Assembly (NCBI RefSeq): GCF_014698305.1
Contig: NZ_JACJST010000011.1
Location: 1-64,000, forward strand
Direction: 5' to 3'
Source: Anabaena lutea FACHB-196
Lineage (GTDB): Bacteria > Cyanobacteriota > Cyanobacteriia > Cyanobacteriales > Nostocaceae
Length of the DNA: 64,000 nt
Shown: in pieces, positions 1 to 64,000 of the stretch
How the letters are laid out: each line of letters begins with the position of its first letter
How positions within the stretch are numbered: the stretch's first letter is position 1
Notes under the pieces: generated by a model
The model's input: the letters and a program-made list of their open reading frames with translations, nothing else
What the model was told of the DNA's origin: nothing
Databases searched by the model: none
Program-made: the position numbers and the translations under genes

Positions 1-132
1 AGTAATATTATTTATTTGTTATGTGTAAAATCATTTTTTTGTACGGTAAAGATTTTTTAGTGATGCCTGTTTTTAACTTGGCGATCGCACTTTTTTTGCC
101 CTACCTCACAAAATCGCGTTGCTCCCCAAAGT

Positions 133-648
133 ATGTTACTTTCTGCTTTGGGACAATTACGTGACATCCCTGGCTGGATATGTTGGATAGCTGGGGGAGT
201 ACAACGCTCCCATGAGGCTGAATATTTAGAAGAACTAAAGATACAAGTACAGGAACTTGGTATTGCCGACCGTGTGCTATTTTTAGGACAACGATCTGAT
301 GTACCGAGCTTGTTAGCTGCTGCTGATATTCACTGTCAACCTAATACGGGAGCAGAACCTTTTGGTATTGCTTTTATAGAAGCCCTTTATGCAGGTTTAC
401 CAGTTGTGACGACAGCTATAGGCGGGGCTATGGAAATTATCGATGATTCCTGTGGGCGTTTGGTTGCAGCCAATGATATTGATGCTTTGAGTCAAACTTT
501 AGAAATACTGATTTCTAATCCGGGTGAAAGAGCATCTTTAGCATCTGGGAGTAAAGCACGGGCTGAGTATCTTTGCAATCCGCAACAGCAATTAAATCGA
601 CTTTATAGTCTGCTTTCTCAAGTTATCGAAAAAGAGGCTGTAGCATGA
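133..648 (+). pseudogene. Glycosyltransferase family 4, C-terminal half only
   Basis: Encodes only the C-terminal Rossmann domain of a GT-B glycosyltransferase. An IAGG nucleotide-binding loop starts near residue 19, and the EX7E donor-sugar motif is E75-PFGIAFI-E83. Whole family members are about 370-400 residues; this frame has 171. Upstream, the same frame is open only back to base 64, after two in-frame stops, and the 20 or so residues there do not resemble the N-terminal acceptor domain. The 5' half therefore seems lost or replaced. The stop overlaps the next start (ATGA), so it was part of the surface-glycan operon. Since the window begins 132 bases upstream, a more distant 5' piece could exist. 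Activity is unlikely without the acceptor domain. Confidence 0.6.
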
Positions 649-1355
649 TTTCATCGGATGAGGGAAAGCAAATAGCATCAATGAATGTGGAAAACCGGGC
701 ATTACAAAGTCTCGGCGGTAGTAGTGATCCTGTGTACCAAATGGTAGCCAGAACACTGAATAAATTACATCCTGACGGTGGTGTATTTGTAGATGTTGGT
801 TGTGGTAGCGGTAGACTCTGGTCATTTGTGAGCGATGCCTACGGCAATAAACTACGCATTAACCGCTATATTGGTGTAGATGTTGTCCGCTATCCTAACT
901 TCCCAGCAGAAATAGAATTTATTCCCTTTGATTTGGATATTGGTAAAGCACCTTTACCAGATGGATTTGCTGATGTAATCTGTGCTGTGGAAACTATTGA
1001 ACATTTAGAAAATCCACGGGCTTTTGTGCGAGAACTCGTTAGATTAGCCAAACCAGGAGGATTGGTAATTGTCACTACACCGAATCAGTTAAGCTTGTTG
1101 AGCAAATTGACTCTAATTCTTAAAAATCAGTTTAACGCATTTCAAGAAGCACCAGGTCTTTATCCAGCACATATCACAGCTTTATTAGAAATTGACTTAA
1201 TAAGAATTTTTACGGAGTGTGGTCTAACCAAGATTCAAATAGATTACACTAATTCTGGTCGTTTGCCTTTTACACCGTGGCACTGGCCAAAACGTCTAGG
1301 TTTTGGCGGTCGGGCGTTTAGTGACAATATTCTTTGTGTGGGGAAAAAATTGTAG
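645..1355 (+). CDS. SAM-dependent methyltransferase, class I
   Basis: A 236-residue methyltransferase of the Methyltransf_11/UbiE-like fold. Motif I is FVDVGCGSGR at residues 48-57, an acidic residue ending strand 2 lies in YIGVDVV, and the segment FADVICAVETIEHL followed by KPGGLVIVTTPN is typical of the family. It starts within the stop codon of the truncated glycosyltransferase (ATGA, 4-bp overlap), which implies translational coupling. The likely substrate, from context only, is a sugar or sugar intermediate of the exported polysaccharide. The exact methyl acceptor cannot be read from the sequence. Confidence 0.85.
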   Translation: MISSDEGKQIASMNVENRALQSLGGSSDPVYQMVARTLNKLHPDGGVFVDVGCGSGRLWSFVSDAYGNKLRINRYIGVDVVRYPNFPAEIEFIPFDLDIGKAPLPDGFADVICAVETIEHLENPRAFVRELVRLAKPGGLVIVTTPNQLSLLSKLTLILKNQFNAFQEAPGLYPAHITALLEIDLIRIFTECGLTKIQIDYTNSGRLPFTPWHWPKRLGFGGRAFSDNILCVGKKL

Positions 1356-1400
1356 ATATAACTATCAACTATGGAACGATGAAAATTAATGAGGTAGCGC

Positions 1401-2246
1401 ATGAATTGGGAATACAGTACTAAAACTAAACTACTGAAAATTTTTCTAGTTATTTTTTCAAGACCATCTTTTTTTAATTTCTTCTATGGAATAAATAAAA
1501 TTTGTTTGAACGCTATGAATCGAACGGCAGCTTCTCAATTATCCCCTAATTTTACCGGGGAAAAAAAAGCCTTTAAATTTGCATTTGAGAAGCTAAAAAA
1601 TCATGATAAATTGGTTATATTTGATGGTGGCGGAAGTTATGGGGATTATTCAAACATGATTAAGGAGATATGTTACTCTGCAAATAATAACTTTGATTTG
1701 TATATTTTTGAACCATCTTCAGTCTGTTTTTCTTATTTGTCAGAAAAAAATAAAAATTTAGAAAATATTAAACTTTACAAACTAGCTCTTTCAGAAGAGA
1801 ACAGTTGCTGCCGATTGTATTCACCTTGGGAAGGATCATCTGGAGCCAGTCTTGCTGAACTTAAATATTTGAAAATGGTGATTAAAAATTCAAGTGATTC
1901 ACTTCCTTCGGAAACTGTAAATACTACTAAATTAGATGATTTTTGTGACGATAATAATATCAATAAAATTGATTTTTTAAAGCTGGATATTGAAGGATTT
2001 GAATTGTCAGCACTTAAAGGTGCATACCAAATGATTATGAACGGAAAGATTAAATTTATTCAAATAGAGATAGGTTCCGCTTCACTTACAACTAAATCCA
2101 TGTTATTTGATTTTTGGGAGATGTTCAATAACTTGTATTATTTTTATCTTATTTTAAATCAGGGTTTGATAGAAATAAAAGAGTATAAAGCCGATTTAGA
2201 ATCCTTTTATGGGGCTTCTAATTTTCTTCTTCAGTTAAAAAAATAA
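1401..2246 (+). CDS. FkbM family methyltransferase
   Basis: A 281-residue FkbM-type O-methyltransferase. The SAM loop is IFDGGGSYGDYS near residues 73-84, the acidic FEPS segment is near 103-106, and the family signature DFLKLDIEGFELSALKG is at 191-207. The first 40 residues are hydrophobic and basic and may lie against the membrane. The gene is visibly more A+T-rich than its neighbours, with long A and T runs, which suggests separate acquisition. It lies 45 bases after the previous methyltransferase, with an acyltransferase next, so it probably methylates a sugar hydroxyl of the same glycan. A second, unrelated FkbM gene lies at 10208-10930. Confidence 0.85.
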   Translation: MNWEYSTKTKLLKIFLVIFSRPSFFNFFYGINKICLNAMNRTAASQLSPNFTGEKKAFKFAFEKLKNHDKLVIFDGGGSYGDYSNMIKEICYSANNNFDLYIFEPSSVCFSYLSEKNKNLENIKLYKLALSEENSCCRLYSPWEGSSGASLAELKYLKMVIKNSSDSLPSETVNTTKLDDFCDDNNINKIDFLKLDIEGFELSALKGAYQMIMNGKIKFIQIEIGSASLTTKSMLFDFWEMFNNLYYFYLILNQGLIEIKEYKADLESFYGASNFLLQLKK

Positions 2247-2313
2247 TTTTTGCAATATGATTGAGAACACTGAAAAATTTGATCTGCACTTGGAGTTAAA
2301 TAAAGGATAAATT

Positions 2314-2793
2314 ATGTTAAATCCATCATATCTATGGTGGCTAAGTTCCCAGGCTTATCAAAAAAAGCTGTATTTTGTAGCCCGGATATTGAAAGCAATC
2401 AATTTTTTAGTTTTCCATGCTATTTTACCTCCAGAAACAGAGATTGAAAAAGATATTAAACTTCAACATTATGGATTAGGAACTGTCGTTCACTGTAATG
2501 TTAAAATTGGAAATCGTGTGCAAATATATCACCATGTCACCCTAGCAGCACAAGTTCCCATTGCTTCTGAACATAAGATTTTTATTGGTGATGATGTAAT
2601 TATCTGTGCTGGGGCAGTTATAGTTGGACGTGGCAACCAAAGTTTAAGCATTGGTAGTGGTGCAATAATTGGTGCTAATGCTGTAGTCACCAAAGATGTA
2701 CTACCAGGTCAAACCGTAGTCGGGGTTCCTGCCAGACCAATCCAAAAAGCAGTGTCTACAACTAGTGCAGGCGATAAATCTGTTAATAATTGA
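2314..2793 (+). CDS. Left-handed beta-helix acyltransferase (serine acetyltransferase-like)
   Basis: A 159-residue protein with hexapeptide repeats of the form [LIV]GxxxxI from about residue 55 to 145, for example KIGNRVQIYHHVTLAA, FIGDDVIICAGAVIVG and SIGSGAIIGANAVVTKDVL. The ending VVGVPARPI is typical of CysE/NodL/WcaB-type acetyltransferases. The catalytic His is probably one of the pair in YHHVTL. Surrounded by glycosyltransferases, it is more likely a polysaccharide O-acetyltransferase than a cysteine-pathway enzyme. An AAGGAT ribosome-binding-like sequence precedes the ATG, and a terminator-like hairpin follows the stop. Confidence 0.8.
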   Translation: MLNPSYLWWLSSQAYQKKLYFVARILKAINFLVFHAILPPETEIEKDIKLQHYGLGTVVHCNVKIGNRVQIYHHVTLAAQVPIASEHKIFIGDDVIICAGAVIVGRGNQSLSIGSGAIIGANAVVTKDVLPGQTVVGVPARPIQKAVSTTSAGDKSVNN

Positions 2794-2800
2794 TAGCGAT

Positions 2801-2820
2801 ACCCCTAATTTTGGGGTTTT
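2801..2820 (+). terminator. Rho-independent terminator-like hairpin
   Basis: ACCCC and GGGGT arms enclose a short A/T loop, followed by a T run, eight bases after the acyltransferase stop. The stem is short, so termination may be partial. Confidence 0.5.
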
Positions 2821-2853
2821 ACGAATTGTAAAAAAGTTGGTTAAGTAGACTCA

Positions 2854-4218
2854 GTGATTACAAAAACAAGTCAGGAATTACCACATCCTTATATCTGGGC
2901 AAAACTAAACTGGACATGGGCGCACACCTTCATCTTGTTACAGTTTTCCCTGCAAATATTACTCTTATTTCCGGCAATCGGGGTTTTCCGAGTACCAATG
3001 CGGATTGCTTCCTTTGCCCTTGGTTTATTTTTATTAGTGTGGCTACCTACAGCAGAAAAACAGAAACATCCAGCAACTGAGCCAGCAATTATAGTCCTAG
3101 CAATCATGCTGCTACAGTTCTGCCTCAATCCTTATATTAATTCGGTAACAGCAGGATTAGCACAAGGAGCGATGTATCTTGCTATTCTCAGTCCTCTTTT
3201 TTGGGTCAGAGGATTAAAAATTACACCCAAGGCTTTTGAAAGCTTAATGTTTTTGATGTGGGGAATTAATACATTGAGTGCCATTGTTGGGGTGTTACAG
3301 GTATACTATCCAGGTAAATTTCAGTTAGCTCTTTCTACTGCGATTCAAAATAGCGCCTTTGGTGGAGAGGACTTATTAATCACCTTAGCTAATGGCTCAC
3401 AAGTATATAGACCAATGGGCTTAACTGACGTACCGGGAGGTGCAGCCAATTCTGGTTTATATGCTCTTTTATTCGGGGTTGTATTTGCACTCAAAAATAA
3501 AAACCCGATTTTAAGAATTGCTGGCATTAGTAGTGCTGCCATTGGTTTATTTTGTATCTATCTAACTCAAATTCGTTCTATTTTGGTATTGGCTGCTATT
3601 TCTATGGTTGTTTTGGCAGTAGTCTTAATCAGGACAGGTCAAGTTGCCCGTGCCACAGCTATGGTATCAGGTGTGACAGCTTTGTTTGCCGGGACATTTT
3701 TTTGGGCAATAGCCATTGGGGGACAATCAACACTACAACGCATAAATAGCTTGTTTGCTGGTTCTCCTCAAGAAATTTACCAACAAAACAGAGGGGGGTT
3801 TTTGCAGAATACTATTGAGAATTTATTGCCTAAATATCCTTTGGGAGCAGGTTTAGGGCGTTGGGGGATGATAAATGGCTATTTTGGTGATAATGCCGAC
3901 TTGATATCTCAACCAATTTGGGTAGAAATCCAGTGGACAGCATGGTTGCTAGATGGGGGAGTGCCACTAATATTTGCTTACGTTTTTACCATTTATTGGG
4001 CTTGTCAGACAGCATGGAATATTGCTATCAATCGCAAATTGGGAGATTTTGCACTGTGGGGAGGATTAATATTTGCATACGATATTGGGGTGGTGGCGCT
4101 GACTTTCAATTACCCTATTTTTATGAGTCAGGGCGGTATGGAGTTCTGGTTACTGAATACAGCACTGTTTGTAGCTGCTAATCATATTTTGGATCAAAAA
4201 CCTTTAGAAGATGTCTGA
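2854..4218 (+). CDS. O-antigen polymerase/ligase-like membrane protein
   Basis: A 454-residue polytopic inner-membrane protein with about ten or more hydrophobic segments. The core segment IYLTQIRSILVLAAISMVVL, and the loop LGAGLGRWGMINGYFG that follows a large periplasmic stretch, resemble Wzy_C O-antigen ligase/polymerase proteins. It probably polymerises or ligates the exported glycan. A GTG start at 2854 is used because the first in-frame ATG lies about 48 codons later, inside the second membrane segment. The last codons (LEDV-stop) are formed by the terminal repeat of a MITE-like element, so the original C-terminus may have been altered. Assignment rests on topology and the core motif. 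Confidence 0.7.
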   Translation: MITKTSQELPHPYIWAKLNWTWAHTFILLQFSLQILLLFPAIGVFRVPMRIASFALGLFLLVWLPTAEKQKHPATEPAIIVLAIMLLQFCLNPYINSVTAGLAQGAMYLAILSPLFWVRGLKITPKAFESLMFLMWGINTLSAIVGVLQVYYPGKFQLALSTAIQNSAFGGEDLLITLANGSQVYRPMGLTDVPGGAANSGLYALLFGVVFALKNKNPILRIAGISSAAIGLFCIYLTQIRSILVLAAISMVVLAVVLIRTGQVARATAMVSGVTALFAGTFFWAIAIGGQSTLQRINSLFAGSPQEIYQQNRGGFLQNTIENLLPKYPLGAGLGRWGMINGYFGDNADLISQPIWVEIQWTAWLLDGGVPLIFAYVFTIYWACQTAWNIAINRKLGDFALWGGLIFAYDIGVVALTFNYPIFMSQGGMEFWLLNTALFVAANHILDQKPLEDV

Positions 4219-4420
4219 TAGCTTGCGTGGCGTAGCCATCAACTTTTTCGTGTCGTATACAACACTTGTATATCCCCCTAAATGCACGCCAGTTCGCACA
4301 ACGGGGGGAACCCCCACAAGCGACTGGCTCCCCTTAAAAAGGAGGACTTTGATTACTTTATTCCCCCCTTATCAAGGGGGATCTCGATAAAATCTGATAC
4401 TTATCAGATACCCTCTTAGA
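4203..4420. mobile_element. MITE-like element, copy 1
   Basis: Imperfect terminal inverted repeats: the left end reads TTAGAAGATGTCTGATA and the right end reads TATCAGATACCCTCTTAGA. The interior shares TTTTTCGTGT, ACACTTGTA, CCTTAAAAAGGAGGACTTTG and a C-run/G-run pair ending GGGGGATCT with the element at 55644-55804. No coding capacity. The left end supplies the last codons and stop of the polymerase gene, and the right end stops 9 bases before the next start codon. Confidence 0.7.
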
Positions 4421-4429
4421 TGTGCAGTA

Positions 4430-5572
4430 ATGAAATCTTATTTGCTAGTAACAGGTGATTTTGTCAAAACTGGTGGCATGGACAGAGCCAATTTTGCTTT
4501 AGCTGACTACTTAGCAAAGCAAGGTGAACAAGTACATTTAGTAGCTCATCGGGTAGCTAGTGAGTTGTTAGCTTATCCTAATGTTAAATTTCATCGAGTA
4601 CCAAAGCTAGGGAATTCTTATCTACTCAGCAGTCCTTTACTAAATAGAATGGGAGGCATTTTAGCACAGCGATTAGCTGCCAATGGTGGTAGAGTTTTGG
4701 TTAATGGTGGTAATTGTCAATGGCCAGATGTGAACTGGGTGCATTATGTTCACGCAGCTTACCAACCTGATCATAAAGCTAGGTTATTGCGTCAGTTGAA
4801 GGGTTCAGTTTCACGTCAGATGTTTTTAGATGCCGAAAAAAAAGCATTAAACTCTGCGCGGGTAATTATTGTGAATTCAGACCATACTAAACAAGATTTG
4901 ATCGAGAAATTGGCGATTCCTGAGCAAAAACTGCACACAGTATACTATGGCATAGATCCACAAGTCTTTTATCCAGCGACACCAGAAGAAAGAATAGCAT
5001 TACGTCAGCAGCTAGGATGGGCAGAAGATAAGGCAATTGTAGTATTTATTGGTGCTTTAAGCGATCGCCGTAAAGGATTTGATACTCTGTTTGCAGCTTG
5101 GCAACAGTTATGTAAATCCCCTGATTGGGATGCCGATTTGGTAGTGATTGGAGTTGGTGCAGAACTACCACTATGGCAGCGTAGCGCTGATATTGCTGGT
5201 ATTTCCAACATTCATTTTTTGGGGTTTCGTGCTGATGTGCCGAAATTGTTGCAAGCTGCTGATTGTTTAGTTGCTCCAACACGTTATGAAGCTTATGGTT
5301 TAGGGGTGCATGAAGCTTTATGTTGTGGAATACCTGCTATAGTCAGTGCTAATGCTGGAGTTGCAGAACGTTATCCGCTGGAGTTACAAGACTTGTTACT
5401 TCCTAATCCTGAAGATGCAGTTGATTTGGCAAGACTGCTGCTCAAATGGCAATCGCATCAAAATCATTATAGTCAGTTAGCCTTTTCTTTTTCTCAGGAA
5501 TTAAGAAATTATACTTGGGACAATATGGCACAGGAAATGTTACATTTTTTTGATTCTTGCCAGCAGGACTGA
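4430..5572 (+). CDS. Glycosyltransferase family 4
   Basis: A 380-residue GT-B enzyme. The N-terminal acceptor domain begins LVTGDFVKTGGMDRANFALADYL, and the C-terminal donor domain starts around VVFIGALSDRRKGFDTL. The EX7E motif is E in RYEAYGLGVHEAL. The full family length is present. It transfers a sugar from a nucleotide donor at the cytoplasmic membrane face. The start lies 9 bases downstream of the MITE-like element, so promoter or ribosome-binding signals must come from that element. It is the last plus-strand gene of the surface-glycan set. Confidence 0.88.
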   Translation: MKSYLLVTGDFVKTGGMDRANFALADYLAKQGEQVHLVAHRVASELLAYPNVKFHRVPKLGNSYLLSSPLLNRMGGILAQRLAANGGRVLVNGGNCQWPDVNWVHYVHAAYQPDHKARLLRQLKGSVSRQMFLDAEKKALNSARVIIVNSDHTKQDLIEKLAIPEQKLHTVYYGIDPQVFYPATPEERIALRQQLGWAEDKAIVVFIGALSDRRKGFDTLFAAWQQLCKSPDWDADLVVIGVGAELPLWQRSADIAGISNIHFLGFRADVPKLLQAADCLVAPTRYEAYGLGVHEALCCGIPAIVSANAGVAERYPLELQDLLLPNPEDAVDLARLLLKWQSHQNHYSQLAFSFSQELRNYTWDNMAQEMLHFFDSCQQD

Positions 5573-5624
5573 GAGGATGTTTTAAAAGGTATAAACTGAA
5601 TTTGTAGACAGTTTCAAATTATAA

Positions 5625-6302
5625 CTACGCATAATTTTTTACAGCTAGACCTAGTTGTTGGGGATCTTCTGACTCCAAGATGTAGATACTATAATTAGGC
5701 AGATAATCAATGGCTGCACGACGAACGTTAGGCTCTACAAAATCATGAAATAACACCACAGACCCGGGCTGAAGATAAGGTGTAACAACCTTTAATTCTT
5801 CACTAACTCCCTCGTAGTCATGGCGGCTGTCTTGAAAAAATAAATCTGGGGCTACCTGCTTCAAGACTTCAGGCATTGTTTCTACAGATGGTTTTCCTCG
5901 ATAAAGTTCGATGCGCGATCGCAAACTGTTAGGGATGTATTTTCCGGCATGAGGATAAATATCAAATGTGTGGACTTTACCCGTGGCATCAGCATCTTCG
6001 AGGGCAGCAGCTAAATATGCTGTAGAGTATCCCCAATAAGTGCCAGTCTCAAAAACTTGGTTAGCCTGACTAGCTCGACAGATAGAATATAAAGCATGAC
6101 CTGTATCAGGATGCACGGTATTTGAACGGGCAAAAGCAGCATCGAAACGGCGAATTAACTGAGGTGGAAGAAACTTGTAAAGACTTTTTTCTTTTTGGCG
6201 TATTGAATCAACAACATCCATACCATTGGGATAACCAGAAACATCTGCAATGTGCCAATGCTCTTTAATAAATTCCTCAAGACTAATAGTTTTCATTTTC
6301 AA
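5625..6302 (-). CDS. Class I SAM methyltransferase (Methyltransf_24 type)
   Basis: A 225-residue protein. The SAM-binding loop VFETGTYWGYSTAYLA lies near residues 79-95, a strand-2 acidic residue is in VHTFDIYP, and DLFFQDSRHDYEG and GSVVLFHDFVEP correspond to catalytic-domain motifs of cephalosporin hydroxylase/CmcI-like and rhamnosyl O-methyltransferase relatives. It probably methylates a sugar or small metabolite; the substrate is not visible. It is the last gene of the minus-strand glycan operon, 17 bases after a glycosyltransferase, and converges with the plus-strand set. Confidence 0.78.
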   Translation of the reverse strand: MKMKTISLEEFIKEHWHIADVSGYPNGMDVVDSIRQKEKSLYKFLPPQLIRRFDAAFARSNTVHPDTGHALYSICRASQANQVFETGTYWGYSTAYLAAALEDADATGKVHTFDIYPHAGKYIPNSLRSRIELYRGKPSVETMPEVLKQVAPDLFFQDSRHDYEGVSEELKVVTPYLQPGSVVLFHDFVEPNVRRAAIDYLPNYSIYILESEDPQQLGLAVKNYA

Positions 6303-6319
6303 ACTCCTGGTAAGTAATA

Positions 6320-7462
6320 TTAATTTTTTTTGGAAGCATCATCAATAGCCTGTTGATAAGCCTTAGCAATCTTCTCCGCTGCTCTCTTCCAAGAGTATAC
6401 TTGTACTTTTTGCCTAGCAGCTTCCCCAAGAGAGCGGGCTAGAGTTTCATTGCTAACTAAATGATCCAAAGATTGGGTAAGAGATTCAACATCACCAACT
6501 GGAACTGTAAGACCATTAATACCATTCTCAATAAAATCAGCCATGCCACAGATATTAGTTGTCACAATGGCTAATCCCATAGCAGCAGCTTCAAACATTG
6601 TCAAAGGCTGACCTTCAAAATAGGAAGGCAATACTAATATTGAATGCTGACGGTAAATATCAATTAGTTCTTCATTACTTGATATTTTTGGGATTACCTG
6701 GATTTGGGAACGGATATCTTGAGCAAAATATGCGACAACAGTATCAGCATCAAAACCACAACCAGCAATAGTAAACTGAAGCGATGGGTGACGTTGCATA
6801 ACCTGGCTTATAGCTGGAACTAAATCCAATGTACCTTTTCGCAACACCCAACTTCCCAAAAACAAGATCCCTGAGCGAGATAGACTTGCTTGTGCTAAAA
6901 CTTCACCTGCGAGCAAAAACTGTGATTCAACACCATTATCAGCTTGAGTAATCCTATTTTTATCCACACCAATTCGTTGTAGATAAGCAGTATCCTCTGA
7001 ATTTAAACAAATCACATGGTCACAATGCCGCACCCCATACATTGCCTGTAAAACCGTAATCCGCAAGAAACGAAGGGGAAGGGAAACCGGGAGATATTTC
7101 TGCCGTCTATAAGCTAGTTCAGCTAATTGGTTACGTTTTTCCAAACCATGTGAAAATAAGACTACAGGTGGTAGATTCTGATTAATTTTACGATTGAAAC
7201 AGTAAGCAGCCGCTAGAGGCTCGTGAATCTCGACAACATCATACTGTTTGCCTTTCTGAGCTAGGCTGTAAATTAGTCCCGGTATTTGTAGTGGCACAGT
7301 AAATCGCCTCGGAACAACAGATCCACTTACCTGCCAGTATTCGCTAAATATATAGTCAACTTGATGACCCATTGCTATTAGCGCATCCCCAGTGCCGTAC
7401 ATTGCACGAGACATACCACCTGTTCGATTATTAGAAGCAGTACTTATCCGTAAAATTCGCAT
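6320..7462 (-). CDS. Glycosyltransferase family 4
   Basis: A 380-residue retaining GT-B enzyme. The N-terminus has the GGMSRAM acceptor-domain loop, the second domain starts with ILFLGSWVLRKGTLDL, and the EX7E motif is in FEGQPLTMFEAA, followed by IVTTNICGMADFI. It is complete. It lies in a series of three GT4 genes read in the same direction (spacing 53 bases upstream, 17 downstream), so it probably adds one sugar in the same repeat unit. Confidence 0.88.
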   Translation of the reverse strand: MRILRISTASNNRTGGMSRAMYGTGDALIAMGHQVDYIFSEYWQVSGSVVPRRFTVPLQIPGLIYSLAQKGKQYDVVEIHEPLAAAYCFNRKINQNLPPVVLFSHGLEKRNQLAELAYRRQKYLPVSLPLRFLRITVLQAMYGVRHCDHVICLNSEDTAYLQRIGVDKNRITQADNGVESQFLLAGEVLAQASLSRSGILFLGSWVLRKGTLDLVPAISQVMQRHPSLQFTIAGCGFDADTVVAYFAQDIRSQIQVIPKISSNEELIDIYRQHSILVLPSYFEGQPLTMFEAAAMGLAIVTTNICGMADFIENGINGLTVPVGDVESLTQSLDHLVSNETLARSLGEAARQKVQVYSWKRAAEKIAKAYQQAIDDASKKN

Positions 7463-7515
7463 TTATGATACTAGTAAAGGCTAAATTTTAGTTGCTACTG
7501 ACAGAGAATATGCAG

Positions 7516-8673
7516 CTATTCCCTGGTAGTTTTGTTAGCTATTCTTTTAGATTCCAGACAGAGCAGGTAAGTTTCACTTGTGATTTGGGCGATATGCTGC
7601 CAGGAAAATTGTTGGGACTGCTGTTTAGCCCACAAACGAGCAACTTTAAGTTTTTCTTCATCATGTAATAAATTTATCACTTTGTCACTCATGCCTTTGA
7701 TATCTCCTCTAGGTACTAAGTACTCAGGTGGTAGCATCATCGGTGGACCAGGAGCATCATAAGCAATCACGGGAATAGAAGCAGCAAGCATTTCTAAAAC
7801 TCCAAATCCAAAGCCTTCCAGATATGAAGGAAAAATTCCTACGGAGCAAGTAGCAAGTAGCTTGGGTAGTTCCTCTGGGTGAAAGTTAGATATAACTTCA
7901 ATTTTGTTCCTCAATCTCTGATCAAAATGTCCCAAAACTTCTTTTTCGGTCTTGTAGCGTCCACCCATCAGCCGAAATTTTACATTGGGAATTGCTTCTG
8001 AAATATACTGCACAATTTTAGGAAAATCATTAGCACCTTTGCGGGGGTCGAATGTGCCGACAAAAGCTACAGTAGGTTGAACAGGAGACAAGCTGGAAAC
8101 ATTATCGAACAAAAGCCTTCTACTTTGACTAATACCATAAGGAATTACAGATATTTTATTAGCTGGTATTCCTCGTCTGACTAATTCTGTTTTATCATCA
8201 TCATTACTCACATTAACGAGATCAGCTTCTCGAATGGTCAGTGTGGCATCCCTAATCCAGCCCTGAACCTGAGCTTTTCTTGTGGCTCCATTGATGAGGT
8301 TAGCAATCTTTCCCCGCAAATTATTGGGGATGGGAATAGGAATAGTTTCCAAATGTTGTACTAATAGAACTGATCTGGCAACAAATAGAGTTGAATTAAT
8401 AAATTCATCTCTTGAATAAGGAAGATAAACATGATCGTATTCTATAACATCATACTCTGAAGCATATTGATGCAAATAATTTTTCAATTTTTCAGCATAC
8501 ATATGCTGATATTTGAGTCCGCTATAGTTGAGTATATCAGGACAGATATCTGTTGGACTTAATAACTTACATATCCAGCCTAATTCTTGCAGTTCTTCTA
8601 TCAATTCTATTAAGACTTTTGACATTCCTAATTCTTTAGAAGGCACGATTGGGCTGCAAAAAAGTATTTTCAT
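7516..8673 (-). CDS. Glycosyltransferase family 4
   Basis: A 385-residue GT-B enzyme. The N-terminal strand is KILFCSPIVPSKELGMSKVL, the second Rossmann domain begins VAFVGTFDPRKGANDF, and the EX7E motif is in YLEGFGFGVLEML, followed by a proline-rich PGPPMM loop. It is complete. It starts 10 bases after the preceding GT4 gene, so the two are almost certainly cotranscribed. The acceptor is unknown. Confidence 0.87.
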   Translation of the reverse strand: MKILFCSPIVPSKELGMSKVLIELIEELQELGWICKLLSPTDICPDILNYSGLKYQHMYAEKLKNYLHQYASEYDVIEYDHVYLPYSRDEFINSTLFVARSVLLVQHLETIPIPIPNNLRGKIANLINGATRKAQVQGWIRDATLTIREADLVNVSNDDDKTELVRRGIPANKISVIPYGISQSRRLLFDNVSSLSPVQPTVAFVGTFDPRKGANDFPKIVQYISEAIPNVKFRLMGGRYKTEKEVLGHFDQRLRNKIEVISNFHPEELPKLLATCSVGIFPSYLEGFGFGVLEMLAASIPVIAYDAPGPPMMLPPEYLVPRGDIKGMSDKVINLLHDEEKLKVARLWAKQQSQQFSWQHIAQITSETYLLCLESKRIANKTTRE

Positions 8674-8683
8674 TAACTGCCTC

Positions 8684-9886
8684 CTAATAATTTTTGTTTG
8701 TCTGACTAATTTTTATTAGCGAATCCTCCAGACGAGCTAACACTACTTCACTTCTCCAACTTTTAGCTTTACTAATTGCATTTTTAGATAAATACTGCCA
8801 AGTTTGACGATTAGTATAAGTGCGAGCGATCGCATCCGCAAAAGCTTTGGCAGTCAGTTTTTTAACCAGTAATCCATCAACGTCATTTTCAATAATTTCT
8901 GCTGGTCCACCTGAATCATGGCAAATACAGGGTGTGCCTACAGACATAGCTTCAACTATACTACGACCATAAGGTTCACCCAGAGAAGTTGAGATCAGCA
9001 AATCTGCGGAATACAGATAGTTATAAACTTCACTATTAGGAACTTTCCCTTGCAGGTATATACAATCCTCCAATTTCTCTGAAGCGCAATAAGCTTCTAT
9101 ATTTGAACGCTCCGAACCATCTCCTAAAAGTGTTGCTTTCACATTAATTCCATAGTCACGCAGAAGCTTGACTGCTTGACAAAATATTAAAGGATTTTTA
9201 TTGGCAACAAGGTTGGCAACAAATAAGAGGTGAAAAGGTTTGGATTGATTAGGAACTTCCCTAATTGAAGAGAAATCGTAAATAGGAGGATCTACAATCA
9301 CAGGCAAACACAATACCTTAGCTTGGGGAAACTGATTTTGCATAGATTCAGCCTGCTTACTCGTCGCACAAATGATCAGAGAAGCAGCCTGTAATGTCTG
9401 ATGCCATCCTTTCTGGGCTAAAGGACTAACAAATTTTTCTATACCAATGCCAAATCTTGGTTTAGCCCTCATTGCCTCATTTTCTGGCCAGCCATAAAAT
9501 AGAGGTCCAACTACCAAAGGTTTGCCCCGGGTTTTGGGTAATGTCGGACAACCTGTTCCATAAGGGTGCATTCGCCACACAATATCAATATCATATTTAT
9601 GGCTTAAATCCTGCAACCAATTATCGGCTTTCCAGGAATGTTCCCAAGAAGCAAGAGAGTCAAAGGGGACACGATGTCTGCCACCCACTTTTACTTGTAA
9701 ATTAGGATATTCTTCAGAAATAGCAGCATATCTGGTGTAAGCAAAAATATCATGGTTGCGTCTGGTTAATCCGTTCAGTAAAGAGAAGCAAATTAGACCA
9801 TCGCCGTGAGATTCGCAGTCAGTCAGGTACTCTGAAGCTGAATGGACAAATATTGATAACGATTGATTAAAGATATTTGAGTCCAT
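8684..9886 (-). CDS. Glycosyltransferase family 4
   Basis: A 400-residue GT-B enzyme. The donor domain begins LLFVANLVANKNPLIF, the EX7E motif is in SLGEPYGRSIVEAM, and GGPAEIIENDVDGLLV closes the sugar-nucleotide site. It is the first intact gene after a decayed gene fragment at 9890-10172, whose stop lies 3 bases upstream of this start. The ATG at 9886 is followed directly by a normal GT4 N-terminal strand. Confidence 0.87.
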   Translation of the reverse strand: MDSNIFNQSLSIFVHSASEYLTDCESHGDGLICFSLLNGLTRRNHDIFAYTRYAAISEEYPNLQVKVGGRHRVPFDSLASWEHSWKADNWLQDLSHKYDIDIVWRMHPYGTGCPTLPKTRGKPLVVGPLFYGWPENEAMRAKPRFGIGIEKFVSPLAQKGWHQTLQAASLIICATSKQAESMQNQFPQAKVLCLPVIVDPPIYDFSSIREVPNQSKPFHLLFVANLVANKNPLIFCQAVKLLRDYGINVKATLLGDGSERSNIEAYCASEKLEDCIYLQGKVPNSEVYNYLYSADLLISTSLGEPYGRSIVEAMSVGTPCICHDSGGPAEIIENDVDGLLVKKLTAKAFADAIARTYTNRQTWQYLSKNAISKAKSWRSEVVLARLEDSLIKISQTNKNY

Positions 9887-9889
9887 TTT

Positions 9890-10172
9890 TCAGCTTTTTT
9901 GATGATAGGGAGATGCTAATAAACTTTGAATTAGGGGCAAGGCGCTTGGCTGAACAAAAGCTATATCTTTATCTAAATCGGGATGAAGAAATTCACCGAA
10001 CTGATAAGCAAACAAACCTTCATTTCTAACGTAAATATATTTGTTCACCAGTATGCCAACATAAACTGCTTATCGGTCTAAATTTTGGATAAAGGTGTCC
10101 AAGCCAAACAAATATTTTTTCTAAAATAGGAGACTGTGAGCATACCCAGCCTAACGGTTGAAGAAGTCTCAT
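9890..10172 (-). pseudogene. Decayed gene fragment with one frameshift
   Basis: On the minus strand an open frame from an ATG at 10172 reads RLLQPLGWVCSQSPILEK and onward through WLGHLYPKFRP and WHTGEQIY, then stops. A +1 shift near 10031-10046 joins it smoothly to YVRNEGLFAYQFGEFLHPD and onward to a stop at 9890. This looks like about 95 codons of one protein, broken by a single indel. I do not recognise the family. It fills what would otherwise be a 320-base gap in the operon and could be the tail of a lost operon gene. Confidence 0.5.
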
Positions 10173-10207
10173 AACTTTTATCTTACTTTCATCTTATTAA
10201 TTGCTGT

Positions 10208-10930
10208 TTAATTTTCTATCTTTGAGGTTGGCAATTTCATAATAATTGAAGGTCCACATTTAGCTACTATTTCATATCCATATTTACCTAAATAATTAAT
10301 AATTTCCAAATTTTCAATTTCTTTTAGAGAAATATCATGTTTTTCAAAAATTATAATTTTTGGTTTGTATATTTCCCAATTATTAGACCTAAGAATTGCT
10401 TCATCCATACCTTCTATATCAATACTCATTAAATCAATATTAGTTCCTTTTGGTAAGTATACATCTAACAGTTCCTCTAGGGTACTTGTTGTCAAAGTCT
10501 TTTTCTCAACTAATTTTACTCCCATAGATAAAGCCTTGTCAGCCATCTCTTGATCGAATGTATTATATGCAGCCTGTTCAAATATATAAAACTCCACGTT
10601 TTCTACTTTTTTTTCTGGATGTAACAAAAGCTCTAAATTTATATCTCTTGGTCGTAAAACTTGGAATATATCCATGATACCGGGAGCGCCATCAATATTA
10701 ATTCCTTGCCAGCCTTTGCAATAGAAGTGATGAGTATTAGAATAATAAACTGGATGGTGAGCGCCAATGTCTATATAAAATCCTTTCTGAATATCATTAG
10801 TTAGAAATCTCACAACCATGTCTTCACCAAATTGAGAATGAGACTGGTAAAAGCTTGGATATACGTTAGCTTTAAGTCTAGCCCAAATAGTAAACTTCAG
10901 TTTAATAAGCCATTTCTCTAAAATATTCAT
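10208..10930 (-). CDS. FkbM family methyltransferase
   Basis: A 240-residue FkbM-type methyltransferase. SQFGEDMVVRFL and GFYIDIGAHHPVYYSNT form the SAM site (about residues 32-66), and IDLMSIDIEGMDEAILRSN is the family signature. This SQFGED...DIGAHHP subtype is common in exopolysaccharide clusters. The start overlaps the flippase stop by 4 bases, so the two are translationally coupled. It probably methylates a sugar hydroxyl on the glycan intermediate. Confidence 0.86.
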   Translation of the reverse strand: MNILEKWLIKLKFTIWARLKANVYPSFYQSHSQFGEDMVVRFLTNDIQKGFYIDIGAHHPVYYSNTHHFYCKGWQGINIDGAPGIMDIFQVLRPRDINLELLLHPEKKVENVEFYIFEQAAYNTFDQEMADKALSMGVKLVEKKTLTTSTLEELLDVYLPKGTNIDLMSIDIEGMDEAILRSNNWEIYKPKIIIFEKHDISLKEIENLEIINYLGKYGYEIVAKCGPSIIMKLPTSKIEN

Positions 10931-12192
10931 ATATTTAGGCTAGTATTCTTTAAACCCTTGTAAGTCATGTATGAATTTAATATAACCCCTGGAATCAAAG
11001 GAACCATTCCGAATATAATTGCTCCTTTAAGTGTAGACACATTTACCAATAAAACTGCAACAATCTGTGCCATAAGTGTTCCAGGTATCTGTAACCAGAC
11101 AAGATCAAGCCATGCTTTGGAAGCATTGAGAGACCACATAGTATTAACAACAAAAAACAATCCTGAACTAACTATGACTAAAATTAATTCTGACTGTAAA
11201 TGTGCGTATTTCGAGCCTATGATCCATAGAAATTGACTAGGAAAAAGTGCGGCTAAACCTACTAAAGCTCCTGAAAATATACACATGGTGCAGAGAATTT
11301 GGCAATAGCGACGGAATAGAAGCTTTGGAGACTGACAACGAGCAAAGCTTGGTAGTATAATCCCATTCATAACTGAGCCTATAATGGAAAAAATAACCGC
11401 CAAACGCCCTAATGCTCCAATTTCAGCAACAGTTTGTACATTGCCAAAGATACTCAGTAACCATACGGTAATTTGTCCTTGGAAACAGTAAAATATTGTA
11501 TTAGGTGCTGATTTTTGAATAATTTTGGTAATTTCTGCCCTATCTTCTTGATTCAAGGGGGCTTTCCTGTCAATATTATCAATTACTAAATTTCCTAACA
11601 GCAACCTCTGTATTCCTAGTGCAATTGAGGAGGCAGATGTGACTAAAGCTGTGTTGAAAACTGTTAGATAAGAAACCCCCAATAAGGCTATTCTAGAAAT
11701 ATTCAACGCTAAATCCAGTTTCTGAATTCGACTGACTTGTGAATGGAGACGGGGTACAATATTCAACACACCAATAGTCAATTGAAAATAAAGTCCCACC
11801 AGTACCGCAATTGTAATTAAAATTGCGTATAACAGGGAAGCTCCATTTCTGAATAGCATCCAGATAGAAATTGGTGTCACAACTGTAATGGAAATAGCAG
11901 CTAGATAATAGCGAAGATGTAAAGCTGTATTGATTAATTGTCCAAAGCGATACCTATCTTGCCATACCTTACCACCAATCGCTGAAAGTCCAATACTGAT
12001 ACCCATGTCAGCCAAAACACTCATAGTCCCTTGCATTGTAGTAGCAATGGTATAGTAGGCATATTCTCGCTGTTCTAAAGTACGAACTATGAATAGACCA
12101 CTAGCGAGGGTTAAAGCTTGAACTATAATTTGCACAGAGACAAATTTGCCCAGTAATTTAGTCCAATGAACAAAATTTGCAGGTAGAGACAT
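10927..12192 (-). CDS. Polysaccharide flippase-like membrane protein (Wzx/MOP type)
   Basis: A 421-residue protein with about 12 hydrophobic segments and the layout of the oligosaccharide flippase family: an N-terminal FVSVQIIVQALTLASGLFIVRTL helix, short loops, and paired helices to the end. It is inferred to move lipid-linked oligosaccharide across the inner membrane, working with the O-antigen polymerase-like gene at 2854-4218. It is the first gene of the minus-strand set; about 216 non-coding bases upstream probably hold the promoter. Confidence 0.78.
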   Translation of the reverse strand: MSLPANFVHWTKLLGKFVSVQIIVQALTLASGLFIVRTLEQREYAYYTIATTMQGTMSVLADMGISIGLSAIGGKVWQDRYRFGQLINTALHLRYYLAAISITVVTPISIWMLFRNGASLLYAILITIAVLVGLYFQLTIGVLNIVPRLHSQVSRIQKLDLALNISRIALLGVSYLTVFNTALVTSASSIALGIQRLLLGNLVIDNIDRKAPLNQEDRAEITKIIQKSAPNTIFYCFQGQITVWLLSIFGNVQTVAEIGALGRLAVIFSIIGSVMNGIILPSFARCQSPKLLFRRYCQILCTMCIFSGALVGLAALFPSQFLWIIGSKYAHLQSELILVIVSSGLFFVVNTMWSLNASKAWLDLVWLQIPGTLMAQIVAVLLVNVSTLKGAIIFGMVPLIPGVILNSYMTYKGLKNTSLNI

Positions 12193-12408
12193 CTACTCAC
12201 TCGTCTCTTTTTATTAGTAGACAGTCAATTTTCATTTAGATAAATCCACAATTTTCACTTAGTATTACTCTAACTCAGGTTAAAGTACTTGCTTATACTT
12301 GTCAATCCGTTAATTTTACTATTTTTATTTAACGGTTTGCATAAGTCTCTATAGAAAATATGTATGCAACAATCAAACTAATCCTGTCTACTAAAAGTTT
12401 CAAATTGA

Positions 12409-13842
12409 TTAAGCAGGTTTCCAAGTACCATGAAAGCTGTGGGGAATAACGCTGGGTAAACCTAGTTTACAAACAGGTTCATCGTTCAAGTGTTGGCTCT
12501 CAAATACCCAAACCTCGCTATTATTTGTATTACCATCGTAAACTACTGTTAAAATCCAACTTTGCTCAGGGTTTTGATTGTCTTGTGCTGGGAGAGGTTC
12601 ACAAGGATAGCGATTTTCACCCAAGTCTGCTTCCGACAGAGTTCCAGTTTGATGATCAAAACGAGCAATACCGTTTAATATTTCTCCTTCAATATCTGTT
12701 CCTTCCCGAAAAATAGACATATAGCTATAGCGAGAGAACTTACCCACATTTTGTGGTGGAACATTAGGAAATTCACAAGTTCTATTTAATAGAGTTTCAA
12801 TTCCCGTTACTTTCGCTGTTTGCGGATTAAGTTGTACCCGCGTCAACGTGGTTTTAGCAATTGTTTGAGTTTCTCCAGATGCAACCTCTTTTAAAAATTG
12901 ATTAGTTTGAAAATCTGCATAACGGGAAAAATCTACAATCACCGTACCGCTATCATCAACATAACCATTTCCAAAATGCCATTGAAACCAAGGTTCTGTA
13001 ATTCCTTCACTCACTAAAGATAAAGTTTCTCTGTCAATTACTAAAATCTTAGTTCCTTTTTGTGGTAGCCATTGCAGCGAATCACTGTAACTACTAATTC
13101 CCAACAAAACAGGCCAAACATTTAAATGTACCGCCGGCGCAAAAAATATTAAATATTGTCCCGCTAACACAAAATCATGTATAACTGGAAAACCTGCTAA
13201 TGTCAACTTCGCAGTTTTCAGAATCTTGCCCGTCAAGTCACTTTTGTAGAGACTTAATATCGCATTTGCTCCCGGACTCACACCAAAATTAAAAATTTCT
13301 CCTGTTGCATAATCAACTTTAGGATGGGCAGAATAAGGTTGTTTTTTCTCTAAACCATCTAAATTATCTAATCCTTGAGTTTCTAAAGTTTGCAAATCTA
13401 ACGCATAAGGATTATCACCTTCCCACAATGCCAGCAGTTTATCAGGTAATGCCAAAACCGAAGTATTTGCAGCGTGCTTAACAGGTTTTTGCCATTGATT
13501 CCAAATGGGACCCGGTGCAGTCATGCCATAATTACCATACAGCAATTTACCCGCCGCAGTTTCTTCTTGATAACCAGCAGTCTGCACGTACCGATAAACC
13601 CCAGTCGCACCAGCATCAGTAAAATGGACGGCTAAAATAGCACCATCTCCATCAAACCAATGTCCTACTGACACACCACCCCGTTCTAGTCTTGCTGCAC
13701 CATTGCGGTAGAGTGTACCCCGCAAACCATCAGGGATTTTACCCGCGAGAACAGGTAATTGCGTGGGAGGAAATTCAGTTGCAGGTTGAGATATGGCTTT
13801 TGCCCAAGTTTTTTTTGTTGACTTTTTATTGATTGTTTGCAT
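12409..13842 (-). CDS. Carotenoid cleavage oxygenase (RPE65/CCD family)
   Basis: A 477-residue seven-bladed propeller oxygenase that would cleave a conjugated double bond of a carotenoid or apocarotenoid with O2. The four iron-binding histidines are visible in their usual contexts: YSAHPK, VIHDFV, WHFGNG and, at the C-terminus, FHGTW. The N-terminal GLRGTLYRNG and HWFDGDGA segments are family hallmarks. Length fits cyanobacterial enzymes (about 460-490). It lies 117 bases after a Rieske oxygenase gene in the same direction. I cannot tell whether it acts on full-length carotenoids or apocarotenals. Confidence 0.93.
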   Translation of the reverse strand: MQTINKKSTKKTWAKAISQPATEFPPTQLPVLAGKIPDGLRGTLYRNGAARLERGGVSVGHWFDGDGAILAVHFTDAGATGVYRYVQTAGYQEETAAGKLLYGNYGMTAPGPIWNQWQKPVKHAANTSVLALPDKLLALWEGDNPYALDLQTLETQGLDNLDGLEKKQPYSAHPKVDYATGEIFNFGVSPGANAILSLYKSDLTGKILKTAKLTLAGFPVIHDFVLAGQYLIFFAPAVHLNVWPVLLGISSYSDSLQWLPQKGTKILVIDRETLSLVSEGITEPWFQWHFGNGYVDDSGTVIVDFSRYADFQTNQFLKEVASGETQTIAKTTLTRVQLNPQTAKVTGIETLLNRTCEFPNVPPQNVGKFSRYSYMSIFREGTDIEGEILNGIARFDHQTGTLSEADLGENRYPCEPLPAQDNQNPEQSWILTVVYDGNTNNSEVWVFESQHLNDEPVCKLGLPSVIPHSFHGTWKPA

Positions 13843-13959
13843 AGAAATTTTTGGTTTATAGAGTTTTTCTAATCAATAGGAATCACTAATGATAGTTATA
13901 TCACTTAAGCTATTGGCTAGGGTTTTCACCCATGCACAATAGCTGAGTGTTGAGATAGG

Positions 13960-14901
13960 TTAAATCGTCACTGCTTGACGAGCGATCGCTTGATGATACC
14001 AACGACGAAAAAGGAGTGTTGCTCGATCAGTGGGAACATTACATTCCCCAGTTGTAGCAGGAATCTCACCTTGATGCGATTCAATCACTACTTTATCTTC
14101 AATAATGGGAGTGATGAACTCATCGAGCATGGCCACAGCATGAGGCTCAAGCAACTGAATTGCGATTAAGATTCGTGTTTGATACTGATTGATGGGGATT
14201 GCGAAAAAATGACTCCGAACAGGCATTCCCATTTCATCAAACTTCAGAACAACTAAGTTTGGCTGATGCCATTCAAAGGCAAAGCCAGATTCTATGTTGT
14301 GATAGCGATTAAAAATTTGAACGCTATGTTTTGTCTGTGTAATTTGAAATTCAGCAAAACTACCAGCCTTGATCGCCTGACCAACTTCGCCTCCGAAGGA
14401 ATTACGATGCACAAACGGCACATGGACATAATCCATTGCGTTCTCGACTACTCTTGTCCAGTGAACATTCCAAACCTCATGATGAATGAAGTAGAATTCA
14501 GGCGATCGCATTAAACTCTCAGGAACTTCCAGATCCGGAACTTCACCTTGACCTGTAAACACCCAAACTAACCCAGCAATGATGCGAGTCGGTAAGCTCA
14601 CAGCGGAAAGCACAGACAACTTAACATCAGCTGGATTATTCAGGGGAACGTGTCTACAAGCACCATTTTGGTCAAACTGCCAGCCGTGATAAGGGCATTC
14701 TAAACATCCGTTTTCGTTGACACGACCGAGTGAAAGGGCAACGCCCCGATGAGGACAGCGATCTAAAAGCGCCCCAATTTCACCTGTCAAATTCCGAAAT
14801 AAAACCAGACGTTCCCCTGCAAGTTCAACAGCTACAGGGGTATTCTCAACTTCAGCAACAGGCAGAACAGGTGTCCAAAAATTAGGTAACAGGTCAAACA
14901 T
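13960..14901 (-). CDS. Rieske [2Fe-2S] ring-hydroxylating oxygenase (PaO-like)
   Basis: A 313-residue oxygenase. The Rieske cluster ligands are in CPHRG and, 17 residues later, CPYHGW. The mononuclear iron site is NAMDYVHVPFVH, matching the usual NxxDxxHxxxxH. It lacks the C-terminal membrane segment of plant pheophorbide a oxygenase, so the substrate is uncertain. It lies 66 bases downstream of a TetR gene, and the gap contains an ACCTAA/TTAGGT palindrome that also occurs in front of tetR, so repression by that regulator is likely. Confidence 0.88.
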   Translation of the reverse strand: MFDLLPNFWTPVLPVAEVENTPVAVELAGERLVLFRNLTGEIGALLDRCPHRGVALSLGRVNENGCLECPYHGWQFDQNGACRHVPLNNPADVKLSVLSAVSLPTRIIAGLVWVFTGQGEVPDLEVPESLMRSPEFYFIHHEVWNVHWTRVVENAMDYVHVPFVHRNSFGGEVGQAIKAGSFAEFQITQTKHSVQIFNRYHNIESGFAFEWHQPNLVVLKFDEMGMPVRSHFFAIPINQYQTRILIAIQLLEPHAVAMLDEFITPIIEDKVVIESHQGEIPATTGECNVPTDRATLLFRRWYHQAIARQAVTI

Positions 14902-14932
14902 GATCAGTTTCTCCTTGTATGGAAAATAAACA

Positions 14933-14946
14933 ACCTAAAATTAGGT
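14933..14946. promoter_or_regulatory. Candidate TetR operator upstream of Rieske gene
   Basis: A 14-bp dyad, ACCTAA-AA-TTAGGT, followed directly by a further AGGT. It lies 32 bases upstream of the Rieske oxygenase start, between that gene and tetR. The same half-sites occur before tetR. The spacers differ (2 versus 6 bases), so the precise operator frame is uncertain. Confidence 0.5.
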
Positions 14947-14967
14947 AGGTAAGAATGCAAAAAAAAA

Positions 14968-15558
14968 TTAATTCGAGACAGAACCTTTCAAAAGTAGCTC
15001 AATCAAATCATTAACTAATTCCTCATCAGTCTTAGAGCCATATTTTCTAAAGGTATACAGCGATTCTAAAGCAGACAAGAAAGTACCTCCAATGAAGCCC
15101 AAATTGCTTTGGAACTGATCCTTTAACTGATGTCGATATTGGATGAATAACGCCTCAATGGGAGCGAATGCACACCGATATATTGCTTCTTCGAGTTGAG
15201 CAGCTTTGTCTGAAGATAGCTCTGGTAAATCGCTCATGATCATTCTTCCAGCGTTAAGAGGAGGCTGCTGAATCAACCAAACTCCAACTTCAAGCAAGCA
15301 ACTTTCTAAGGTTGGCTTCGCTCTGGAAATCAATCTTTCAAGGGAGATAAGCCGATGTTCTAAATGACGCAACATTACCTCAACATACAAATCTTCCTTT
15401 CCCAGAGGAAAGTGGTAGTAAAGTGAGGCTTGCTTGATGCCAAGTTTGTTAGCAACATGACTTAGGGTAACAGTTGTATAACCGCGAGATACAAATAATT
15501 GCTCCGCTGCATCTAGAACAGCCTCTCTTGACGAGGTTTGATTAGCTTTTTTATTCAC
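14968..15558 (-). CDS. TetR family transcriptional regulator
   Basis: A 196-residue regulator. The N-terminal helix-turn-helix spans about residues 12-58 (AVLDAAEQLFVSRGY, LSHVANKLGIKQASLYYHF), followed by an all-helical ligand domain. The start is GTG at 15558; the ATG two bases upstream runs at once into a stop. The start codon abuts a palindrome, so translation initiation overlaps the probable operator. Its likely target is its own gene and the Rieske oxygenase downstream, possibly also the carotenoid oxygenase. The effector is unknown. Confidence 0.88.
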   Translation of the reverse strand: MNKKANQTSSREAVLDAAEQLFVSRGYTTVTLSHVANKLGIKQASLYYHFPLGKEDLYVEVMLRHLEHRLISLERLISRAKPTLESCLLEVGVWLIQQPPLNAGRMIMSDLPELSSDKAAQLEEAIYRCAFAPIEALFIQYRHQLKDQFQSNLGFIGGTFLSALESLYTFRKYGSKTDEELVNDLIELLLKGSVSN

Positions 15559-15561
15559 ATC

Positions 15562-15579
15562 ACCTAACTTAAATTAGGT
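15562..15579. promoter_or_regulatory. Candidate TetR autoregulatory operator
   Basis: The dyad ACCTAA-CTTAAA-TTAGGT lies 3 bases upstream of the tetR GTG start. Half-sites are identical to those at 14933-14946. Its position over the translation start favours autorepression. Confidence 0.5.
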
Positions 15580-15640
15580 AGACTATTTTGTCAAGTAGTG
15601 GGAAAAGTATAATAAATATTCAGTAAATTGCAATATATCC

Positions 15641-15677
15641 AAAAAATCTAGTTAAATTTTATTATCTCCACCTAAAC
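15641..15677 (+). repeat. Direct repeat flanking the restriction-modification module, left copy
   Basis: 37 bases, 33 identical to 17688-17724; the four differences are all C/T. It starts AAAAAATCTAGTTAAAT. It includes the last eight codons and stop of the restriction endonuclease gene (read on the minus strand) and 11 bases beyond. Confidence 0.75.
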
Positions 15678-16296
15678 ACGGACATCCTAAATGCACACAC
15701 AACTTTTGGCAGTGTTGAATTACCTGTGGCTGTAGATTAGAGATAGTGATGGGATTAGCAGGTAAGAGAGTGGCAAAGGATCTTCCTGAGTGTATTTCAT
15801 CCCATAGAGATCGCATTTGTAAGCCCCGTCCTTTACCGGGTGCATGAATGCCAAAGCCAGAAATGATACTGCACCAAACAGGCCGAAAATGCCTAATTAG
15901 CACAGACTCACCCCAAGCCACTAAATCCACAGCCATTGCTACTACCGTAAAGTGAAAATCTGCGACCTCAAGATTGTTAGCTTGGCGAATAGAATTTCTA
16001 TGTTCTCTTAAACGACCAATTAAACCGCCTGTAATAGTTCCTGTTCCAGTCCGCTTCCCTGGATTTTCTGCTTTGCCAATATAAATTGGCAGACAACAAG
16101 AATTTTGATTAGCGTAAGTTATAGCTGAGTAAAGCGGAAATTCTCCCCTGTAATAAAGTAAATAGACACCAACATAGCCAGCTAACTCTTCTTTGAGTTC
16201 TTCCAGTTCACTGAGAGGATAACAATGCTGTCTAGCTTGAAACTCAATTAACTGGTCACGTAGTGTTGGAGGTGCTTGAAAGACTTCTAATGGCAT
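15652..16296 (-). CDS. GIY-YIG restriction endonuclease, Eco29kI family
   Basis: A 214-residue GIY-YIG nuclease. The GVY and YIG elements are separated by exactly the 27 residues seen between Tyr49 and Tyr76 of Eco29kI. Then come RLREH (R and H four apart, as Arg104/His108), WGES for the metal-binding Glu142, and the family tail GFGIHAPGKGRG...SLWDEIHSGR. Twelve residues after that Glu, where Eco29kI has Asn154, this protein has Cys (RPVWCSI). That may weaken or abolish cleavage. The gene follows a C5 methyltransferase by 22 bases. Eco29kI cuts CCGCGG; the same target here is inference. The C-terminus lies inside a flanking repeat. Confidence 0.85.
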   Translation of the reverse strand: MPLEVFQAPPTLRDQLIEFQARQHCYPLSELEELKEELAGYVGVYLLYYRGEFPLYSAITYANQNSCCLPIYIGKAENPGKRTGTGTITGGLIGRLREHRNSIRQANNLEVADFHFTVVAMAVDLVAWGESVLIRHFRPVWCSIISGFGIHAPGKGRGLQMRSLWDEIHSGRSFATLLPANPITISNLQPQVIQHCQKLCVHLGCPCLGGDNKI

Positions 16297-16318
16297 GAAA
16301 AATTGTAACTATAAATAA

Positions 16319-17527
16319 CTAGACAGCAGTCTTAATTTTGAGCCGAGAGTCAACTTTTTGTAAATGGGTACGGATGCTAGTAGCGATAATATAAGCCAGG
16401 GTAACAGGTACAGCATTACCAATTTGACGCATGGACTCACCCCAAGCGCCGGGAAAGTAATAATCATCAGGGAAAGTTTGCAATCTTGCAGCCTCACGTA
16501 CCGTAAAATAGCGGACTTGTCCATCAGGGAAAGCGAGCATATTTTCACCACCAGGGACACCATGTACACCTGCTTTGAGAGTTTTGGCTGGTTCATCCCA
16601 AGGGCTACCTGTATGACCTGGATAGCTTTTAGCACCGGGAATGTAGATATGATTAGGAATTTCTGCTGCTAAAGTAGTTTTTTCAGGTGGTGGTAAGTCG
16701 GCGATCGCATCTCTCACAGTCAGCCAAGGAGAAGTTATACTACCAATTAAACTCGCTCCCTTCCGTTGATAGCTACTGCGTATTTTTTTGGGCATTTCTG
16801 GGCGATATAACTTAGCAATACCGTGATGTTCCCAGTATTCACCTGTCACCCATTTATGCCAAATCAGCGCCTCTTCTGTATGGGTTGGTTCAGGAAAAGA
16901 CCAGTTAGCTTGTAAATCGGAACGGAAACCAACAATAAACACTCGTTCACGTTTCTGTGGTACTCCATAATCAGCCGCATTTAACAACCGCCACGTCACC
17001 CGATAACTAAGTTCATCTTTGATATTACTGCGCTGATGTTGCTGAAGTCTGACTAAATGATCAGCCCAAGATTCATCAGCTTTGGGTTGCACTTCAGGAT
17101 AATTTAACTGTAAAAGAATATACTCAAAATAATTAATAAAATTAGGTCGCACTAAACCACGGACATTTTCAATTAAAAAAGCTTTAGGACGTAATTCCCG
17201 CACAGCGCGGAAAAATTCGGGAAACATATCCCGTTTATCTAAATAACCATTATGGTTGCCACCAATAGAAAAAGGCTGACAAGGTGGACCACCTGCTAAA
17301 ATGTCTATTTCTCCTCTCACATTGGAGTAGTCAAAATCAGCCACATCCATTTGATGGAGACACCAGTCACTCACAAGTCCCATCCCTCGACTTTGATTTT
17401 CACGGATGGTTTGACAACTATGTTTATCTCTTTCCACAAGTGCTTGATGATGGAAGCCAGCGCGATCGCATCCCATCGCTAGACCTCCAGCACCTGTAAA
17501 TAACTCTAGTGATTTTAATTTAGACAC
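16319..17527 (-). CDS. DNA (cytosine-5) methyltransferase of a type II system
   Basis: A 402-residue C5 methyltransferase with all main motifs: I (LELFTGAGGLAMG), IV with the catalytic Cys (GGPPCQPFS), VI (ENVRGL), VIII (QKRERVFIVGF) and X (QIGNAVPV). A variable target-recognition region lies between VIII and X. It modifies the target of the adjacent nuclease and is transcribed first, the order expected for safe establishment of a type II pair. No separate controller protein gene is seen. Methylation of CCGCGG is inferred from the nuclease family. Confidence 0.93.
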   Translation of the reverse strand: MSKLKSLELFTGAGGLAMGCDRAGFHHQALVERDKHSCQTIRENQSRGMGLVSDWCLHQMDVADFDYSNVRGEIDILAGGPPCQPFSIGGNHNGYLDKRDMFPEFFRAVRELRPKAFLIENVRGLVRPNFINYFEYILLQLNYPEVQPKADESWADHLVRLQQHQRSNIKDELSYRVTWRLLNAADYGVPQKRERVFIVGFRSDLQANWSFPEPTHTEEALIWHKWVTGEYWEHHGIAKLYRPEMPKKIRSSYQRKGASLIGSITSPWLTVRDAIADLPPPEKTTLAAEIPNHIYIPGAKSYPGHTGSPWDEPAKTLKAGVHGVPGGENMLAFPDGQVRYFTVREAARLQTFPDDYYFPGAWGESMRQIGNAVPVTLAYIIATSIRTHLQKVDSRLKIKTAV

Positions 17528-17569
17528 AGACTATACAATTGCAAAACATATTGATGATACAGCAGAATT

Positions 17570-17597
17570 CAGGAGTCAGGAGTCAGGAGTCAGGAGT
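17570..17597 (+). repeat. Short tandem repeats, CAGGAGT units
   Basis: Four tandem CAGGAGT heptamers just upstream of the methyltransferase start. The same heptamer recurs at 30786-30853, typical of cyanobacterial short tandemly repeated sequences. Confidence 0.85.
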
Positions 17598-17687
17598 AAA
17601 ACTGGCTTGGTGTCTAGGTTTCAATTTTGATTCTGTACCTCATTGATCTGCAATCTGCTGTATATCTAACTTGCAGTCAGTGAATAT

Positions 17688-17724
17688 AAAAAATCTAGTT
17701 AAATCTTATTATCCCCATTTAAAC
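17688..17724 (+). repeat. Direct repeat flanking the restriction-modification module, right copy
   Basis: Counterpart of 15641-15677 with four C/T differences. It ends 6 bases before the thioesterase ATG. The pair brackets both restriction-modification genes. Confidence 0.75.
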
Positions 17725-17730
17725 CCAATT

Positions 17731-18480
17731 ATGACAACCAAAACCACCTTCAACTCGTGGGTTACTTGTCCCCAACCCAACCCCCAAGCCAAAATACGCT
17801 TATTCTGCTTACCCTACGCAGGAGGTAGCGCAATGGTATTTCGCAACTGGGCTGATGATTTACCCTCAACTATCGAAGTGTGTCCTCTAGAACTTCCTGG
17901 AAGGGGAAGACAAATGAACTTACCTCCCTACACAAAAATGCAACCTTTGGTGAGGGAAATAGCCCAAAATCTCATTCCATATCTAGATAAACCCTTTGCT
18001 ATCTTTGGTCATAGTATGGGTGGACTTGTCAGCTTTGAATTAACTCGTTTACTACGCTCAGATTATAATTTAACTCCAATACATTTATTTATATCGGCTC
18101 GCAATGCTCCACAAGTTCCTCCCACAAAAAGACCGATTTACAACTTACCAGATGCAGAGTTTTGGCAAGAAATCCGTAATTTTAATGGTACTCCTGATGA
18201 TGTTATCGAAAATCAAGACATTATCCAACTTTTTCTCCCTATTCTCCGGGCTGATTTTACAGTTTTAGATACCTACATTTATACAAATCAACTGCCTCTT
18301 GATTGTCCTATTAGTGTTTTTGGTGGTTTACAAGACAAAGAATTTACTGATTATGAACTAGAAGCATGGAAAGAACAAACTAGTGCCGCTTTTTCATTAC
18401 AAATGCTTGCGGGCAATCACTTCTTTATTCGCTCGAACCAAAATCTTTTACTGAGAAGTATATCTCAACAGTTAGAGTAA
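17731..18480 (+). CDS. Type II thioesterase (GrsT-like)
   Basis: A 249-residue alpha/beta hydrolase. The nucleophile elbow is GHSMGG, the oxyanion region is LPYAGGSA near the N-terminus, the catalytic Asp is in GGLQDKEF and the His in GNHFFI. Type II thioesterases remove wrong acyl groups from carrier proteins of nonribosomal peptide or polyketide synthases. No such synthase is in this window, so a partner elsewhere or nearby outside is assumed. A TTG at 17671 would add 20 residues, but ATG at 17731 gives the normal N-terminus. The upstream region is the 37-bp repeat shared with the restriction endonuclease end. Confidence 0.85.
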   Translation: MTTKTTFNSWVTCPQPNPQAKIRLFCLPYAGGSAMVFRNWADDLPSTIEVCPLELPGRGRQMNLPPYTKMQPLVREIAQNLIPYLDKPFAIFGHSMGGLVSFELTRLLRSDYNLTPIHLFISARNAPQVPPTKRPIYNLPDAEFWQEIRNFNGTPDDVIENQDIIQLFLPILRADFTVLDTYIYTNQLPLDCPISVFGGLQDKEFTDYELEAWKEQTSAAFSLQMLAGNHFFIRSNQNLLLRSISQQLE

Positions 18481-18873
18481 TAATATTTTTGGATAAAATC
18501 CGTACTTGTACTTACACCTTAGACAGATTTTGAGATTATTACTTTCAGCTAGAATAGCTAACTGACTTAATAACCTATATTAGGAATAAATGTAGAGATA
18601 TTTACACTTATCTTTAGAGAGATTTTATTGGGTTTTTAATATTTGAAATTGTAACAAATTATGAAAAAACTCACAGGTACGGCTATTGCGATTCCCATAG
18701 CAATAAAACCGAACCCACTGAATTTATATCCTAGTGTTATTGTTTAAGTAGGAAGCTAAAGATTAAGCTTCAGGCATGAAAAGATTTAAAAAAGTATGAC
18801 CGTTATTTGCCATCGATGAAGCTTGAAATTCAGCCTCCACAAGCCAAATTAGAGGATTGTACAGGAGATAGAT
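18481..18873. other. Intergenic region before hsp20
   Basis: About 390 A+T-rich bases with no supported gene. The only structure noticed is an 8-bp inverted repeat, AAGCTTCA (18765-18772) and TGAAGCTT (18817-18824), some 50 bases upstream of the hsp20 start. No CIRCE (TTAGCACTC-N9-GAGTGCTAA) element was found. The heat-shock promoter presumably lies here. Confidence 0.4.
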
Positions 18874-19368
18874 ATGGCACTTATTCGTTGGGACCCACTC
18901 CGGGACATTGAACGCCTAGAACCATTCCGCGAACTTGAACGTTGGGACCCACTCCGCGAAATGGATACCCTACAACGGCGCATGAATCGTTTGTTTGAAA
19001 GAATTATACCAACTGATGGGGGTGAAAGAGGAGGAATTACCTTTATTCCTTCTGCCGAACTTGAAGAAACTGATGACGCATTCAAATTGAGACTAGAATT
19101 ACCTGGTCTGGAAGCGAAAGATGTAAATGTGGAAGTAACCCCTGAAGCTGTTTCTATAACTGGTGAAAGGAAATCGGAAACCACAACAGAAAGAGAAGGT
19201 TACACTCGTTCTGAATTCCGTTATGGCAAATTCCAACGGGTAATTCCTTTACCTTCTCTGGTCCAACATGAACAAGTTCAAGCTGAATATAAAGATGGTA
19301 TTCTGCGGTTGAACTTGCCAAAAGCAGAACCAGAAAAACAAAAAGCGTTCAAAGTTAATCTCGGTTAA
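18874..19368 (+). CDS. hspA: Small heat-shock protein, Hsp20 family
   Basis: A 164-residue holdase chaperone. The alpha-crystallin domain spans about residues 48-150 (FIPSAELEETDDAFKLRLEL, with GILRLNLPKAEP near its end); the C-terminal IXI-like anchor is not obvious. The N-terminal arm carries near-repeats of a WDPLR module (RWDPLRDIE, RWDPLREMD). It lies 194 bases upstream of dnaK in the same direction, so both belong to a stress-response group. It would bind unfolding proteins, and in cyanobacteria also stabilise membranes, until DnaK refolds them. Confidence 0.93.
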   Translation: MALIRWDPLRDIERLEPFRELERWDPLREMDTLQRRMNRLFERIIPTDGGERGGITFIPSAELEETDDAFKLRLELPGLEAKDVNVEVTPEAVSITGERKSETTTEREGYTRSEFRYGKFQRVIPLPSLVQHEQVQAEYKDGILRLNLPKAEPEKQKAFKVNLG

Positions 19369-19390
19369 TTTGTAACTAATTTCTAATTTT

Positions 19391-19498
19391 CTCGTTCTCA
19401 TACAGAGTATGGGAATGAATTCTAGAAGGCTCTGCCTGAGTGTGATAGCAGAGGCAGAGCCTCTGTGATTGCATTCCCAGTCTGAGACTGGGAACGAG
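19391..19498. repeat. Large imperfect inverted repeat between hsp20 and dnaK
   Basis: The ends are inverted copies (CTCGTTCTCA at left, TGGGAACGAG at right). Each arm contains a smaller palindrome, and the middle has a GGCTCTGCCT/AGGCAGAGCC hairpin. No coding capacity. It looks like a cyanobacterial palindromic intergenic repeat; it may attenuate read-through from hsp20. Confidence 0.65.
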
Positions 19499-19562
19499 AT
19501 AACGAGATATAGCTGAATGCTTACTAAAAAAGTAAATTTCTACTGAAGCCCAAGGGGAAGAT

Positions 19563-21446
19563 ATGGCAAAAGTAGTGGGAATTGATTTAGGAACGACAAA
19601 CTCTTGTGTTGCGGTTATGGAAGGGGGTCAACCTTTAGTAATCGCTAATTCTGAAGGACAACGCATTACTCCTTCAGTTGTAGCTTACACTAAAAGTGGT
19701 GAACGCTTGGTTGGTCAAATTGCTAGACGACAAGCGGTAATGAATCCAGAAAACACTTTTTATTCTGTTAAACGCTTCATTGGGCGCAAATATGAAGAAA
19801 TTACCCATGAAGCCACAGAAGTTACTTATAGAACTCTGCGCGATCGCAACGGTAATGTGAAACTCAACTGTCCCACAGCAGGTAAGGATTTTGCACCTGA
19901 AGAAATTTCTGCCCAAGTATTGAGAAAGTTAGTTGATGATGCTAGTAAATATTTAGGAGAAAAAGTTACTCAAGCAGTAATTACAGTTCCTGCTTATTTT
20001 AATGATTCTCAACGGCAAGCTACCAAAGATGCAGGTAAAATTGCTGGTTTAGATGTTCTCCGCATTATCAACGAACCAACAGCAGCAGCCCTTGCTTATG
20101 GTCTTGACAAAAAGCAAAATGAAACTATCTTGGTGTTTGACCTGGGTGGTGGGACATTTGACGTTTCCGTTTTAGAAGTTGGTGATGGTGTTTTTGAAGT
20201 AAAATCCACCAGTGGGGATACTCATTTAGGTGGTGACGACTTCGATAAAAAAATTGTGGATTGGTTAGCGTCGGAGTTTCAAAGTAATGAAGGTATTGAT
20301 TTACGTAAAGATAAACAAGCTTTACAAAGATTGACTGAAGCGGCAGAAAAGGCAAAGATTGAGCTTTCCAGTGCGACTCAAACTAATATCAATTTGCCCT
20401 TTATTACCGCTACTCAAACAGGGCCAAAGCACTTGGATATGACACTGACACGAGTTAAATTTGAGGAGATGACAGCCGACCTTCTTGATCGTTGTCGTCA
20501 ACCAGTCCAACAAGCACTACAAGACGCAAAACTCAGTAATGCTCAACTTGATGAAATTGTCTTAGTTGGTGGTTCGACTCGCATTCCTGCTGTACAAGAA
20601 TTGGTGCGAAGAATTACAGGTAAAGACCCTTGTCAAGGTGTGAACCCGGATGAAGTTGTAGCGGTGGGTGCGGCTATCCAAGCAGGAGTATTGTCTGGAG
20701 AAGTCAAAGATATCCTCTTACTTGATGTTACTCCCTTGTCTTTAGGTGTGGAAACTTTGGGGGGTGTGATGACCAAAATTATTGGTCGAAATACAACTAT
20801 CCCGGTGAAGAAATCAGAAATCTTTTCGACTGCGGCTGATGGTCAAAATAATGTAGAAATTCACGTCTTGCAAGGTGAGAGAGAATTCGCTAAAGATAAT
20901 AAGAGTTTAGGTACTTTCCGCCTTGATGGTATTCCTTCAGCACCAAGAGGTGTTCCGCAAATTGAAGTTACCTTCGATATTGATGCTAATGGTATTCTCT
21001 CTGTCACCGCCAAAGATAAGGCTACGAGTAAACAGCAGTCAATTTCGATTACAGGTGCTTCTACTCTCGATAAGCGGGATGTGGAAAATATGGTGCGGGA
21101 TGCAGAATCTCATGCGGAAGAAGATAGAAGACGACGTGAACAAATTGACAGCAAGAATTTGGCAGACTCTTTAGTTTATCAAGCCCAGAAACAACTCAAA
21201 GATTTGGGTGATAAAGTAAGTGCAGCTGATAGAAGCCGAGTTGAAGATTTAGTCAAGGATTTGCGGGAAGCGATTAACCAAGATAACTTTGACCGCATTA
21301 AGTCTCTCAGCAGTGAATTACAGCAAACCTTGATGCAAGTTGGTAGCGCAGTTTATGCCCACGCAGGAACCTCCAATGGAAGTGGTGAACCACAAAGTAG
21401 TCGAGGAGAAGATGTGATAGATGCTGATTTTGTGGAAAATAAGTAA
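19563..21446 (+). CDS. dnaK: Molecular chaperone DnaK (Hsp70)
   Basis: A 627-residue Hsp70. The ATPase domain starts [19 protein letters not shown], with phosphate loop [20 protein letters not shown] and adenosine motif [11 protein letters not shown]. The interdomain linker [13 protein letters not shown] is near residue 380; the peptide-binding domain follows, then a helical lid ending [12 protein letters not shown]. The length and C-terminus suit a cyanobacterial DnaK, which usually occur as several paralogues; which one this is cannot be settled here. No grpE or dnaJ is adjacent. Confidence 0.97.
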
Positions 21447-21781
21447 AAAAAAGGATGAATCATAAATTACGAAGGATGAACAACTTTATCCTTCTATTTC
21501 ATCCATGAGGAGGATGCTTTTAACTTCTTATTTATCCAGATTATCAGTAAGCAGAGATGAACAAGTAGAAAGACTTAATTCAATACGAAGTTTCAGTGTC
21601 AGGAAAACTTAGTACAGCGGAACAATCCCAGGGGCTGAGATTGCTTCGCTGTTTATTCTTGACAATTAAAGTTTGTATCTTATGCTGGGCTTTTATTTTA
21701 ATGATTTGAAGAAAAGTTGCACTAAAACACACACTGATGCAGTTTCATTTGCTTGAATAGCTATATTAAGAGGACTGAAAG
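21447..21781. other. Intergenic region after dnaK
   Basis: About 335 bases without a supported gene. Just after the dnaK stop a GGATGAA ... TTCATCC inverted pair with an internal AAGGAT/ATCCTT pair could form a terminator-like hairpin (about 21451-21507). An AAGAGGA ribosome-binding-like sequence is at 21768-21774. Confidence 0.35.
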
Positions 21782-21796
21782 TTGCAATTATTAATT

Positions 21797-22042
21797 ATGG
21801 CCACTAAAACCATTGATGTTAGGGAATATACTGTCAGAGCGCATAAAAGACAGATTCATACTCGAATCTTCAACTTTGTCTGTAAAGAATGTGATCAGCC
21901 GACTAAACGCGAAACTTTTGGACCTCGACCCTTATATTGTGAAATCTGTCGCCCTCCCCAAGCACCTAAAAGATCGCCCCAAGAATCTAAAAAGGCAAAA
22001 CCTCGACCAATGTCTTATCAAAGTGGCATAAATTTAGATTGA
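21797..22042 (+). CDS. Small zinc-ribbon protein, function unknown
   Basis: An 81-residue basic protein with one treble-clef or zinc-ribbon pair, FVCKECDQ and YCEICRPP, 21 residues apart, and a Lys/Pro-rich tail. I do not recognise a named family; small proteins of this type bind nucleic acid. ATG at 21797 gives a normal N-terminus ([19 protein letters not shown]). However, AAGAGGA lies 7 bases upstream of an in-frame TTG at 21782, so a form five residues longer is possible. It is followed after 14 bases by a winged-helix-like gene, and the two probably form an operon. Confidence 0.65.
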
Positions 22043-22056
22043 TTGATTGAAGTGAT

Positions 22057-23058
22057 ATGAATCCCAAAGAACAGCTACAACCACCTTCAGACGTATTTAT
22101 CAAGCCATTGTTGGAATTACGAGACTATTATGCTGGTCTTACACAAGAATACCAACGGCTATTTATAGAGGCGCGATCGCAACTTGATCATGCGGAAGCT
22201 TTGTTGTCTAACTGGTCTTATGCAAATGATCATGAACAATTTTCACAACTTGAAAATGCTGATCAAGAAGGGTCACTCTTGTTTCTGTCATCAGATAACA
22301 ATTCTGACTTAGACTTTTTAGAGTCTATAGAATCAGAACTTTCCAACTTAGATCAATTGGAGATAGATTATGCAACTTCTCCAACTCAAGAGAAAGAAGA
22401 TTCTCCGCTTCCAAATCTCCCCTCAGAAAACGATGATCATTTCATCAAGAGGGCAGAAGTTCCGATGCTACCCCAATATCAGGCTCTAACTCGAATGGAA
22501 GCTCTGAAAAAGCTATTGCATGAATATGCTGGTACTGTGTGCCATATAGATTTTATTGTGCGATCGCTTTATGGCGAGTTGGAGCCAACTATCTTCAGAG
22601 TAGTCAAAGGTAGAGTCCAGTCCTCTCTCACCCAAGGCAGAGAAAGGGGTTACTGGTCAGCTATTCCTAATGAACCTGGTTGTTATACTCTGGTTTTAAG
22701 TTTGTTAGCCCCAAATCCTCACCATGCCTTCGCTCAGAGTGTCAAAACCCGAAAGAAAAAATCTTTCATTTTACCCAAGAGCGAAGTAGTACCGATGCTC
22801 AGAGCTTTTGATGGTCAATTTTTGATTGATGCTATCACCTCTTTCTTACAGCAAAATCCTGGGCAAATTTTCAGCGTCAATGAAATAGTCAATGGAATTT
22901 ATGGAGACATTGATTCTCAGCAACTCAGAGAGGTAAAAAACAAAGTGCTGAATGAATTATCTAGAGGTCATCGGACTGGAAGATTCTCCAGAGTTCCTAA
23001 CCAAATTGGCTTCTATACTTGGGATGCCAATACCATTCTTCAGAAAACTTCTCGCTGA
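22057..23058 (+). CDS. Protein with two tandem winged-helix-like repeats, function unknown
   Basis: A 333-residue protein. Two copies of an approximately 75-residue module occupy the second half: one with IVRSLYGELEP, RVVKGRVQSSLTQGRERGYW and PGCYTL, the other with IVNGIYGDIDS, REVKNKVLNELSRGHRTGRF and IGFYTW. Both suggest a helix-turn-helix with a wing, so DNA or RNA binding is likely. The first 140 residues are acidic and low in complexity, perhaps a flexible arm. It follows the zinc-ribbon gene by 14 bases. I know no characterised homologue. Confidence 0.7.
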   Translation: MNPKEQLQPPSDVFIKPLLELRDYYAGLTQEYQRLFIEARSQLDHAEALLSNWSYANDHEQFSQLENADQEGSLLFLSSDNNSDLDFLESIESELSNLDQLEIDYATSPTQEKEDSPLPNLPSENDDHFIKRAEVPMLPQYQALTRMEALKKLLHEYAGTVCHIDFIVRSLYGELEPTIFRVVKGRVQSSLTQGRERGYWSAIPNEPGCYTLVLSLLAPNPHHAFAQSVKTRKKKSFILPKSEVVPMLRAFDGQFLIDAITSFLQQNPGQIFSVNEIVNGIYGDIDSQQLREVKNKVLNELSRGHRTGRFSRVPNQIGFYTWDANTILQKTSR

Positions 23059-23107
23059 ACAATCTTGAAAATGAGGAGTGCTATTTCATAGATATAGTTC
23101 CAGGGAG

Positions 23108-23168
23108 CAGGGACAAGAGGACACGGAGACACGGAGACAGGGGGAAGGAGGCAGAGGGCAGAGGGCAG
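23108..23168. repeat. Short tandem repeats, G+A-rich
   Basis: Units such as GGAGACAC and GGCAGAG in tandem. Similar GGGGAGATG or GGACACGGGGAG tracts lie at about 24037-24093 and 25170-25235. All are intergenic. Confidence 0.7.
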
Positions 23169-23234
23169 GACGAAGAAAGATAAATACTCTCCCAATCTCC
23201 CCATCTCCGCGTCTCCTCCTGATAGATTTAAAAA

Positions 23235-23987
23235 TTAAAAAGTGACTTGTTCACCAGGATTAGGTACAATTACCCGCGTTGACAAATTGTTTTTCTCTAA
23301 TAAAGCTTGAAATTCCTCAATACTTCCCTGAGTTTGTATGAATTTGTTTAACAATCCCTCAAATAACACATCCCCTCCAGCAGCTGTAGGTAGCATAATT
23401 TGAGGTTGCAACCACTTGGCTACTTCTAAAGCACTATTCATCCCTTTAATAATCGAACCTAGGACAGGTAAACCCAGGCTAATCATAGGAGTAATTACTA
23501 CATCAACAGGTGCAAGCGGCTTCAGTTGGGGTGAATGATATCCATGCGGCTCATAATAAAGCGTTAAATTACTCGCTAACTCTTTGAGCAGATAACCGTT
23601 TTCTATGAGAGTCGGACCAATAGGAGAACCAGGAAAAGCCTTAATTTCTACTTGATCATTCAATGTGAAATGTTCACCATGAGCCAGGGTGATAACTTGG
23701 GTGTAACCCAACTTTTCTACTACTTTGGCCGCATTGGGAGAAGCTACAACCTGAATATTCCGGTCAAGTTGCTTGAGGGTGGGAGGGTGAGCATGATCTT
23801 CCAAACCCTGAGATAACAGAATCAAGTCAATATTTTCTGGTATCGGCCGCTCTTGAAGTCGAGAACCTTTAAATAACCAATCCAAATTGTTAAAAGTTAA
23901 AGAACTAACTAACCAAGGGTCAATTAGTATCCTTTGTCCGCCAATTTCCATCAGCCAACTATTGCTGTCTAACCAAGTGAAGTACAT
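23235..23987 (-). CDS. MBL-fold protein with degenerate metal motif
   Basis: A 250-residue metallo-beta-lactamase-fold protein. The N-terminus TWLDSNSWLMEIGGQRILIDPWL is typical of the UlaG-like branch. The usual HxHxDH zinc motif reads SQGLEDHAH, so its first two histidines are Gln and Leu and only the DH pair remains; later ligands LAHGEHF and EPHGYHS are present. Either one metal is bound or catalysis has changed. It stands alone between repeat-rich gaps. The role is unknown. Confidence 0.75.
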   Translation of the reverse strand: MYFTWLDSNSWLMEIGGQRILIDPWLVSSLTFNNLDWLFKGSRLQERPIPENIDLILLSQGLEDHAHPPTLKQLDRNIQVVASPNAAKVVEKLGYTQVITLAHGEHFTLNDQVEIKAFPGSPIGPTLIENGYLLKELASNLTLYYEPHGYHSPQLKPLAPVDVVITPMISLGLPVLGSIIKGMNSALEVAKWLQPQIMLPTAAGGDVLFEGLLNKFIQTQGSIEEFQALLEKNNLSTRVIVPNPGEQVTF

Positions 23988-24102
23988 AGCCGCCTAGGTT
24001 GTAAGATTAATGCCTGTTTTAATTATGAATTGTTTGGGGATTGGGGAGATGGGGAGATGGGGAGATGGGGGGACAGGGGGACGCGGGGACAGAGAAAAAA
24101 CA

Positions 24103-24131
24103 GTAGGGGTTTAGCATTGCTAAACCCTTAC
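24103..24131. repeat. Hairpin repeat (GTAGGGGTTTAGCA type), copy 1
   Basis: A near-perfect hairpin with arms GTAGGGGTTTAGCA and TGCTAAACCCTTAC. Related copies are at 50458-50488 and 51005-51033. It sits 23 bases after the KaiB-like gene stop and may serve as its transcription end. Confidence 0.7.
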
Positions 24132-24153
24132 TAAACTGATTGCTACTGTATGT

Positions 24154-24921
24154 CTATTTTTCTTTCGCGCCTAACATCTGTAAAAGTTTGTCTACATTAT
24201 CTAAATCGCCAACAATTCGCCGAATTGGTTGAGGCCAAACCTTCACTAAGGTGGGAGTTGCGGAAACTTGATTGATTTCGGCTTGTTCTGGATGTGTTAA
24301 AACGTCGATCACTTTGAGAGTATAAGGATATCCAAGCGATCGCTCTAGTAATTCGTGTAAATTTTCCAAAATCCGTTCAGTGGCTCCGCTATGGCCAGCC
24401 ACAAACAGGCGCAGGACATAGCCTTGAGTATTGAGTGTTGTCTGTGGTGCAGTTATCACTCTTTGCGGGTATTGTGGTGTTACCTCAGCAAGGTCTAAGC
24501 GGACAATTAAGTCATGGTCTTCCCAAAGCTGGGGGAATGAGGAGCGATAAGTTGCCAACACCAGGCGATCGCACAATCCTTCTTGCCAAGGTGCTGTTTG
24601 CCATACTAGCTCCCCCGTGCCAAAAATAGCTTTTAGCACTGTTTGGTGGCGAATAACAGCCGGATAAGCTTCCGCAAAGGTCTGCACTTGTTGCGTGCGT
24701 GGATTAAGCCAGTGATCAATGGTCGCTGTATAACAAGGCACTAAAAAATGGGGCGGCTCTGGTAAATCTAGGATTTCTTGCAAAGCCGCACACAAATGCA
24801 AATGCCATCGTCCCTGTTTACTAGGGTCAATGCAATAAATTAAATCGCCTCCAGGTGTAAACAGAGCAATCCCTTTGAACAACTGGGGTCTAGATAGTTT
24901 ATCTGTAGGTAACTTGATCAC
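24154..24921 (-). CDS. KaiB-domain protein with N-terminal extension
   Basis: A 255-residue protein. The C-terminal ~90 residues (YVLRLFVAGHSGATERILENL to TLVKVWPQPIRRIVGDLDN) are a thioredoxin-like KaiB domain as in the clock protein KaiB and the SasA sensor domain. The first ~150 residues (FKGIALFTPGGDLIYCIDPS, FLVPCYTATIDHWLNP) form a separate domain I cannot name. True KaiB is about 100 residues, so this is not the core clock gene; it might bind KaiC or a KaiC-like protein. No kaiA or kaiC is nearby. Confidence 0.75.
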   Translation of the reverse strand: MIKLPTDKLSRPQLFKGIALFTPGGDLIYCIDPSKQGRWHLHLCAALQEILDLPEPPHFLVPCYTATIDHWLNPRTQQVQTFAEAYPAVIRHQTVLKAIFGTGELVWQTAPWQEGLCDRLVLATYRSSFPQLWEDHDLIVRLDLAEVTPQYPQRVITAPQTTLNTQGYVLRLFVAGHSGATERILENLHELLERSLGYPYTLKVIDVLTHPEQAEINQVSATPTLVKVWPQPIRRIVGDLDNVDKLLQMLGAKEK

Positions 24922-25261
24922 AGTGTCTGGGGACTAGGGTGGTGGGGACACCTGACAAGGGTAGGTTTTTAATATTATCTGTTAAGGCAGGACTAGGAAG
25001 GCAAGGAGGGAAAGTAGACAAGGAAGATTTTCTCCGCACAATGGTCTTTTTGCTACTAAAAGAATATGATTTTGTACGGTTTTCCTCCCTTGTCCACTGT
25101 CCTTCCTTGTCCCCCAAGCCTTGCCCTCACGACAATGTAAAATACCTACCCTTGTGAGGGTGGGGACACGGGGATGGGGTGACGCGGTGAGATGGAGACA
25201 CGGGGAGATGGAGACACGGGGACACGGAGAAAATGAAGAATAACTTAATTACCTATTCCCA

Positions 25262-25380
25262 ATGACCAATGACCAATGACCAATCACCAATCACCAATCA
25301 CCAATCACCAATCACCAATCACCAATCACCAATCACCAATCACCAATCACCAATCACCAATGACCAATCACCAATCACCA
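25262..25380 (+). repeat. Short tandem repeats, CAATCAC/CAATGAC units
   Basis: About 16 tandem 7-base units (CCAATCA, CCAATGA) directly abutting the pilT stop codon. A reading frame through it is purely repetitive and not a gene. Confidence 0.9.
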
Positions 25381-26661
25381 TTAAACACGTCCTCGGAGGA
25401 ATTGCGCCATTTCATTGGGAGTTGGTGACATTTCCAAGGCGGTTTCTTCAGTAATGCGACCTTCTTGGTACAAATTGAGTAAGGACTGATTCATAGTCAC
25501 CATGCCATCAAAGCTGGCTTGCTTCATCAATTCGGCAATTTCATCATATTTACCATCTTTAATCCATTCTTTCACCGCCTCGGTGTTAATCAGGATATCG
25601 TGGAAGGCTGCCCGTTTACCATCAGTTGTGCGACACAAACCTTGGGCAATCACAGACACTAAAGACTCAGAAATTGCCACCCGCATTGCATCCTGTTCCT
25701 CACCTGAGTAGAGATTAAGAATCCGCTCAATAGTTTTTACAGCACTATTGGTATGCAGGGTTCCCATAACCAAGTGACCAGTTTGAGCCGCTTTTAGAGC
25801 AGTGTTGACCGTTTCTTTATCCCGCATTTCCCCCACCAGAATCAAATCAGGATCTTCCCGTAAAGCTGCTTTTAGGGCGTTGTCAAACTTCCGGGTGTGC
25901 ATTCCCACTTCCCGCTGCTTGATTAAGGACTTGCGGCTTTGGTGGACAAATTCAATTGGGTCTTCAATGGTGATGATATGCTTAGGCATCTCTCTGTTGA
26001 TGTAGTCAACCATCGCTGCCATTGTCGTAGATTTACCTGAGCCAGTGGGGCCTGTCACCAAAATCAACCCTTTGTGATAGTGGCAAATATCCCGAAAAAC
26101 TGGAGGTAATCTCAATTGATCCATAGACAAGATTTTGAGCGGAATTAACCGCAGCACCATTGCATAGCCTCTGAGGGTATCAAAGACATTAATCCGTACA
26201 CGGGCAAATTCGTACTGAGTCGCACCGTCAAATTCTAGATTGTCTTGAAACCTCTGAATTTCTCCATCGCTCATAATCTCCCGTAACCAACCCATAAAAG
26301 TTTCTTTATCGGTTTCTGGATAATTGGTGGGTTCAATTTCTCCTCGATTACGGAAGCGGGGTATTTCTCCAACACCTAAGTGAACGTCAGAAAATCCCTG
26401 ATCAAAAGCTTCTTGAATAAGCTGTGCTAAAGTCATCCCTAATGGCTTTTTGGGAGTAGCCATAGCCATAGGCATTGGTGGTGGTGCAACTGGACGTTGG
26501 GCGGCAGCAGGCATACCCGGTGGTAGGGGATTGTTAAGTGCAGTAGGATTATTCATCCTCTCTGTTGACATCTGCAACGTTTTTGTCGGTTCGTGCTGTG
26601 CAGATGATGTTGGTAGTGGTGGCGGTACTGGTGGTAGATTGCGGGGTTTTGATTCTGTCAT
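25381..26661 (-). CDS. pilT: Type IV pilus retraction ATPase PilT
   Basis: A 426-residue secretion ATPase that depolymerises pili for twitching or phototactic movement and DNA uptake. Walker A is GPTGSGKSTTMAAM, the Asp box and His boxes are in TIEDPIEFVHQ and LVGEMRDKETVNTALKAAQTGHLVMGTLHTNSA, and an N-terminal PAS-like domain begins FSDVHLGVGE. The first ~70 residues are a proline-rich arm, as in other cyanobacterial PilT. The characteristic AIRNLI-type C-terminal motif is not evident. No other pilus gene is next to it. Confidence 0.93.
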   Translation of the reverse strand: MTESKPRNLPPVPPPLPTSSAQHEPTKTLQMSTERMNNPTALNNPLPPGMPAAAQRPVAPPPMPMAMATPKKPLGMTLAQLIQEAFDQGFSDVHLGVGEIPRFRNRGEIEPTNYPETDKETFMGWLREIMSDGEIQRFQDNLEFDGATQYEFARVRINVFDTLRGYAMVLRLIPLKILSMDQLRLPPVFRDICHYHKGLILVTGPTGSGKSTTMAAMVDYINREMPKHIITIEDPIEFVHQSRKSLIKQREVGMHTRKFDNALKAALREDPDLILVGEMRDKETVNTALKAAQTGHLVMGTLHTNSAVKTIERILNLYSGEEQDAMRVAISESLVSVIAQGLCRTTDGKRAAFHDILINTEAVKEWIKDGKYDEIAELMKQASFDGMVTMNQSLLNLYQEGRITEETALEMSPTPNEMAQFLRGRV

Positions 26662-27338
26662 ATAAGGAAGGAGTGCAAAATAAATTATTTAGTTAGCGCA
26701 GGGAATAGGGAACAGGGTTGAAACTCTCTTAATCAACCGTAACTGTGTAGTTTTTTGCTTTTAATTCCAATATTTATCGATGGTGTAGAAATTCTTTCCC
26801 CAATATAACCTTGTTTTACACCGGTTAATCTTCCGTATTATTCCGCAAATAATTGGTAAATCGCTTGTTCTTAATGCCACTACATATAGAATTAGCCTTG
26901 TTCTCAGCTTTTAAATCATAGTAAATGAGAAATTTTTCATAGTTCATAGATACAGTTTGCAACCACAATCAGGAACAGATAATTTTTTCAGCCGTTAATT
27001 AACCTGTCTGAGAATTATGAGAGGTGGTCTGACTTTTTATAAGAAATGTTAAGCTATCGGCAACTGAGGTTCGGATAATCAAAGGTTTGCTCTCATACCC
27101 AAAAGGATATATTTCTAAAGACCTATAGAAAAAGCATCCTGACTCCTGAAACCTGAATCGGACTAGACATTCATAATTACAAAAAACAAACTGTAAAGTT
27201 TAGTAAAGAAATGCTCATTTTTCCAGTAGGGTTCTATATACTGGGTTTCACTGAGGTTAATTCAGTTAACTCGCAAACAGCGAGAAGCGACTGAAAGTTA
27301 AATTTTAAACTTTGCTATGTAATTTGGGAGGAAAAGTC
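26662..27338. other. Long divergent intergenic region
   Basis: About 680 A+T-rich bases between pilT (minus) and a small membrane-protein gene (plus). I see no gene, large palindrome or tandem array. Promoters for both flanking genes must lie here. A GGGAGG ribosome-binding site is at about 27326-27331. Confidence 0.4.
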
Positions 27339-27710
27339 ATGGTTTTGGCTGAAAGCTCTAATCAAGGAAAGACCTACTCCTTGTTAATGATGAAAAGCTT
27401 TTTGATATGGACTTTCACATTGGCAGTATGTCTGCTAGTTGTTGGTTTTCCATTAATTGTGGTAATGGCTACGGTCGGATGCCTGTTATCGATTGTGTTG
27501 CAATCTGTAATGCCTGTTAGTGCAGTGCTGCTGGTGGCAGGTGGTTTAATCATGTTCAATGTTATGACAGTGTTGATTATGGCTGGTGTGCTGACTGCTA
27601 AAGGTGTTCATCCTAAAGAGGTCAGATGGTTAAGCTGGCTTCATGGAGAGGAAGACAAGGCGCAGACTACTGTTTTTGCAGCTTGTCCCTTAACTTGTGA
27701 ACTTAAATAG
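27339..27710 (+). CDS. Small integral membrane protein, unknown function
   Basis: A 123-residue protein with two to three hydrophobic segments (about residues 20-60 and 65-90) and a short hydrophilic tail. The ATG at 27339 is chosen because GGGAGG lies 7 bases upstream; a longer frame begins 27 bases earlier without such support. A strong terminator follows. No family recognised. It stands between pilT and wecB, both on different transcripts. Confidence 0.6.
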   Translation: MVLAESSNQGKTYSLLMMKSFLIWTFTLAVCLLVVGFPLIVVMATVGCLLSIVLQSVMPVSAVLLVAGGLIMFNVMTVLIMAGVLTAKGVHPKEVRWLSWLHGEEDKAQTTVFAACPLTCELK

Positions 27711-27744
27711 TTAACATTGTTAAACTCGATGAACAGTGCATCTG

Positions 27745-27765
27745 CCCGGTTAAGCCGGGTTTTTT
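27745..27765 (+). terminator. Rho-independent terminator
   Basis: CCCGG and CCGGG arms around TTAAG, followed by six T. It lies 35 bases after the small membrane-protein gene. Confidence 0.8.
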
Positions 27766-27826
27766 CATGTTGGTTTTTTGTCAGTTATCAGTTATCAGTT
27801 GTCTAATAACTAATGACTAATAACTC

Positions 27827-28936
27827 ATGACTAATCAAAAACGAGTTGGTATTATTTTGGGTACTCGTCCCGAAGCGATTAAACTAGCGCCGGTAATTCA
27901 GGTTTTCCAAGGTTCCCCTGATTTGGAATTACAGGTAATTCTGACTGGACAACATCGAGAAATGGTTGAACAGGTGATGCAGTTGTTCAACTTAAAGGCA
28001 GATCATAATTTAGAGATTATGCAGCCTAAACAATCTCTGAATGATATTACCTGTCGGAGTTTGCAAGGTTTAGAAGCGTTATTTATAGAACAAAAGCTAG
28101 ATTTAGTTATAGTCCAGGGAGACACTACAACAGCTTTTGCGGCAGCGTTAGCGGCATTTTATCAAAAAATTCCTATAGGTCATGTGGAAGCAGGGTTAAG
28201 AACTGATGACTTATTTAATCCTTTTCCAGAAGAAGCTAATAGAAGGTTAATCTCCCAAATCACCCAATTACATTTTGCTCCCACCTCCCTAGCGGTGGAA
28301 AATTTGCAAGCTTCTGGTGTATTGGGAGAAATTCACCTAACGGGTAATACGGTGATTGATGCATTGTTGAACGTAGCCGCAACCCACCCAGCTTGTGATA
28401 TACCGGGTTTAAACTGGGATGAATATAGGACTATACTGGTAACAGTGCATCGTCGCGAGAATTGGGGAGAACCACTGCAAGCGATCGCACAAAGTTTTTT
28501 ACAGATTTTAGATAAATTTCCTGATACAGCCTTATTATTGCCCTTACACCGCAATCCCACAGTTAGAGAACCATTGCAGCAGTTGTTAGGTAATCATCCG
28601 CGCATATTCTTGACAGAACCCTTAGATTATGGTCAATTAGTAGGGGCAATAGAGCGATCGCACTTATTATTAACAGACTCCGGTGGTTTACAAGAAGAAG
28701 CACCCAGTTTAGGTAAACCTGTTTTGGTTCTCAGAGACACCACAGAAAGACCAGAAGCCGTTACCGCAGGTACAGCTAAATTAGTGGGAACTGAAACTAA
28801 GAGTATTGTTGCTGCTGCAAGTGAGTTATTAAGTAACCCTGAAGCATACACAGCAATGGCTAATGCAATTAATCCCTTTGGGGATGGTCATGCAGCAGAA
28901 CGCATTTTGGAAATTGTGAAAAATTATTTGGGGTAA
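27827..28936 (+). CDS. wecB: UDP-N-acetylglucosamine 2-epimerase (non-hydrolysing)
   Basis: A 369-residue GT-B-fold epimerase interconverting UDP-GlcNAc and UDP-ManNAc. Visible motifs are GTRPEAIKLAPVI, GQHREMV, HVEAGLRT, TVHRRENWG and DSGGLQEEAPSLGKPVLVLRDTTERPEA. Full length and all conserved segments are present. It supplies ManNAc for surface polysaccharides, so it may serve the glycan cluster at the window start although about 15 kb away. Upstream lie short GTTATCA tandem repeats; a terminator follows. Confidence 0.95.
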   Translation: MTNQKRVGIILGTRPEAIKLAPVIQVFQGSPDLELQVILTGQHREMVEQVMQLFNLKADHNLEIMQPKQSLNDITCRSLQGLEALFIEQKLDLVIVQGDTTTAFAAALAAFYQKIPIGHVEAGLRTDDLFNPFPEEANRRLISQITQLHFAPTSLAVENLQASGVLGEIHLTGNTVIDALLNVAATHPACDIPGLNWDEYRTILVTVHRRENWGEPLQAIAQSFLQILDKFPDTALLLPLHRNPTVREPLQQLLGNHPRIFLTEPLDYGQLVGAIERSHLLLTDSGGLQEEAPSLGKPVLVLRDTTERPEAVTAGTAKLVGTETKSIVAAASELLSNPEAYTAMANAINPFGDGHAAERILEIVKNYLG

Positions 28937-28949
28937 AAAATAAATACTC

Positions 28950-28984
28950 AAAACCCCTCCCCACTGTCTCGTGGAGGGGTTTTA
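28950..28984. terminator. Terminator, possibly bidirectional
   Basis: AAAACCCCTCC and GGAGGGGTTTT arms with a 13-base loop and T runs on both sides, 14 bases after wecB. The opposite strand has the same layout and could end the minus-strand gene at 29059. Confidence 0.75.
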
Positions 28985-29058
28985 AAAGCCACTTTTGACC
29001 GGGTGGAGTTCTTCAGCAATAGTAAGTAATCAACCGAACACCATATCTCCAATCACCT

Positions 29059-29664
29059 CTAACTAATACCTAAAGCGCTACGAGTTGCAGGGCCAACGAT
29101 ACCATCTACACGCAAACCATTTCTTCTTTGAAAATTGCGGACTTGTTGAGCAGTATTTGGTCCAAAAACACCATCAACTCTTATCCCTAAAGCTCTTTGA
29201 ACCACTCTCACGCGCTCACCTCTGGCTCCCTGTGCCAATAAAACTCGACCCCCAACACCGGGACTAGGACGATTGGGAGATGTCCCCGGATTCATCCCAA
29301 TCCATCTTTCAGCCACATAATATCCTTTGTAACGTCCTGAAGTAATTTGAGCAAAACCATTACTCACATTCCCCGTAGACCCAATATTTGTGCCATTAGG
29401 TACACAAGCTACAGAGGAGTTACCGCCACTAGGACCCCTACGGATATATAAACAACTACCATTAGTTCTGACATATTCTGCGGAAGCTTCTTGAACTTGG
29501 GAAACAGCGGCAAGAAAGACAGTTACACCAGCTAAAGCCAACCAAGCAGAAGATTTCAGCAGTTTTTGCCAATTGATGACTGGTAAGGTAGGAAGATTCA
29601 ATTCGATATTTACAGGTGTCTCTTCATTAGACATATACATATGGGAATAAGCCATATATTCCAT
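29059..29664 (-). CDS. Membrane-anchored peptidoglycan-binding protein with SH3-like domain
   Basis: A 201-residue protein. A hydrophobic segment at about residues 37-57 (SSAWLALAGVTVFLAAVSQV) is a signal anchor. Next comes a small SH3-like module (TNGSCLYIRRGPSGGNSS through YYVAERWIG). The C-terminal PG_binding_1 repeat has VQRALGIRVDGVFGPNTAQQV and LRVDGIVGPATRSALG. It would bind the cell wall on the periplasmic side. There is no catalytic domain. Several nearby Met codons make the exact start uncertain. The neighbouring minus-strand gene is a cell-wall peptidase. Confidence 0.85.
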   Translation of the reverse strand: MEYMAYSHMYMSNEETPVNIELNLPTLPVINWQKLLKSSAWLALAGVTVFLAAVSQVQEASAEYVRTNGSCLYIRRGPSGGNSSVACVPNGTNIGSTGNVSNGFAQITSGRYKGYYVAERWIGMNPGTSPNRPSPGVGGRVLLAQGARGERVRVVQRALGIRVDGVFGPNTAQQVRNFQRRNGLRVDGIVGPATRSALGIS

Positions 29665-29850
29665 GATTCCCTGCTCCTTTATGTAAATAATTGGGATATT
29701 ACAGACAGTTAACTTGTTTTTCTCTAGATTTAATCTAGATGTATTTTATACTCTTTAATTAGCAGAAATTTTGATGCCATATTCCGCCCTTTGAACTGTC
29801 ACATAGGGTGTTTTTGCCGAAATGATAAATTACTAAAATGATCAACAGCC

Positions 29851-30756
29851 TTAATTCCCAAGGCGCTCAGAGGTATTAAAATTCTCAGAGCGAATCTGAT
29901 TCCCGTAGCGCCATACTTCCACTTTTTCTGGGGTAATTAGGTATGAAAAAGTACCGTTATCTGCTTGATATTTGTCTTTACCCACACTTCGAGCAGCTAT
30001 CTTCACGGGTTTACTGGTATCTTGTTTTAATTGTCCAATGTAAAAGAGTTGACCGTTTTCTTCACAGACTTGGACACGAATCTTTGCCGTCTCACCCGTC
30101 ATAACTGTAACCCCCGCGCATTCAGTCTCAAAATTTACGGGATTAATATTGACGGGAATTGGTTGTGAAGGTGAAACTGGTCGCTCTACGGGTGTTTTAG
30201 CCATAATGGAGGCAGGTAATAGGTGTAAAGGATCAACCGCTAAACGACTATTTTGATAAAACTCAAAATGCAGATGAGGGGCTGTACTATTACCTGTAGA
30301 TCCCATTTCCGCAATTATTTGACCTTGGTTGACTTGTTGACCTTTGCTGACTAACAAACGTCGATTGTGACCATAGACTGTTAAACTACCATTAGTGGGA
30401 TGTTTGATCTCAATCACATTACCTAATCCCCAATCATCCCAGCCTGCTTTGACAACTGTACCAGATGCAGCAGCGAAGATAGGAGTTCCAATAGCACCGG
30501 CGATATCAATTCCCTCATGTTGATATTTACGGAAACCTTGAGAAATAATTCCTTGAGTCGGCCAGATTAAGTTATTACTAAGCAAGGGAATTGGTTGAAC
30601 TAGGGAAGCTTTGACTGTCTGAGGTGACGCAGAGGTAGTTGTACTTAAAACAGATGTTAAAGATATTAACCCTATCAAGGTATAAGTACAGAACCGAGAA
30701 AGAGGATTTTTTGGCATAAAAAACTTTTGAATTCTTATTTGCTGTTTCAGCAGCAC
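29851..30756 (-). CDS. M23 family metallopeptidase (LytM/NlpD-like)
   Basis: A 301-residue exported protein. The signal peptide is FCTYTLIGLISLTSVLSTTTSA after a basic start. The LytM domain has the zinc ligands in HEGIDIAG (HxxxD) and PHLHFEFY (HxH), and further sequence GTVVKAGWDDWGLGNVIEIKH and GSTGNSTA. It would cleave peptidoglycan cross-links or activate an amidase. The last ~110 residues are a beta-rich domain I do not recognise. A Met at residue 14 (30717) is a possible alternative start closer to the signal peptide. Confidence 0.9.
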   Translation of the reverse strand: MLLKQQIRIQKFFMPKNPLSRFCTYTLIGLISLTSVLSTTTSASPQTVKASLVQPIPLLSNNLIWPTQGIISQGFRKYQHEGIDIAGAIGTPIFAAASGTVVKAGWDDWGLGNVIEIKHPTNGSLTVYGHNRRLLVSKGQQVNQGQIIAEMGSTGNSTAPHLHFEFYQNSRLAVDPLHLLPASIMAKTPVERPVSPSQPIPVNINPVNFETECAGVTVMTGETAKIRVQVCEENGQLFYIGQLKQDTSKPVKIAARSVGKDKYQADNGTFSYLITPEKVEVWRYGNQIRSENFNTSERLGN

Positions 30757-30785
30757 TCATCTGACATCAGGAAAATTGTTACAGA

Positions 30786-30846
<61 letters not shown>

Positions 30847-30853
<7 letters not shown>

Positions 30854-30917
30854 AAAACCCTCTTGTAGTGAGAGTTTCATTATTAATTGATGTCCTAACC
30901 ACCCTGTCCACGGCTAT
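30847..30917 (+). repeat. Dispersed 71-bp repeat, copy 1
   Basis: Nearly identical to 55523-55593, beginning CAGGAGTAAAACCCTCTTG and including TTGATGTCCTAACCACCCTG, with three or so substitutions. No coding role is apparent. Confidence 0.75.
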
Positions 30918-31039
30918 AGATGAATCTATACAGCACTTATACCGTTTCACTTTCAGGTTGATACAAATGGACAGACGCGGTGACATGGTGACAAGGCAGC
31001 AAGTTTTGTGTCGAGGTCTAAATCCCCGTTGCAAAACTT

Positions 31040-31130
31040 AATTACGAATTACGAATTACGAATTACGAATTACGAATTACGAATTACGAATTACGAATTA
31101 CGAATTACGAATTACGAATTACGAATTACG
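31040..31130 (+). repeat. Short tandem repeats, ACGAATT units
   Basis: About 13 tandem copies of ATTACGA in the gap between the M23 peptidase and the following small membrane protein. The rest of that ~500-base gap holds the CAGGAGT repeats and the dispersed repeat. Confidence 0.9.
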
Positions 31131-31264
31131 TTGGCGGTAGCCTGCCGTAGGCACTATTACGAATTATTTTAACCGGACTTGATATCAGGCATGGCATTAC
31201 TGCTGCTCATACTTGTGTATTCTAGTATAATCATGTACTAGAGGATGCAAATCTGAAATGAATC

Positions 31265-31627
31265 ATGGATAAAAGTCAAAGTGTAAAGCAGCAGTCAAGC
31301 CAAGCCACGGAAACCAGTTTAGAGATAGTAAAAGAGACATCTCAACCTAAGAATCTGTTGGTAAAGTATCCTTGGATTTTGTTTGTTGGGTTGTTGGGAA
31401 TTCCTCTGGGAGTTGCAACCTTTAGCTATTATGAACTGAGTTATGTTGGGGATGTTCCCCAGAAACAACCAGAAAAACCCCCAAATTTAGTCGTTAAACA
31501 ACCAATCGCCATAACTTCTGATACTAGCAATGCTACACCAGCATGGTTAATCTTAGCGATCGCTCTAACTTGTGCTTCTGGTTGTTTGGTTATTTTTCGT
31601 TTACTCAAACTTCCACAACGAATTTGA
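31265..31627 (+). CDS. Small protein with two membrane segments, unknown function
   Basis: A 120-residue protein. A hydrophilic Gln/Ser/Thr-rich start precedes a membrane helix WILFVGLLGIPLGVATFSYY (about residues 37-56). A periplasmic Pro/Lys stretch follows, then a second helix (about 93-113), and a short basic tail RLLKLPQRI. No family recognised. It stands alone, with repeats on both sides. Confidence 0.6.
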   Translation: MDKSQSVKQQSSQATETSLEIVKETSQPKNLLVKYPWILFVGLLGIPLGVATFSYYELSYVGDVPQKQPEKPPNLVVKQPIAITSDTSNATPAWLILAIALTCASGCLVIFRLLKLPQRI

Positions 31628-31992
31628 AAGTATAGGGTTGAGAGTGAGTGTCAGGTGTAAGCAAACCCCCAATACCAGCTAGGGTGACGAAGTGGGTTAA
31701 ATTTTCTATGTTTTGATGTGAATAAAAATACTTTTCAAACATCCTCTGAGACTGATAACTAATCACTCATAACAGATAACTGATAAAAACTGCCAACTTG
31801 GCAACCAATCTGTGAGTAACCCAGTTAAATTGATGAAAGATAAACGACTTTAAGGGTGTTGTTATCAGGGGTACTACATTACAAACTTAGTCTAAAAAGA
31901 TTTTTTCTCAAATCTTGATTAAGGACATATAAAGCAATCTACCAACAATTTTATTTTCCTATTTTTTCAGTAGAAAAATAATAATCAGGTTT
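31628..31992. other. Non-coding region before the structured RNA candidate
   Basis: No gene. The segment AAATACTTTTCAAACATCCTCTG (about 31728-31750) resembles the terminal repeat of the MITE-like elements, probably a remnant. Short GATAACT tandem units follow. Confidence 0.4.
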
Positions 31993-32168
31993 CACATTTG
32001 CTGCAACAGGAATATTACTAGCGTATAGGCGTTGTCTTTAATGTATAACTTAGCCCCCTAAATAACAGGCAGGCAGCGTCTAATAAATATTCCTGAACGC
32101 CACAGCAGCAAATGCAGAGTGGGAGATTAAAGGCGCTTGATATGTCTTCTCCCACTCTTCTTTTATTG
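31993..32168 (+). ncRNA. Candidate structured small RNA with terminator
   Basis: CATTTGCTGC (31995-32004) pairs perfectly with GCAGCAAATG (32105-32114). Nested inside, AGGAATATT (32008-32016) pairs with AATATTCCT (32086-32094), leaving an asymmetric bulge. The bulge sequence AACGCC can alternatively pair with GGCGTT at 32028-32033. A second hairpin, GAGTGGGAGA with TCTCCCACTC, is followed by TTCTTTT and looks like a rho-independent terminator. Total length is about 175 bases. The long rod with internal bulge recalls 6S RNA, but I cannot confirm identity and no 6S sequence signature was recognised. No protein reading frame fits. Confidence 0.5.
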
Positions 32169-32510
32169 GTAATTGGTAATTGTTAAAAAGCCATTAATAA
32201 CAAAACCAAAGTTACCATAAATAGCCAATTATTAACTTATTATAGGAATAATATTTGATTTTTGAAATATACGTATGAAATATACGTAGGGTGGGCAATG
32301 CCCACCTTACTAAGAGACTTAAAATTTTATGGCTACGCCACGCAAGCTATCAGCTATCATTTATGATTCCTATGTATAGCAATTCCCATTCAAGTGAGGT
32401 GCAAGCAGTAATAATTAAACGCAGATGTAGCTTGCTTCCCGCAGGGTACGCAGATAAACACAGATAATTTTGTACTTCATTAGACTAGAAAATGCTATAT
32501 ACGGCAAAGT
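32169..32510. other. Intergenic region with small palindromic repeats
   Basis: No gene. It contains a GGTGGGCA-AT-GCCCACC hairpin near 32290-32307, and an inverted copy (about 32330-32352) of a 24-base segment also found in MITE-like copy 1 at about 4216-4239 (GGCGTAGCCA core). Confidence 0.45.
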
Positions 32511-33446
32511 TTAATAGGAACTGGTAGCTTTTAAAAATTCTAAAATTGCTGCATTTACAACATCAGCAGCACCTGTTGAGGCATCATGATCACAATTCTG
32601 CAAAATTTGCAAGCGCGAATTAGGGATATGTTGATGTAATTTTTTGCCATGACTTACAGGGAACCAACTATCTTGATCACCCCATAAAACGAGAGTAGGA
32701 CATTCAATAGTACTGAGATTACTTTGAATGCTAGTCAGTATATTGGGCTTTTTGGTTTGGAAATTCTCAATTTCCTTGATTGCTATTTGTAACTCTTCAG
32801 TAACTTTTACCAAAGTACCTGGAATTTCAATAAACGGGTAAGTGATCCAATAAACATCTTCCTCTGAGAGAATTGTAGGATCAAATAGCACCTTGCGTCT
32901 TTCTATAGCCATTATTTCTCTGATTATAGGTGCAAACCAATATGCTAGACGGAGAGAATCTATAGTATGTATTATTTCTAATGGAATTTTGGCAAGTATT
33001 CCCATGACCCAATGGGGTAAACTTTCCGCGAAAACAGGCACATTAATTACTACTAAACGCCCGATTAATTGAGGATATTTTTCAGCTAATGCCAGAGCAA
33101 CTAATGCACCTAAAGACTCTGCTACAATTATAGGTGGTTCATCACATAAAGCCTGAATAATTCGCTTGAGTTCAAGTACTTGATGACCATTTTGTTCTCG
33201 TTGTGATAGAGGTTTTTCTGAGAAACCATAGCCTTTAGCATCAAAACAAATCACCCGAAAATATTGCGATAAGGGTTTTATGCTGTGCCGCCAATTATAA
33301 CTCCAACTACCTAAACCATGTAATAAAATCAACGGCTGACCTGTACCTTTTTCGCCGTAGGCTATTTGTACGGGGTAGCCATTGGCATCAGTAATAATTA
33401 GATTTTGCCGCCCTTTGGGAAAATTAACTTGCCACCAATCTTGCAT
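32511..33446 (-). CDS. Alpha/beta hydrolase
   Basis: A 311-residue hydrolase. The oxyanion loop is LLHGLGSWSYNW, the nucleophile elbow is AESLGA, the acid is in LWGDQDSWFP and the His in NCDHDAS. The strand order fits a lipase/epoxide-hydrolase-type fold with a cap between residues about 140 and 230. The substrate is not evident. It is 19 bases downstream of the DUF4112 gene on the same strand, so likely cotranscribed. Confidence 0.88.
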   Translation of the reverse strand: MQDWWQVNFPKGRQNLIITDANGYPVQIAYGEKGTGQPLILLHGLGSWSYNWRHSIKPLSQYFRVICFDAKGYGFSEKPLSQREQNGHQVLELKRIIQALCDEPPIIVAESLGALVALALAEKYPQLIGRLVVINVPVFAESLPHWVMGILAKIPLEIIHTIDSLRLAYWFAPIIREIMAIERRKVLFDPTILSEEDVYWITYPFIEIPGTLVKVTEELQIAIKEIENFQTKKPNILTSIQSNLSTIECPTLVLWGDQDSWFPVSHGKKLHQHIPNSRLQILQNCDHDASTGAADVVNAAILEFLKATSSY

Positions 33447-33465
33447 TACGTGATTAATAACTAAT

Positions 33466-33969
33466 TTAGCTGCCAGTTAAGGCGTTCCATAGCAATCTTA
33501 TTAATATCACGGGTAAGGCGATTAAGACAATAGCAAGCAACAACAATCCCGCGAAAAGGGCGATAATAAAACCCTGATCAGCTTTCTTTTTTTCACCAGG
33601 AGATTTTAAGTAATCTTCTAATAACTTGATATTATAATTGTTAGCTGTCCATGCAAAATCAAAAAAGTCTCCTAGCATGGGTACAGCGCCAATTAAGGAA
33701 TCTATGATAATATTTACAACCATTCTGCTCAAACTGGCTCTAGACACGCCCATTCGAGCCGATTCGATGATAATGTAGATAGAAAGCATCACTCCCAAAA
33801 CATCACCACCAACAGGTATTAATCCCAGAATGGGATCTAAACCAATTCCCACTTGAGTGCCGGGAATGGTGATAGCATTATCCAATAATCTACTAATTTG
33901 ATTTAGACGCTTTAATGTAGGTGCATAACCATCAGCTTCACTGGCAGATCGATGAGGAGAATTAGACAT
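33466..33969 (-). CDS. DUF4112 membrane protein
   Basis: A 167-residue protein with the DUF4112 core LDNAITIPGTQVGIGLDPILG, VGGDVLG and VPMLGDFFDFAWTANNYNIKLL, and two or three membrane helices including a strongly hydrophobic C-terminal one. Function unknown. The ATG at 33969 (MSNSPHRS) is preferred; a start 14 codons upstream would add a segment of no clear merit. It lies between a BrkB-like membrane gene and an alpha/beta hydrolase, all on the minus strand. Confidence 0.82.
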   Translation of the reverse strand: MSNSPHRSASEADGYAPTLKRLNQISRLLDNAITIPGTQVGIGLDPILGLIPVGGDVLGVMLSIYIIIESARMGVSRASLSRMVVNIIIDSLIGAVPMLGDFFDFAWTANNYNIKLLEDYLKSPGEKKKADQGFIIALFAGLLLLAIVLIALPVILIRLLWNALTGS

Positions 33970-34026
33970 TTTTTGGTAAGTAGTAATTTGGAATTTGGAA
34001 AAAAGCAGCAATATTGCTAACAGTAC

Positions 34027-34917
34027 TCAAGATTGTTTCAGTGATGTTTTTGAGTGTATATCTTCACCGACAGTAATATTCAATTGGTATCCGATGAGGA
34101 AAACAAAGGCACTCATCCATAACCACAGCATTAAAACTATGAAAGTTCCTACTGCACCATAGACTTTATTATAGTTGCCGAAATTGGTGACATAAAGGCG
34201 AAATAGAGCAGAAAGAATTGCCCAGAATATAGCGGCTAATACAGCCCCTGGCATTAGTGGTATACCCTGTTTCCAGACGCTAGAACCATAACGATAGACT
34301 AAGCTAAAAGTAGAGGCAACGATTACCAAGGCTAAAGGCCAGAGTAACAATTGCCAAATATGCAATAAGAATTCTAGGGCAGCACTGCCACTCACTACTA
34401 TTCCTAAGATTAAATCGCTGGTAAATACGAGGAATGAAGCTAATATTAATAGTAAAATCGTCCCAACTGTTAATCCTAATGAAATGAGTTTAGCTTTCCA
34501 AAAGGGGCGGGTATTTTCTGGGCTAACTTGCTGGATTTGATCGAAGGTAGTCATGGCAGTACTGACGGCACCAGAAGCTGTCCAAATAGCGAGTAGAAAA
34601 CTTAAAGAAAACAAACCACTATTTTTAGAGTCGGCAATTTCTTGGGTAGCAAAATCACTAATTAAAATCCAAGCTTCTTGGGGTACAATTTGACTCAGTC
34701 GCATGGCTAGTTGAAGAAATGTGTTTTGTAAGGATTCTGCCATTAACCCAATGGCTGTGAGCAGGGCAAGAATTGCTGGAAACAGCGATAACATAGCATT
34801 AAAGGCAATTTGTGAAGCCAGTCCCAAAAGTCTGATTTCGATGGTTCTGGCAAAGGTTTTTTTCAGTGTACGCCAAGTGAGGTGATGAAAGAAGCTGACA
34901 AAACGAGGCTTAGACAT
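34027..34917 (-). CDS. YihY/BrkB family membrane protein
   Basis: A 296-residue inner-membrane protein with six predicted helices. The family signatures are LASQIAFNAMLSLFPAILALLTAIGL, FWAILSALFRLYVTNFGNYNKVYGAVGTFIVLMLWLW and the short C-terminal tail. Older annotation as RNase BN is not supported by experiment. The physiological role is uncertain. It is the first gene of a minus-strand group with DUF4112 and the hydrolase. Confidence 0.88.
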   Translation of the reverse strand: MSKPRFVSFFHHLTWRTLKKTFARTIEIRLLGLASQIAFNAMLSLFPAILALLTAIGLMAESLQNTFLQLAMRLSQIVPQEAWILISDFATQEIADSKNSGLFSLSFLLAIWTASGAVSTAMTTFDQIQQVSPENTRPFWKAKLISLGLTVGTILLLILASFLVFTSDLILGIVVSGSAALEFLLHIWQLLLWPLALVIVASTFSLVYRYGSSVWKQGIPLMPGAVLAAIFWAILSALFRLYVTNFGNYNKVYGAVGTFIVLMLWLWMSAFVFLIGYQLNITVGEDIHSKTSLKQS

Positions 34918-35059
34918 ATATATTTACAAGTTGCACCTTGTTGAAAAGTAAAAATTAATATAAGTATCGGACGAGCAGATTTATGGCAGAGTTGTTAGTG
35001 GTGGCTTCCTGAGTGATTCTACTTTACAGAATAATTTTTAACTACACTTAACTAAAGTA

Positions 35060-35581
35060 ATGACTGAAAATACTGATAAAGCTGCCCGGTTAACACAACA
35101 GTGGTTGGCTGAAATTCAAGCCTTGAAACAGCAGATGGCGGAACTTCAGCAAAAACGTGATGAGGCTTGGGAAAGTTCACAGAAATGGCGACAGTTATAT
35201 AATACCGAATCAGAACAACGCCGTGCAGATGCCAGAATGTACCAACAAGCGATAGCGAAGCGCTCCGAAGGAATCGCATCTTTAAAAGCTGAACTTCAGA
35301 AACTGCATGGTATAGACGCTCTCAAAGCTACTGACACAACAGCTATTGAACCAGAAATTACACAACTAACATCTGTGGAGGATGTAAAAGCCACACTCAT
35401 CTCCTTAATCAAAGAACGCGATCGCTTGTTACAAGCTTTGAAAACCGAGCAAGATAACCACGCTCAAACTCGTAAAAGTCTGACAACTGCTTTGGGTGAT
35501 GCTATTGATAGCTTGGCAAAGGTGCGAGCCGGGGATATGAAGCACAGTAGCACAGAGCAGGGTGCAGAGGGGAAAGATTAG
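35060..35581 (+). CDS. Coiled-coil protein, unknown function
   Basis: A 173-residue soluble protein. Residues about 8-80 are a heptad-rich coiled coil (TQQWLAEIQALKQQMAELQQKRDEAWE onward), and a second helical segment spans about 107-150. A HIP1 site (GCGATCGC) lies inside the gene. No enzyme motif. It is divergent from the BrkB-like gene and 151 bases upstream of an AbrB-type permease; no overlap suggests coupling. Confidence 0.65.
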   Translation: MTENTDKAARLTQQWLAEIQALKQQMAELQQKRDEAWESSQKWRQLYNTESEQRRADARMYQQAIAKRSEGIASLKAELQKLHGIDALKATDTTAIEPEITQLTSVEDVKATLISLIKERDRLLQALKTEQDNHAQTRKSLTTALGDAIDSLAKVRAGDMKHSSTEQGAEGKD

Positions 35582-35732
35582 ATATCTCCGACACAGTAGA
35601 GACGTTCACTGGAACTTCTCTACAAGGGTTCCAGAAAACGCATAAGAACGCATATTTAATTTTCACTGCTATGTCTATTTTGAACAAATTTTAGTGATAC
35701 TAGCAAATAAAACCTAAATTCTAAGTTTTGTA

Positions 35733-36926
35733 ATGAATCAAAACAGCAGTGCTGCTTCCACTCAGGAGAAATCGGTTACTAAACAACAGCTAATGATAAA
35801 TCCACTGACTATTATTGGTGGTGAACTATTATTAGCATTGCCTTTAGGGTTCCTATTGGCAAAATTGCAAGTTGGGGGAATTGCCTGGATATTTGGGGGA
35901 ATTGTGGCTGGTGTGTTCGTATGTCAGGGATATCGAGTTTTGTACGAATATACACCTAAACCAAACCGGACTGCGAGAAAGGTAGGAATGGCACTTGTCG
36001 GTTTAACAGTTGGTGCTGCCAATGCACCAGATCATCTAGGTAATGTAGCTGCTGACTTGCCGATTTTTGCTGTGCTGACTTTTTTCATGCTGCTGTGCAG
36101 TATGGGGATTGGCTATTTTTATTCTCGTTTTAGTAAAACTAACATTTTGACGGCAATGCTGGCCACAGTTCCTGGTGGTGTGGGTGTAATGTCAGCGATC
36201 GCAGCAGATTACAATCGCAATGTTAGTCTAGTGGCATTAGTCCAAGCCATTCGTGTTACTTCCGTCGTTGTCATCATTCCCTTTATTGCCAAAACATCCC
36301 TTGGTAATTCCTGGAATTTGCCTGTACTGCCAGTAAAATCAACTTTAATCAGTTTCGATCCCATACAACTAGGATTACTCTTATTAGTCTTGCTAATTAC
36401 AGCATTATTGGTTTATTTGGTTAAATTAGGCCAAATTCCCGCAGGTGATTTTTTCGGGGCGCTGTTAATTGGTATTGCCATTAATCCTTTACTAGATATA
36501 TTGCCTTTTATGGGTGATATTGACTTTACCCCACCAACTTTAATTAAATTAGTGGGACAAATGCTGCTGGGAATTACTATAGGCGAATATTGGGGAGATA
36601 AACCCAAATTTGACAAACTGACTTTAGGCTATGCTGGGGTTTCCGTCGCCATGACACTCATTGTGGGTGCGATCGCTGCTATACTAGCGATGAAATTAAC
36701 TACTTGGGACTGGTTGACTTGTCTGCTAGTGACAGCACCAGGAGGATCAGCAGAAATGATTCTTGTCGCCCTGACTCTAAATCATCATGTCGAAATTGTC
36801 ACAACTGGGCATATAGTCCGATTGATTGCAATTAACAGTTCTTTACCTCTATGGTTGTTTTTATTTCGCCGTTTTGACAATTTTATGGAGCAAACAGCAG
36901 ATGGTATCCCACATTCAAGAAGTTGA
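35733..36926 (+). CDS. AbrB family membrane protein (PF05145)
   Basis: A 397-residue protein with about ten membrane helices and an internal duplication. The glycine-rich loop TVPGGVGVMSAIAADYNRNVSL in the first half matches TAPGGSAEMILVALTLNHHVEIV in the second. The family is annotated as AbrB or 'putative ammonia monooxygenase' by historic error; a transport role is more likely. No AbrB DNA-binding domain is present. The 3' end overlaps the next gene by 26 bases. Confidence 0.85.
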   Translation: MNQNSSAASTQEKSVTKQQLMINPLTIIGGELLLALPLGFLLAKLQVGGIAWIFGGIVAGVFVCQGYRVLYEYTPKPNRTARKVGMALVGLTVGAANAPDHLGNVAADLPIFAVLTFFMLLCSMGIGYFYSRFSKTNILTAMLATVPGGVGVMSAIAADYNRNVSLVALVQAIRVTSVVVIIPFIAKTSLGNSWNLPVLPVKSTLISFDPIQLGLLLLVLLITALLVYLVKLGQIPAGDFFGALLIGIAINPLLDILPFMGDIDFTPPTLIKLVGQMLLGITIGEYWGDKPKFDKLTLGYAGVSVAMTLIVGAIAAILAMKLTTWDWLTCLLVTAPGGSAEMILVALTLNHHVEIVTTGHIVRLIAINSSLPLWLFLFRRFDNFMEQTADGIPHSRS

Positions 36927-37716
36927 TGCCCAACAATGGGTAAAAACTCGTTCTTCACTAGATTCAAATGAATCGACTTTCCTAATTTGGACAGGTAAAA
37001 TTTATAGCTTTGTTCCTAGTGAAAAACGACAACTATTGTTTAAAATTGTGGGCATGAGTGTGAGTCGGTGTATTCCCACTCTGGAAGGCCGTTGGGATTT
37101 TACTTCTAGAGAATTAACTTACTACCTAAAGCCTGACACAGATGAGATTTTGCGGAAATGGGAAAACCCTTGGACAGGGGAAACAGTGTCGGTAATGCAC
37201 GTTGCCAATAGTCCAGTGCAAGGTAAGTTTAGCGGTAAATTTCCTGTGCAAGTTGATGGAGAAAATAGTACCTTCGTCTTTGATATCTTTCCCAATTATC
37301 CCAATCCTTTAGCAGAAGATGCCAAATTTGCTGAATATTGTCCATCATCAATCTATCAAGCTGCGGAATTATTTAAAATCACAGTCCCTAGTGCAGATTT
37401 AGTGAACTCAGAATTGAACTCTGTGACAGAACTGAAGCTAAGTTGGGATAGAATTGGTCAATGGTTGCCTTGGATGAAAATGGGCGACCGCCCCGGTTAT
37501 CTTATTTACAGTGCTACTGGCAGCAAAGTCCGCAGTTTTACAGAATTACCCCCACTTCTACAAGCAGAAATCAATACTCGCGTTCCTTTGTATAAGCAAG
37601 CTCCAAAAGCCTTTATGGAAGGGGAAGATATAACGTCTTGGTTATATTTCCAAAAGCATTTTCCCGCTTATTTAGCTGGAGAAATCTTTCCCTTACCAGC
37701 AGCAGAGGAAAGCTAG
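36901..37716 (+). CDS. Conserved hypothetical protein
   Basis: A 271-residue soluble protein beginning MVSHIQEVDAQQWVKTRSS. ATG at 36901 is preferred over an in-frame upstream start at 36826 because the longer form would lie fully within the AbrB reading region. WDFTSRELTYYLKPDTDEILRKW and VFDIFPNYPNPLAED look like conserved core segments of a beta-rich fold; DUF1838-type proteins have a similar pattern, but I am not certain. It overlaps the permease gene by 26 bases, implying cotranscription. A catalytic motif is not visible. Confidence 0.7.
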   Translation: MVSHIQEVDAQQWVKTRSSLDSNESTFLIWTGKIYSFVPSEKRQLLFKIVGMSVSRCIPTLEGRWDFTSRELTYYLKPDTDEILRKWENPWTGETVSVMHVANSPVQGKFSGKFPVQVDGENSTFVFDIFPNYPNPLAEDAKFAEYCPSSIYQAAELFKITVPSADLVNSELNSVTELKLSWDRIGQWLPWMKMGDRPGYLIYSATGSKVRSFTELPPLLQAEINTRVPLYKQAPKAFMEGEDITSWLYFQKHFPAYLAGEIFPLPAAEES

Positions 37717-37771
37717 TAGTCTGTCAAATACATTTTGACGAATAACAGGATTTCCCGCTAGTTCATCTTTT

Positions 37772-37933
37772 TTAAACAGATTGCTTTGATTCTCTGCGAG
37801 TTCTAGTAGCTTTTTCTAAGTTACTACCAACTCGTTCTGCTTCACTTACAGGAGTTTCTACCTTTGAAGTCGTTATATCTTCACTAATATTAACTACTTC
37901 AAAGGTATTGAAAGCAGATTGATGATGCCTTTG
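37772..37933 (-). pseudogene. C-terminal gene remnant at the distal end of CRISPR array 1
   Basis: On the minus strand 53 codons are open, ending SEAERVGSNLEKATRTRRES and KQSV before a stop at 37772. The frame is closed by a stop formed exactly at the border with the first repeat (37934-37936), and there is no start codon. The composition looks coding. I read it as the tail of a gene whose front part is missing where the array begins. Family unknown. Confidence 0.35.
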
Positions 37934-37936
37934 TTA

Positions 37937-40410
37937 GTTTCCAATTATGCGTCCCCACATGGTTAGTGGAGACTTTGGTTTATGGGAGGTCAATATACTA
38001 CGGGAGGAGTTTCCAATTATGCGTCCCCACATGGTTAGTGGAGACAATTTAGTTCAGGATTAGTTCAAGATGGCAGGGAGTTTCCAATTATGCGTCCCCA
38101 CATGGTTAGTGGAGACACTTATGGCAGAAAATCAATTGATTTTTGGATTTGGTTTCCAATTATGCGTCCCCACATGGTTAGTGGAGACTAATTGCGGTAG
38201 GTGTGTAACCAGTACTGGAAAATCCGGTTTCCAATTATGCGTCCCCACATGGTTAGTGGAGACTCGACATTGGCCCGGTTTATTTTTCTTTAAAACTTTT
38301 TGATGTTTCCAATTATGCGTCCCCACATGGTTAGTGGAGACATCAAATGGAGGAGTTTTAATGAATATTGAAGAATTGTTTCCAATTATGCGTCCCCACA
38401 TGGTTAGTGGAGACTCAAGTCAGCTATTAATACTCTTGACAACTATATTGTTGTTTCCAATTATGCGTCCCCACATGGTTAGTGGAGACTTAGTCAAAAT
38501 CTAACTTCAGTAGACTACACAATGCAGTTTCCAATTATGCGTCCCCACATGGTTAGTGGAGACTTACTTTCCCCGAAGTTAGTAAAGCAGTCCCCCCGTT
38601 TCCAATTATGCGTCCCCACATGGTTAGTGGAGACCCAAAATCATCGATCCTAACGACTTTCGAGACTTAGTTTCCAATTATGCGTCCCCACATGGTTAGT
38701 GGAGACCCAAATGTTCAAGAAATTGCCTACTTAAATACAACATTGTTTCCAATTATGCGTCCCCACATGGTTAGTGGAGACCCTCCTTTACTGCGTTATT
38801 TCGGCGGCAAGTACCGAGTTTCCAATTATGCGTCCCCACATGGTTAGTGGAGACCCGGAATTCTAAACTTAATTGGCGCTCAAGGATCTGGGAAGTTTCC
38901 AATTATGCGTCCCCACATGGTTAGTGGAGACTTTCTAATTGGGGGTATCGGGTACACGCTCTACGTAGTTTCCAATTATGCGTCCCCACATGGTTAGTGG
39001 AGACACCACCGAACATATCGACCGTCATGGTTTCTGTTAGCTCGTTTCCAATTATGCGTCCCCACATGGTTAGTGGAGACGTTAATTAGCTCCTGAAGTT
39101 TGTCTCCTTGGTAGGTTTCCAATTATGCGTCCCCACATGGTTAGTGGAGACGCGAGTGCTTTATGGGTATCACACTATAGCAAATTCATTAGTTTCCAAT
39201 TATGCGTCCCCACATGGTTAGTGGAGACATATGAAAATGCCACGACCTAAAGAAAATAGAAGTTTCCAATTATGCGTCCCCACATGGTTAGTGGAGACGC
39301 GCGGCTTCTTAATGCGATCGCCAAAATTCTCACTTTCGTTTCCAATTATGCGTCCCCACATGGTTAGTGGAGACATTGTCAAAGAAAATGCAGAGGAAGA
39401 AGTTTTAAGTTTCCAATTATGCGTCCCCACATGGTTAGTGGAGACCTCAGTCTATTGAAAGACTAAAGCCAGCCGTTAGAGTTTCCAATTATGCGTCCCC
39501 ACATGGTTAGTGGAGACTCGATTCTGCCTTTGCCACATGGTTGCACCCTCCAATGTTTCCAATTATGCGTCCCCACATGGTTAGTGGAGACTTTACAGGG
39601 AAATGGTAATTGGAAATCTGATTATCGTTTCCAATTATGCGTCCCCACATGGTTAGTGGAGACAAACCAACGAACGGTATTAAATTAAAAGAGAAAAAGT
39701 TTCCAATTATGCGTCCCCACATGGTTAGTGGAGACGGGTATTCGCCAATTCATTGTACGAAAGTCTACCCAGTTTCCAATTATGCGTCCCCACATGGTTA
39801 GTGGAGACCAGAGTATCTATCCAAGCTTGCTAGTGAGATATCAGCGGTTTCCAATTATGCGTCCCCACATGGTTAGTGGAGACCTGGGCAGTTTATTGGA
39901 GTTCGCCTCTAAATTTAGCGGTTTCCAATTATGCGTCCCCACATGGTTAGTGGAGACTTGATTTTGATGTAGCTTGGAAGATTGCGGGATACTCGTTTCC
40001 AATTATGCGTCCCCACATGGTTAGTGGAGACGAGGTGTTGACATTGATGGTAATACCTATTGTCGCTCCTGTTTCCAATTATGCGTCCCCACATGGTTAG
40101 TGGAGACCATGGCTTATAAAAAATGTTGCACTACCTATGATGTTGTTTCCAATTATGCGTCCCCACATGGTTAGTGGAGACAGGGTTATTAAGATTGTTT
40201 CAAGCCCGATGATGAACAAGGTGGTTTCCAATTATGCGTCCCCACATGGTTAGTGGAGACCCAAATCTAAGTTTAAGCGGTATGGGTTCTATGCAATCGT
40301 TTCCAATTATGCGTCCCCACATGGTTAGTGGAGACGAGTGCTTTATGGGTATCACACTATAGCAACTTCACAAGTTTCCAATTATGCGTCCCCACATGGT
40401 TAGTGGAGAC
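37937..40410 (-). CRISPR. CRISPR array 1, 34 repeats of 37 bp
   Basis: The plus-strand repeat begins GTTTCCAATTATGCGTCCCC and ends GGTTAGTGGAGAC. By hand count there are 34 repeats and 33 spacers of about 34-40 bases; repeats appear identical. Read on the minus strand the repeat starts GTCTCCAC and ends ATAATTGGAAAC. This matches the usual crRNA 5' handle form and allows an 8-bp hairpin GTCTCCAC/GTGGGGAC (one G-U) with a 7-base loop. Transcription is therefore taken as minus strand, leader at 40411 onward, the same direction as the Cmr operon. Spacers 17 (39152-39191) and 33 (40336-40373) share a 30-base core. Confidence 0.97.
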
Positions 40411-40675
40411 AGCGGGGGTCAGTAAGACTTGATAGACAAGGCTTTGGACACCCATTTGCGCGGATGAAACTTAAAAGTACCGTTTGAGCGATCGCTTGTC
40501 AAGTCCTCCCTTAATGAAAAATGCCTCAAACCCTTTGCTGGCATAGATTACAGACTTTGCGCGAGCCTCTTTTTTTCCTAAAGACCTCCAAAGCCATAGC
40601 TGATAAGCCTTTAGAGGTTATATAACAAGCGTTCGATAAATACACCCCCTGGGTCGCGCAGTTTTAGGTAGTGTT
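40411..40675 (-). promoter_or_regulatory. Probable leader of CRISPR array 1
   Basis: A+T-rich non-coding DNA next to the last (plus-strand) repeat. It contains CAGTAAG at 40420-40426, as does the array 2 leader, two TTTGCGCG segments, and a HIP1 site. Placement as leader follows from repeat orientation; no transcription start can be seen directly. Confidence 0.5.
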
Positions 40676-40699
40676 TTAAGTGATGTCGTTAGCGATCGC
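40676..40699. repeat. 24-bp copy of the CARF-HEPN gene 3' end
   Basis: Matches 41208-41231 at 23 of 24 positions. That second copy encodes the last seven codons and stop (AIANDIT) of the CARF-HEPN gene. The two copies bracket the Rpn-like remnant. Confidence 0.7.
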
Positions 40700-40767
40700 A
40701 TTGGGTGAGTTTTAGAGATGAAGCGCGCGAAGGTATCGTGCAGTAGTTCCTTTAAAGCATCTCATCA

Positions 40768-41207
40768 TCAACGAGAAGATTGTTGCTGTGCAGCTTGTCT
40801 CACCTCATCTATAGGTAAACTTAAAGCCTGTGCTATCTGTTCTATACTTAACCCAGCAGCTAACATTGCTGGTACTGCTAGTAGCTTTCCTCTAAGTTCT
40901 CCTTTCTGTTCTCCTTTCTGTTCTCCTTCTGCAAAGGCTTGCTGGTATACTCGTGTTTGCTTTAAATCGCTCAATCCAAACATTTCCTGTATCTCCTCGA
41001 TGTCCATGCTGGGAAATTTATAAACCAAAATAGTTTCAATAATTTGTAATAATTGTTGCTGTTGGCCTACAGATGCAATTTCTTGATTGGTTCTGGTAAT
41101 TAACTCCCTAGCTAATTGGATAGCTCTATCTTCATTTTCCATGACTAACTTAATCGTAGCAACACCGATGGGTAGTGGTACATTTTGGAGGGTGAGATGG
41201 TTGGGGA
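40768..41207 (-). pseudogene. Rpn/DUF2887-type nuclease, C-terminal remnant
   Basis: From an ATG at 41142 a 124-residue frame carries the tail typical of Rpn/DUF2887 proteins: ENEDRAIQLARELI, a region ending VYKFPSMDIEEIQEMFGL, the GEQKGEQKGELRGK linker and LSIEQIAQALSLPIDEVRQ. Upstream without a start codon the same frame continues with VPLPIGVATIKLV, so the piece lacks its PD-(D/E)XK domain. Whole proteins are about 260-300 residues. It sits directly after the CARF-HEPN stop, between 24-bp direct repeats. Translation as a short protein is possible but it would have no nuclease centre. Confidence 0.7.
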
Positions 41208-42941
41208 TTAAGTGATGTCGTTGGCGATCGCTTCTAGTTCATCGTATAAATTCCTCTCCTTGTAAGGTAGACCTAAATTCTTGATTTCATTCAGAAATTT
41301 TTCTTTAACTTCCTGCTGGTAAATGGTTAAGACATCTCGCTTGCTTGAATCAGACTGATCACCTAAAAGATATCGGATAACATCTCTTTCCGTAACTCCA
41401 CGTAGATTGTGCATTAATTGATTGCGGCGGTCTGCTTCACGTTTTCTTACATATTTACCTATCCATTTCAGAAGTGTCCAAGGTTGAAAATTCTTTTTTG
41501 GTGCTTGTTTACACAATTCACATAGCCACGCAACCATACCTTGATTGCTTCCTATGTCAGAAAAATTACCCAACTCGCCTTGATTGAGTTTTTTATAATT
41601 ATTTTTGACAGGAAAAAATAATTGTTCCAAAATTCCGATTTTTTCCTCTTTAATATTTATGCTTCTATCTACACCTAGCAAGTCTTTTAAATAATTATCT
41701 TTTTCATCTTTTTTCGTATCTTCCTCGTTAGTTTTAAAAACCAAACCTTCTTGATTCCAAACAATCACTTCATCCACCCTTAATTTTCCGCTAATTGGTG
41801 AATCAAAAGTTTCATAGCGACTATATAATTCATTGATTATAGCTGCCTTTAAAAATGTTTCATGAGCAGCAGCTAATAATGTGATTCCCTGAATATAATT
41901 TTTTTCTTTAAAGAAAATCTCTATTAAAGATAGTGAATCAACAACCCGTTGTATAGCTGGCTTCACATAAAATTCATTTTCATCTTTTTTGATCAGACTT
42001 TTACGAATATTAAACACGCTCACCATGTTTTTTAAACGTGGCATAACGTTTTTAGTATCTTCATAACCAATTTCCTCCAACATAGACAAAGCAGCACCAG
42101 GTAAACCCTTACGAACTAATTGTTTTGCTTTTTCAATTTGAATTCCCATCCAGTAATTAGAAATCTCAACTAATTGAGGCTCTGATGACGGCTTATCATC
42201 ATCATTAAAAAATATATTACTTGATAAAAATTTGACGTTATTAAAATTACCTAAACTGACAAATTGTACTGCTGAAGATATTGCCGGAGTTCCCGCTTGA
42301 TGGCTAACATATACAGTTTCTTTGGGGTCATATTCAGGAGATTCTGATAATTTTTTTTGAATCTTTTGGAATTCTTCTTTCACTAAATCTAAAGTTTTTT
42401 CCCAGTTATCTAGTCCTTCCTTAGATGGTTCTGAAGTGTGAGATTTCTTACGTGGTCTTAAAGTGCAGAATTCTAGTTTAACTGATGAGAAAATTAAATG
42501 TTGTTGAAAATACTCTTTAAATATAGGCTCTAAAGTACAAGTATCCTGCCAAAAAGGAGAAAATTCATGTTCTACCTGCTCATTCAAATCACCATTTTCA
42601 TCAACAAATATATTTCTTTGGTCAGTCAACAATACAATAAGCATAGATGGCTTTTCATCGGGCTTATTCACAAAATATTGAGTAAAAGTATCTAATAACG
42701 GAAAAGCCAAATTGCCATAATAATTATCCTGTACATGATTTCCATACACTATGCCTAATATCCTGGCAGGAACAGGATAAAGTTCGGTAGTTTTGTCTTC
42801 CTGAATAGCTGCAAATTTATCACATTTTCTGATATCTTTCTGATCATCATACCTCACTTCTTCATATAACGGCCTTTCCCAGTTATCATCGGTCTTTAAC
42901 TGCACATCACTATTACCTGTTGTAATAATCCAAATTGACAT
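41208..42941 (-). CDS. CARF-HEPN effector, Csm6/Csx1-like
   Basis: A 577-residue type III accessory protein. The N-terminal Rossmann-like domain begins MSIWIITTGNSDVQL and later has VYVSHQAGTPAISSAVQF, whose GTP loop resembles CARF sensors of cyclic oligoadenylate. The C-terminal part carries the HEPN RNase motif RNQLMH (R506, H511), fitting R-X4-H. Predicted action: cyclic oligoadenylate made by Cas10 activates non-specific RNA cleavage. ATG at 42941 is chosen since AGGAG lies 7 bases upstream; an earlier in-frame start would overlap the previous gene. It is the last intact gene of the Cmr operon. The exact Csm6 or Csx1 class is unsettled. Confidence 0.8.
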   Translation of the reverse strand: MSIWIITTGNSDVQLKTDDNWERPLYEEVRYDDQKDIRKCDKFAAIQEDKTTELYPVPARILGIVYGNHVQDNYYGNLAFPLLDTFTQYFVNKPDEKPSMLIVLLTDQRNIFVDENGDLNEQVEHEFSPFWQDTCTLEPIFKEYFQQHLIFSSVKLEFCTLRPRKKSHTSEPSKEGLDNWEKTLDLVKEEFQKIQKKLSESPEYDPKETVYVSHQAGTPAISSAVQFVSLGNFNNVKFLSSNIFFNDDDKPSSEPQLVEISNYWMGIQIEKAKQLVRKGLPGAALSMLEEIGYEDTKNVMPRLKNMVSVFNIRKSLIKKDENEFYVKPAIQRVVDSLSLIEIFFKEKNYIQGITLLAAAHETFLKAAIINELYSRYETFDSPISGKLRVDEVIVWNQEGLVFKTNEEDTKKDEKDNYLKDLLGVDRSINIKEEKIGILEQLFFPVKNNYKKLNQGELGNFSDIGSNQGMVAWLCELCKQAPKKNFQPWTLLKWIGKYVRKREADRRNQLMHNLRGVTERDVIRYLLGDQSDSSKRDVLTIYQQEVKEKFLNEIKNLGLPYKERNLYDELEAIANDIT

Positions 42942-42955
42942 ATTAATTCTCCTAA

Positions 42956-44944
42956 TTACCAAACTTTTTTAAATTCACTATTCTCGTTAAGAAAAGCCAA
43001 AAACTTTGTAGTTTCTGAAGATTCATCAGGGAAAATGATCAGCAACTCTACATAACCTTTCCCTGACACAACTTTCCCCTGCTCATTAGTCACAAAACGC
43101 GGATACATACGATGCCAAATGCGTCCTGTATTTCCCATTTTTCCCGCTAAAATATGAGGATTTCTAATTCTATCATTCCCCTTATAAGCATCATGAAACC
43201 AGTGAATTGCTAGACTTTTGCCATTTTCTGCAAAACGCGCCCACACTTGTACTTTCGGTGCATACCAAGCTTCCCGCCATTGTGTGATGTCATCATTTTT
43301 ATTTGATTGATTTTGAGGTTGATTCTGGACAGTTTCGGGACGTTTTGGTGGAGATTTGAGAATAGGAGCTTGATTTGGTTTTGATATATTTTTGTTATTG
43401 GGTATATTGGTTGTGACAGTTGTATTTGTAGCTTTCTGTGTTGGTTTATTGGTTAATAAATTAACATCCTGTTTAATTTGTTTATCTTGTGGTATCCAAA
43501 TCCGAATTACATCACGAATTTGTTGGATATATTTAGTAATATTATTGGGATTATTTTGGTCATTTTCTAAATTATTAATGGGATAATATTCTGACTCATT
43601 AATAAATTGCCAATGACAACCAATCACCTTGTCTGGATGGTTTTTAAAATAGGTTGTGTGAAACTCCTTATGACATACTCTACGCCAAGATTTACCAATT
43701 CCACCAAATAGCATGGTAAATTTAATTATAGCTTTGGCTGTATTAATTAATTTGAGTCTTTCTGCATCAGTTATCTCAGGATGCATACAAAAAATATTTA
43801 AAGTTCCTTCAGATAGTTCATAGTGCTTAGGATTATATGTAAACCTAATATTTTCTAAATTAAAATCAAAATCTATTCCCAATAATCCCACATTTGTATC
43901 TTTTGAATCTTGATTATTTTTGTCAGCAAATCCACCCCATAATTTTCTAGTAATTTGCTTGGCTGTATCTCCGTCAGTCATTCCTGCTAATAAACGTAAG
44001 GTATGTCCCCGTAATGCAGCCTTAAACATATTCGGACGAAATTCCGGTGTTTTATTAACTAATGTTGATACACTACCCTGTCCTTTCAGCTTAATTTGTA
44101 ATAGTAGATGAGAATGCTCTTGATGATTATAATCAATTTCTTGAAAATATCCGTAACCAGCACTAACTCTAGAACCCAGTCCATTAGCTAATGCTCTTTC
44201 CCAGATTTTTTTAATTTTATCCCATTCGGATTTATCTAATTCTTCGGTACTAGAAAAACCGAATTTTAATGTGGTATGATGGAGAGATATCATAGAATTT
44301 GCATTAGTTGGGTTATCTCTATCATCCTTAATTACTTGTTTGCTTTCTTGACTGTGAACAATATCTACTAATTTTTTTGTCCAGTCTAAATCAACTGGAT
44401 AAGCACCATGAAAGCGCAAAATTCCAGGTTTACTACTACCATCTGCTAATTTTTTACCGCAATAATTTTCTGCTTCTATTCTTCCCTGTTCTTTCCCATA
44501 AATTTGTTTGCAAGCACGAATAAAAGCACCTTTCATACTTGCACCAGAGAAATAGGGAAAACCTTTAGCACCAATAATTGGACGGATAAAACCCTCATCT
44601 TGTCCGCTATTGGAAACCAATCTCCATTTGATTGTGTATTTCCATGTTTCTACCTGAGAACCAAATTCTGGGAATTTAAAGTTTGTATTTTTTGCGGGTT
44701 TTACATTTGGTTTTGAACGTGCTAAAGCTTTATTTATTGGCTGCTGGAAATTAGGTACAGCTTGATTGCTGTGAGATACTTCTTTAGGAAGTAAATCTTT
44801 AGGAAAAATCCCCTTCCATTCATCAACCCATATCTCTGCATCTTGTCGTTTTTCTGCACTTTTTCGCTTATCAACAACTCTCTGAATTTGGCAACGTCCA
44901 TCAATTTGAGCGCGGAACATCATGGGTACATCTTCAGCATTCAT
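42956..44944 (-). CDS. cmr6: Cmr6-Cmr1-like RAMP fusion with extra C-terminal domain
   Basis: A 662-residue protein, about twice a normal Cmr6. An N-terminal ~95-residue region is of unknown type. Residues 100-270 form a Cmr6-like RAMP with FIRPIIGAKGFPYFSGASMKG and the glycine-rich LGSRVSAGYGYF. Residues about 280-480 form a second RAMP with FRPNMFKAALRGHTLRLLAG and KLWGG, recalling Cmr1. A Pro/Asn/Lys-rich linker (about 485-555) leads to a ~105-residue domain with VQVWARFAENGKSLAIHWFH that I cannot place. No separate cmr1 exists in the operon. It overlaps none of its neighbours (2-base gap to cmr5). Confidence 0.75.
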   Translation of the reverse strand: MNAEDVPMMFRAQIDGRCQIQRVVDKRKSAEKRQDAEIWVDEWKGIFPKDLLPKEVSHSNQAVPNFQQPINKALARSKPNVKPAKNTNFKFPEFGSQVETWKYTIKWRLVSNSGQDEGFIRPIIGAKGFPYFSGASMKGAFIRACKQIYGKEQGRIEAENYCGKKLADGSSKPGILRFHGAYPVDLDWTKKLVDIVHSQESKQVIKDDRDNPTNANSMISLHHTTLKFGFSSTEELDKSEWDKIKKIWERALANGLGSRVSAGYGYFQEIDYNHQEHSHLLLQIKLKGQGSVSTLVNKTPEFRPNMFKAALRGHTLRLLAGMTDGDTAKQITRKLWGGFADKNNQDSKDTNVGLLGIDFDFNLENIRFTYNPKHYELSEGTLNIFCMHPEITDAERLKLINTAKAIIKFTMLFGGIGKSWRRVCHKEFHTTYFKNHPDKVIGCHWQFINESEYYPINNLENDQNNPNNITKYIQQIRDVIRIWIPQDKQIKQDVNLLTNKPTQKATNTTVTTNIPNNKNISKPNQAPILKSPPKRPETVQNQPQNQSNKNDDITQWREAWYAPKVQVWARFAENGKSLAIHWFHDAYKGNDRIRNPHILAGKMGNTGRIWHRMYPRFVTNEQGKVVSGKGYVELLIIFPDESSETTKFLAFLNENSEFKKVW

Positions 44945-44946
44945 GG

Positions 44947-45396
44947 TTATTTTTCCTCTTTTTTCTCTTTAACTTTATTAAATCGCTGTGTCCACCAAAC
45001 TAAACTGTCACAAAATTGAGTTAAAACAGCTAAAGTTACTCTTTGATGCTCAATGGGAAATTGCTCTTTATCCCAAAACAGAGCCGTCATTTTTTTGATA
45101 TCTTCGGTTTTAAAATTTTTGCTGTCACGCCCTATTTTTTCATTAGGAACAATAATTCCAGCTTTCTTCATAATTTCTACTAACTCTTGCCAAGTTTCTA
45201 ACCAAAATTCTCCTTTGTTGTAATCTTCGCTATCTTTTCCCTTACTCATTAAGCGTAAATGCTCTCCCCAAAATCTTTCTAATCCATAAGCTGCTGTGAC
45301 GCGCATTTTGTGAGATTCTTTTAAAACCTCTTTGTCTCGATACTTAAGGACTAAATGCTGTGCTTTTTGGTCTAATTCATAAGAGTTCCAAGTCAT
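44947..45396 (-). CDS. cmr5: Cmr5-like small subunit
   Basis: A 149-residue, charged, mainly helical protein in the place of Cmr5, between cmr4 (4-base overlap) and the Cmr6-type gene (2-base gap). TAAYGLERFWGEHLRLM and VTLAVLTQFCDSLVWWTQRF could be packing helices. Sequence similarity to characterised Cmr5 proteins is weak by eye, so the name rests mainly on size, helicity and position. It would line the inner filament of the effector complex. Confidence 0.6.
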   Translation of the reverse strand: MTWNSYELDQKAQHLVLKYRDKEVLKESHKMRVTAAYGLERFWGEHLRLMSKGKDSEDYNKGEFWLETWQELVEIMKKAGIIVPNEKIGRDSKNFKTEDIKKMTALFWDKEQFPIEHQRVTLAVLTQFCDSLVWWTQRFNKVKEKKEEK

Positions 45397-46277
45397 GATT
45401 TTTCCTCACTAATATGCTTAATTGTTAAATGACAATGACCTAAACCAATAGATTCAAGTCCACCCAAATATATTTCACCACTTAATTTACCCTGAATCGG
45501 TTTCCAATCCCAATCTTTATCATGGGGTTTAATCGCAATGGGGAAGGCTAAAATTGTACCTTCAGGTAATGCCTCAGTATTAAAAAATTGACCTTTTTTA
45601 GCCATTTTTTTATCGTCTTCCAAAGCGACTCGACTTTGACGATATAAAGCCATATCGTGAATCATCGCTATATCATTATCATCCACTACTACTGCTGGTA
45701 AATCTTCACCTAAAGGAAACCAATCTGATAAATTTCCTTCTCTTTTAATTTCTAAAAAACCGAGATTAAAAAAGAGAAATTTCTTACCTTTATGTTTATT
45801 ACCCTGAGATTCTAAGGCACTATTCCATAACTTTTTAGAAGCTGTATATTCTCTAGGAATTTCATTAGCTTTTTTATTTAACCCAGCTATACGATTATAT
45901 CTTTTGAGTAAACTAGGACAAGTTACCCAGACAATTGGTTGTCCTGGACAAAAAACAGGTAGCCAAACAATAGAAGCGTGTTCTAATTTAATTACAGCTT
46001 CGCTGGTACTATCTGGTTCTCCAGGTTCAGCTTTTCTTCCATACCAAAAATTTTCATCTTGTTCGGGAGGAATTGTTTCTCCTTTCTTTTTGAGATATTC
46101 GCAATATTGACGCATATCGGCTCGCAAACGACCGCGAATTGAACTACCATTAATAATGCCAGTTTGGGTAAATTGGTCACGAAAGATAAGGTTTAAATTA
46201 CCGTTTTCTTCCCCTGCTGTCGCTCCCACATGAACTGGTGCTAAGGTTTCAATAATTCCACAAGCTTTCTGATACAT
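45393..46277 (-). CDS. cmr4: Type III-B RAMP backbone protein Cmr4
   Basis: A 294-residue RAMP that forms the filament binding crRNA. Family motifs: APVHVGAT at residues 13-20, TGIINGSSIRGRLR at 39-52, and GLESIGLGHCHLT near the C-terminus. The loop that carries the target-RNA-cleaving Asp in known Cmr4 (VVDQPIQRE) and Csm3 (VDNPVIRD) reads GNLNLIFRDQF at 26-36. The catalytic Asp position is Leu or Asn. Slicing may thus be lost, or D34 may act instead. The gene overlaps cmr5 by 4 bases. Confidence 0.85.
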   Translation of the reverse strand: MYQKACGIIETLAPVHVGATAGEENGNLNLIFRDQFTQTGIINGSSIRGRLRADMRQYCEYLKKKGETIPPEQDENFWYGRKAEPGEPDSTSEAVIKLEHASIVWLPVFCPGQPIVWVTCPSLLKRYNRIAGLNKKANEIPREYTASKKLWNSALESQGNKHKGKKFLFFNLGFLEIKREGNLSDWFPLGEDLPAVVVDDNDIAMIHDMALYRQSRVALEDDKKMAKKGQFFNTEALPEGTILAFPIAIKPHDKDWDWKPIQGKLSGEIYLGGLESIGLGHCHLTIKHISEEKS

Positions 46278-46288
46278 GATTTTCTCTC

Positions 46289-47353
46289 CTATTGATTTAC
46301 TAATTGAGTTTCTTGATACTTTTGTAAACCTTTAATTTCTACTGGTAAACACAAACCAGAACCAATTTTTTGTAAGCTATATCCCTGATTTGGAAACCAG
46401 TTTTCATCAAATTCACTCCAAGTTTTATTAAGTGGTTTTGGTAATACATAGACACTGCCGGCGGGAACTGCATAACGTCCTCTTCCTAATCTTCCAGCGG
46501 AATTGAACCGATAAGGTATGGCTTTATCAGTTAGTAATTTAGTTTTGTCTTCTGGAAAATATGATACTAAATCAGGATGTTGGGGAAAACGATAAGAAAA
46601 CCGGGTTGAACCCCAAACAGCAGGAGAAATTAAAGCAAATGCTTGTTGTATTTTTTGATCAAAAACTTTGATAACTTCTGAATTTTTAATCTCTTCACAT
46701 TCAATTTCTACAATGTGATTTTCTCCTCCAAAACGATACCAGCCATTTTTTAATTTATGGCTTGATAAATAAATTAAACAAGTATCTTCTGGCATTTGTA
46801 CGGCACTTTCTAGAAACAAACCATCTTTCTCTTTGGAGTGCCTTTGGTCATCTTTCATGTGAGGATGAAGAAAAGATACATAATCCCAAGGATGAGTAGC
46901 ACAATCTAGTTTATTCTTATTCCAAGATGTAATAGTTTGCCATGTAAAAGCTGGTTCTAATTTATCTTCATCTTCTTGATATTGTCTTTGTCGCTGCCAA
47001 TTTCCATTTTTATCTAATACCCATTCGTCTCTATATTTCTCCTTATCTCCAGCAATAATTCTATGCCAAGGAATTGGCACATAAAAATTTTGTTCATATC
47101 CAGATTTAGCCCAAAATGGACCCGCAGTATGCAATTTTTGAGTAAATTTTTCGTGAGTTTCCTCTGCTTCTGGTTTAGGGAAGTTTTTATCTGCTAATTT
47201 GGCACTAAAAAATAAACCAGAAAGAACTGCTGCACTAGGGGGAAATTTTTCTCCAGAACGACCAACTAAATTTTCTGGTGACAGAAATGCACCTGCACTA
47301 CCATATAAAAAACCTAATGGTCTGATGATGATGATGTATTTGTATTTGCACAT
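46289..47353 (-). CDS. cmr3: Type III-B RAMP protein Cmr3
   Basis: A 354-residue Cmr3-type protein that holds the crRNA 5' handle against Cas10. The N-terminus YIIIIRPLGFLYGSAGAF matches the beta-strand and loop of Cmr3, followed by GEKFPPSAAVLSGLFFS and a glycine-rich RLGRGRYAVPAG near residue 300. ATG at 47353 is chosen, as the longer frame (to 47389) adds residues not expected before this strand. It overlaps the cas10 end by 40 bases, so the two are tightly coupled. Confidence 0.82.
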   Translation of the reverse strand: MCKYKYIIIIRPLGFLYGSAGAFLSPENLVGRSGEKFPPSAAVLSGLFFSAKLADKNFPKPEAEETHEKFTQKLHTAGPFWAKSGYEQNFYVPIPWHRIIAGDKEKYRDEWVLDKNGNWQRQRQYQEDEDKLEPAFTWQTITSWNKNKLDCATHPWDYVSFLHPHMKDDQRHSKEKDGLFLESAVQMPEDTCLIYLSSHKLKNGWYRFGGENHIVEIECEEIKNSEVIKVFDQKIQQAFALISPAVWGSTRFSYRFPQHPDLVSYFPEDKTKLLTDKAIPYRFNSAGRLGRGRYAVPAGSVYVLPKPLNKTWSEFDENWFPNQGYSLQKIGSGLCLPVEIKGLQKYQETQLVNQ

Positions 47354-49086
47354 AAATACCAACCAATTGTAATTAAATTTTCTATCCAATCAATCATTAA
47401 TAAAGCTTTTTGAGCGGAACTTGCATCATCACTTGCACCCACAAGAAATTTTTCGTGAGTTTTAAGTATTTCCTGATAACTAGGAAAATAAATACCAAAA
47501 AATTCTAAAAAATATCGACGATAGTCAAGAATTTTACTTTGTTTAGCGGTGTTATCACTATCAATTTCTTGACGACGACGGTTTTCTCCTAGTCCAAAAG
47601 CGTGACGGGCTTTGAGTTGGGCTAAATCACTGTATATATGCGTCCAATTCGGTTCGTATTTACTATCCCGACCTTTGCATTCCCATTCTGGATAAGTGTT
47701 ACCTTTTCCGTCTGTATATTTTTTCAAAATATGCAAGTATTTCCACGGACAAGTCCATTCTACATACTGTCCACTATTAAATACAATTCTAATGGTCACG
47801 CGATCGCGCTTTAAACTTTTGGCTGTCTCCTGTGCTTGACGACAATGTTGCAATACATCTCGTTGGGGAACACTCCCCGCAACCCAGACAAAACCAACGC
47901 TGACATTTATATCTTGTTTATGTTCGTGCCATTTATTATTTAATGTCATTAACCATTCCAATGCAGTCAATCCAGGAATTGGTTTTCTGACATTTTTACT
48001 ATAAATTACTCCTAAAAAATCATCTCCACCGGCGTAAATAATTCTGCCTAGTTTTTGCTTTGGTAAGTATCCATAAAAATCCTTACCCCAATTACGTAGT
48101 TCTATAGTCAATTCTCGAAGATTATCTTCTGCTTTTTCGCTATTGGCTAGTTCTTTCAACTTTTTTCCAACTTCATCTCCATCTCCCATAAACCAACCAG
48201 TCCATTGTCCAGGCTGAGTTGCAGTCGGTTTGCGACGAATTTCTTTAAATCCTTTGGGTAATTTCCCAAAAGAAAAACTATTTCCTCCAATTTTTATTCC
48301 TATATCTTTTCTGACATCCTCACAAGTTACCAGACGTTTAACTAATTCAGGAATACTCAACTGTTCGTTAAGCGCGATGAATTTACCTTCTGCTTGAGCT
48401 TCTTCAGCAATATCTTCTTCTTCTTCTAATTCTTCTGTTTCTGGTTCTTCTTCCTGAGAATTTTCTCTGTTTTCAGTTATATATGCTAAATCTCCATAAA
48501 ACGTTGTGATATCATCTTGTTCAGAGCGATAGGTTAAATTTTTAGGGTTACGATTTTCTCCACCCAATCCTGGAAATGCAATTCCATCTGTACCTGTTAA
48601 ACTTGAACTTTCACCAATCCAGTTAATTGCAGTCCAATTACGAGAAAGTTTGCGAGTTTCCAAATCTTCCATTGCATTTGCGATAGAATTACCTTGCCCC
48701 CAAAAGATTTCCCAAGCATGGTTTCCCCAATGTCCCCACTCACGTTCCCACTCATATTTATAATCGGATAATTCTGTCTCAATCCAGTTACGACAAACTG
48801 CAAGTATATCCTTCCAAGCTGTTAATAATATCTCCCGTGCAGTATCTTTGGGAAAATGACCGTTTATAAGGATGCGGTTCGGCATTCCTTTTTGTAAATT
48901 AATATTTGCAGGGGAAATTACTGTCGTTTCTGGAGGTTTATGTGCTGCTAGTACTATCTGTTGACTAAGGTAGGACAAAATTAAAGACGCACCATATAAG
49001 TCCCTCAACTTCCGTGATTTTTCGATAAATCCTTGCACTGGTGCAAAGGTAATAGCAGTGTATGTGTCTTTTGCTTCATCAGCCAT
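47314..49086 (-). CDS. cas10: Cas10/Cmr2 large subunit without HD domain
   Basis: A 590-residue Cas10. It starts directly with the first palm (FAPVQGFIEKSRKLRDLYGAS), so the N-terminal HD nuclease domain of longer Cas10 proteins is missing. The first palm core reads MGDGDEVG (300-307) and the catalytic second palm YAGGDD (351-356), intact for cyclic oligoadenylate synthesis. An acidic linker (about 207-233) interrupts the N-terminal half. The C-terminus ends in a Ser/Asn stretch that overlaps cmr3. With the CARF-HEPN gene downstream, signalling rather than HD-type DNA cutting is the probable output. First gene of the operon. Confidence 0.93.
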   Translation of the reverse strand: MADEAKDTYTAITFAPVQGFIEKSRKLRDLYGASLILSYLSQQIVLAAHKPPETTVISPANINLQKGMPNRILINGHFPKDTAREILLTAWKDILAVCRNWIETELSDYKYEWEREWGHWGNHAWEIFWGQGNSIANAMEDLETRKLSRNWTAINWIGESSSLTGTDGIAFPGLGGENRNPKNLTYRSEQDDITTFYGDLAYITENRENSQEEEPETEELEEEEDIAEEAQAEGKFIALNEQLSIPELVKRLVTCEDVRKDIGIKIGGNSFSFGKLPKGFKEIRRKPTATQPGQWTGWFMGDGDEVGKKLKELANSEKAEDNLRELTIELRNWGKDFYGYLPKQKLGRIIYAGGDDFLGVIYSKNVRKPIPGLTALEWLMTLNNKWHEHKQDINVSVGFVWVAGSVPQRDVLQHCRQAQETAKSLKRDRVTIRIVFNSGQYVEWTCPWKYLHILKKYTDGKGNTYPEWECKGRDSKYEPNWTHIYSDLAQLKARHAFGLGENRRRQEIDSDNTAKQSKILDYRRYFLEFFGIYFPSYQEILKTHEKFLVGASDDASSAQKALLMIDWIENLITIGWYLCANTNTSSSSDH

Positions 49087-49546
49087 ACTCTTACTTCAAC
49101 ACGTAAACAACTTTTACAACAATGTCTGGCACTAGAAAATCGTATAATGAACAACTTAAATGCTACTCAAAATAACTGATTTTCTTTATTATCTATGTAA
49201 CAATACGTAAAGGAAAAGTAACAAAGTAAAAAGAACTGGTTATCCCCTTACTTGTTATTTTTCAACCTAACGCTCATATTACTAAGTGTTGCAGAGATGA
49301 CCTGAGTTCCAAACTGTTTTCATGCGAATGACGAAAAATATGGCAATCAGTTGAAATATAAGATAACACCCCACCCCTAACCTCTCCCCGCTGTTTCGTG
49401 GAGGGGAACAGGATTTACAGTTAATTCCTATTTTGAAAAGAGCGATGTCTCCGACGGGCTACGCCTACGCATTTTCAACCATAAATCATTCACTCTTTCC
49501 CATTTCAAATTATGATAAATCTCTAGACAAAAGTGCATCTTAAAAA
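49087..49546. other. Divergent region between cas10 and Rpn-like gene
   Basis: About 460 bases with no gene. The operon promoter should lie in the A+T-rich part next to 49087. A C-rich/G-rich hairpin-like stretch, with ACCTCTCCCC and GTGGAGGGG arms (about 49379-49408), and a palindrome-rich ACGGGCTACGCC segment (about 49455-49466) are dispersed cyanobacterial repeats. Confidence 0.4.
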
Positions 49547-50395
49547 ATGCCAAAACCAACAGATACCAGCACAAAAAAACTAATTAGCCTTGCCCCTGAC
49601 AATTGGGTAAGATGGGTGACGGATATTCCTAATATCAAAGCCCATGAAATTTTATCGGGGGAATTTCAATGGATAAGTAGAGAAAGTGATGTATTAATCC
49701 GTGCCACAAGTCCAGAATATGGAGAATTTCTCGTATTAAATGAACTGCAACTGCGCTACAATACCAAAATGCCTCGACGAATGCGTTGCTATGCAGCACT
49801 TGCAGAAGAAAAATATGAATTACCGACTTACCCGGTATTAATTAATATTTTGCCAACTAGCGATGTAGAAATACCTACGAGATTTACATCAAATTTTGCC
49901 GGATTAACAGCAACCCAAGATTACCGCGTGATTAATTTGTGGGAAGTTGATGTGAATATTCCCTTTCAACAATCTTTGCCTTCATTACTTCCCTTTGTCC
50001 CAATTCTCAAAGGAGGAGGAAATGAGTTTATAATTAGGGAAGCATTGCAAATCTTACGTCAAGATCAAGAATTAAATCAACTGGAGACGGTTCTAGCCTT
50101 TTTTGCTACCTTTGTATTAGAAAGTGCGTTAGTGAAAGATATCATGAGGTGGGATATGGCAGTTTTACGAGAGTCACCTTGGTATGAAGAAATACTAAAA
50201 GAAGGAGAAGCACGGGGACGAAAAGAAGAAATGCTTTCTAACATAGAAATGAGTTTGGAAGCGAAGTTTGGTAATGAGGGTTTGGAATTAATGCCTCAAA
50301 TTTGTCAAATTAATGATTTGGAACAATTACAAGGGATTTTGCGAAGTGTGGTTTTAGCGAATAATTTTGAGGAATTACGGCAAACTTTTTCATGA
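49547..50395 (+). CDS. Rpn family PD-(D/E)XK nuclease-like protein
   Basis: A 282-residue protein of the Rpn/transposase_31-like group. The core SDVLIRATSPEYGEFLVLNELQLRYNTKMPRRMRCYAALAEEKY holds Asp49 and the E-x-Q of a PD-(D/E)XK site. The second half contains helical segments and a GEARGRKEEML linker before a DUF4351-like tail NIEMSLEAKFGNEGLELM. These genes are common in cyanobacteria and are thought to promote recombination. It lies between the Cmr operon and array 2, on the opposite strand to both. Confidence 0.78.
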   Translation: MPKPTDTSTKKLISLAPDNWVRWVTDIPNIKAHEILSGEFQWISRESDVLIRATSPEYGEFLVLNELQLRYNTKMPRRMRCYAALAEEKYELPTYPVLINILPTSDVEIPTRFTSNFAGLTATQDYRVINLWEVDVNIPFQQSLPSLLPFVPILKGGGNEFIIREALQILRQDQELNQLETVLAFFATFVLESALVKDIMRWDMAVLRESPWYEEILKEGEARGRKEEMLSNIEMSLEAKFGNEGLELMPQICQINDLEQLQGILRSVVLANNFEELRQTFS

Positions 50396-50457
50396 TTTTT
50401 TGTTAATTAGTAGCTATAGCCTCAGTTACCAAAATTAGGACGTAAAAATCATAATTT

Positions 50458-50488
50458 GTAGGGGTAAAGCACAGTGCTAAACCCTTAC
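50458..50488. repeat. Hairpin repeat (GTAGGGGTTTAGCA type), copy 2
   Basis: Arms GTAGGGGTAAAGCAC and GTGCTAAACCCTTAC. It lies between the Rpn-like gene and a convergent small gene, where a terminator is expected. Confidence 0.65.
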
Positions 50489-50530
50489 CAATCGCTGCAA
50501 TATACCTGACCCCAGAAATCTGTTTGACGA

Positions 50531-50866
50531 TTACTGTCGGACTTCGGTCAGTCCTCGAACGTCAATTATATCAATGCCGCCTTTATTATTTGTTACTACA
50601 GAGCCAACTGTAATAACTTCTTCTTGGGTAGATTTTAAGCTATTAAAAAATAAGAATCTCCCAACATAGACGGGAGTTTTTAGGGAACAATTGTTGTTCA
50701 CAAAACGATTGTGCTTTACGTGATTACTCTTCCAGGTAATGCTAATTGTGGAAAAAGTGTTTTTAGTGCAGTATAGTCGCACTTCTTGAGTTTTTTCTTC
50801 TTCTAGTAGTGCTGAACAAGAAAAAGATAAATAAATAACAGCAAAAACAAAAACTAAACGAATCAT
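50531..50866 (-). CDS. Small secreted or lipid-anchored protein, unknown function
   Basis: A 111-residue protein. The first 18 residues (MIRLVFVFAVIYLSFSCS) are a signal peptide, perhaps with a lipobox around FSCS. The mature part is beta-rich with three further Cys. No domain recognised. It is placed between the Rpn-like gene and array 2. A true gene is supported by the signal peptide and composition, but no homologue is known to me. Confidence 0.55.
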   Translation of the reverse strand: MIRLVFVFAVIYLSFSCSALLEEEKTQEVRLYCTKNTFSTISITWKSNHVKHNRFVNNNCSLKTPVYVGRFLFFNSLKSTQEEVITVGSVVTNNKGGIDIIDVRGLTEVRQ

Positions 50867-51004
50867 TTTTTGATTTTCTAATTACAATTCAATTTACTAA
50901 TTTAGGACTTACGCACTGTACAAATCAATCGTGATATGCGTTCACTAAAATACCTTATTTCCGGCTGCAATTAATTCTATTTTTGCCGATAAATCAACCG
51001 TGGG

Positions 51005-51033
51005 GTAGGGGTTTAGCACTGCTAAACCCCTAC
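51005..51033. repeat. Hairpin repeat (GTAGGGGTTTAGCA type), copy 3
   Basis: A perfect hairpin, arms GTAGGGGTTTAGCA and TGCTAAACCCCTAC, 75 bases from the distal end of CRISPR array 2. It could terminate the array transcript. Confidence 0.75.
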
Positions 51034-51107
51034 GATAAATGTGTTTTTCACATCTACACATATTTGATGTTTTTTGTCAATGCGTAACTTCTATAATTGT
51101 CAAACAA

Positions 51108-53023
51108 GTTTCCAATTATTCCGAATTAACCCAATCGGTGGGGCTTATATTGACAACAAGCCAATAACCAACGCAACTGGGTTTCCAATTATTCCGAATT
51201 AACCCAATCGGTGGGGTAGAGTTACTTAATGGAATGACATTTAACTTATTTCGTGTTTCCAATTATTCCGAATTAACCCAATCGGTGGGGTATTTATGTT
51301 TTTTTCGTTTTTCTTCGGAGGGAGTTTTGTTGTTTCCAATTATTCCGAATTAACCCAATCGGTGGGGATTCTTTATTTTCCGACGTCTTATGACTTTCGA
51401 AAACGTGTTTCCAATTATTCCGAATTAACCCAATCGGTGGGGAGGAAGCCCCTCCGTCAAAGGCGAGAATCAGTTAGCGTTTCCAATTATTCCGAATTAA
51501 CCCAATCGGTGGGGAACTCAAACAGTTTTTAACCTACAAAAATTTTGTAGTTTCCAATTATTCCGAATTAACCCAATCGGTGGGGAAAATTTAATAGCAT
51601 CTCTGACACCGTCGTAGAAAAAGGTTTCCAATTATTCCGAATTAACCCAATCGGTGGGGTAGATCCCCAGTTGAAGAAAACGCTTTTCTTCTAGTTCTGG
51701 TTTCCAATTATTCCGAATTAACCCAATCGGTGGGGAAACCAAGCAAAGGATTGTTTATGATTGCTTTTGTTTCCAATTATTCCGATTTAACCCAATCGGT
51801 GGGGATACAGAAGAAATTGTTCTCGAAGCACAAAATGAAGTTTCCAATTATTCCGATTTAACCCAATCGGTGGGGAGCAAACTGGATTGACCCAGAAACG
51901 TTCTATCCTGTGGTTTCCAATTATTCCGATTTAACCCAATCGGTGGGGACCGTATTTTTGCAACCCAAGAAGACCCCCAAAGGGTTGAAAGTTTCCAATT
52001 ATTCCGATTTAACCCAATCGGTGGGGTCAAATGGCAGAAATAGTTGCGCGCATGATACAGCGTTTCCAATTATTCCGATTTAACCCAATCGGTGGGGAAA
52101 GGGGGGCAGCGATTTGTTCTCCCCTTTTTTTGATGTTTCCAATTATTCCGATTTAACCCAATCGGTGGGGCCGACAACCCTCCACCAGTGGAACTGGGTA
52201 CCAAGAACAGTTTCCAATTATTCCGATTTAACCCAATCGGTGGGGGCGATCTTCACAGACCCCGCGAACGCCTGCGAAAGTTTCCAATTATTCCGATTTA
52301 ACCCAATCGGTGGGGTCCGCATCAGTTTCGTCTTTCTAACGCAACCATCTTTGTTTCCAATTATTCCGATTTAACCCAATCGGTGGGGTTAACGCACAAC
52401 CCGCAGAAGTTGCTCGCTTAATCGTTTCCAATTATTCCGATTTAACCCAATCGGTGGGGGTAATGACACTATCTATGGTGGACTTGGTAAAAGTTTCCAA
52501 TTATTCCGATTTAACCCAATCGGTGGGGGAACCACAAGATCAGTATCAAGAACCAGCGTTTCCAATTATTCCGATTTAACCCAATCGGTGGGGTTTCTTG
52601 CGTTGGTAGTTTTGGCTTTTGGTTTTTTAACGTTTCCAATTATTCCGATTTAACCCAATCGGTGGGGCTACGAGATTAGAGCATTAACAGACATAAACGT
52701 TTCCAATTATTCCGATTTAACCCAATCGGTGGGGGCGATTAAAATCGCCAACGACTAACCCCCATTCTTCTGTTTCCAATTATTCCGATTTAACCCAATC
52801 GGTGGGGGCTATACTGTAGTCCCTCCTCAATTGTTCTTTCGTGTTTCCAATTATTCCGATTTAACCCAATCGGTGGGGAGTTGACTTTATTGGCGGATAC
52901 CATGCTGACCAAGCGTTTCCAATTATTCCGATTTAACCCAATCGGTGGGGGTTACATTTGAATAATGACAGGTTCAGAACAATGAGCGTTTCCAATTATT
53001 CCGATTTAACCCAATCGGTGGGG
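51108..53023 (-). CRISPR. CRISPR array 2, 27 repeats of 36 bp in two variants
   Basis: The plus-strand repeat starts GTTTCCAATTATTCCGA and ends CCCAATCGGTGGGG. By hand count there are 27 repeats and 26 spacers of about 29-42 bases. Repeats 1-9 (51108-51735) have GAATTAACC and repeats 10-27 (51769-53023) have GATTTAACC. On the minus strand the repeat ends ATAATTGGAAAC like array 1, so transcription runs leftward with the leader at 53024-53368. The leader-proximal variant forms a perfect 6-bp stem CCGATT/AATCGG; the distal variant has one mismatch. The first 12 bases of the plus-strand repeat equal those of array 1, so one processing enzyme may serve both. Confidence 0.97.
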
Positions 53024-53368
53024 AGTTCGTCTAGCAGCCCTTACCCAGTAAGGATTTGGAACCACAAATCGACGCACCTCTAAAAAAGATTGTAAAACCA
53101 GCTAAAAAATTAGTCAAACACATAGCTCAAACCCTTACACAGTAAGCTATCGACACACCTCAACGAAAGAATAGGGGTTTGGGCGATTTGCCGGGGTGTG
53201 TCGATAGTCATGATACAAAAACCTCTTCAAACAGCCTCCAACCTAGATACAGAAAGACTTTGATAGAACCTTATGTTGACAAAATATCTTCTTAGTCATT
53301 CGCACAAGCGATGTAAAATGATCACTTATTCCAACTATATAACTAATTAAGTAAAATTATACATTAAT
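53024..53368 (-). promoter_or_regulatory. Leader of array 2 and divergent promoter region
   Basis: Shared by array 2 (read leftward) and the kinase-WYL gene (read rightward). A compound motif occurs twice: hairpin CCCTTACNCAGTAAG at 53038-53052 and 53132-53146, each followed by TCGACRCACCTC at 53069-53080 and 53150-53161. A third half-site lies in inverted orientation at 53195-53207. No reading frame is supported. Confidence 0.6.
53147..53207. promoter_or_regulatory. Perfect 13-bp inverted repeat, candidate regulator site
   Basis: CTATCGACACACC (53147-53159) and GGTGTGTCGATAG (53195-53207) separated by 35 bases. It lies 162 bases upstream of the kinase-WYL start and 124 bases from array 2. 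Either a binding site for a dimeric regulator (perhaps the WYL protein) or the stem of an RNA hairpin. Confidence 0.55.
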
Positions 53369-55531
53369 ATGTCAACATCTCGACGCAAAACTCAACAGGC
53401 AGCTAAAACCGACTCCAAAACAATCATCGTTCATTTTCTCATCGGCACACCAGGAAGCGGTAAATCAACCTTTGCCAAACTCCTATCCAGCACAGGAAAT
53501 TGCGAAATCGTCTCCACTGACGACATCCGCCAAGATTTATACGGTGATGCAGCAATTCAAGGAGAATGGCACAAAATCGAAGCCATTGCCATTAACCGTA
53601 TTTGTACTGCTCTTAGTCTACAAAAAAGTATTATTTACGATGCTACTAATTGTAAACGTTCCTTTCGCATGGACTTTTTACTCAAAGTCAATAGTCAACT
53701 AGCAGAATGGAAATTAACCCAACCTAACTGGATTGGTTGGTATTTACAAACTCCTTTGGAAATTTGCATTCAGTGGAATCAACAACGCCAACGCCAAGTT
53801 CCTACTAATATTATTGAGTGTATGTATCAAATGCTGCAAGACTTTCCACCAATTAATGGGGAAGGATTCGCTGCTATCAATAAAATTGATGTTACTGCAC
53901 CCAATTTTTCTTTACATCAAATTGCCAAAATAATTACAGATGTTCCCCGTAAAATTGTCAATTGCCAAAATCGTCATGCCAACATCACACCCCATCGTTA
54001 TAGTCATTTATTAGATTTTGAGCGTTTGATATATTTGATATTCTTAATCATTAATTATCCTGGTATTGGTGAATTTCATATCAACAACCCGAAATTATTA
54101 GAAGATATTCTGGGTTATCTTCCTAATTTTACCAATTCTCTAGAAGAAATTACTGCTATTATGGCTAAACTGCGGGGTGGGGTTTATGCAAATAAAGATG
54201 CGATAGCGGCTGATTTAGAATGGTTGGAAACTCAAGGAATTATTAATGCAACTTTCCCTGTAATTAGTCAAAATACTCAAGAATTTAAAAGTGATGAATT
54301 GATATCTTTAAGTGGATTCCACTCTTACTCAGATAAACAAGTTTTTGAGCGGTTAATTGGCACGATTCGCTTTATTATCCACTACCCTTTTTTGGCTGAC
54401 ATGGGTGTAGGTAGTTTGAATACTTTAATTCGCTCTCTTGCACAAGCTGGAATAATTGACGACTATCGTACACGAAAAGCTACAATTCGTAAAGATATTG
54501 AAAGAGTTTTAAAACCTTATAAAATATTATCGGAGTTTTCAATGCGTCACGGTTATTTTGCTGGTACTGGCATTCTTTCTAAACCAGAATTAATCAAGGT
54601 TTTTGATATGATTCAATCCCAAGCTAAGAGTTTAAATGACCCTCAAGCTTTAGCAATTTATGAAATGTTTAGAGAACGATTGTTACAAACACATACTATT
54701 GAAAATACTGAAAATATTTATCCGGTGAGGGCGATCGCTAATAGTTCCATTGTAGACCCCAAATATCTCCATAGTAGCGCCTTAAGTAATAATCTCACTC
54801 AGTTGGAAACAGCAATTGTCGAAGGAAGGCTTTTAGAGTTACAACGGTTTGCAGGTGTGGGTAGGTACGAAGGAGATGAAAAAGACTTTTTCTTAGCCTA
54901 TCCATTACAAATAGTGTTTTCTAACTTTGCTTGGTATTTGGGTTATGAATGCGTCAGTGGTGAAACTGCTGGTTTATTGCGGTTTGAACGTCTGGATAGA
55001 CTATGTTTAGGTAGACCACAAAGCCAACAACGCAACGCAGAATTACAGGAAAAGGCACTACAAAAGTTACAGAAATTATTTAAATCTGGTGCGGGAATGC
55101 ACTTAGGAAATAGCAGCATTGACCAAAAACTGTTTCTCAGTACAGATCAACAAGAACGAATGCAAGTCTGCGTGACGGTGGAACTTTGGTTTAATGATCG
55201 GATTTATCCGTTTATTACTGAGGGAACAAAACGGTTTGCACAGATGAAAATGTCGCCACCGATTCAGAAGACAACGAGTAATTTACCCAAGTCTCTATTT
55301 TGTTTGGACAGAACAAGCGATCGCCATTTCCCCCATCGTTTTCAAGCAATATTTCCTAAATGGACTTTAGATGATTTTGATTTGCAAAGATGGATTATTG
55401 GGTTTGGTGGAGGTGTGAAAGTCATCACTCCAGAAAATTTGGTAGAGAGGGTAAAGACAATAGGTGAAGAAATTAGGGCGAATTACAGCAGAATTCAGGA
55501 GACGCTTCGCAGACCTCCGGTTCAGGAGTAA
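53369..55531 (+). CDS. Polynucleotide-kinase-like P-loop protein fused to WYL domain
   Basis: A 720-residue fusion. Residues 20-175 form a T4 Pnk-type kinase: Walker A GTPGSGKS (26-33), STDDIR (49-54), YDATN (90-94) with nearby Arg, and a lid RQRQVPTNIIECM. Residues about 200-440 hold two winged-helix-like segments (KDAIAADLEWLETQGII, RKATIRKDIERVL). Residues about 470-560 are a WYL domain (AYPLQIVFSNFAWYLGYEC, LLRFERLDRL), followed by the WYL C-terminal extension (DLQRWIIGFGGGVKVITPENL). WYL proteins sense ligands and regulate defence loci. It is divergent from the leader of array 2. It could sense nucleotides or phosphorylate 5'-OH RNA ends; both are inferences. Confidence 0.82.
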   Translation: MSTSRRKTQQAAKTDSKTIIVHFLIGTPGSGKSTFAKLLSSTGNCEIVSTDDIRQDLYGDAAIQGEWHKIEAIAINRICTALSLQKSIIYDATNCKRSFRMDFLLKVNSQLAEWKLTQPNWIGWYLQTPLEICIQWNQQRQRQVPTNIIECMYQMLQDFPPINGEGFAAINKIDVTAPNFSLHQIAKIITDVPRKIVNCQNRHANITPHRYSHLLDFERLIYLIFLIINYPGIGEFHINNPKLLEDILGYLPNFTNSLEEITAIMAKLRGGVYANKDAIAADLEWLETQGIINATFPVISQNTQEFKSDELISLSGFHSYSDKQVFERLIGTIRFIIHYPFLADMGVGSLNTLIRSLAQAGIIDDYRTRKATIRKDIERVLKPYKILSEFSMRHGYFAGTGILSKPELIKVFDMIQSQAKSLNDPQALAIYEMFRERLLQTHTIENTENIYPVRAIANSSIVDPKYLHSSALSNNLTQLETAIVEGRLLELQRFAGVGRYEGDEKDFFLAYPLQIVFSNFAWYLGYECVSGETAGLLRFERLDRLCLGRPQSQQRNAELQEKALQKLQKLFKSGAGMHLGNSSIDQKLFLSTDQQERMQVCVTVELWFNDRIYPFITEGTKRFAQMKMSPPIQKTTSNLPKSLFCLDRTSDRHFPHRFQAIFPKWTLDDFDLQRWIIGFGGGVKVITPENLVERVKTIGEEIRANYSRIQETLRRPPVQE

Positions 55532-55593
55532 AACCCTCTTGTAGTGGGAGTTTCATTATCAATTGATGTCCTAACCACCCTGTCCACGGCTGT
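55523..55593 (+). repeat. Dispersed 71-bp repeat, copy 2
   Basis: Nearly identical to 30847-30917. Its first 9 bases overlap the end of the kinase-WYL gene, so the last residues of that protein are set by the repeat. Confidence 0.75.
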
Positions 55594-55643
55594 AACAAAA
55601 AAATAAGCTTTTATCTCACTTTGACGAAAGCACCCGAAGAAAG

Positions 55644-55804
55644 CTTAAGAGGATGTCTGAAAACTTTTTCGTGTGGGATCTAACACTTGTAGATCCTCCT
55701 AAATCCTCCTTAAAAAGGAGGACTTTGAGTAATTTATCCCCCCTGGGAAAAGGGGGTGAGGGGGGATCTTGATCAATTCTGATACTTCTCAGACATCCTC
55801 TAAG
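55644..55804. mobile_element. MITE-like element, copy 2
   Basis: 161 bases with terminal inverted repeats CTTAAGAGGATGTCTGA and TCAGACATCCTCTAAG. The interior shares several blocks with 4203-4420. No coding capacity. Nearby related ends are at 5573-5596 and about 31728-31750. It lies between the kinase-WYL gene and the convergent histidine kinase gene. Confidence 0.8.
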
Positions 55805-55852
55805 AATAATCCAAAAATTACGAAGTTCTGCGATAATTTTTGGCTGAATCAA

Positions 55853-57577
55853 TTAGCCATTTTTGTCTTGTTGATAAATAGGAATTTTAATAACAAACTC
55901 AGTTCCTGCACCATTTATAGAAGAACATTCCAAAAAGCCCTTATGTCTTTCAGTAATAATTTGATAACTAATTGACATTCCCATTCCCGTTCCCTTACCA
56001 ACCGATTTAGTTGTGAAGAAGGGATTAAAAATCTGTTTTTGAATATTTTCTGGCATTCCTAGCCCGTTATCAGCGATCGCAATTTTTACCCAATCTGAAT
56101 CGATTAACGAAGTATTAATGGTAATTTTTGGAAGTAGCGGTTCCTTGAGCATTCTCTCTTCTAAAGTATCAATAGCATTGCTGAGAATATTCATAAACAC
56201 CTGATTAATTTGTCCAGCATAACATTCTAATAGAGGTAACTTGCTATAGTTTTTAATAACTTGAATAGCTGGACGATTTTTTTGTTCTTTAAGACGATGT
56301 TGCAAAATCATCAGCGTACTATCGATACCCTCGTGAATTTCCACAGCTTTGAATTCAGCTTCATCCAGACGGGAAAAAGTACGTAAAGATAGCACAATTT
56401 CACGGATGCGTTGAGTACCAACTTTCATAGAAGTGAGGACTTTTGGTAAATCTTCTTGGATGTAAGTTAAATCAATTTCTTCAGATAAAGCCTGAAATTC
56501 AGGATTCATCTTTAAATTTTCTTGATACAAGTGAATTACCCGCAGTAAGTCTTGGGCATAATCCTCAAGATGGCTAAGATTACCGTGGATAAAATTGACA
56601 GGATTATTGATTTCATGGGCAACTCCAGCCACCAACTGTCCCAGACTAGACATTTTTTCACTTTGCACGAGTTGGATTTGAGCCTGTTGCAATTCTCGTA
56701 ATGTTCGTTCTAATTGTTCAGATTTACTACGTTCTCTAGCTTCACTTTCTCGCAATATTTCTTCCACCTTTTGACGCTGGGTAATCTCACTTTTGAGTTG
56801 TTCATGAGTTTGTAGTTGCTCAAAGACAGCCTGAAATGTGTTTGCTAAAAACTGAATTTCATTGGCAGGTATTTTTTCTGGCATAGAGAAGGTAGCTGTT
56901 TCTTTACTGATAGCTACAGCCTGGTTTAAAATATTCAGAGGACGCAAAACATTTCTCCGGATCAGTACCCACATCAACCACAAAATAATCACAATCCCCG
57001 ACAGCAATGTGAGCGTAGAAGTAAGAAAAGCTCTGCCAGCTTGGGCTTTCATTTGTCTCAAGTCTATAATAGCGATCGCTAACCCCCGTCGTCCTGAAGT
57101 CCCAAACAGAACACTGCTAAAAGGCAAGATTTGCACCAATACTGGTTTTTTATCCAACACTATCTCATAAGAAGTGGCAATGCCCGTATTCGCTGATTGG
57201 AGAATACCTAGTCGCAATTCTGGATGTTTTTGTGTATAAAAACGCTTTCGGCTTCCTTGACTATCTGCCAGAATAATTCCATCCCCGTTGACAATGGTAA
57301 TCTCGATAATGGCAGGTAAAGTTGCATAGTTCTGAATAATTCGCCGTAAAATATGACGTTGCTCTACTTCTAACAGTCCTTCACTGGCAAATTCAATCGA
57401 TTGCGTAATTATTTGAGCGCGTGTGCGGACTTGTTTTTCCAGGTCTGATTGGATCAACTGATAATTAATCCACAGGGTTCCTAACCCAACAGTTGCTAGG
57501 GACAAACCACAGCTAAAGAGAAGTTGCTGTGATAAATTGTGTGTACGTAACCAGGATAATCCCCTCAAGATTTCCAA
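55853..57577 (-). CDS. Membrane sensor histidine kinase
   Basis: A 574-residue kinase. Membrane helices at about residues 18-38 and 185-207 flank a ~145-residue periplasmic sensor. Next come a HAMP region (RRNVLRPLNILNQAV), a coiled coil, a HisKA domain with the phospho-His in VAHEINNPVNFIHG, and a HATPase domain with IADNGLGMPE and the GTGMGMSIS loop. It overlaps the start region of the upstream binding-protein gene's 3' end by 13 bases, so the lipoprotein may deliver the signal. No response regulator is present in the window. Confidence 0.93.
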   Translation of the reverse strand: MEILRGLSWLRTHNLSQQLLFSCGLSLATVGLGTLWINYQLIQSDLEKQVRTRAQIITQSIEFASEGLLEVEQRHILRRIIQNYATLPAIIEITIVNGDGIILADSQGSRKRFYTQKHPELRLGILQSANTGIATSYEIVLDKKPVLVQILPFSSVLFGTSGRRGLAIAIIDLRQMKAQAGRAFLTSTLTLLSGIVIILWLMWVLIRRNVLRPLNILNQAVAISKETATFSMPEKIPANEIQFLANTFQAVFEQLQTHEQLKSEITQRQKVEEILRESEARERSKSEQLERTLRELQQAQIQLVQSEKMSSLGQLVAGVAHEINNPVNFIHGNLSHLEDYAQDLLRVIHLYQENLKMNPEFQALSEEIDLTYIQEDLPKVLTSMKVGTQRIREIVLSLRTFSRLDEAEFKAVEIHEGIDSTLMILQHRLKEQKNRPAIQVIKNYSKLPLLECYAGQINQVFMNILSNAIDTLEERMLKEPLLPKITINTSLIDSDWVKIAIADNGLGMPENIQKQIFNPFFTTKSVGKGTGMGMSISYQIITERHKGFLECSSINGAGTEFVIKIPIYQQDKNG

Positions 57578-58617
57578 CCCTCAATTGCAGTCGTAATCAG
57601 TTCACGATTGATTTCCAGATCCTGACGTGGCAATCTCCCTGCTCTTTTGTCGGACTGAAGCAACTGACTCATCTGTTCCAGTCCTTGCTGCAAGCGACCT
57701 TGGTCTTGAAACATCCGTTTTTGCATTGGGATGTCACCTTTTTTTAAACCAGCATAATCACTGGCAAAGGACACAGGTGATTGTTGGAGAAGTTGAGCAA
57801 CTTTTTCATAAACTTCTGCTGGCTTTGTCTGGACTGCATACATGATATCTAACCAGGCAGACAAAAACTTAATTAGTTCTGTTTTCTTAGCCTGGACGTT
57901 TGCTTTACGAGTCAGCAGTGTATCAATTACCAGGCTGTCCACTTCCTTGGTTGTATAAATAATATTTCCCTGAGCTTTCTTCGCTGTCTCACCCAAAAGT
58001 GGTTGCCAAATCACGGCCGCATCAAGCTGTTTTTTTTCTACCAGTTGAGCCGCTGTTTCATTAGCAACATCTGCTATTTGTACATCCGTGGGTAACATTT
58101 TATGTTGCTGGAGGGCTTCCAACAAAATTAAATGGTTAACCGTACCCAGTTTGGCTCCAACTCGTTTTCCTTTTAAATCTTTTACCGTTTTGATGGGGGC
58201 TTGGGCGACAATACCATCAGCCCCATAGGAAATATTGGTGACCAGGACAATCACGGGTTTATCGTCTCCCGCATCGACCTGTACTGCATCCCAGAGAGCC
58301 ACAAATGCAGCATCTAGTGAGCCTCGCATGACTGCCCTGGAAGAATCTTGCTGATTTTCAAACCGGACTAGATTTACATCCAAACCCCGACCCTTGAAGA
58401 TGCCGGTGGCTTTGGCATAGAGAACAATATCAAATCCAGGCCAGGTTGTGATTCCTATCGTTAGTGGTTGTAGTTGGGTTTTGGGAATCAGGAAGCAACT
58501 ATGCAATATTAAACTGAGACATAAAGTCACACCAAAGATGACACCGAGGGATTTTTGCACTTGTTGTCTAATGTCAAAGATATTAGTTAAAGCAGGAAAC
58601 AGAAGTATCAATTCCAA
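57565..58617 (-). CDS. ABC-type substrate-binding protein (SsuA/NMT1-like)
   Basis: A 350-residue periplasmic binding protein. A hydrophobic signal segment (SLGVIFGVTLCLSLILHSC) ends at a possible lipobox Cys, so it may be lipid-anchored. The binding fold shows IGITTWPGFDIVLYAKATGIF, DAAFVALWDAVQVDAG, GVIGAKLG-like GKRVGAKLGTVNHLILLEAL and DAAVIWQPLLGE, as in nitrate/sulfonate/taurine-type proteins. No permease or ATPase gene is adjacent. Instead it is coupled to a histidine kinase (13-base overlap), suggesting it acts as an extracytoplasmic sensor subunit. Confidence 0.87.
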   Translation of the reverse strand: MELILLFPALTNIFDIRQQVQKSLGVIFGVTLCLSLILHSCFLIPKTQLQPLTIGITTWPGFDIVLYAKATGIFKGRGLDVNLVRFENQQDSSRAVMRGSLDAAFVALWDAVQVDAGDDKPVIVLVTNISYGADGIVAQAPIKTVKDLKGKRVGAKLGTVNHLILLEALQQHKMLPTDVQIADVANETAAQLVEKKQLDAAVIWQPLLGETAKKAQGNIIYTTKEVDSLVIDTLLTRKANVQAKKTELIKFLSAWLDIMYAVQTKPAEVYEKVAQLLQQSPVSFASDYAGLKKGDIPMQKRMFQDQGRLQQGLEQMSQLLQSDKRAGRLPRQDLEINRELITTAIEGWKS

Positions 58618-58831
58618 AAAAGCCTTGCCCAGCGATGCTTACGGCGTATCTTTCCGGTGAATTAAGCTACGCGTAGCCTCCGTCTACGACACCCTCCGGG
58701 AACGTAGAGAAGAGAGCGGTGCGATCGCACCTACTTTACCCATAAGAGAATTGCCATTGTGATCATTATATAGTAATCCGAAACCATTTCTGATTAAATA
58801 CGGAGATGAAAGTCCTTGGTTGACAAGCATA

Positions 58832-58939
58832 ATGATTCCTATGGCTGATATAGTTCCTTTGGATCTGATTGAGGCCGCAGATCAAGCCCTTGATCAAGCA
58901 AAAGCACAGGGGCGTAATCGTTCGTTTGTTAACCCGATT
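58832..58939 (+). pseudogene. GGDEF diguanylate cyclase remnant
   Basis: The plus strand reads IMIPMADIVPLDLIEAADQA and then LDQAKAQGRNRS, the last ~30 residues of a GGDEF domain. No upstream GGEEF active-site motif is present and no full-length frame exists. An inverted-repeat element begins right after it. It is a small decayed leftover. Confidence 0.65.
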
Positions 58940-58942
58940 CAA

Positions 58943-59097
58943 TTTTTCAATACCTTTGCCATTTTTTTTAGATTGGGGTGAGCGTAGCAAAACCCAAAGC
59001 ATTTGTTGGGTTATGGCTGATGCCGACTGCACGCTACCGTGCCTCAACCCAACCTACGAATCAAGGCTTTTTCAATTTGGCAAAGGTATTGATTTTT
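58943..59097. repeat. MITE-like inverted-repeat element
   Basis: TTTTCAATACCTTTGCCA at the left and TGGCAAAGGTATTGATTTTT at the right are inverted copies. Inside is another palindromic segment with GCACGCTACCGTGC and GGGTT/AACCC pairs. No coding role. It separates the GGDEF remnant from the SMP-30-like gene and ends 42 bases before that start. Confidence 0.7.
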
Positions 59098-59139
59098 ATA
59101 AATTCATTGTTTAGCAACCTTTGGGAGAATTTCATTCAA

Positions 59140-60075
59140 ATGGAGAACTCAACAGGATTACCGCCTATTTATGCTAATACCCCAGTGGAATTAGTACCAG
59201 CCCAAGTTATTGCTTCATTCCCAGTTAACACCTTCCTAGAAAATCTTGTCATTGCTCCAGATGGAACTATCTTGGTGACGAATCATGAAATAGGTAAGAT
59301 TGTACGTATTTTACCGGATGGTAGCCAAGATATTCATGCTAGTGTTGATGGCAAAGTTAGTGGACTGGCTTTCACTACTAATGGTGATTTGATAGCAACT
59401 GGATGGAATGCTGATTCTGTATCGGCAATTTTTCAGGTGAGTGCAGATGGCATTGTGGAAACTTTAATGACATTGCCAGATGCAATTTTCCCTAATGGCA
59501 TTACACCACTCTCCGATACACAGTATTTAATGGCAGATTCCTATCGAGGTGCAATCTGGCTGATTGATATTGCCCAACGCAGTGCCTCAATTTGGCTAGA
59601 ACATCCTTTGTTGGCTCGCAACAGTCCAGAAAGCATAATTCCGGCTGTAAATGGCTTGAAGTGGTTTAATGACCAGCTTTATGTTTCCAATACTGATAAA
59701 CAGCTACTGTTGCGGATTGCGATTGACACAGCAAATAAACCCAGTGAGCCGGAAATCTTCGTTGAGCAGACTAATATTGACGATTTTGCCTTTGATGTGG
59801 AGGGCAATCTTTACGGGGCAACTCACGTTTATAACAGTGTAGTCAAAATTGCGCCCGATGGAACTACAACTATTATTGCTCAATCGGAGCAGAACGTAAT
59901 TGGTAGTACAGCAGTTGCTTTTGGTCAACTAGAGAGCGATGCCTTCGGCGAGCGCAGCTATCGCACTGCCATTTATGTTGTCACAAATGGGGGGATGTTT
60001 TTACCTCCTCCCACTGGTGTTGTAGCCGCAACGGTTGTTCGGCTTGAGGTTGGGAAAGCTGGATATCTACGGTGA
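59140..60075 (+). CDS. SMP-30/NHL-like six-bladed propeller protein
   Basis: A 311-residue beta-propeller of the SMP-30/gluconolactonase or strictosidine-synthase-like group. Repeats such as [38 protein letters not shown] and [23 protein letters not shown] are visible. ATG at 59140 is chosen, with GGGAG 11 bases upstream. A longer frame to 58978 runs through the repeat element and is not credible. Enzymatic lactonase residues are not all evident. It is followed after 22 bases by a monooxygenase-domain gene, likely one operon. Confidence 0.82.
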
Positions 60076-60097
60076 TAGGCAAAAAGGAAATTAATGG

Positions 60098-60661
60098 ATG
60101 GAAACGGCACAAGAGGATCAATTGGTAACGGTTGTAATTTCGCAACTTGTCAAACCAGGCAATGAAGTAGCTTATGAGGCTTGGGTGAAAGATATTACAA
60201 CTGTAGCCAGAACTTATGCAGGTCATCTGGGTACAAATGTGATTCGTCCCCAACCGGGTGTCAGAAATGAATATGTGATTATCTTGCGATTTGACGGTTA
60301 TGAAAATTTGAAAACATGGATGACATCACGCGATCGCCAATACTGGCTCACTCAAGCTGAATCTTTGGTGGAATCTGAACCTCATGTCCAGCAAATGAGT
60401 GGATTAGAAGCTTGGTTTTCTATTCCTGGTCAACCTTTAAAAACACCACCACGCTATAAAACTGCATTACTTACCTGGGCAGTTGTGTACACATTAATTA
60501 ATCTTTTGAGTATCTTTCTTAGTCCTCTACTCCGTAGTTTACCTCCGTTGATTATTTCGTTGATCACTTCTGGTATTATGGTGGGACTGCTAACTTACGT
60601 GATTATGCCAAGAATTACCCGTCTATTTAGTTTTTGGCTATATGCCAAATCACGAGTTTAG
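60098..60661 (+). CDS. ABM-domain protein with C-terminal membrane helices
   Basis: A 187-residue protein. The N-terminal ~95 residues form an antibiotic-biosynthesis-monooxygenase (dimeric alpha+beta barrel) domain: VTVVISQLVKPGNEVAYEAWVKDI, a GHLGTNVIRP segment, and FDGYENLKTWMTSRDRQYWL. Two membrane helices follow (about 118-139 and 143-166). Such proteins are widespread with unknown substrate. It is 22 bases after the SMP-30-like gene and ends with a terminator-like hairpin. Confidence 0.85.
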   Translation: METAQEDQLVTVVISQLVKPGNEVAYEAWVKDITTVARTYAGHLGTNVIRPQPGVRNEYVIILRFDGYENLKTWMTSRDRQYWLTQAESLVESEPHVQQMSGLEAWFSIPGQPLKTPPRYKTALLTWAVVYTLINLLSIFLSPLLRSLPPLIISLITSGIMVGLLTYVIMPRITRLFSFWLYAKSRV

Positions 60662-60675
60662 AATAATTAAAAATT

Positions 60676-60707
60676 TTCTAGGGTGGTCATCGGCTTACCC
60701 TAGAGAA
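60676..60707 (+). terminator. Terminator-like hairpin
   Basis: TTCTAGGGT and ACCCTAGAGAA arms with a 12-base loop, in A+T-rich DNA 15 bases after the ABM gene. No strong T run. Confidence 0.5.
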
Positions 60708-60821
60708 TTATTCATAAATTTATAATTGCAACTTGTTATGGTCTTTCAAGAAATTAAGTTTTTTATATGTAATTTCATAAATTCTGATATTTTAAACTAA
60801 GGAACAATGCAAACCAACATT

Positions 60822-61110
60822 TATTCAGATTCATCTATCATCGGTTTTTGAGCAGCGTGTCTCACAAAAAGAATCTGAACATTATCATCAACAATTGTAA
60901 AAATAATCCGATAGGAGGTTCTTCCTTTACCATATATAAGTTGTCGAAGTTCTTGTTCAAAAAACTCATTTTCAAATGCTAGAGAACAACGATAAGGCAT
61001 TTTTCTAGGGATAATATAGATTTATATAATCCCTCTATCCATGTTCTAGCCTTATAAGGAGAAATATTACTAAACCAGAAATAAGCTTCTTCTAGAGAAA
61101 ATACAGACAT
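60822..61110 (-). pseudogene. RelE/ParE family toxin gene, frameshifted
   Basis: The minus strand from ATG 61110 reads MSVFSLEEAYFWFSNISPYK and on to ILSLEK, then loses frame at an A5 run (61000-61004). One base over, the frame continues MPYRCSLAFENEFFEQELRQ, LIYGKGRTSYRIIFTIVDDN and VQILFVRHAAQ to a stop at 60822. The combined ~95 residues match a ParE/RelE-type toxin (PYRC, YRIIF, VRHA are family features). A single missing A explains the break, so mutation, sequencing error or slippage are all possible. No antitoxin gene is adjacent. Confidence 0.65.
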
Positions 61111-61369
61111 TCCCACAGTTATCAACGCACCTCAACTAAAAAGCAAAATTCCCCAAATTAAAAAGCATCTGCAAACAGAAAATATTGCTTTAATTATCAA
61201 CAACTGCGAACCAAATCAAGAAATGATCAAATTCTGCAATAAACTAACAGATGTGTTAAAAATTGTCTTTATCACAGAACAACCATTAGACGCACCATTG
61301 AAAGGTTTTCCACAAAATCAACCAAACTTACTCAGTGCAATTCAAAGCTGGATTAATGAGATAGGGTAA
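61085..61369 (+). pseudogene. 5'-truncated gene remnant, unidentified
   Basis: The plus strand is open for ~94 codons to a stop at 61367 with no suitable start: TDIPTVINAPQLKSKIPQIK, IALIINNCEPNQEMIKFCNK, IVFITEQPLDAPLKGFPQNQ and LLSAIQSWINEIG. It has coding character with an alternating strand/helix pattern, like the end of a larger signalling or TIR-like protein, but I cannot name it. It abuts the ParE remnant on the opposite strand. Confidence 0.5.
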
Positions 61370-61384
61370 AAAACTAAAATTCAA

Positions 61385-62239
61385 TTACAAGTATTTTTCC
61401 ATTAAATAGTTTGTAAATAAAACGCCTCGACGTTCTACTTGTTGTTCCTTAACTATGGTGAATCCATGATGTTGAAAAAATGATTTTGCGGTAATACTAA
61501 CCTCTGCATATAGTCGCTTAATTTCTCGTGATTTAGCTATATTTTCTATGTGCTTTAAAAGTTTTGAACCAATCCCCTTTCTTTGGTATTGACTGTGACA
61601 ATAAAAACAATCAATATGTCCATCGGGGTCTAATTCTCCAAATCCAACGATTTCACCGTTATTTTCCGCAATATATGGTGATTTGTTCTGTAACCTTTTA
61701 TGCCAAAATTCGTAATCCATAGTTTCCGCAGCCCAAGCTTTAACTTGTTCTTGAGTGTAATCACGAATATTGATTTCATGAACTGTATCATAAAACAATT
61801 TCATGATCATCTCGGTGTCAGATGGTTTATATTCTCTGATGTGGAGATTAAATGTACTTGATTCATAAATTTCTAATGGCAAATTGTCAGGGTCTTTAAA
61901 AAAGGTAAATTTTTTACCTGTAATTTCATCAATTCTAATATTTTCAACTTCGATATGATGCGATTTTAAGTAATTAACACTTTCCTCAATATTCTCAACT
62001 GCAAAAGCTAAATGTCTTAAACCACAGGCTTCAGGATTACTAAATCTTTGGGGAGGATTAGGAAAAGAGAATAATTCAATTTGGATATTTCCTACTTGTA
62101 AATCTAATTTATAGGAATTTCTAGCGCTGCGGAATGTCTCGTGAATAATCTCAAATCCTAAAACTTCAACATAAAAATGTTTAGATTTTTGGTAATTAGA
62201 ACAAATAATAGCAACATGATGAACACCGGAAATTTTCAT
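61385..62239 (-). CDS. VOC (glyoxalase-like) and GNAT acetyltransferase fusion
   Basis: A 284-residue protein. Residues 1-126 are a VOC domain (ISGVHHVAIICSNYQKSKHFY, GLRHLAFAVENIEESV, FFKDPDNLPLEIYE) with metal-ligand His and Glu visible. Residues about 131-284 are a GNAT N-acetyltransferase with the acetyl-CoA loop QYQRKGIGSKLL. Both halves look complete, with the join at about residue 128. The pair could modify and detoxify a small molecule. It is the end of a minus-strand group, but 21 bases after the HEPN gene, so cotranscription is likely. Confidence 0.85.
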   Translation of the reverse strand: MKISGVHHVAIICSNYQKSKHFYVEVLGFEIIHETFRSARNSYKLDLQVGNIQIELFSFPNPPQRFSNPEACGLRHLAFAVENIEESVNYLKSHHIEVENIRIDEITGKKFTFFKDPDNLPLEIYESSTFNLHIREYKPSDTEMIMKLFYDTVHEINIRDYTQEQVKAWAAETMDYEFWHKRLQNKSPYIAENNGEIVGFGELDPDGHIDCFYCHSQYQRKGIGSKLLKHIENIAKSREIKRLYAEVSITAKSFFQHHGFTIVKEQQVERRGVLFTNYLMEKYL

Positions 62240-62260
62240 AAAAGTATCTCTCTTATTTTA

Positions 62261-62680
62261 TTACTTTTTAAGTTTCTCTAATAATTTTTTGATTTTTTCT
62301 GCATACTTCAAAGCTTTTTTTGCATTAGCACTCAACGAATGGAAAGGTATTTCATCTTCATAATCAACTTTATTTCTCAAATTTCGCAGACTACGTAAAT
62401 CCTTACCTAAATTGATAAAATTAGTATCTTGACTAATTAATAGTATTTTGTTAATTATATGATTATGTACATCATGCTTGAGATTAATTAACTCACTATA
62501 TCCCTCAACATCACGTAAGTAGTTTCTCACTAGACAAAAAGATGAATAATACGCCCTACTAATACAAGAGCGTATTTTAGCTTCATTGATTGATGCACTA
62601 TTTGCCTGATTTGAGGTACTAATTACTTCATTATATAAAGTTTGTGCAACCTCTAAATAACTTAACCAGTCGAATTTCAT
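62261..62680 (-). CDS. HEPN-domain protein
   Basis: A 139-residue helical protein of the HEPN superfamily. ISRAYYSSFCLVRNYL and the C-terminal LRNLRNKVDYED, with its LR-RN-DY pattern, are characteristic. The RX4-6H RNase motif is not seen, so it may lack catalysis or act as a partner. The start overlaps the stop of the preceding gene (ATGA). Similar gene pairs in cyanobacteria suggest a toxin/antitoxin- or abortive-infection-like module, which is inference. Confidence 0.7.
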   Translation of the reverse strand: MKFDWLSYLEVAQTLYNEVISTSNQANSASINEAKIRSCISRAYYSSFCLVRNYLRDVEGYSELINLKHDVHNHIINKILLISQDTNFINLGKDLRSLRNLRNKVDYEDEIPFHSLSANAKKALKYAEKIKKLLEKLKK

Positions 62681-63147
62681 TCAAACTCCAAATCTATAGA
62701 GAGGTTTACAGCAACTCCCAATGAAGCATTTATCCACCAATTTTCATCAAATTCATTTTGTTTATTTAAAGCTTCATCTACAGATTCTGGACTCACGCAG
62801 ATAGAAATAATCAGATATTCCCATTGAGAAGATTCAGGATCAACATACAACTTCAATCGTAATTTCTCTGTTGGGAAATACTTTCTTATTTGTGGATAAG
62901 CTTCCAGAATTACATCTATCAGATTTGAATGATTTTGCAAAAATCTGTTGACATCAAGAATGTTTTCTATTGTGTAGAATTTAGAAATTCTGCTGAACTT
63001 ATAAGATTGTTTACTATCTTCTGTTAGCCAGTTATTTTCTGTATGTTGAAACCAATCATCGGTACAAAGTTTTTTATGTTTAACAAATGTATGAACCAAA
63101 AAACTAGTTTTTAGTAAATTGTGTTTTTCTTGATTTTTGAGAGCCAT
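62677..63147 (-). CDS. HEPN-partner protein, unknown function
   Basis: A 156-residue protein. Conserved-looking segments are LIDVILEAYPQIRKYFP, LRLKLYVDPESSQWEYLIISI and FDENWWINAS. This arrangement is seen in small proteins encoded directly upstream of HEPN genes. The stop overlaps the HEPN start by 4 bases, so the two are coupled. The first 55 residues look separate. No nucleotidyltransferase motif (GSxxxGxxxxxSDxD) is visible, so it is not a classical MNT antitoxin. Confidence 0.6.
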   Translation of the reverse strand: MALKNQEKHNLLKTSFLVHTFVKHKKLCTDDWFQHTENNWLTEDSKQSYKFSRISKFYTIENILDVNRFLQNHSNLIDVILEAYPQIRKYFPTEKLRLKLYVDPESSQWEYLIISICVSPESVDEALNKQNEFDENWWINASLGVAVNLSIDLEFE

Positions 63148-63156
63148 TTTTACTCC

Positions 63157-63849
63157 TTACTTGGAACTAGAGTTAGGATCTAAATAAATGACATCGGCTT
63201 TATTTAGCATAGCCTGAATAACTTCAACTTCTAGTAGAGATTGAGATAATTGTTCTTGTAACTTTTGCACATCCGTTGAATCTAAAGCCACATAAAACTC
63301 TCTTGAACCACTTGCATCTTGGTACGCAATTTTTAAGGTGTGAACTACTAAAGCACCTGCAATTCCTTCGTTTTTTTCTGCTTTGAAAACGGGTCTTACA
63401 TCGGTAAGTATCCGGGAATTTAAGAAAATACTATCATACTCTTGTAACAAACTTATCGCTTGAGAAGAAATACTAATAGAGCCATCAATTGCCAATAACT
63501 TCGTTAGTCTTTGTTTAAAATGTGCTAATTCTTCAGAAGATAATTCTGAAAAGGTGTCATTACTAGAAACAGCATTAACTAACCCTGTAATTATTTCAGT
63601 ATTTTTAAGATTTTCTTGGATACGAAGAGAGTAAATTGAACGAATAGCTTTTAAAATTTCTTGTAGATCATTAATAGAGACTTCCTCTATTTTTGGAGAA
63701 ATTTCCAATACTAAACTATCTATATCTACAAAAGGATGAACTTCTGTTATTGCACTTAGTAGGCGATTAAATAGAGATTCATCAATTTTTATAATTAATG
63801 TAATACCTAATTGATATTGTTCTGGAATTTTTAGACTTTTCATTGCCAT
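63157..63849 (-). CDS. Conserved hypothetical protein, first gene of the HEPN operon
   Basis: A 230-residue soluble protein with mixed helices and strands. There is no recognised motif, signal peptide or membrane segment. It starts MAMKSLKIPEQYQLGITLII; a second Met (residue 3) is an equally possible start. It lies 9 bases upstream of the HEPN-partner gene, so the three minus-strand genes form one operon. Its role may be tied to the HEPN pair. Confidence 0.6.
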   Translation of the reverse strand: MAMKSLKIPEQYQLGITLIIKIDESLFNRLLSAITEVHPFVDIDSLVLEISPKIEEVSINDLQEILKAIRSIYSLRIQENLKNTEIITGLVNAVSSNDTFSELSSEELAHFKQRLTKLLAIDGSISISSQAISLLQEYDSIFLNSRILTDVRPVFKAEKNEGIAGALVVHTLKIAYQDASGSREFYVALDSTDVQKLQEQLSQSLLEVEVIQAMLNKADVIYLDPNSSSK

Positions 63850-64000
63850 TAAAGTTGATATTTTGGCTTTTCCAAATTAATCTATATTTAGACTAGCATC
63901 AAAACCATTGATTTTTGACCTTCTTAAGGGCAGGCTTTTTAGCCCACCCTAATTTATTCCCGTAAAATTGTCTTTGATACAATCCTGGTTTTTTTGCGAT

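Follow-up and report, generated by a model that had tools for sequence, protein, structure and literature searches.

How the expression of type III CRISPR loci is regulated, and how it is coupled to the RNA damage that these systems themselves cause, is to our knowledge largely open; Shah 2019 is said to be a study of type III accessory genes. The question takes a concrete form in the 64,000-nucleotide stretch of Anabaena lutea FACHB-196 analyzed here (the window), where a gene of 720 codons with an ATG start (53369..55531, plus strand) lies beside a CRISPR array and a type III-B operon, without overlap with other large open reading frames. The first-pass annotation described its product as a polynucleotide kinase (Pnk)-like domain fused to a WYL domain, and suggested that it may link the sensing or phosphorylation of RNA or nucleotides to control of the adjacent array. 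What does this fusion, here named PNK-WYL, do at a III-B locus? With a probability of about 0.58, we consider it a dedicated transcription regulator of the cyanobacterial III-B locus that carries its own kinase for nucleic-acid 5' ends.

The open reading frame and its composite architecture were confirmed. Pfam AAA_33 matches residues 21-150 of the fusion (E 2.3e-16) and also matches all 60 aligned homologues, PADLOC WYL matches residues 467-702 (E 1.2e-17), a WCX match lies close to the C-terminus, and the neighboring array 2 contains 27 repeats. All conservation counts given below refer to these 60 homologues, which share 29-83% identity and were chosen as full-length. The P-loop kinase domain of the Pnk type, supported by the AAA_33 match, residue counts and PDB profile matches, occupies residues 19-178 (53423..53902, plus strand). 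The Walker A sequence GTPGSGKST and the STDDIR and DATN motifs are present, as noticed earlier, and the Walker A, catalytic D-x-x-R, D-x-T and lid arginine characteristic of Pnk can all be located in the fusion, with roles that we presume from T4 Pnk. Conservation of the kinase motifs among homologues, on which the first-pass annotation had made its proposal depend, is borne out: K32, D51, R54, D91, T93, R97, R100, N137 and R140 are identical in 60/60 sequences and R142 is kept in 59/60, while within STDDIR the first aspartate, D51, is invariant and the second, at position 52, varies. A profile of the 60 homologues found the kinase domain of 4gp6 as its best match in PDB (E 3e-18), followed by archaeal PSTK 3adb (5e-14) and T4 Pnk 1ly1 (2e-6); the protein of entries 4gp6, 4gp7 and 4jst we take to be Clostridium thermocellum Pnkp, an RNA-repair protein. 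Given these profile matches and the invariant key residues, the domain is very probably an active kinase.

The domain reaches neither of two named kinase families, with 30.7 bits against a cut-off of 750 for bacterial Pnkp (TIGR04075, the match being limited to residues 23-174) and 48.6 bits against 290.5 for PSTK (TIGR03574). The second-best place of PSTK structures among the PDB profile matches, together with weak matches to NCBIfam PSTK (E 7e-13) and Pfam zeta toxin (E 0.02), would fit a PSTK- or zeta-type effector directed at tRNA or a metabolite, with the protein acting as a toxin-like arm released by infection. We regard this as very improbable: the PSTK score falls far below its cut-off, the zeta toxin score is 14.6 against 22.3, and a PHROG polynucleotide kinase family matches the fusion with E 9e-13. 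Elsewhere in the window's own genome, a second, weaker match is a stand-alone kinase in an open frame of 180 aa, around which no CRISPR genes were found. A viral origin was considered and rejected: among the matches listed, at least 75 relatives on viral contigs match within residues 2-196 only and none is a fusion, both scan patterns having lain in the kinase.

The middle part of the protein contains an internal duplication, in which residues 205-300 (HRYSHLLDFERLIYLI; 53981..54268, plus strand) align with residues 312-400 (HSYSDKQVFERLIGTI; 54302..54568, plus strand) at 41% identity over 32 residues (E 3e-5). Two winged helices are our likely guess for this part. The duplication supports the presence of the two segments that had been called winged-helix-like, whereas the label itself is unproven, because profile searches of the fusion protein returned no HTH match and two AlphaFold models, built from seven close sequences each, had poor mean pLDDT values of 38.1 and 40.8. 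The only noteworthy PDB matches were to kinase-type P-loop and WCX domains. The WYL domain spans residues 467-545 (54767..55003, plus strand) and the WCX match, recognized by Pfam and by a match to PafC, covers residues 669-701 (55373..55471, plus strand). In the window protein, Pfam WCX (E 9e-5) is 0.7 bits under its curated cut-off and Pfam WYL (residues 475-544, E 0.006) is slightly under its own; at E 0.01 or better, WCX matches 58/60 homologues and the Pfam WYL model only 8/60, so that the WYL call leans on PADLOC and WCX. R541 and R544, kept in 60/60 and 59/60 homologues, respectively, form part of an R-L-D-R motif, the spacing of which suggests that they are counterparts of the PafB/PafC arginines.

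The CRISPR operon at 41208-49086 on the minus strand is of subtype III-B and encodes Cas10/Cmr2 (47314..49086; 590 aa, with GGDD at 353 and no HD dipeptide by motif scan), Cmr3 (46289..47389), Cmr4 (45393..46277), Cmr5 (44947..45396), a Cmr6-type RAMP protein (42956..44944) and the CARF-HEPN RNase Csx1 (41208..42962; RNQLMH at 513). Cmr5 and Csx1 (E 1.5e-189) were assigned by PADLOC and the others by profile matches. An array search located CRISPR array 1 with 34 repeats (37937..40410, minus strand, right end approximate) and array 2 (51108..53023), with a probable minus orientation, in which sense its repeat ends in AATTGGAAAC. In the cluster to which this Cas10 belongs, GGDD is present in 40/40 and the HD dipeptide is absent from the first 150 residues in 40/40; RxxxxH is found in 26/26 Csx1 proteins. 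Because Cas10 is short, keeps GGDD and has no HD, and because Csx1 keeps RxxxxH, the output of the system is probably cyclic oligoadenylate together with the Csx1 RNase. HEPN RNases are known to leave 5'-OH ends.

The association of the fusion with III-B genes was surveyed in 217 genomes of the window's family, in 60 of which the fusion or large parts of it were found by reading of the match list, with full-length and large partial places taken; G026 (two pieces), G103:C58, G216:C54 and G073:C33 are included in this genome count and lie outside the set of 64 loci. Within 10 kb of the fusion, Cmr genes occur at 46 of the 64 loci, array-like repeats at 45, both at 40, either at 51, and cas1 or cas2 at 23; the array finder, which asks for at least three copies of a 22-mer, also picks up some short tandem repeats (L206 and L209 of the control set). 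By this conserved linkage, PNK-WYL is an ancillary gene of type III-B within the family. The window-type Cas10 gene is mostly divergent from and upstream of the fusion gene (34 on the opposite strand, 4 on the same). The fusion is present in 46/52 genomes with this Cas10 clade, and that Cas10 in 46/60 genomes with the fusion (Fisher 7e-28, with relatedness ignored and the genome lists drawn up by eye); for the Cas10 list, weak pieces in G064 and G127 were left out and pieces in G005, G046 and G062 were kept.

Related kinases without WYL show no such neighborhood, as no Cmr or Cas10 genes were found at any of 15 loci (L200-L213 and L106). With a strong tie to one Cas10 clade and none for these kinases, we reject the reading of the fusion as a chance neighbor of CRISPR. 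In a tree of 79 kinase domains, a fully supported branch splits 13 stand-alone kinases from all 60 fusions, and the fusion side also holds five truncated copies and the stand-alone kinase located beside a III-B locus on the Synechocystis plasmid pSYSA, the program warning of long branches, with the pSYSA row among them. Of the kinase-only copies that group with the fusions, L185 has Cmr genes and four more (L214-L217) are without Cmr, L214 and L215 being on contigs shorter than 8 kb.

Beyond the family, a search at 1e-40 gave a match in 53/386 genomes sampled across the phylum, in a few cases to the kinase or the WYL part only. The expected linkage of homologues to CRISPR, firm within the family, is not general here: Cmr genes are present at 9/40 loci and absent from 31/40, and 4/40 have a retron-type reverse transcriptase (RT); the 40 loci include the partial L152 and the kinase-only L153, and three records are duplicates (L119 of L111, L125 of L110, and L112 of L044). 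One homologue, L138, has no kinase; this protein of 459 aa aligns to residues 310-707 only, showing that the WYL part can stand without the kinase.

Comparison of upstream regions revealed a directional 20-bp candidate element, about TTTCGTCATTCGCATGAAA with a short core TCATTCGC, that is shared upstream of cas10, csx18 and the fusion gene; the sequence GTCATTCGCA was seen in most close relatives. In the window, a putative operator TCTTAGTCATTCGCACAAGC (53290..53309, plus strand; 21.5 bits) precedes the fusion gene by approximately 60-79 bp, in the sense of that gene, and contains GTCATTCGCA exactly. A second putative operator, TTTTCGTCATTCGCATGAAA (49318..49337, minus strand; 29.4 bits), precedes cas10 by approximately 230-250 bp, likewise in the sense of the gene, and contains the exact 15-mer TCGTCATTCGCATGA. 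These are the two window sites of at least 12 bits, whereas 20 resampled windows contained 0.35 such sites on average, and the weight matrix found no other window site above 11 bits. Neither of the two strong copies immediately precedes an array in the sense of that array. The interpretation offered by the first-pass annotation is partly supported; we replace the suggested control of the array with control of cas operons and of the fusion gene itself, since the shared element stands upstream of cas10-cmr, of csx18-cas1-cas2 in relatives, and of the fusion gene. A leader inverted repeat, TCGACNCACC, was rejected as a general operator, being kept in only 3/15 sequences examined; it could belong to the leader of array 2.

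In the 64 family loci (1.135 Mb), the exact 9-mer TCATTCGCA occurs 87 times versus 8.5 expected under a first-order Markov model. Counted in sense within 450 bp upstream, it precedes cas10 in 28/38 cases, csx18 in 9/11, cas1 in 9/26 and the fusion in 18/65 open reading frames, compared with 14/575 other open reading frames, and it was found before none of the inner cmr genes. The 20-bp weight matrix gives upstream matches for 34/38 cas10, 11/11 csx18, 11/26 cas1 and 35/56 fusion genes versus 18/585 other genes, counts that are partly circular because the matrix was trained on family sites; 21/56 fusion genes fall below its threshold. Matrix matches upstream of 10/36 family Cmr6 genes were left uncounted and Cmr6 was rejected as a further target, as they come from a single conserved segment, in most cases AATTGGTCAATCTCA, located 289-340 bp upstream, which we took for cmr5 coding sequence.

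Distant fusion genes carry the element less often, 30/39 being below the matrix threshold (28/36 without repeated records); the matrix nevertheless detects 9/39 of them (8/36 without repeated records) versus 14/664 other genes. Outside the training family, the core GT[ACG]ATTCGC occurs in sense within 200 bp of 7/32 fusion genes, with 0 antisense, versus 5/589 others (p 3e-7). Six of these seven loci have no Cmr genes (L116, L120, L124 and L132-L134), and apart from L120, which has an array, these are also without an array; three of the seven, L132-L134, are close kin. Within the family, an exact copy lies 73-89 bp ahead of the fusion gene at five loci in which no Cmr genes or array were found (L054, L056, L058, L059 and L064). 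At the genome level, the strict 15-mer TCGTCATTCGCATRA is present in 33/217 genomes, namely in 31/60 with the fusion versus 2/157 without. In the window's own genome, GTCATTCGCAY occurs 7 times versus 2 for the reversed pattern.

These distributions bear on whether the element is read by another regulator, such as a sigma factor or one of the stand-alone WYL proteins (about 400 aa), with the fusion being only a member of its regulon. We consider this clearly unlikely. Many of the genomes concerned do encode stand-alone WYL relatives, the element is missing from many distant fusion genes, and it is present in four of the six genomes that have this Cas10 but lack an intact fusion: G172, which has a weaker copy, G181, which has a copy and a kinase-only open reading frame, and G112 and G138, where the contigs end about 1-1.4 kb past the copies. 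These four genomes and the many fusion genes below threshold also count against a regulatory role of the fusion itself. Against another regulator, however, are the enrichment of the strict element in genomes with the fusion, its position before fusion genes at loci without Cmr, and the lack of a 12-bit match around cas10 in two well assembled genomes with Cas10 and no fusion (G071, locus L184, and G170, locus L195) and near the pSYSA kinase without WYL (L108). The simplest reading is that the fusion reads the element, controlling interference, adaptation and itself, because it is the recurrent candidate regulator, one that is usually present with the element and is preceded by it even where Cmr is absent.

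Starting from the observed architecture and its conservation, the genomic linkage, and the element with its placement, we propose the following mechanism for a regulatory PNK-WYL. The probable tandem winged helices would bind the element before cas10-cmr-csx1 and before the fusion gene itself, as well as before csx18-cas1-cas2 in loci having that operon, and would presumably activate rather than repress these genes. The WYL-WCX part would bind a single-stranded oligonucleotide via R541/R544, similarly to PafBC, and the kinase would phosphorylate 5'-OH oligonucleotides, most likely RNA fragments such as those left by HEPN RNases (Csx1). Phosphorylation would make, remove or report the WYL ligand, and the expression of the locus would then track infection or RNA damage. 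We weakly favor the kinase being the chemistry of the sensor rather than a second activity, since copies that bear WYL keep the kinase residues constant; on the opposite side, the aligned copies were picked as full-length and the L138 homologue has no kinase. The unproven winged-helix label, the 31/40 loci outside the family without Cmr, the kinase-less L138, and the fact that PafBC is not activated by single-stranded RNA speak against the regulator reading.

In one clade of distant homologues, an RT gene is followed by a gene of 210-301 aa and then by the full fusion (L109 on plasmid pAQ5 of Picosynechococcus PCC 7002, L111, L122 and L123), and in L138 an RT and a second gene are followed by the kinase-less homologue in third place; the window locus has a different context. 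NAxxH, YADD and VTG are present in each of the five RTs, and the two that were scanned match PADLOC retron RT models with E 1e-137 to 1e-138. In L109 and L110, a methyltransferase (PADLOC C3a159 in L109) and an AlkB-type oxygenase follow the fusion, the element lying 77 bp ahead of the methyltransferase gene, and on pSYSA the kinase-only relative adjoins AlkB beside the III-B locus.

The AlkB-type neighbors, together with the 4gp6/4gp7/4jst protein as the best profile match, are consistent with a main function in RNA-end repair, in which the kinase would restore 5'-phosphates on Csx1-cut RNAs for ligation, the WYL domain would do no more than hold RNA, and regulation would be secondary. The pSYSA protein, which falls inside the fusion clade of the tree on a long branch, shows that a kinase lacking WYL can persist next to a III-B locus, and thereby supports a role at RNA ends. 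Still, we consider repair as the main function rather unlikely: no RNA ligase or phosphatase was noticed among the recurrent neighbor clusters, few of which were scanned for families, and the conserved element before the cas genes and the fusion gene calls for a protein that binds DNA, for which the fusion is the recurrent candidate.

A tentative and, in our view, rather unlikely extension treats PNK-WYL as a damage sensor shared by III-B loci and a new retron-like operon. Its kinase would turn 5'-OH oligonucleotides, coming from Csx1 under cyclic oligoadenylate or from phage-induced cleavage, into a form readable by WYL, and the interference and spacer acquisition genes would be raised together during RNA cutting. 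The retron-like branch suggests one module serving two defense families. For the preferred reading as a III-B regulator, the significance lies in a candidate regulator with an enzymatic sensor, spread across the phylum, whose element precedes interference, adaptation and its own genes; if the kinase indeed makes the ligand, this would be a new mode of signaling in bacterial immunity.

Our literature search, which covered mainly the main texts of openly accessible papers, found no description of the PNK-WYL fusion or of the element, in agreement with the first-pass annotation, which knew of no such system. In the parts of these sources available to us, a 2024 survey of type III effectors sets WYL regulators aside (PMC11229360), the one mention of WYL in a 2025 classification is in a legend concerning type VI (PMC12669027), a study of Microcystis notes WYL with type I-B1 only (PMC11855584), and the word 'kinase' is absent from the main text of a WYL survey (PMC9122601). 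Makarova et al. 2014 describe fusions of WYL with Cas3, an exoRNase, Mrr, HNH, an SF1 helicase, an AbiGII-like nucleotidyltransferase, BRCT and TerB; these resemble PNK-WYL in joining WYL to an enzyme domain in a defense setting, and the main text, as far as available, lists no polynucleotide kinase (PMC4012209).

Several known systems resemble PNK-WYL in part. Its kinase has the P-loop, D-x-x-R, D-x-T and lid residues in common with T4 Pnk and with the Pnkp kinase domain (4gp6/4gp7/4jst), and unlike bacterial Pnkp the fusion has no phosphatase or ligase part. The RTs that precede one PNK-WYL clade have the NAxxH, YADD and VTG motifs, and the two scanned match the PADLOC models for retron types XI, XII and I-C, which PADLOC marks as single-gene, whereas RT, the middle gene of 210-307 aa and PNK-WYL make up three genes. 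The WYL protein Sll7009 of Synechocystis 6803 controls a cyanobacterial CRISPR locus, similarly to the role proposed for PNK-WYL; that locus is of subtype I-D, and the text available to us mentions no kinase (PMC4012209, PMC9122601, citing Hein 2013). Regulatory parallels are PafBC and DriD, HTH-WYL regulators with a dedicated promoter motif, which in the available portions of the reports (PMC11804915, PMC12340889) are tied to DNA damage genes, whereas PNK-WYL adds an N-terminal kinase and is found at CRISPR and retron-like loci. PafBC is activated by single-stranded DNA, which binds through arginine pairs of its WYL domains, and a 12-nt single-stranded RNA did not activate it, according to the part of PMC11804915 available. 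PafBC brings two HTH domains, one from PafB and one from PafC, to a single promoter; PNK-WYL differs in having an internal duplication within one chain.

Between array 2 and the gene for the Pnk-type kinase-WYL fusion (PNK-WYL), comparison of upstream regions by eye revealed an inverted repeat, CTATCGACACACC / GGTGTGTCGATAG (window 53147-53207). In two homologous loci, L043 and L049, both arms, again as judged by eye, are changed with pairing retained (CGACACC / GGTGTCG), and because these altered arms can still pair, the sequence comparison suggests a conserved hairpin, kept either in the leader or in its RNA. The repeats of array 2 itself (51108-53023) come in two variants: the nine on the left carry GAATTAA, and the eighteen on the right carry GATTTAA. 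Between cas10 and the array lies an ORF of 282 aa (49547-50395) without a match in a Pfam scan, homologues of which (cluster c12) occur near the fusion gene in 10 fetched loci.

Further copies of the element, the putative operator, were found elsewhere. In locus L131, a 569 aa ORF that follows the fusion gene is preceded, at a distance of 102-172 bp, by three tandem copies (11987-12065), and the source genome has five further GTCATTCGCAY sites beyond the window (C1:97782, C6:43260, C7:68994, C30:24677, and C62:82836).

On the Synechocystis 6803 plasmid pSYSA, a kinase-only relative stands in one row with DUF6717 and AlkB-type genes (L108:8430-14566), immediately after a CRISPR array and III-B cas genes.

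In five other loci, PNK-WYL forms a three-gene set with a retron-type reverse transcriptase and a 210-307 aa gene (L109:9993-14067, L111:7464-11540, L122:9039-13071, L123:9025-12857, and L138:9368-12793, the last with a PNK-WYL member lacking the kinase). Pfam gives no match for the L109 copy of the middle gene. The set is possibly a new type of retron.
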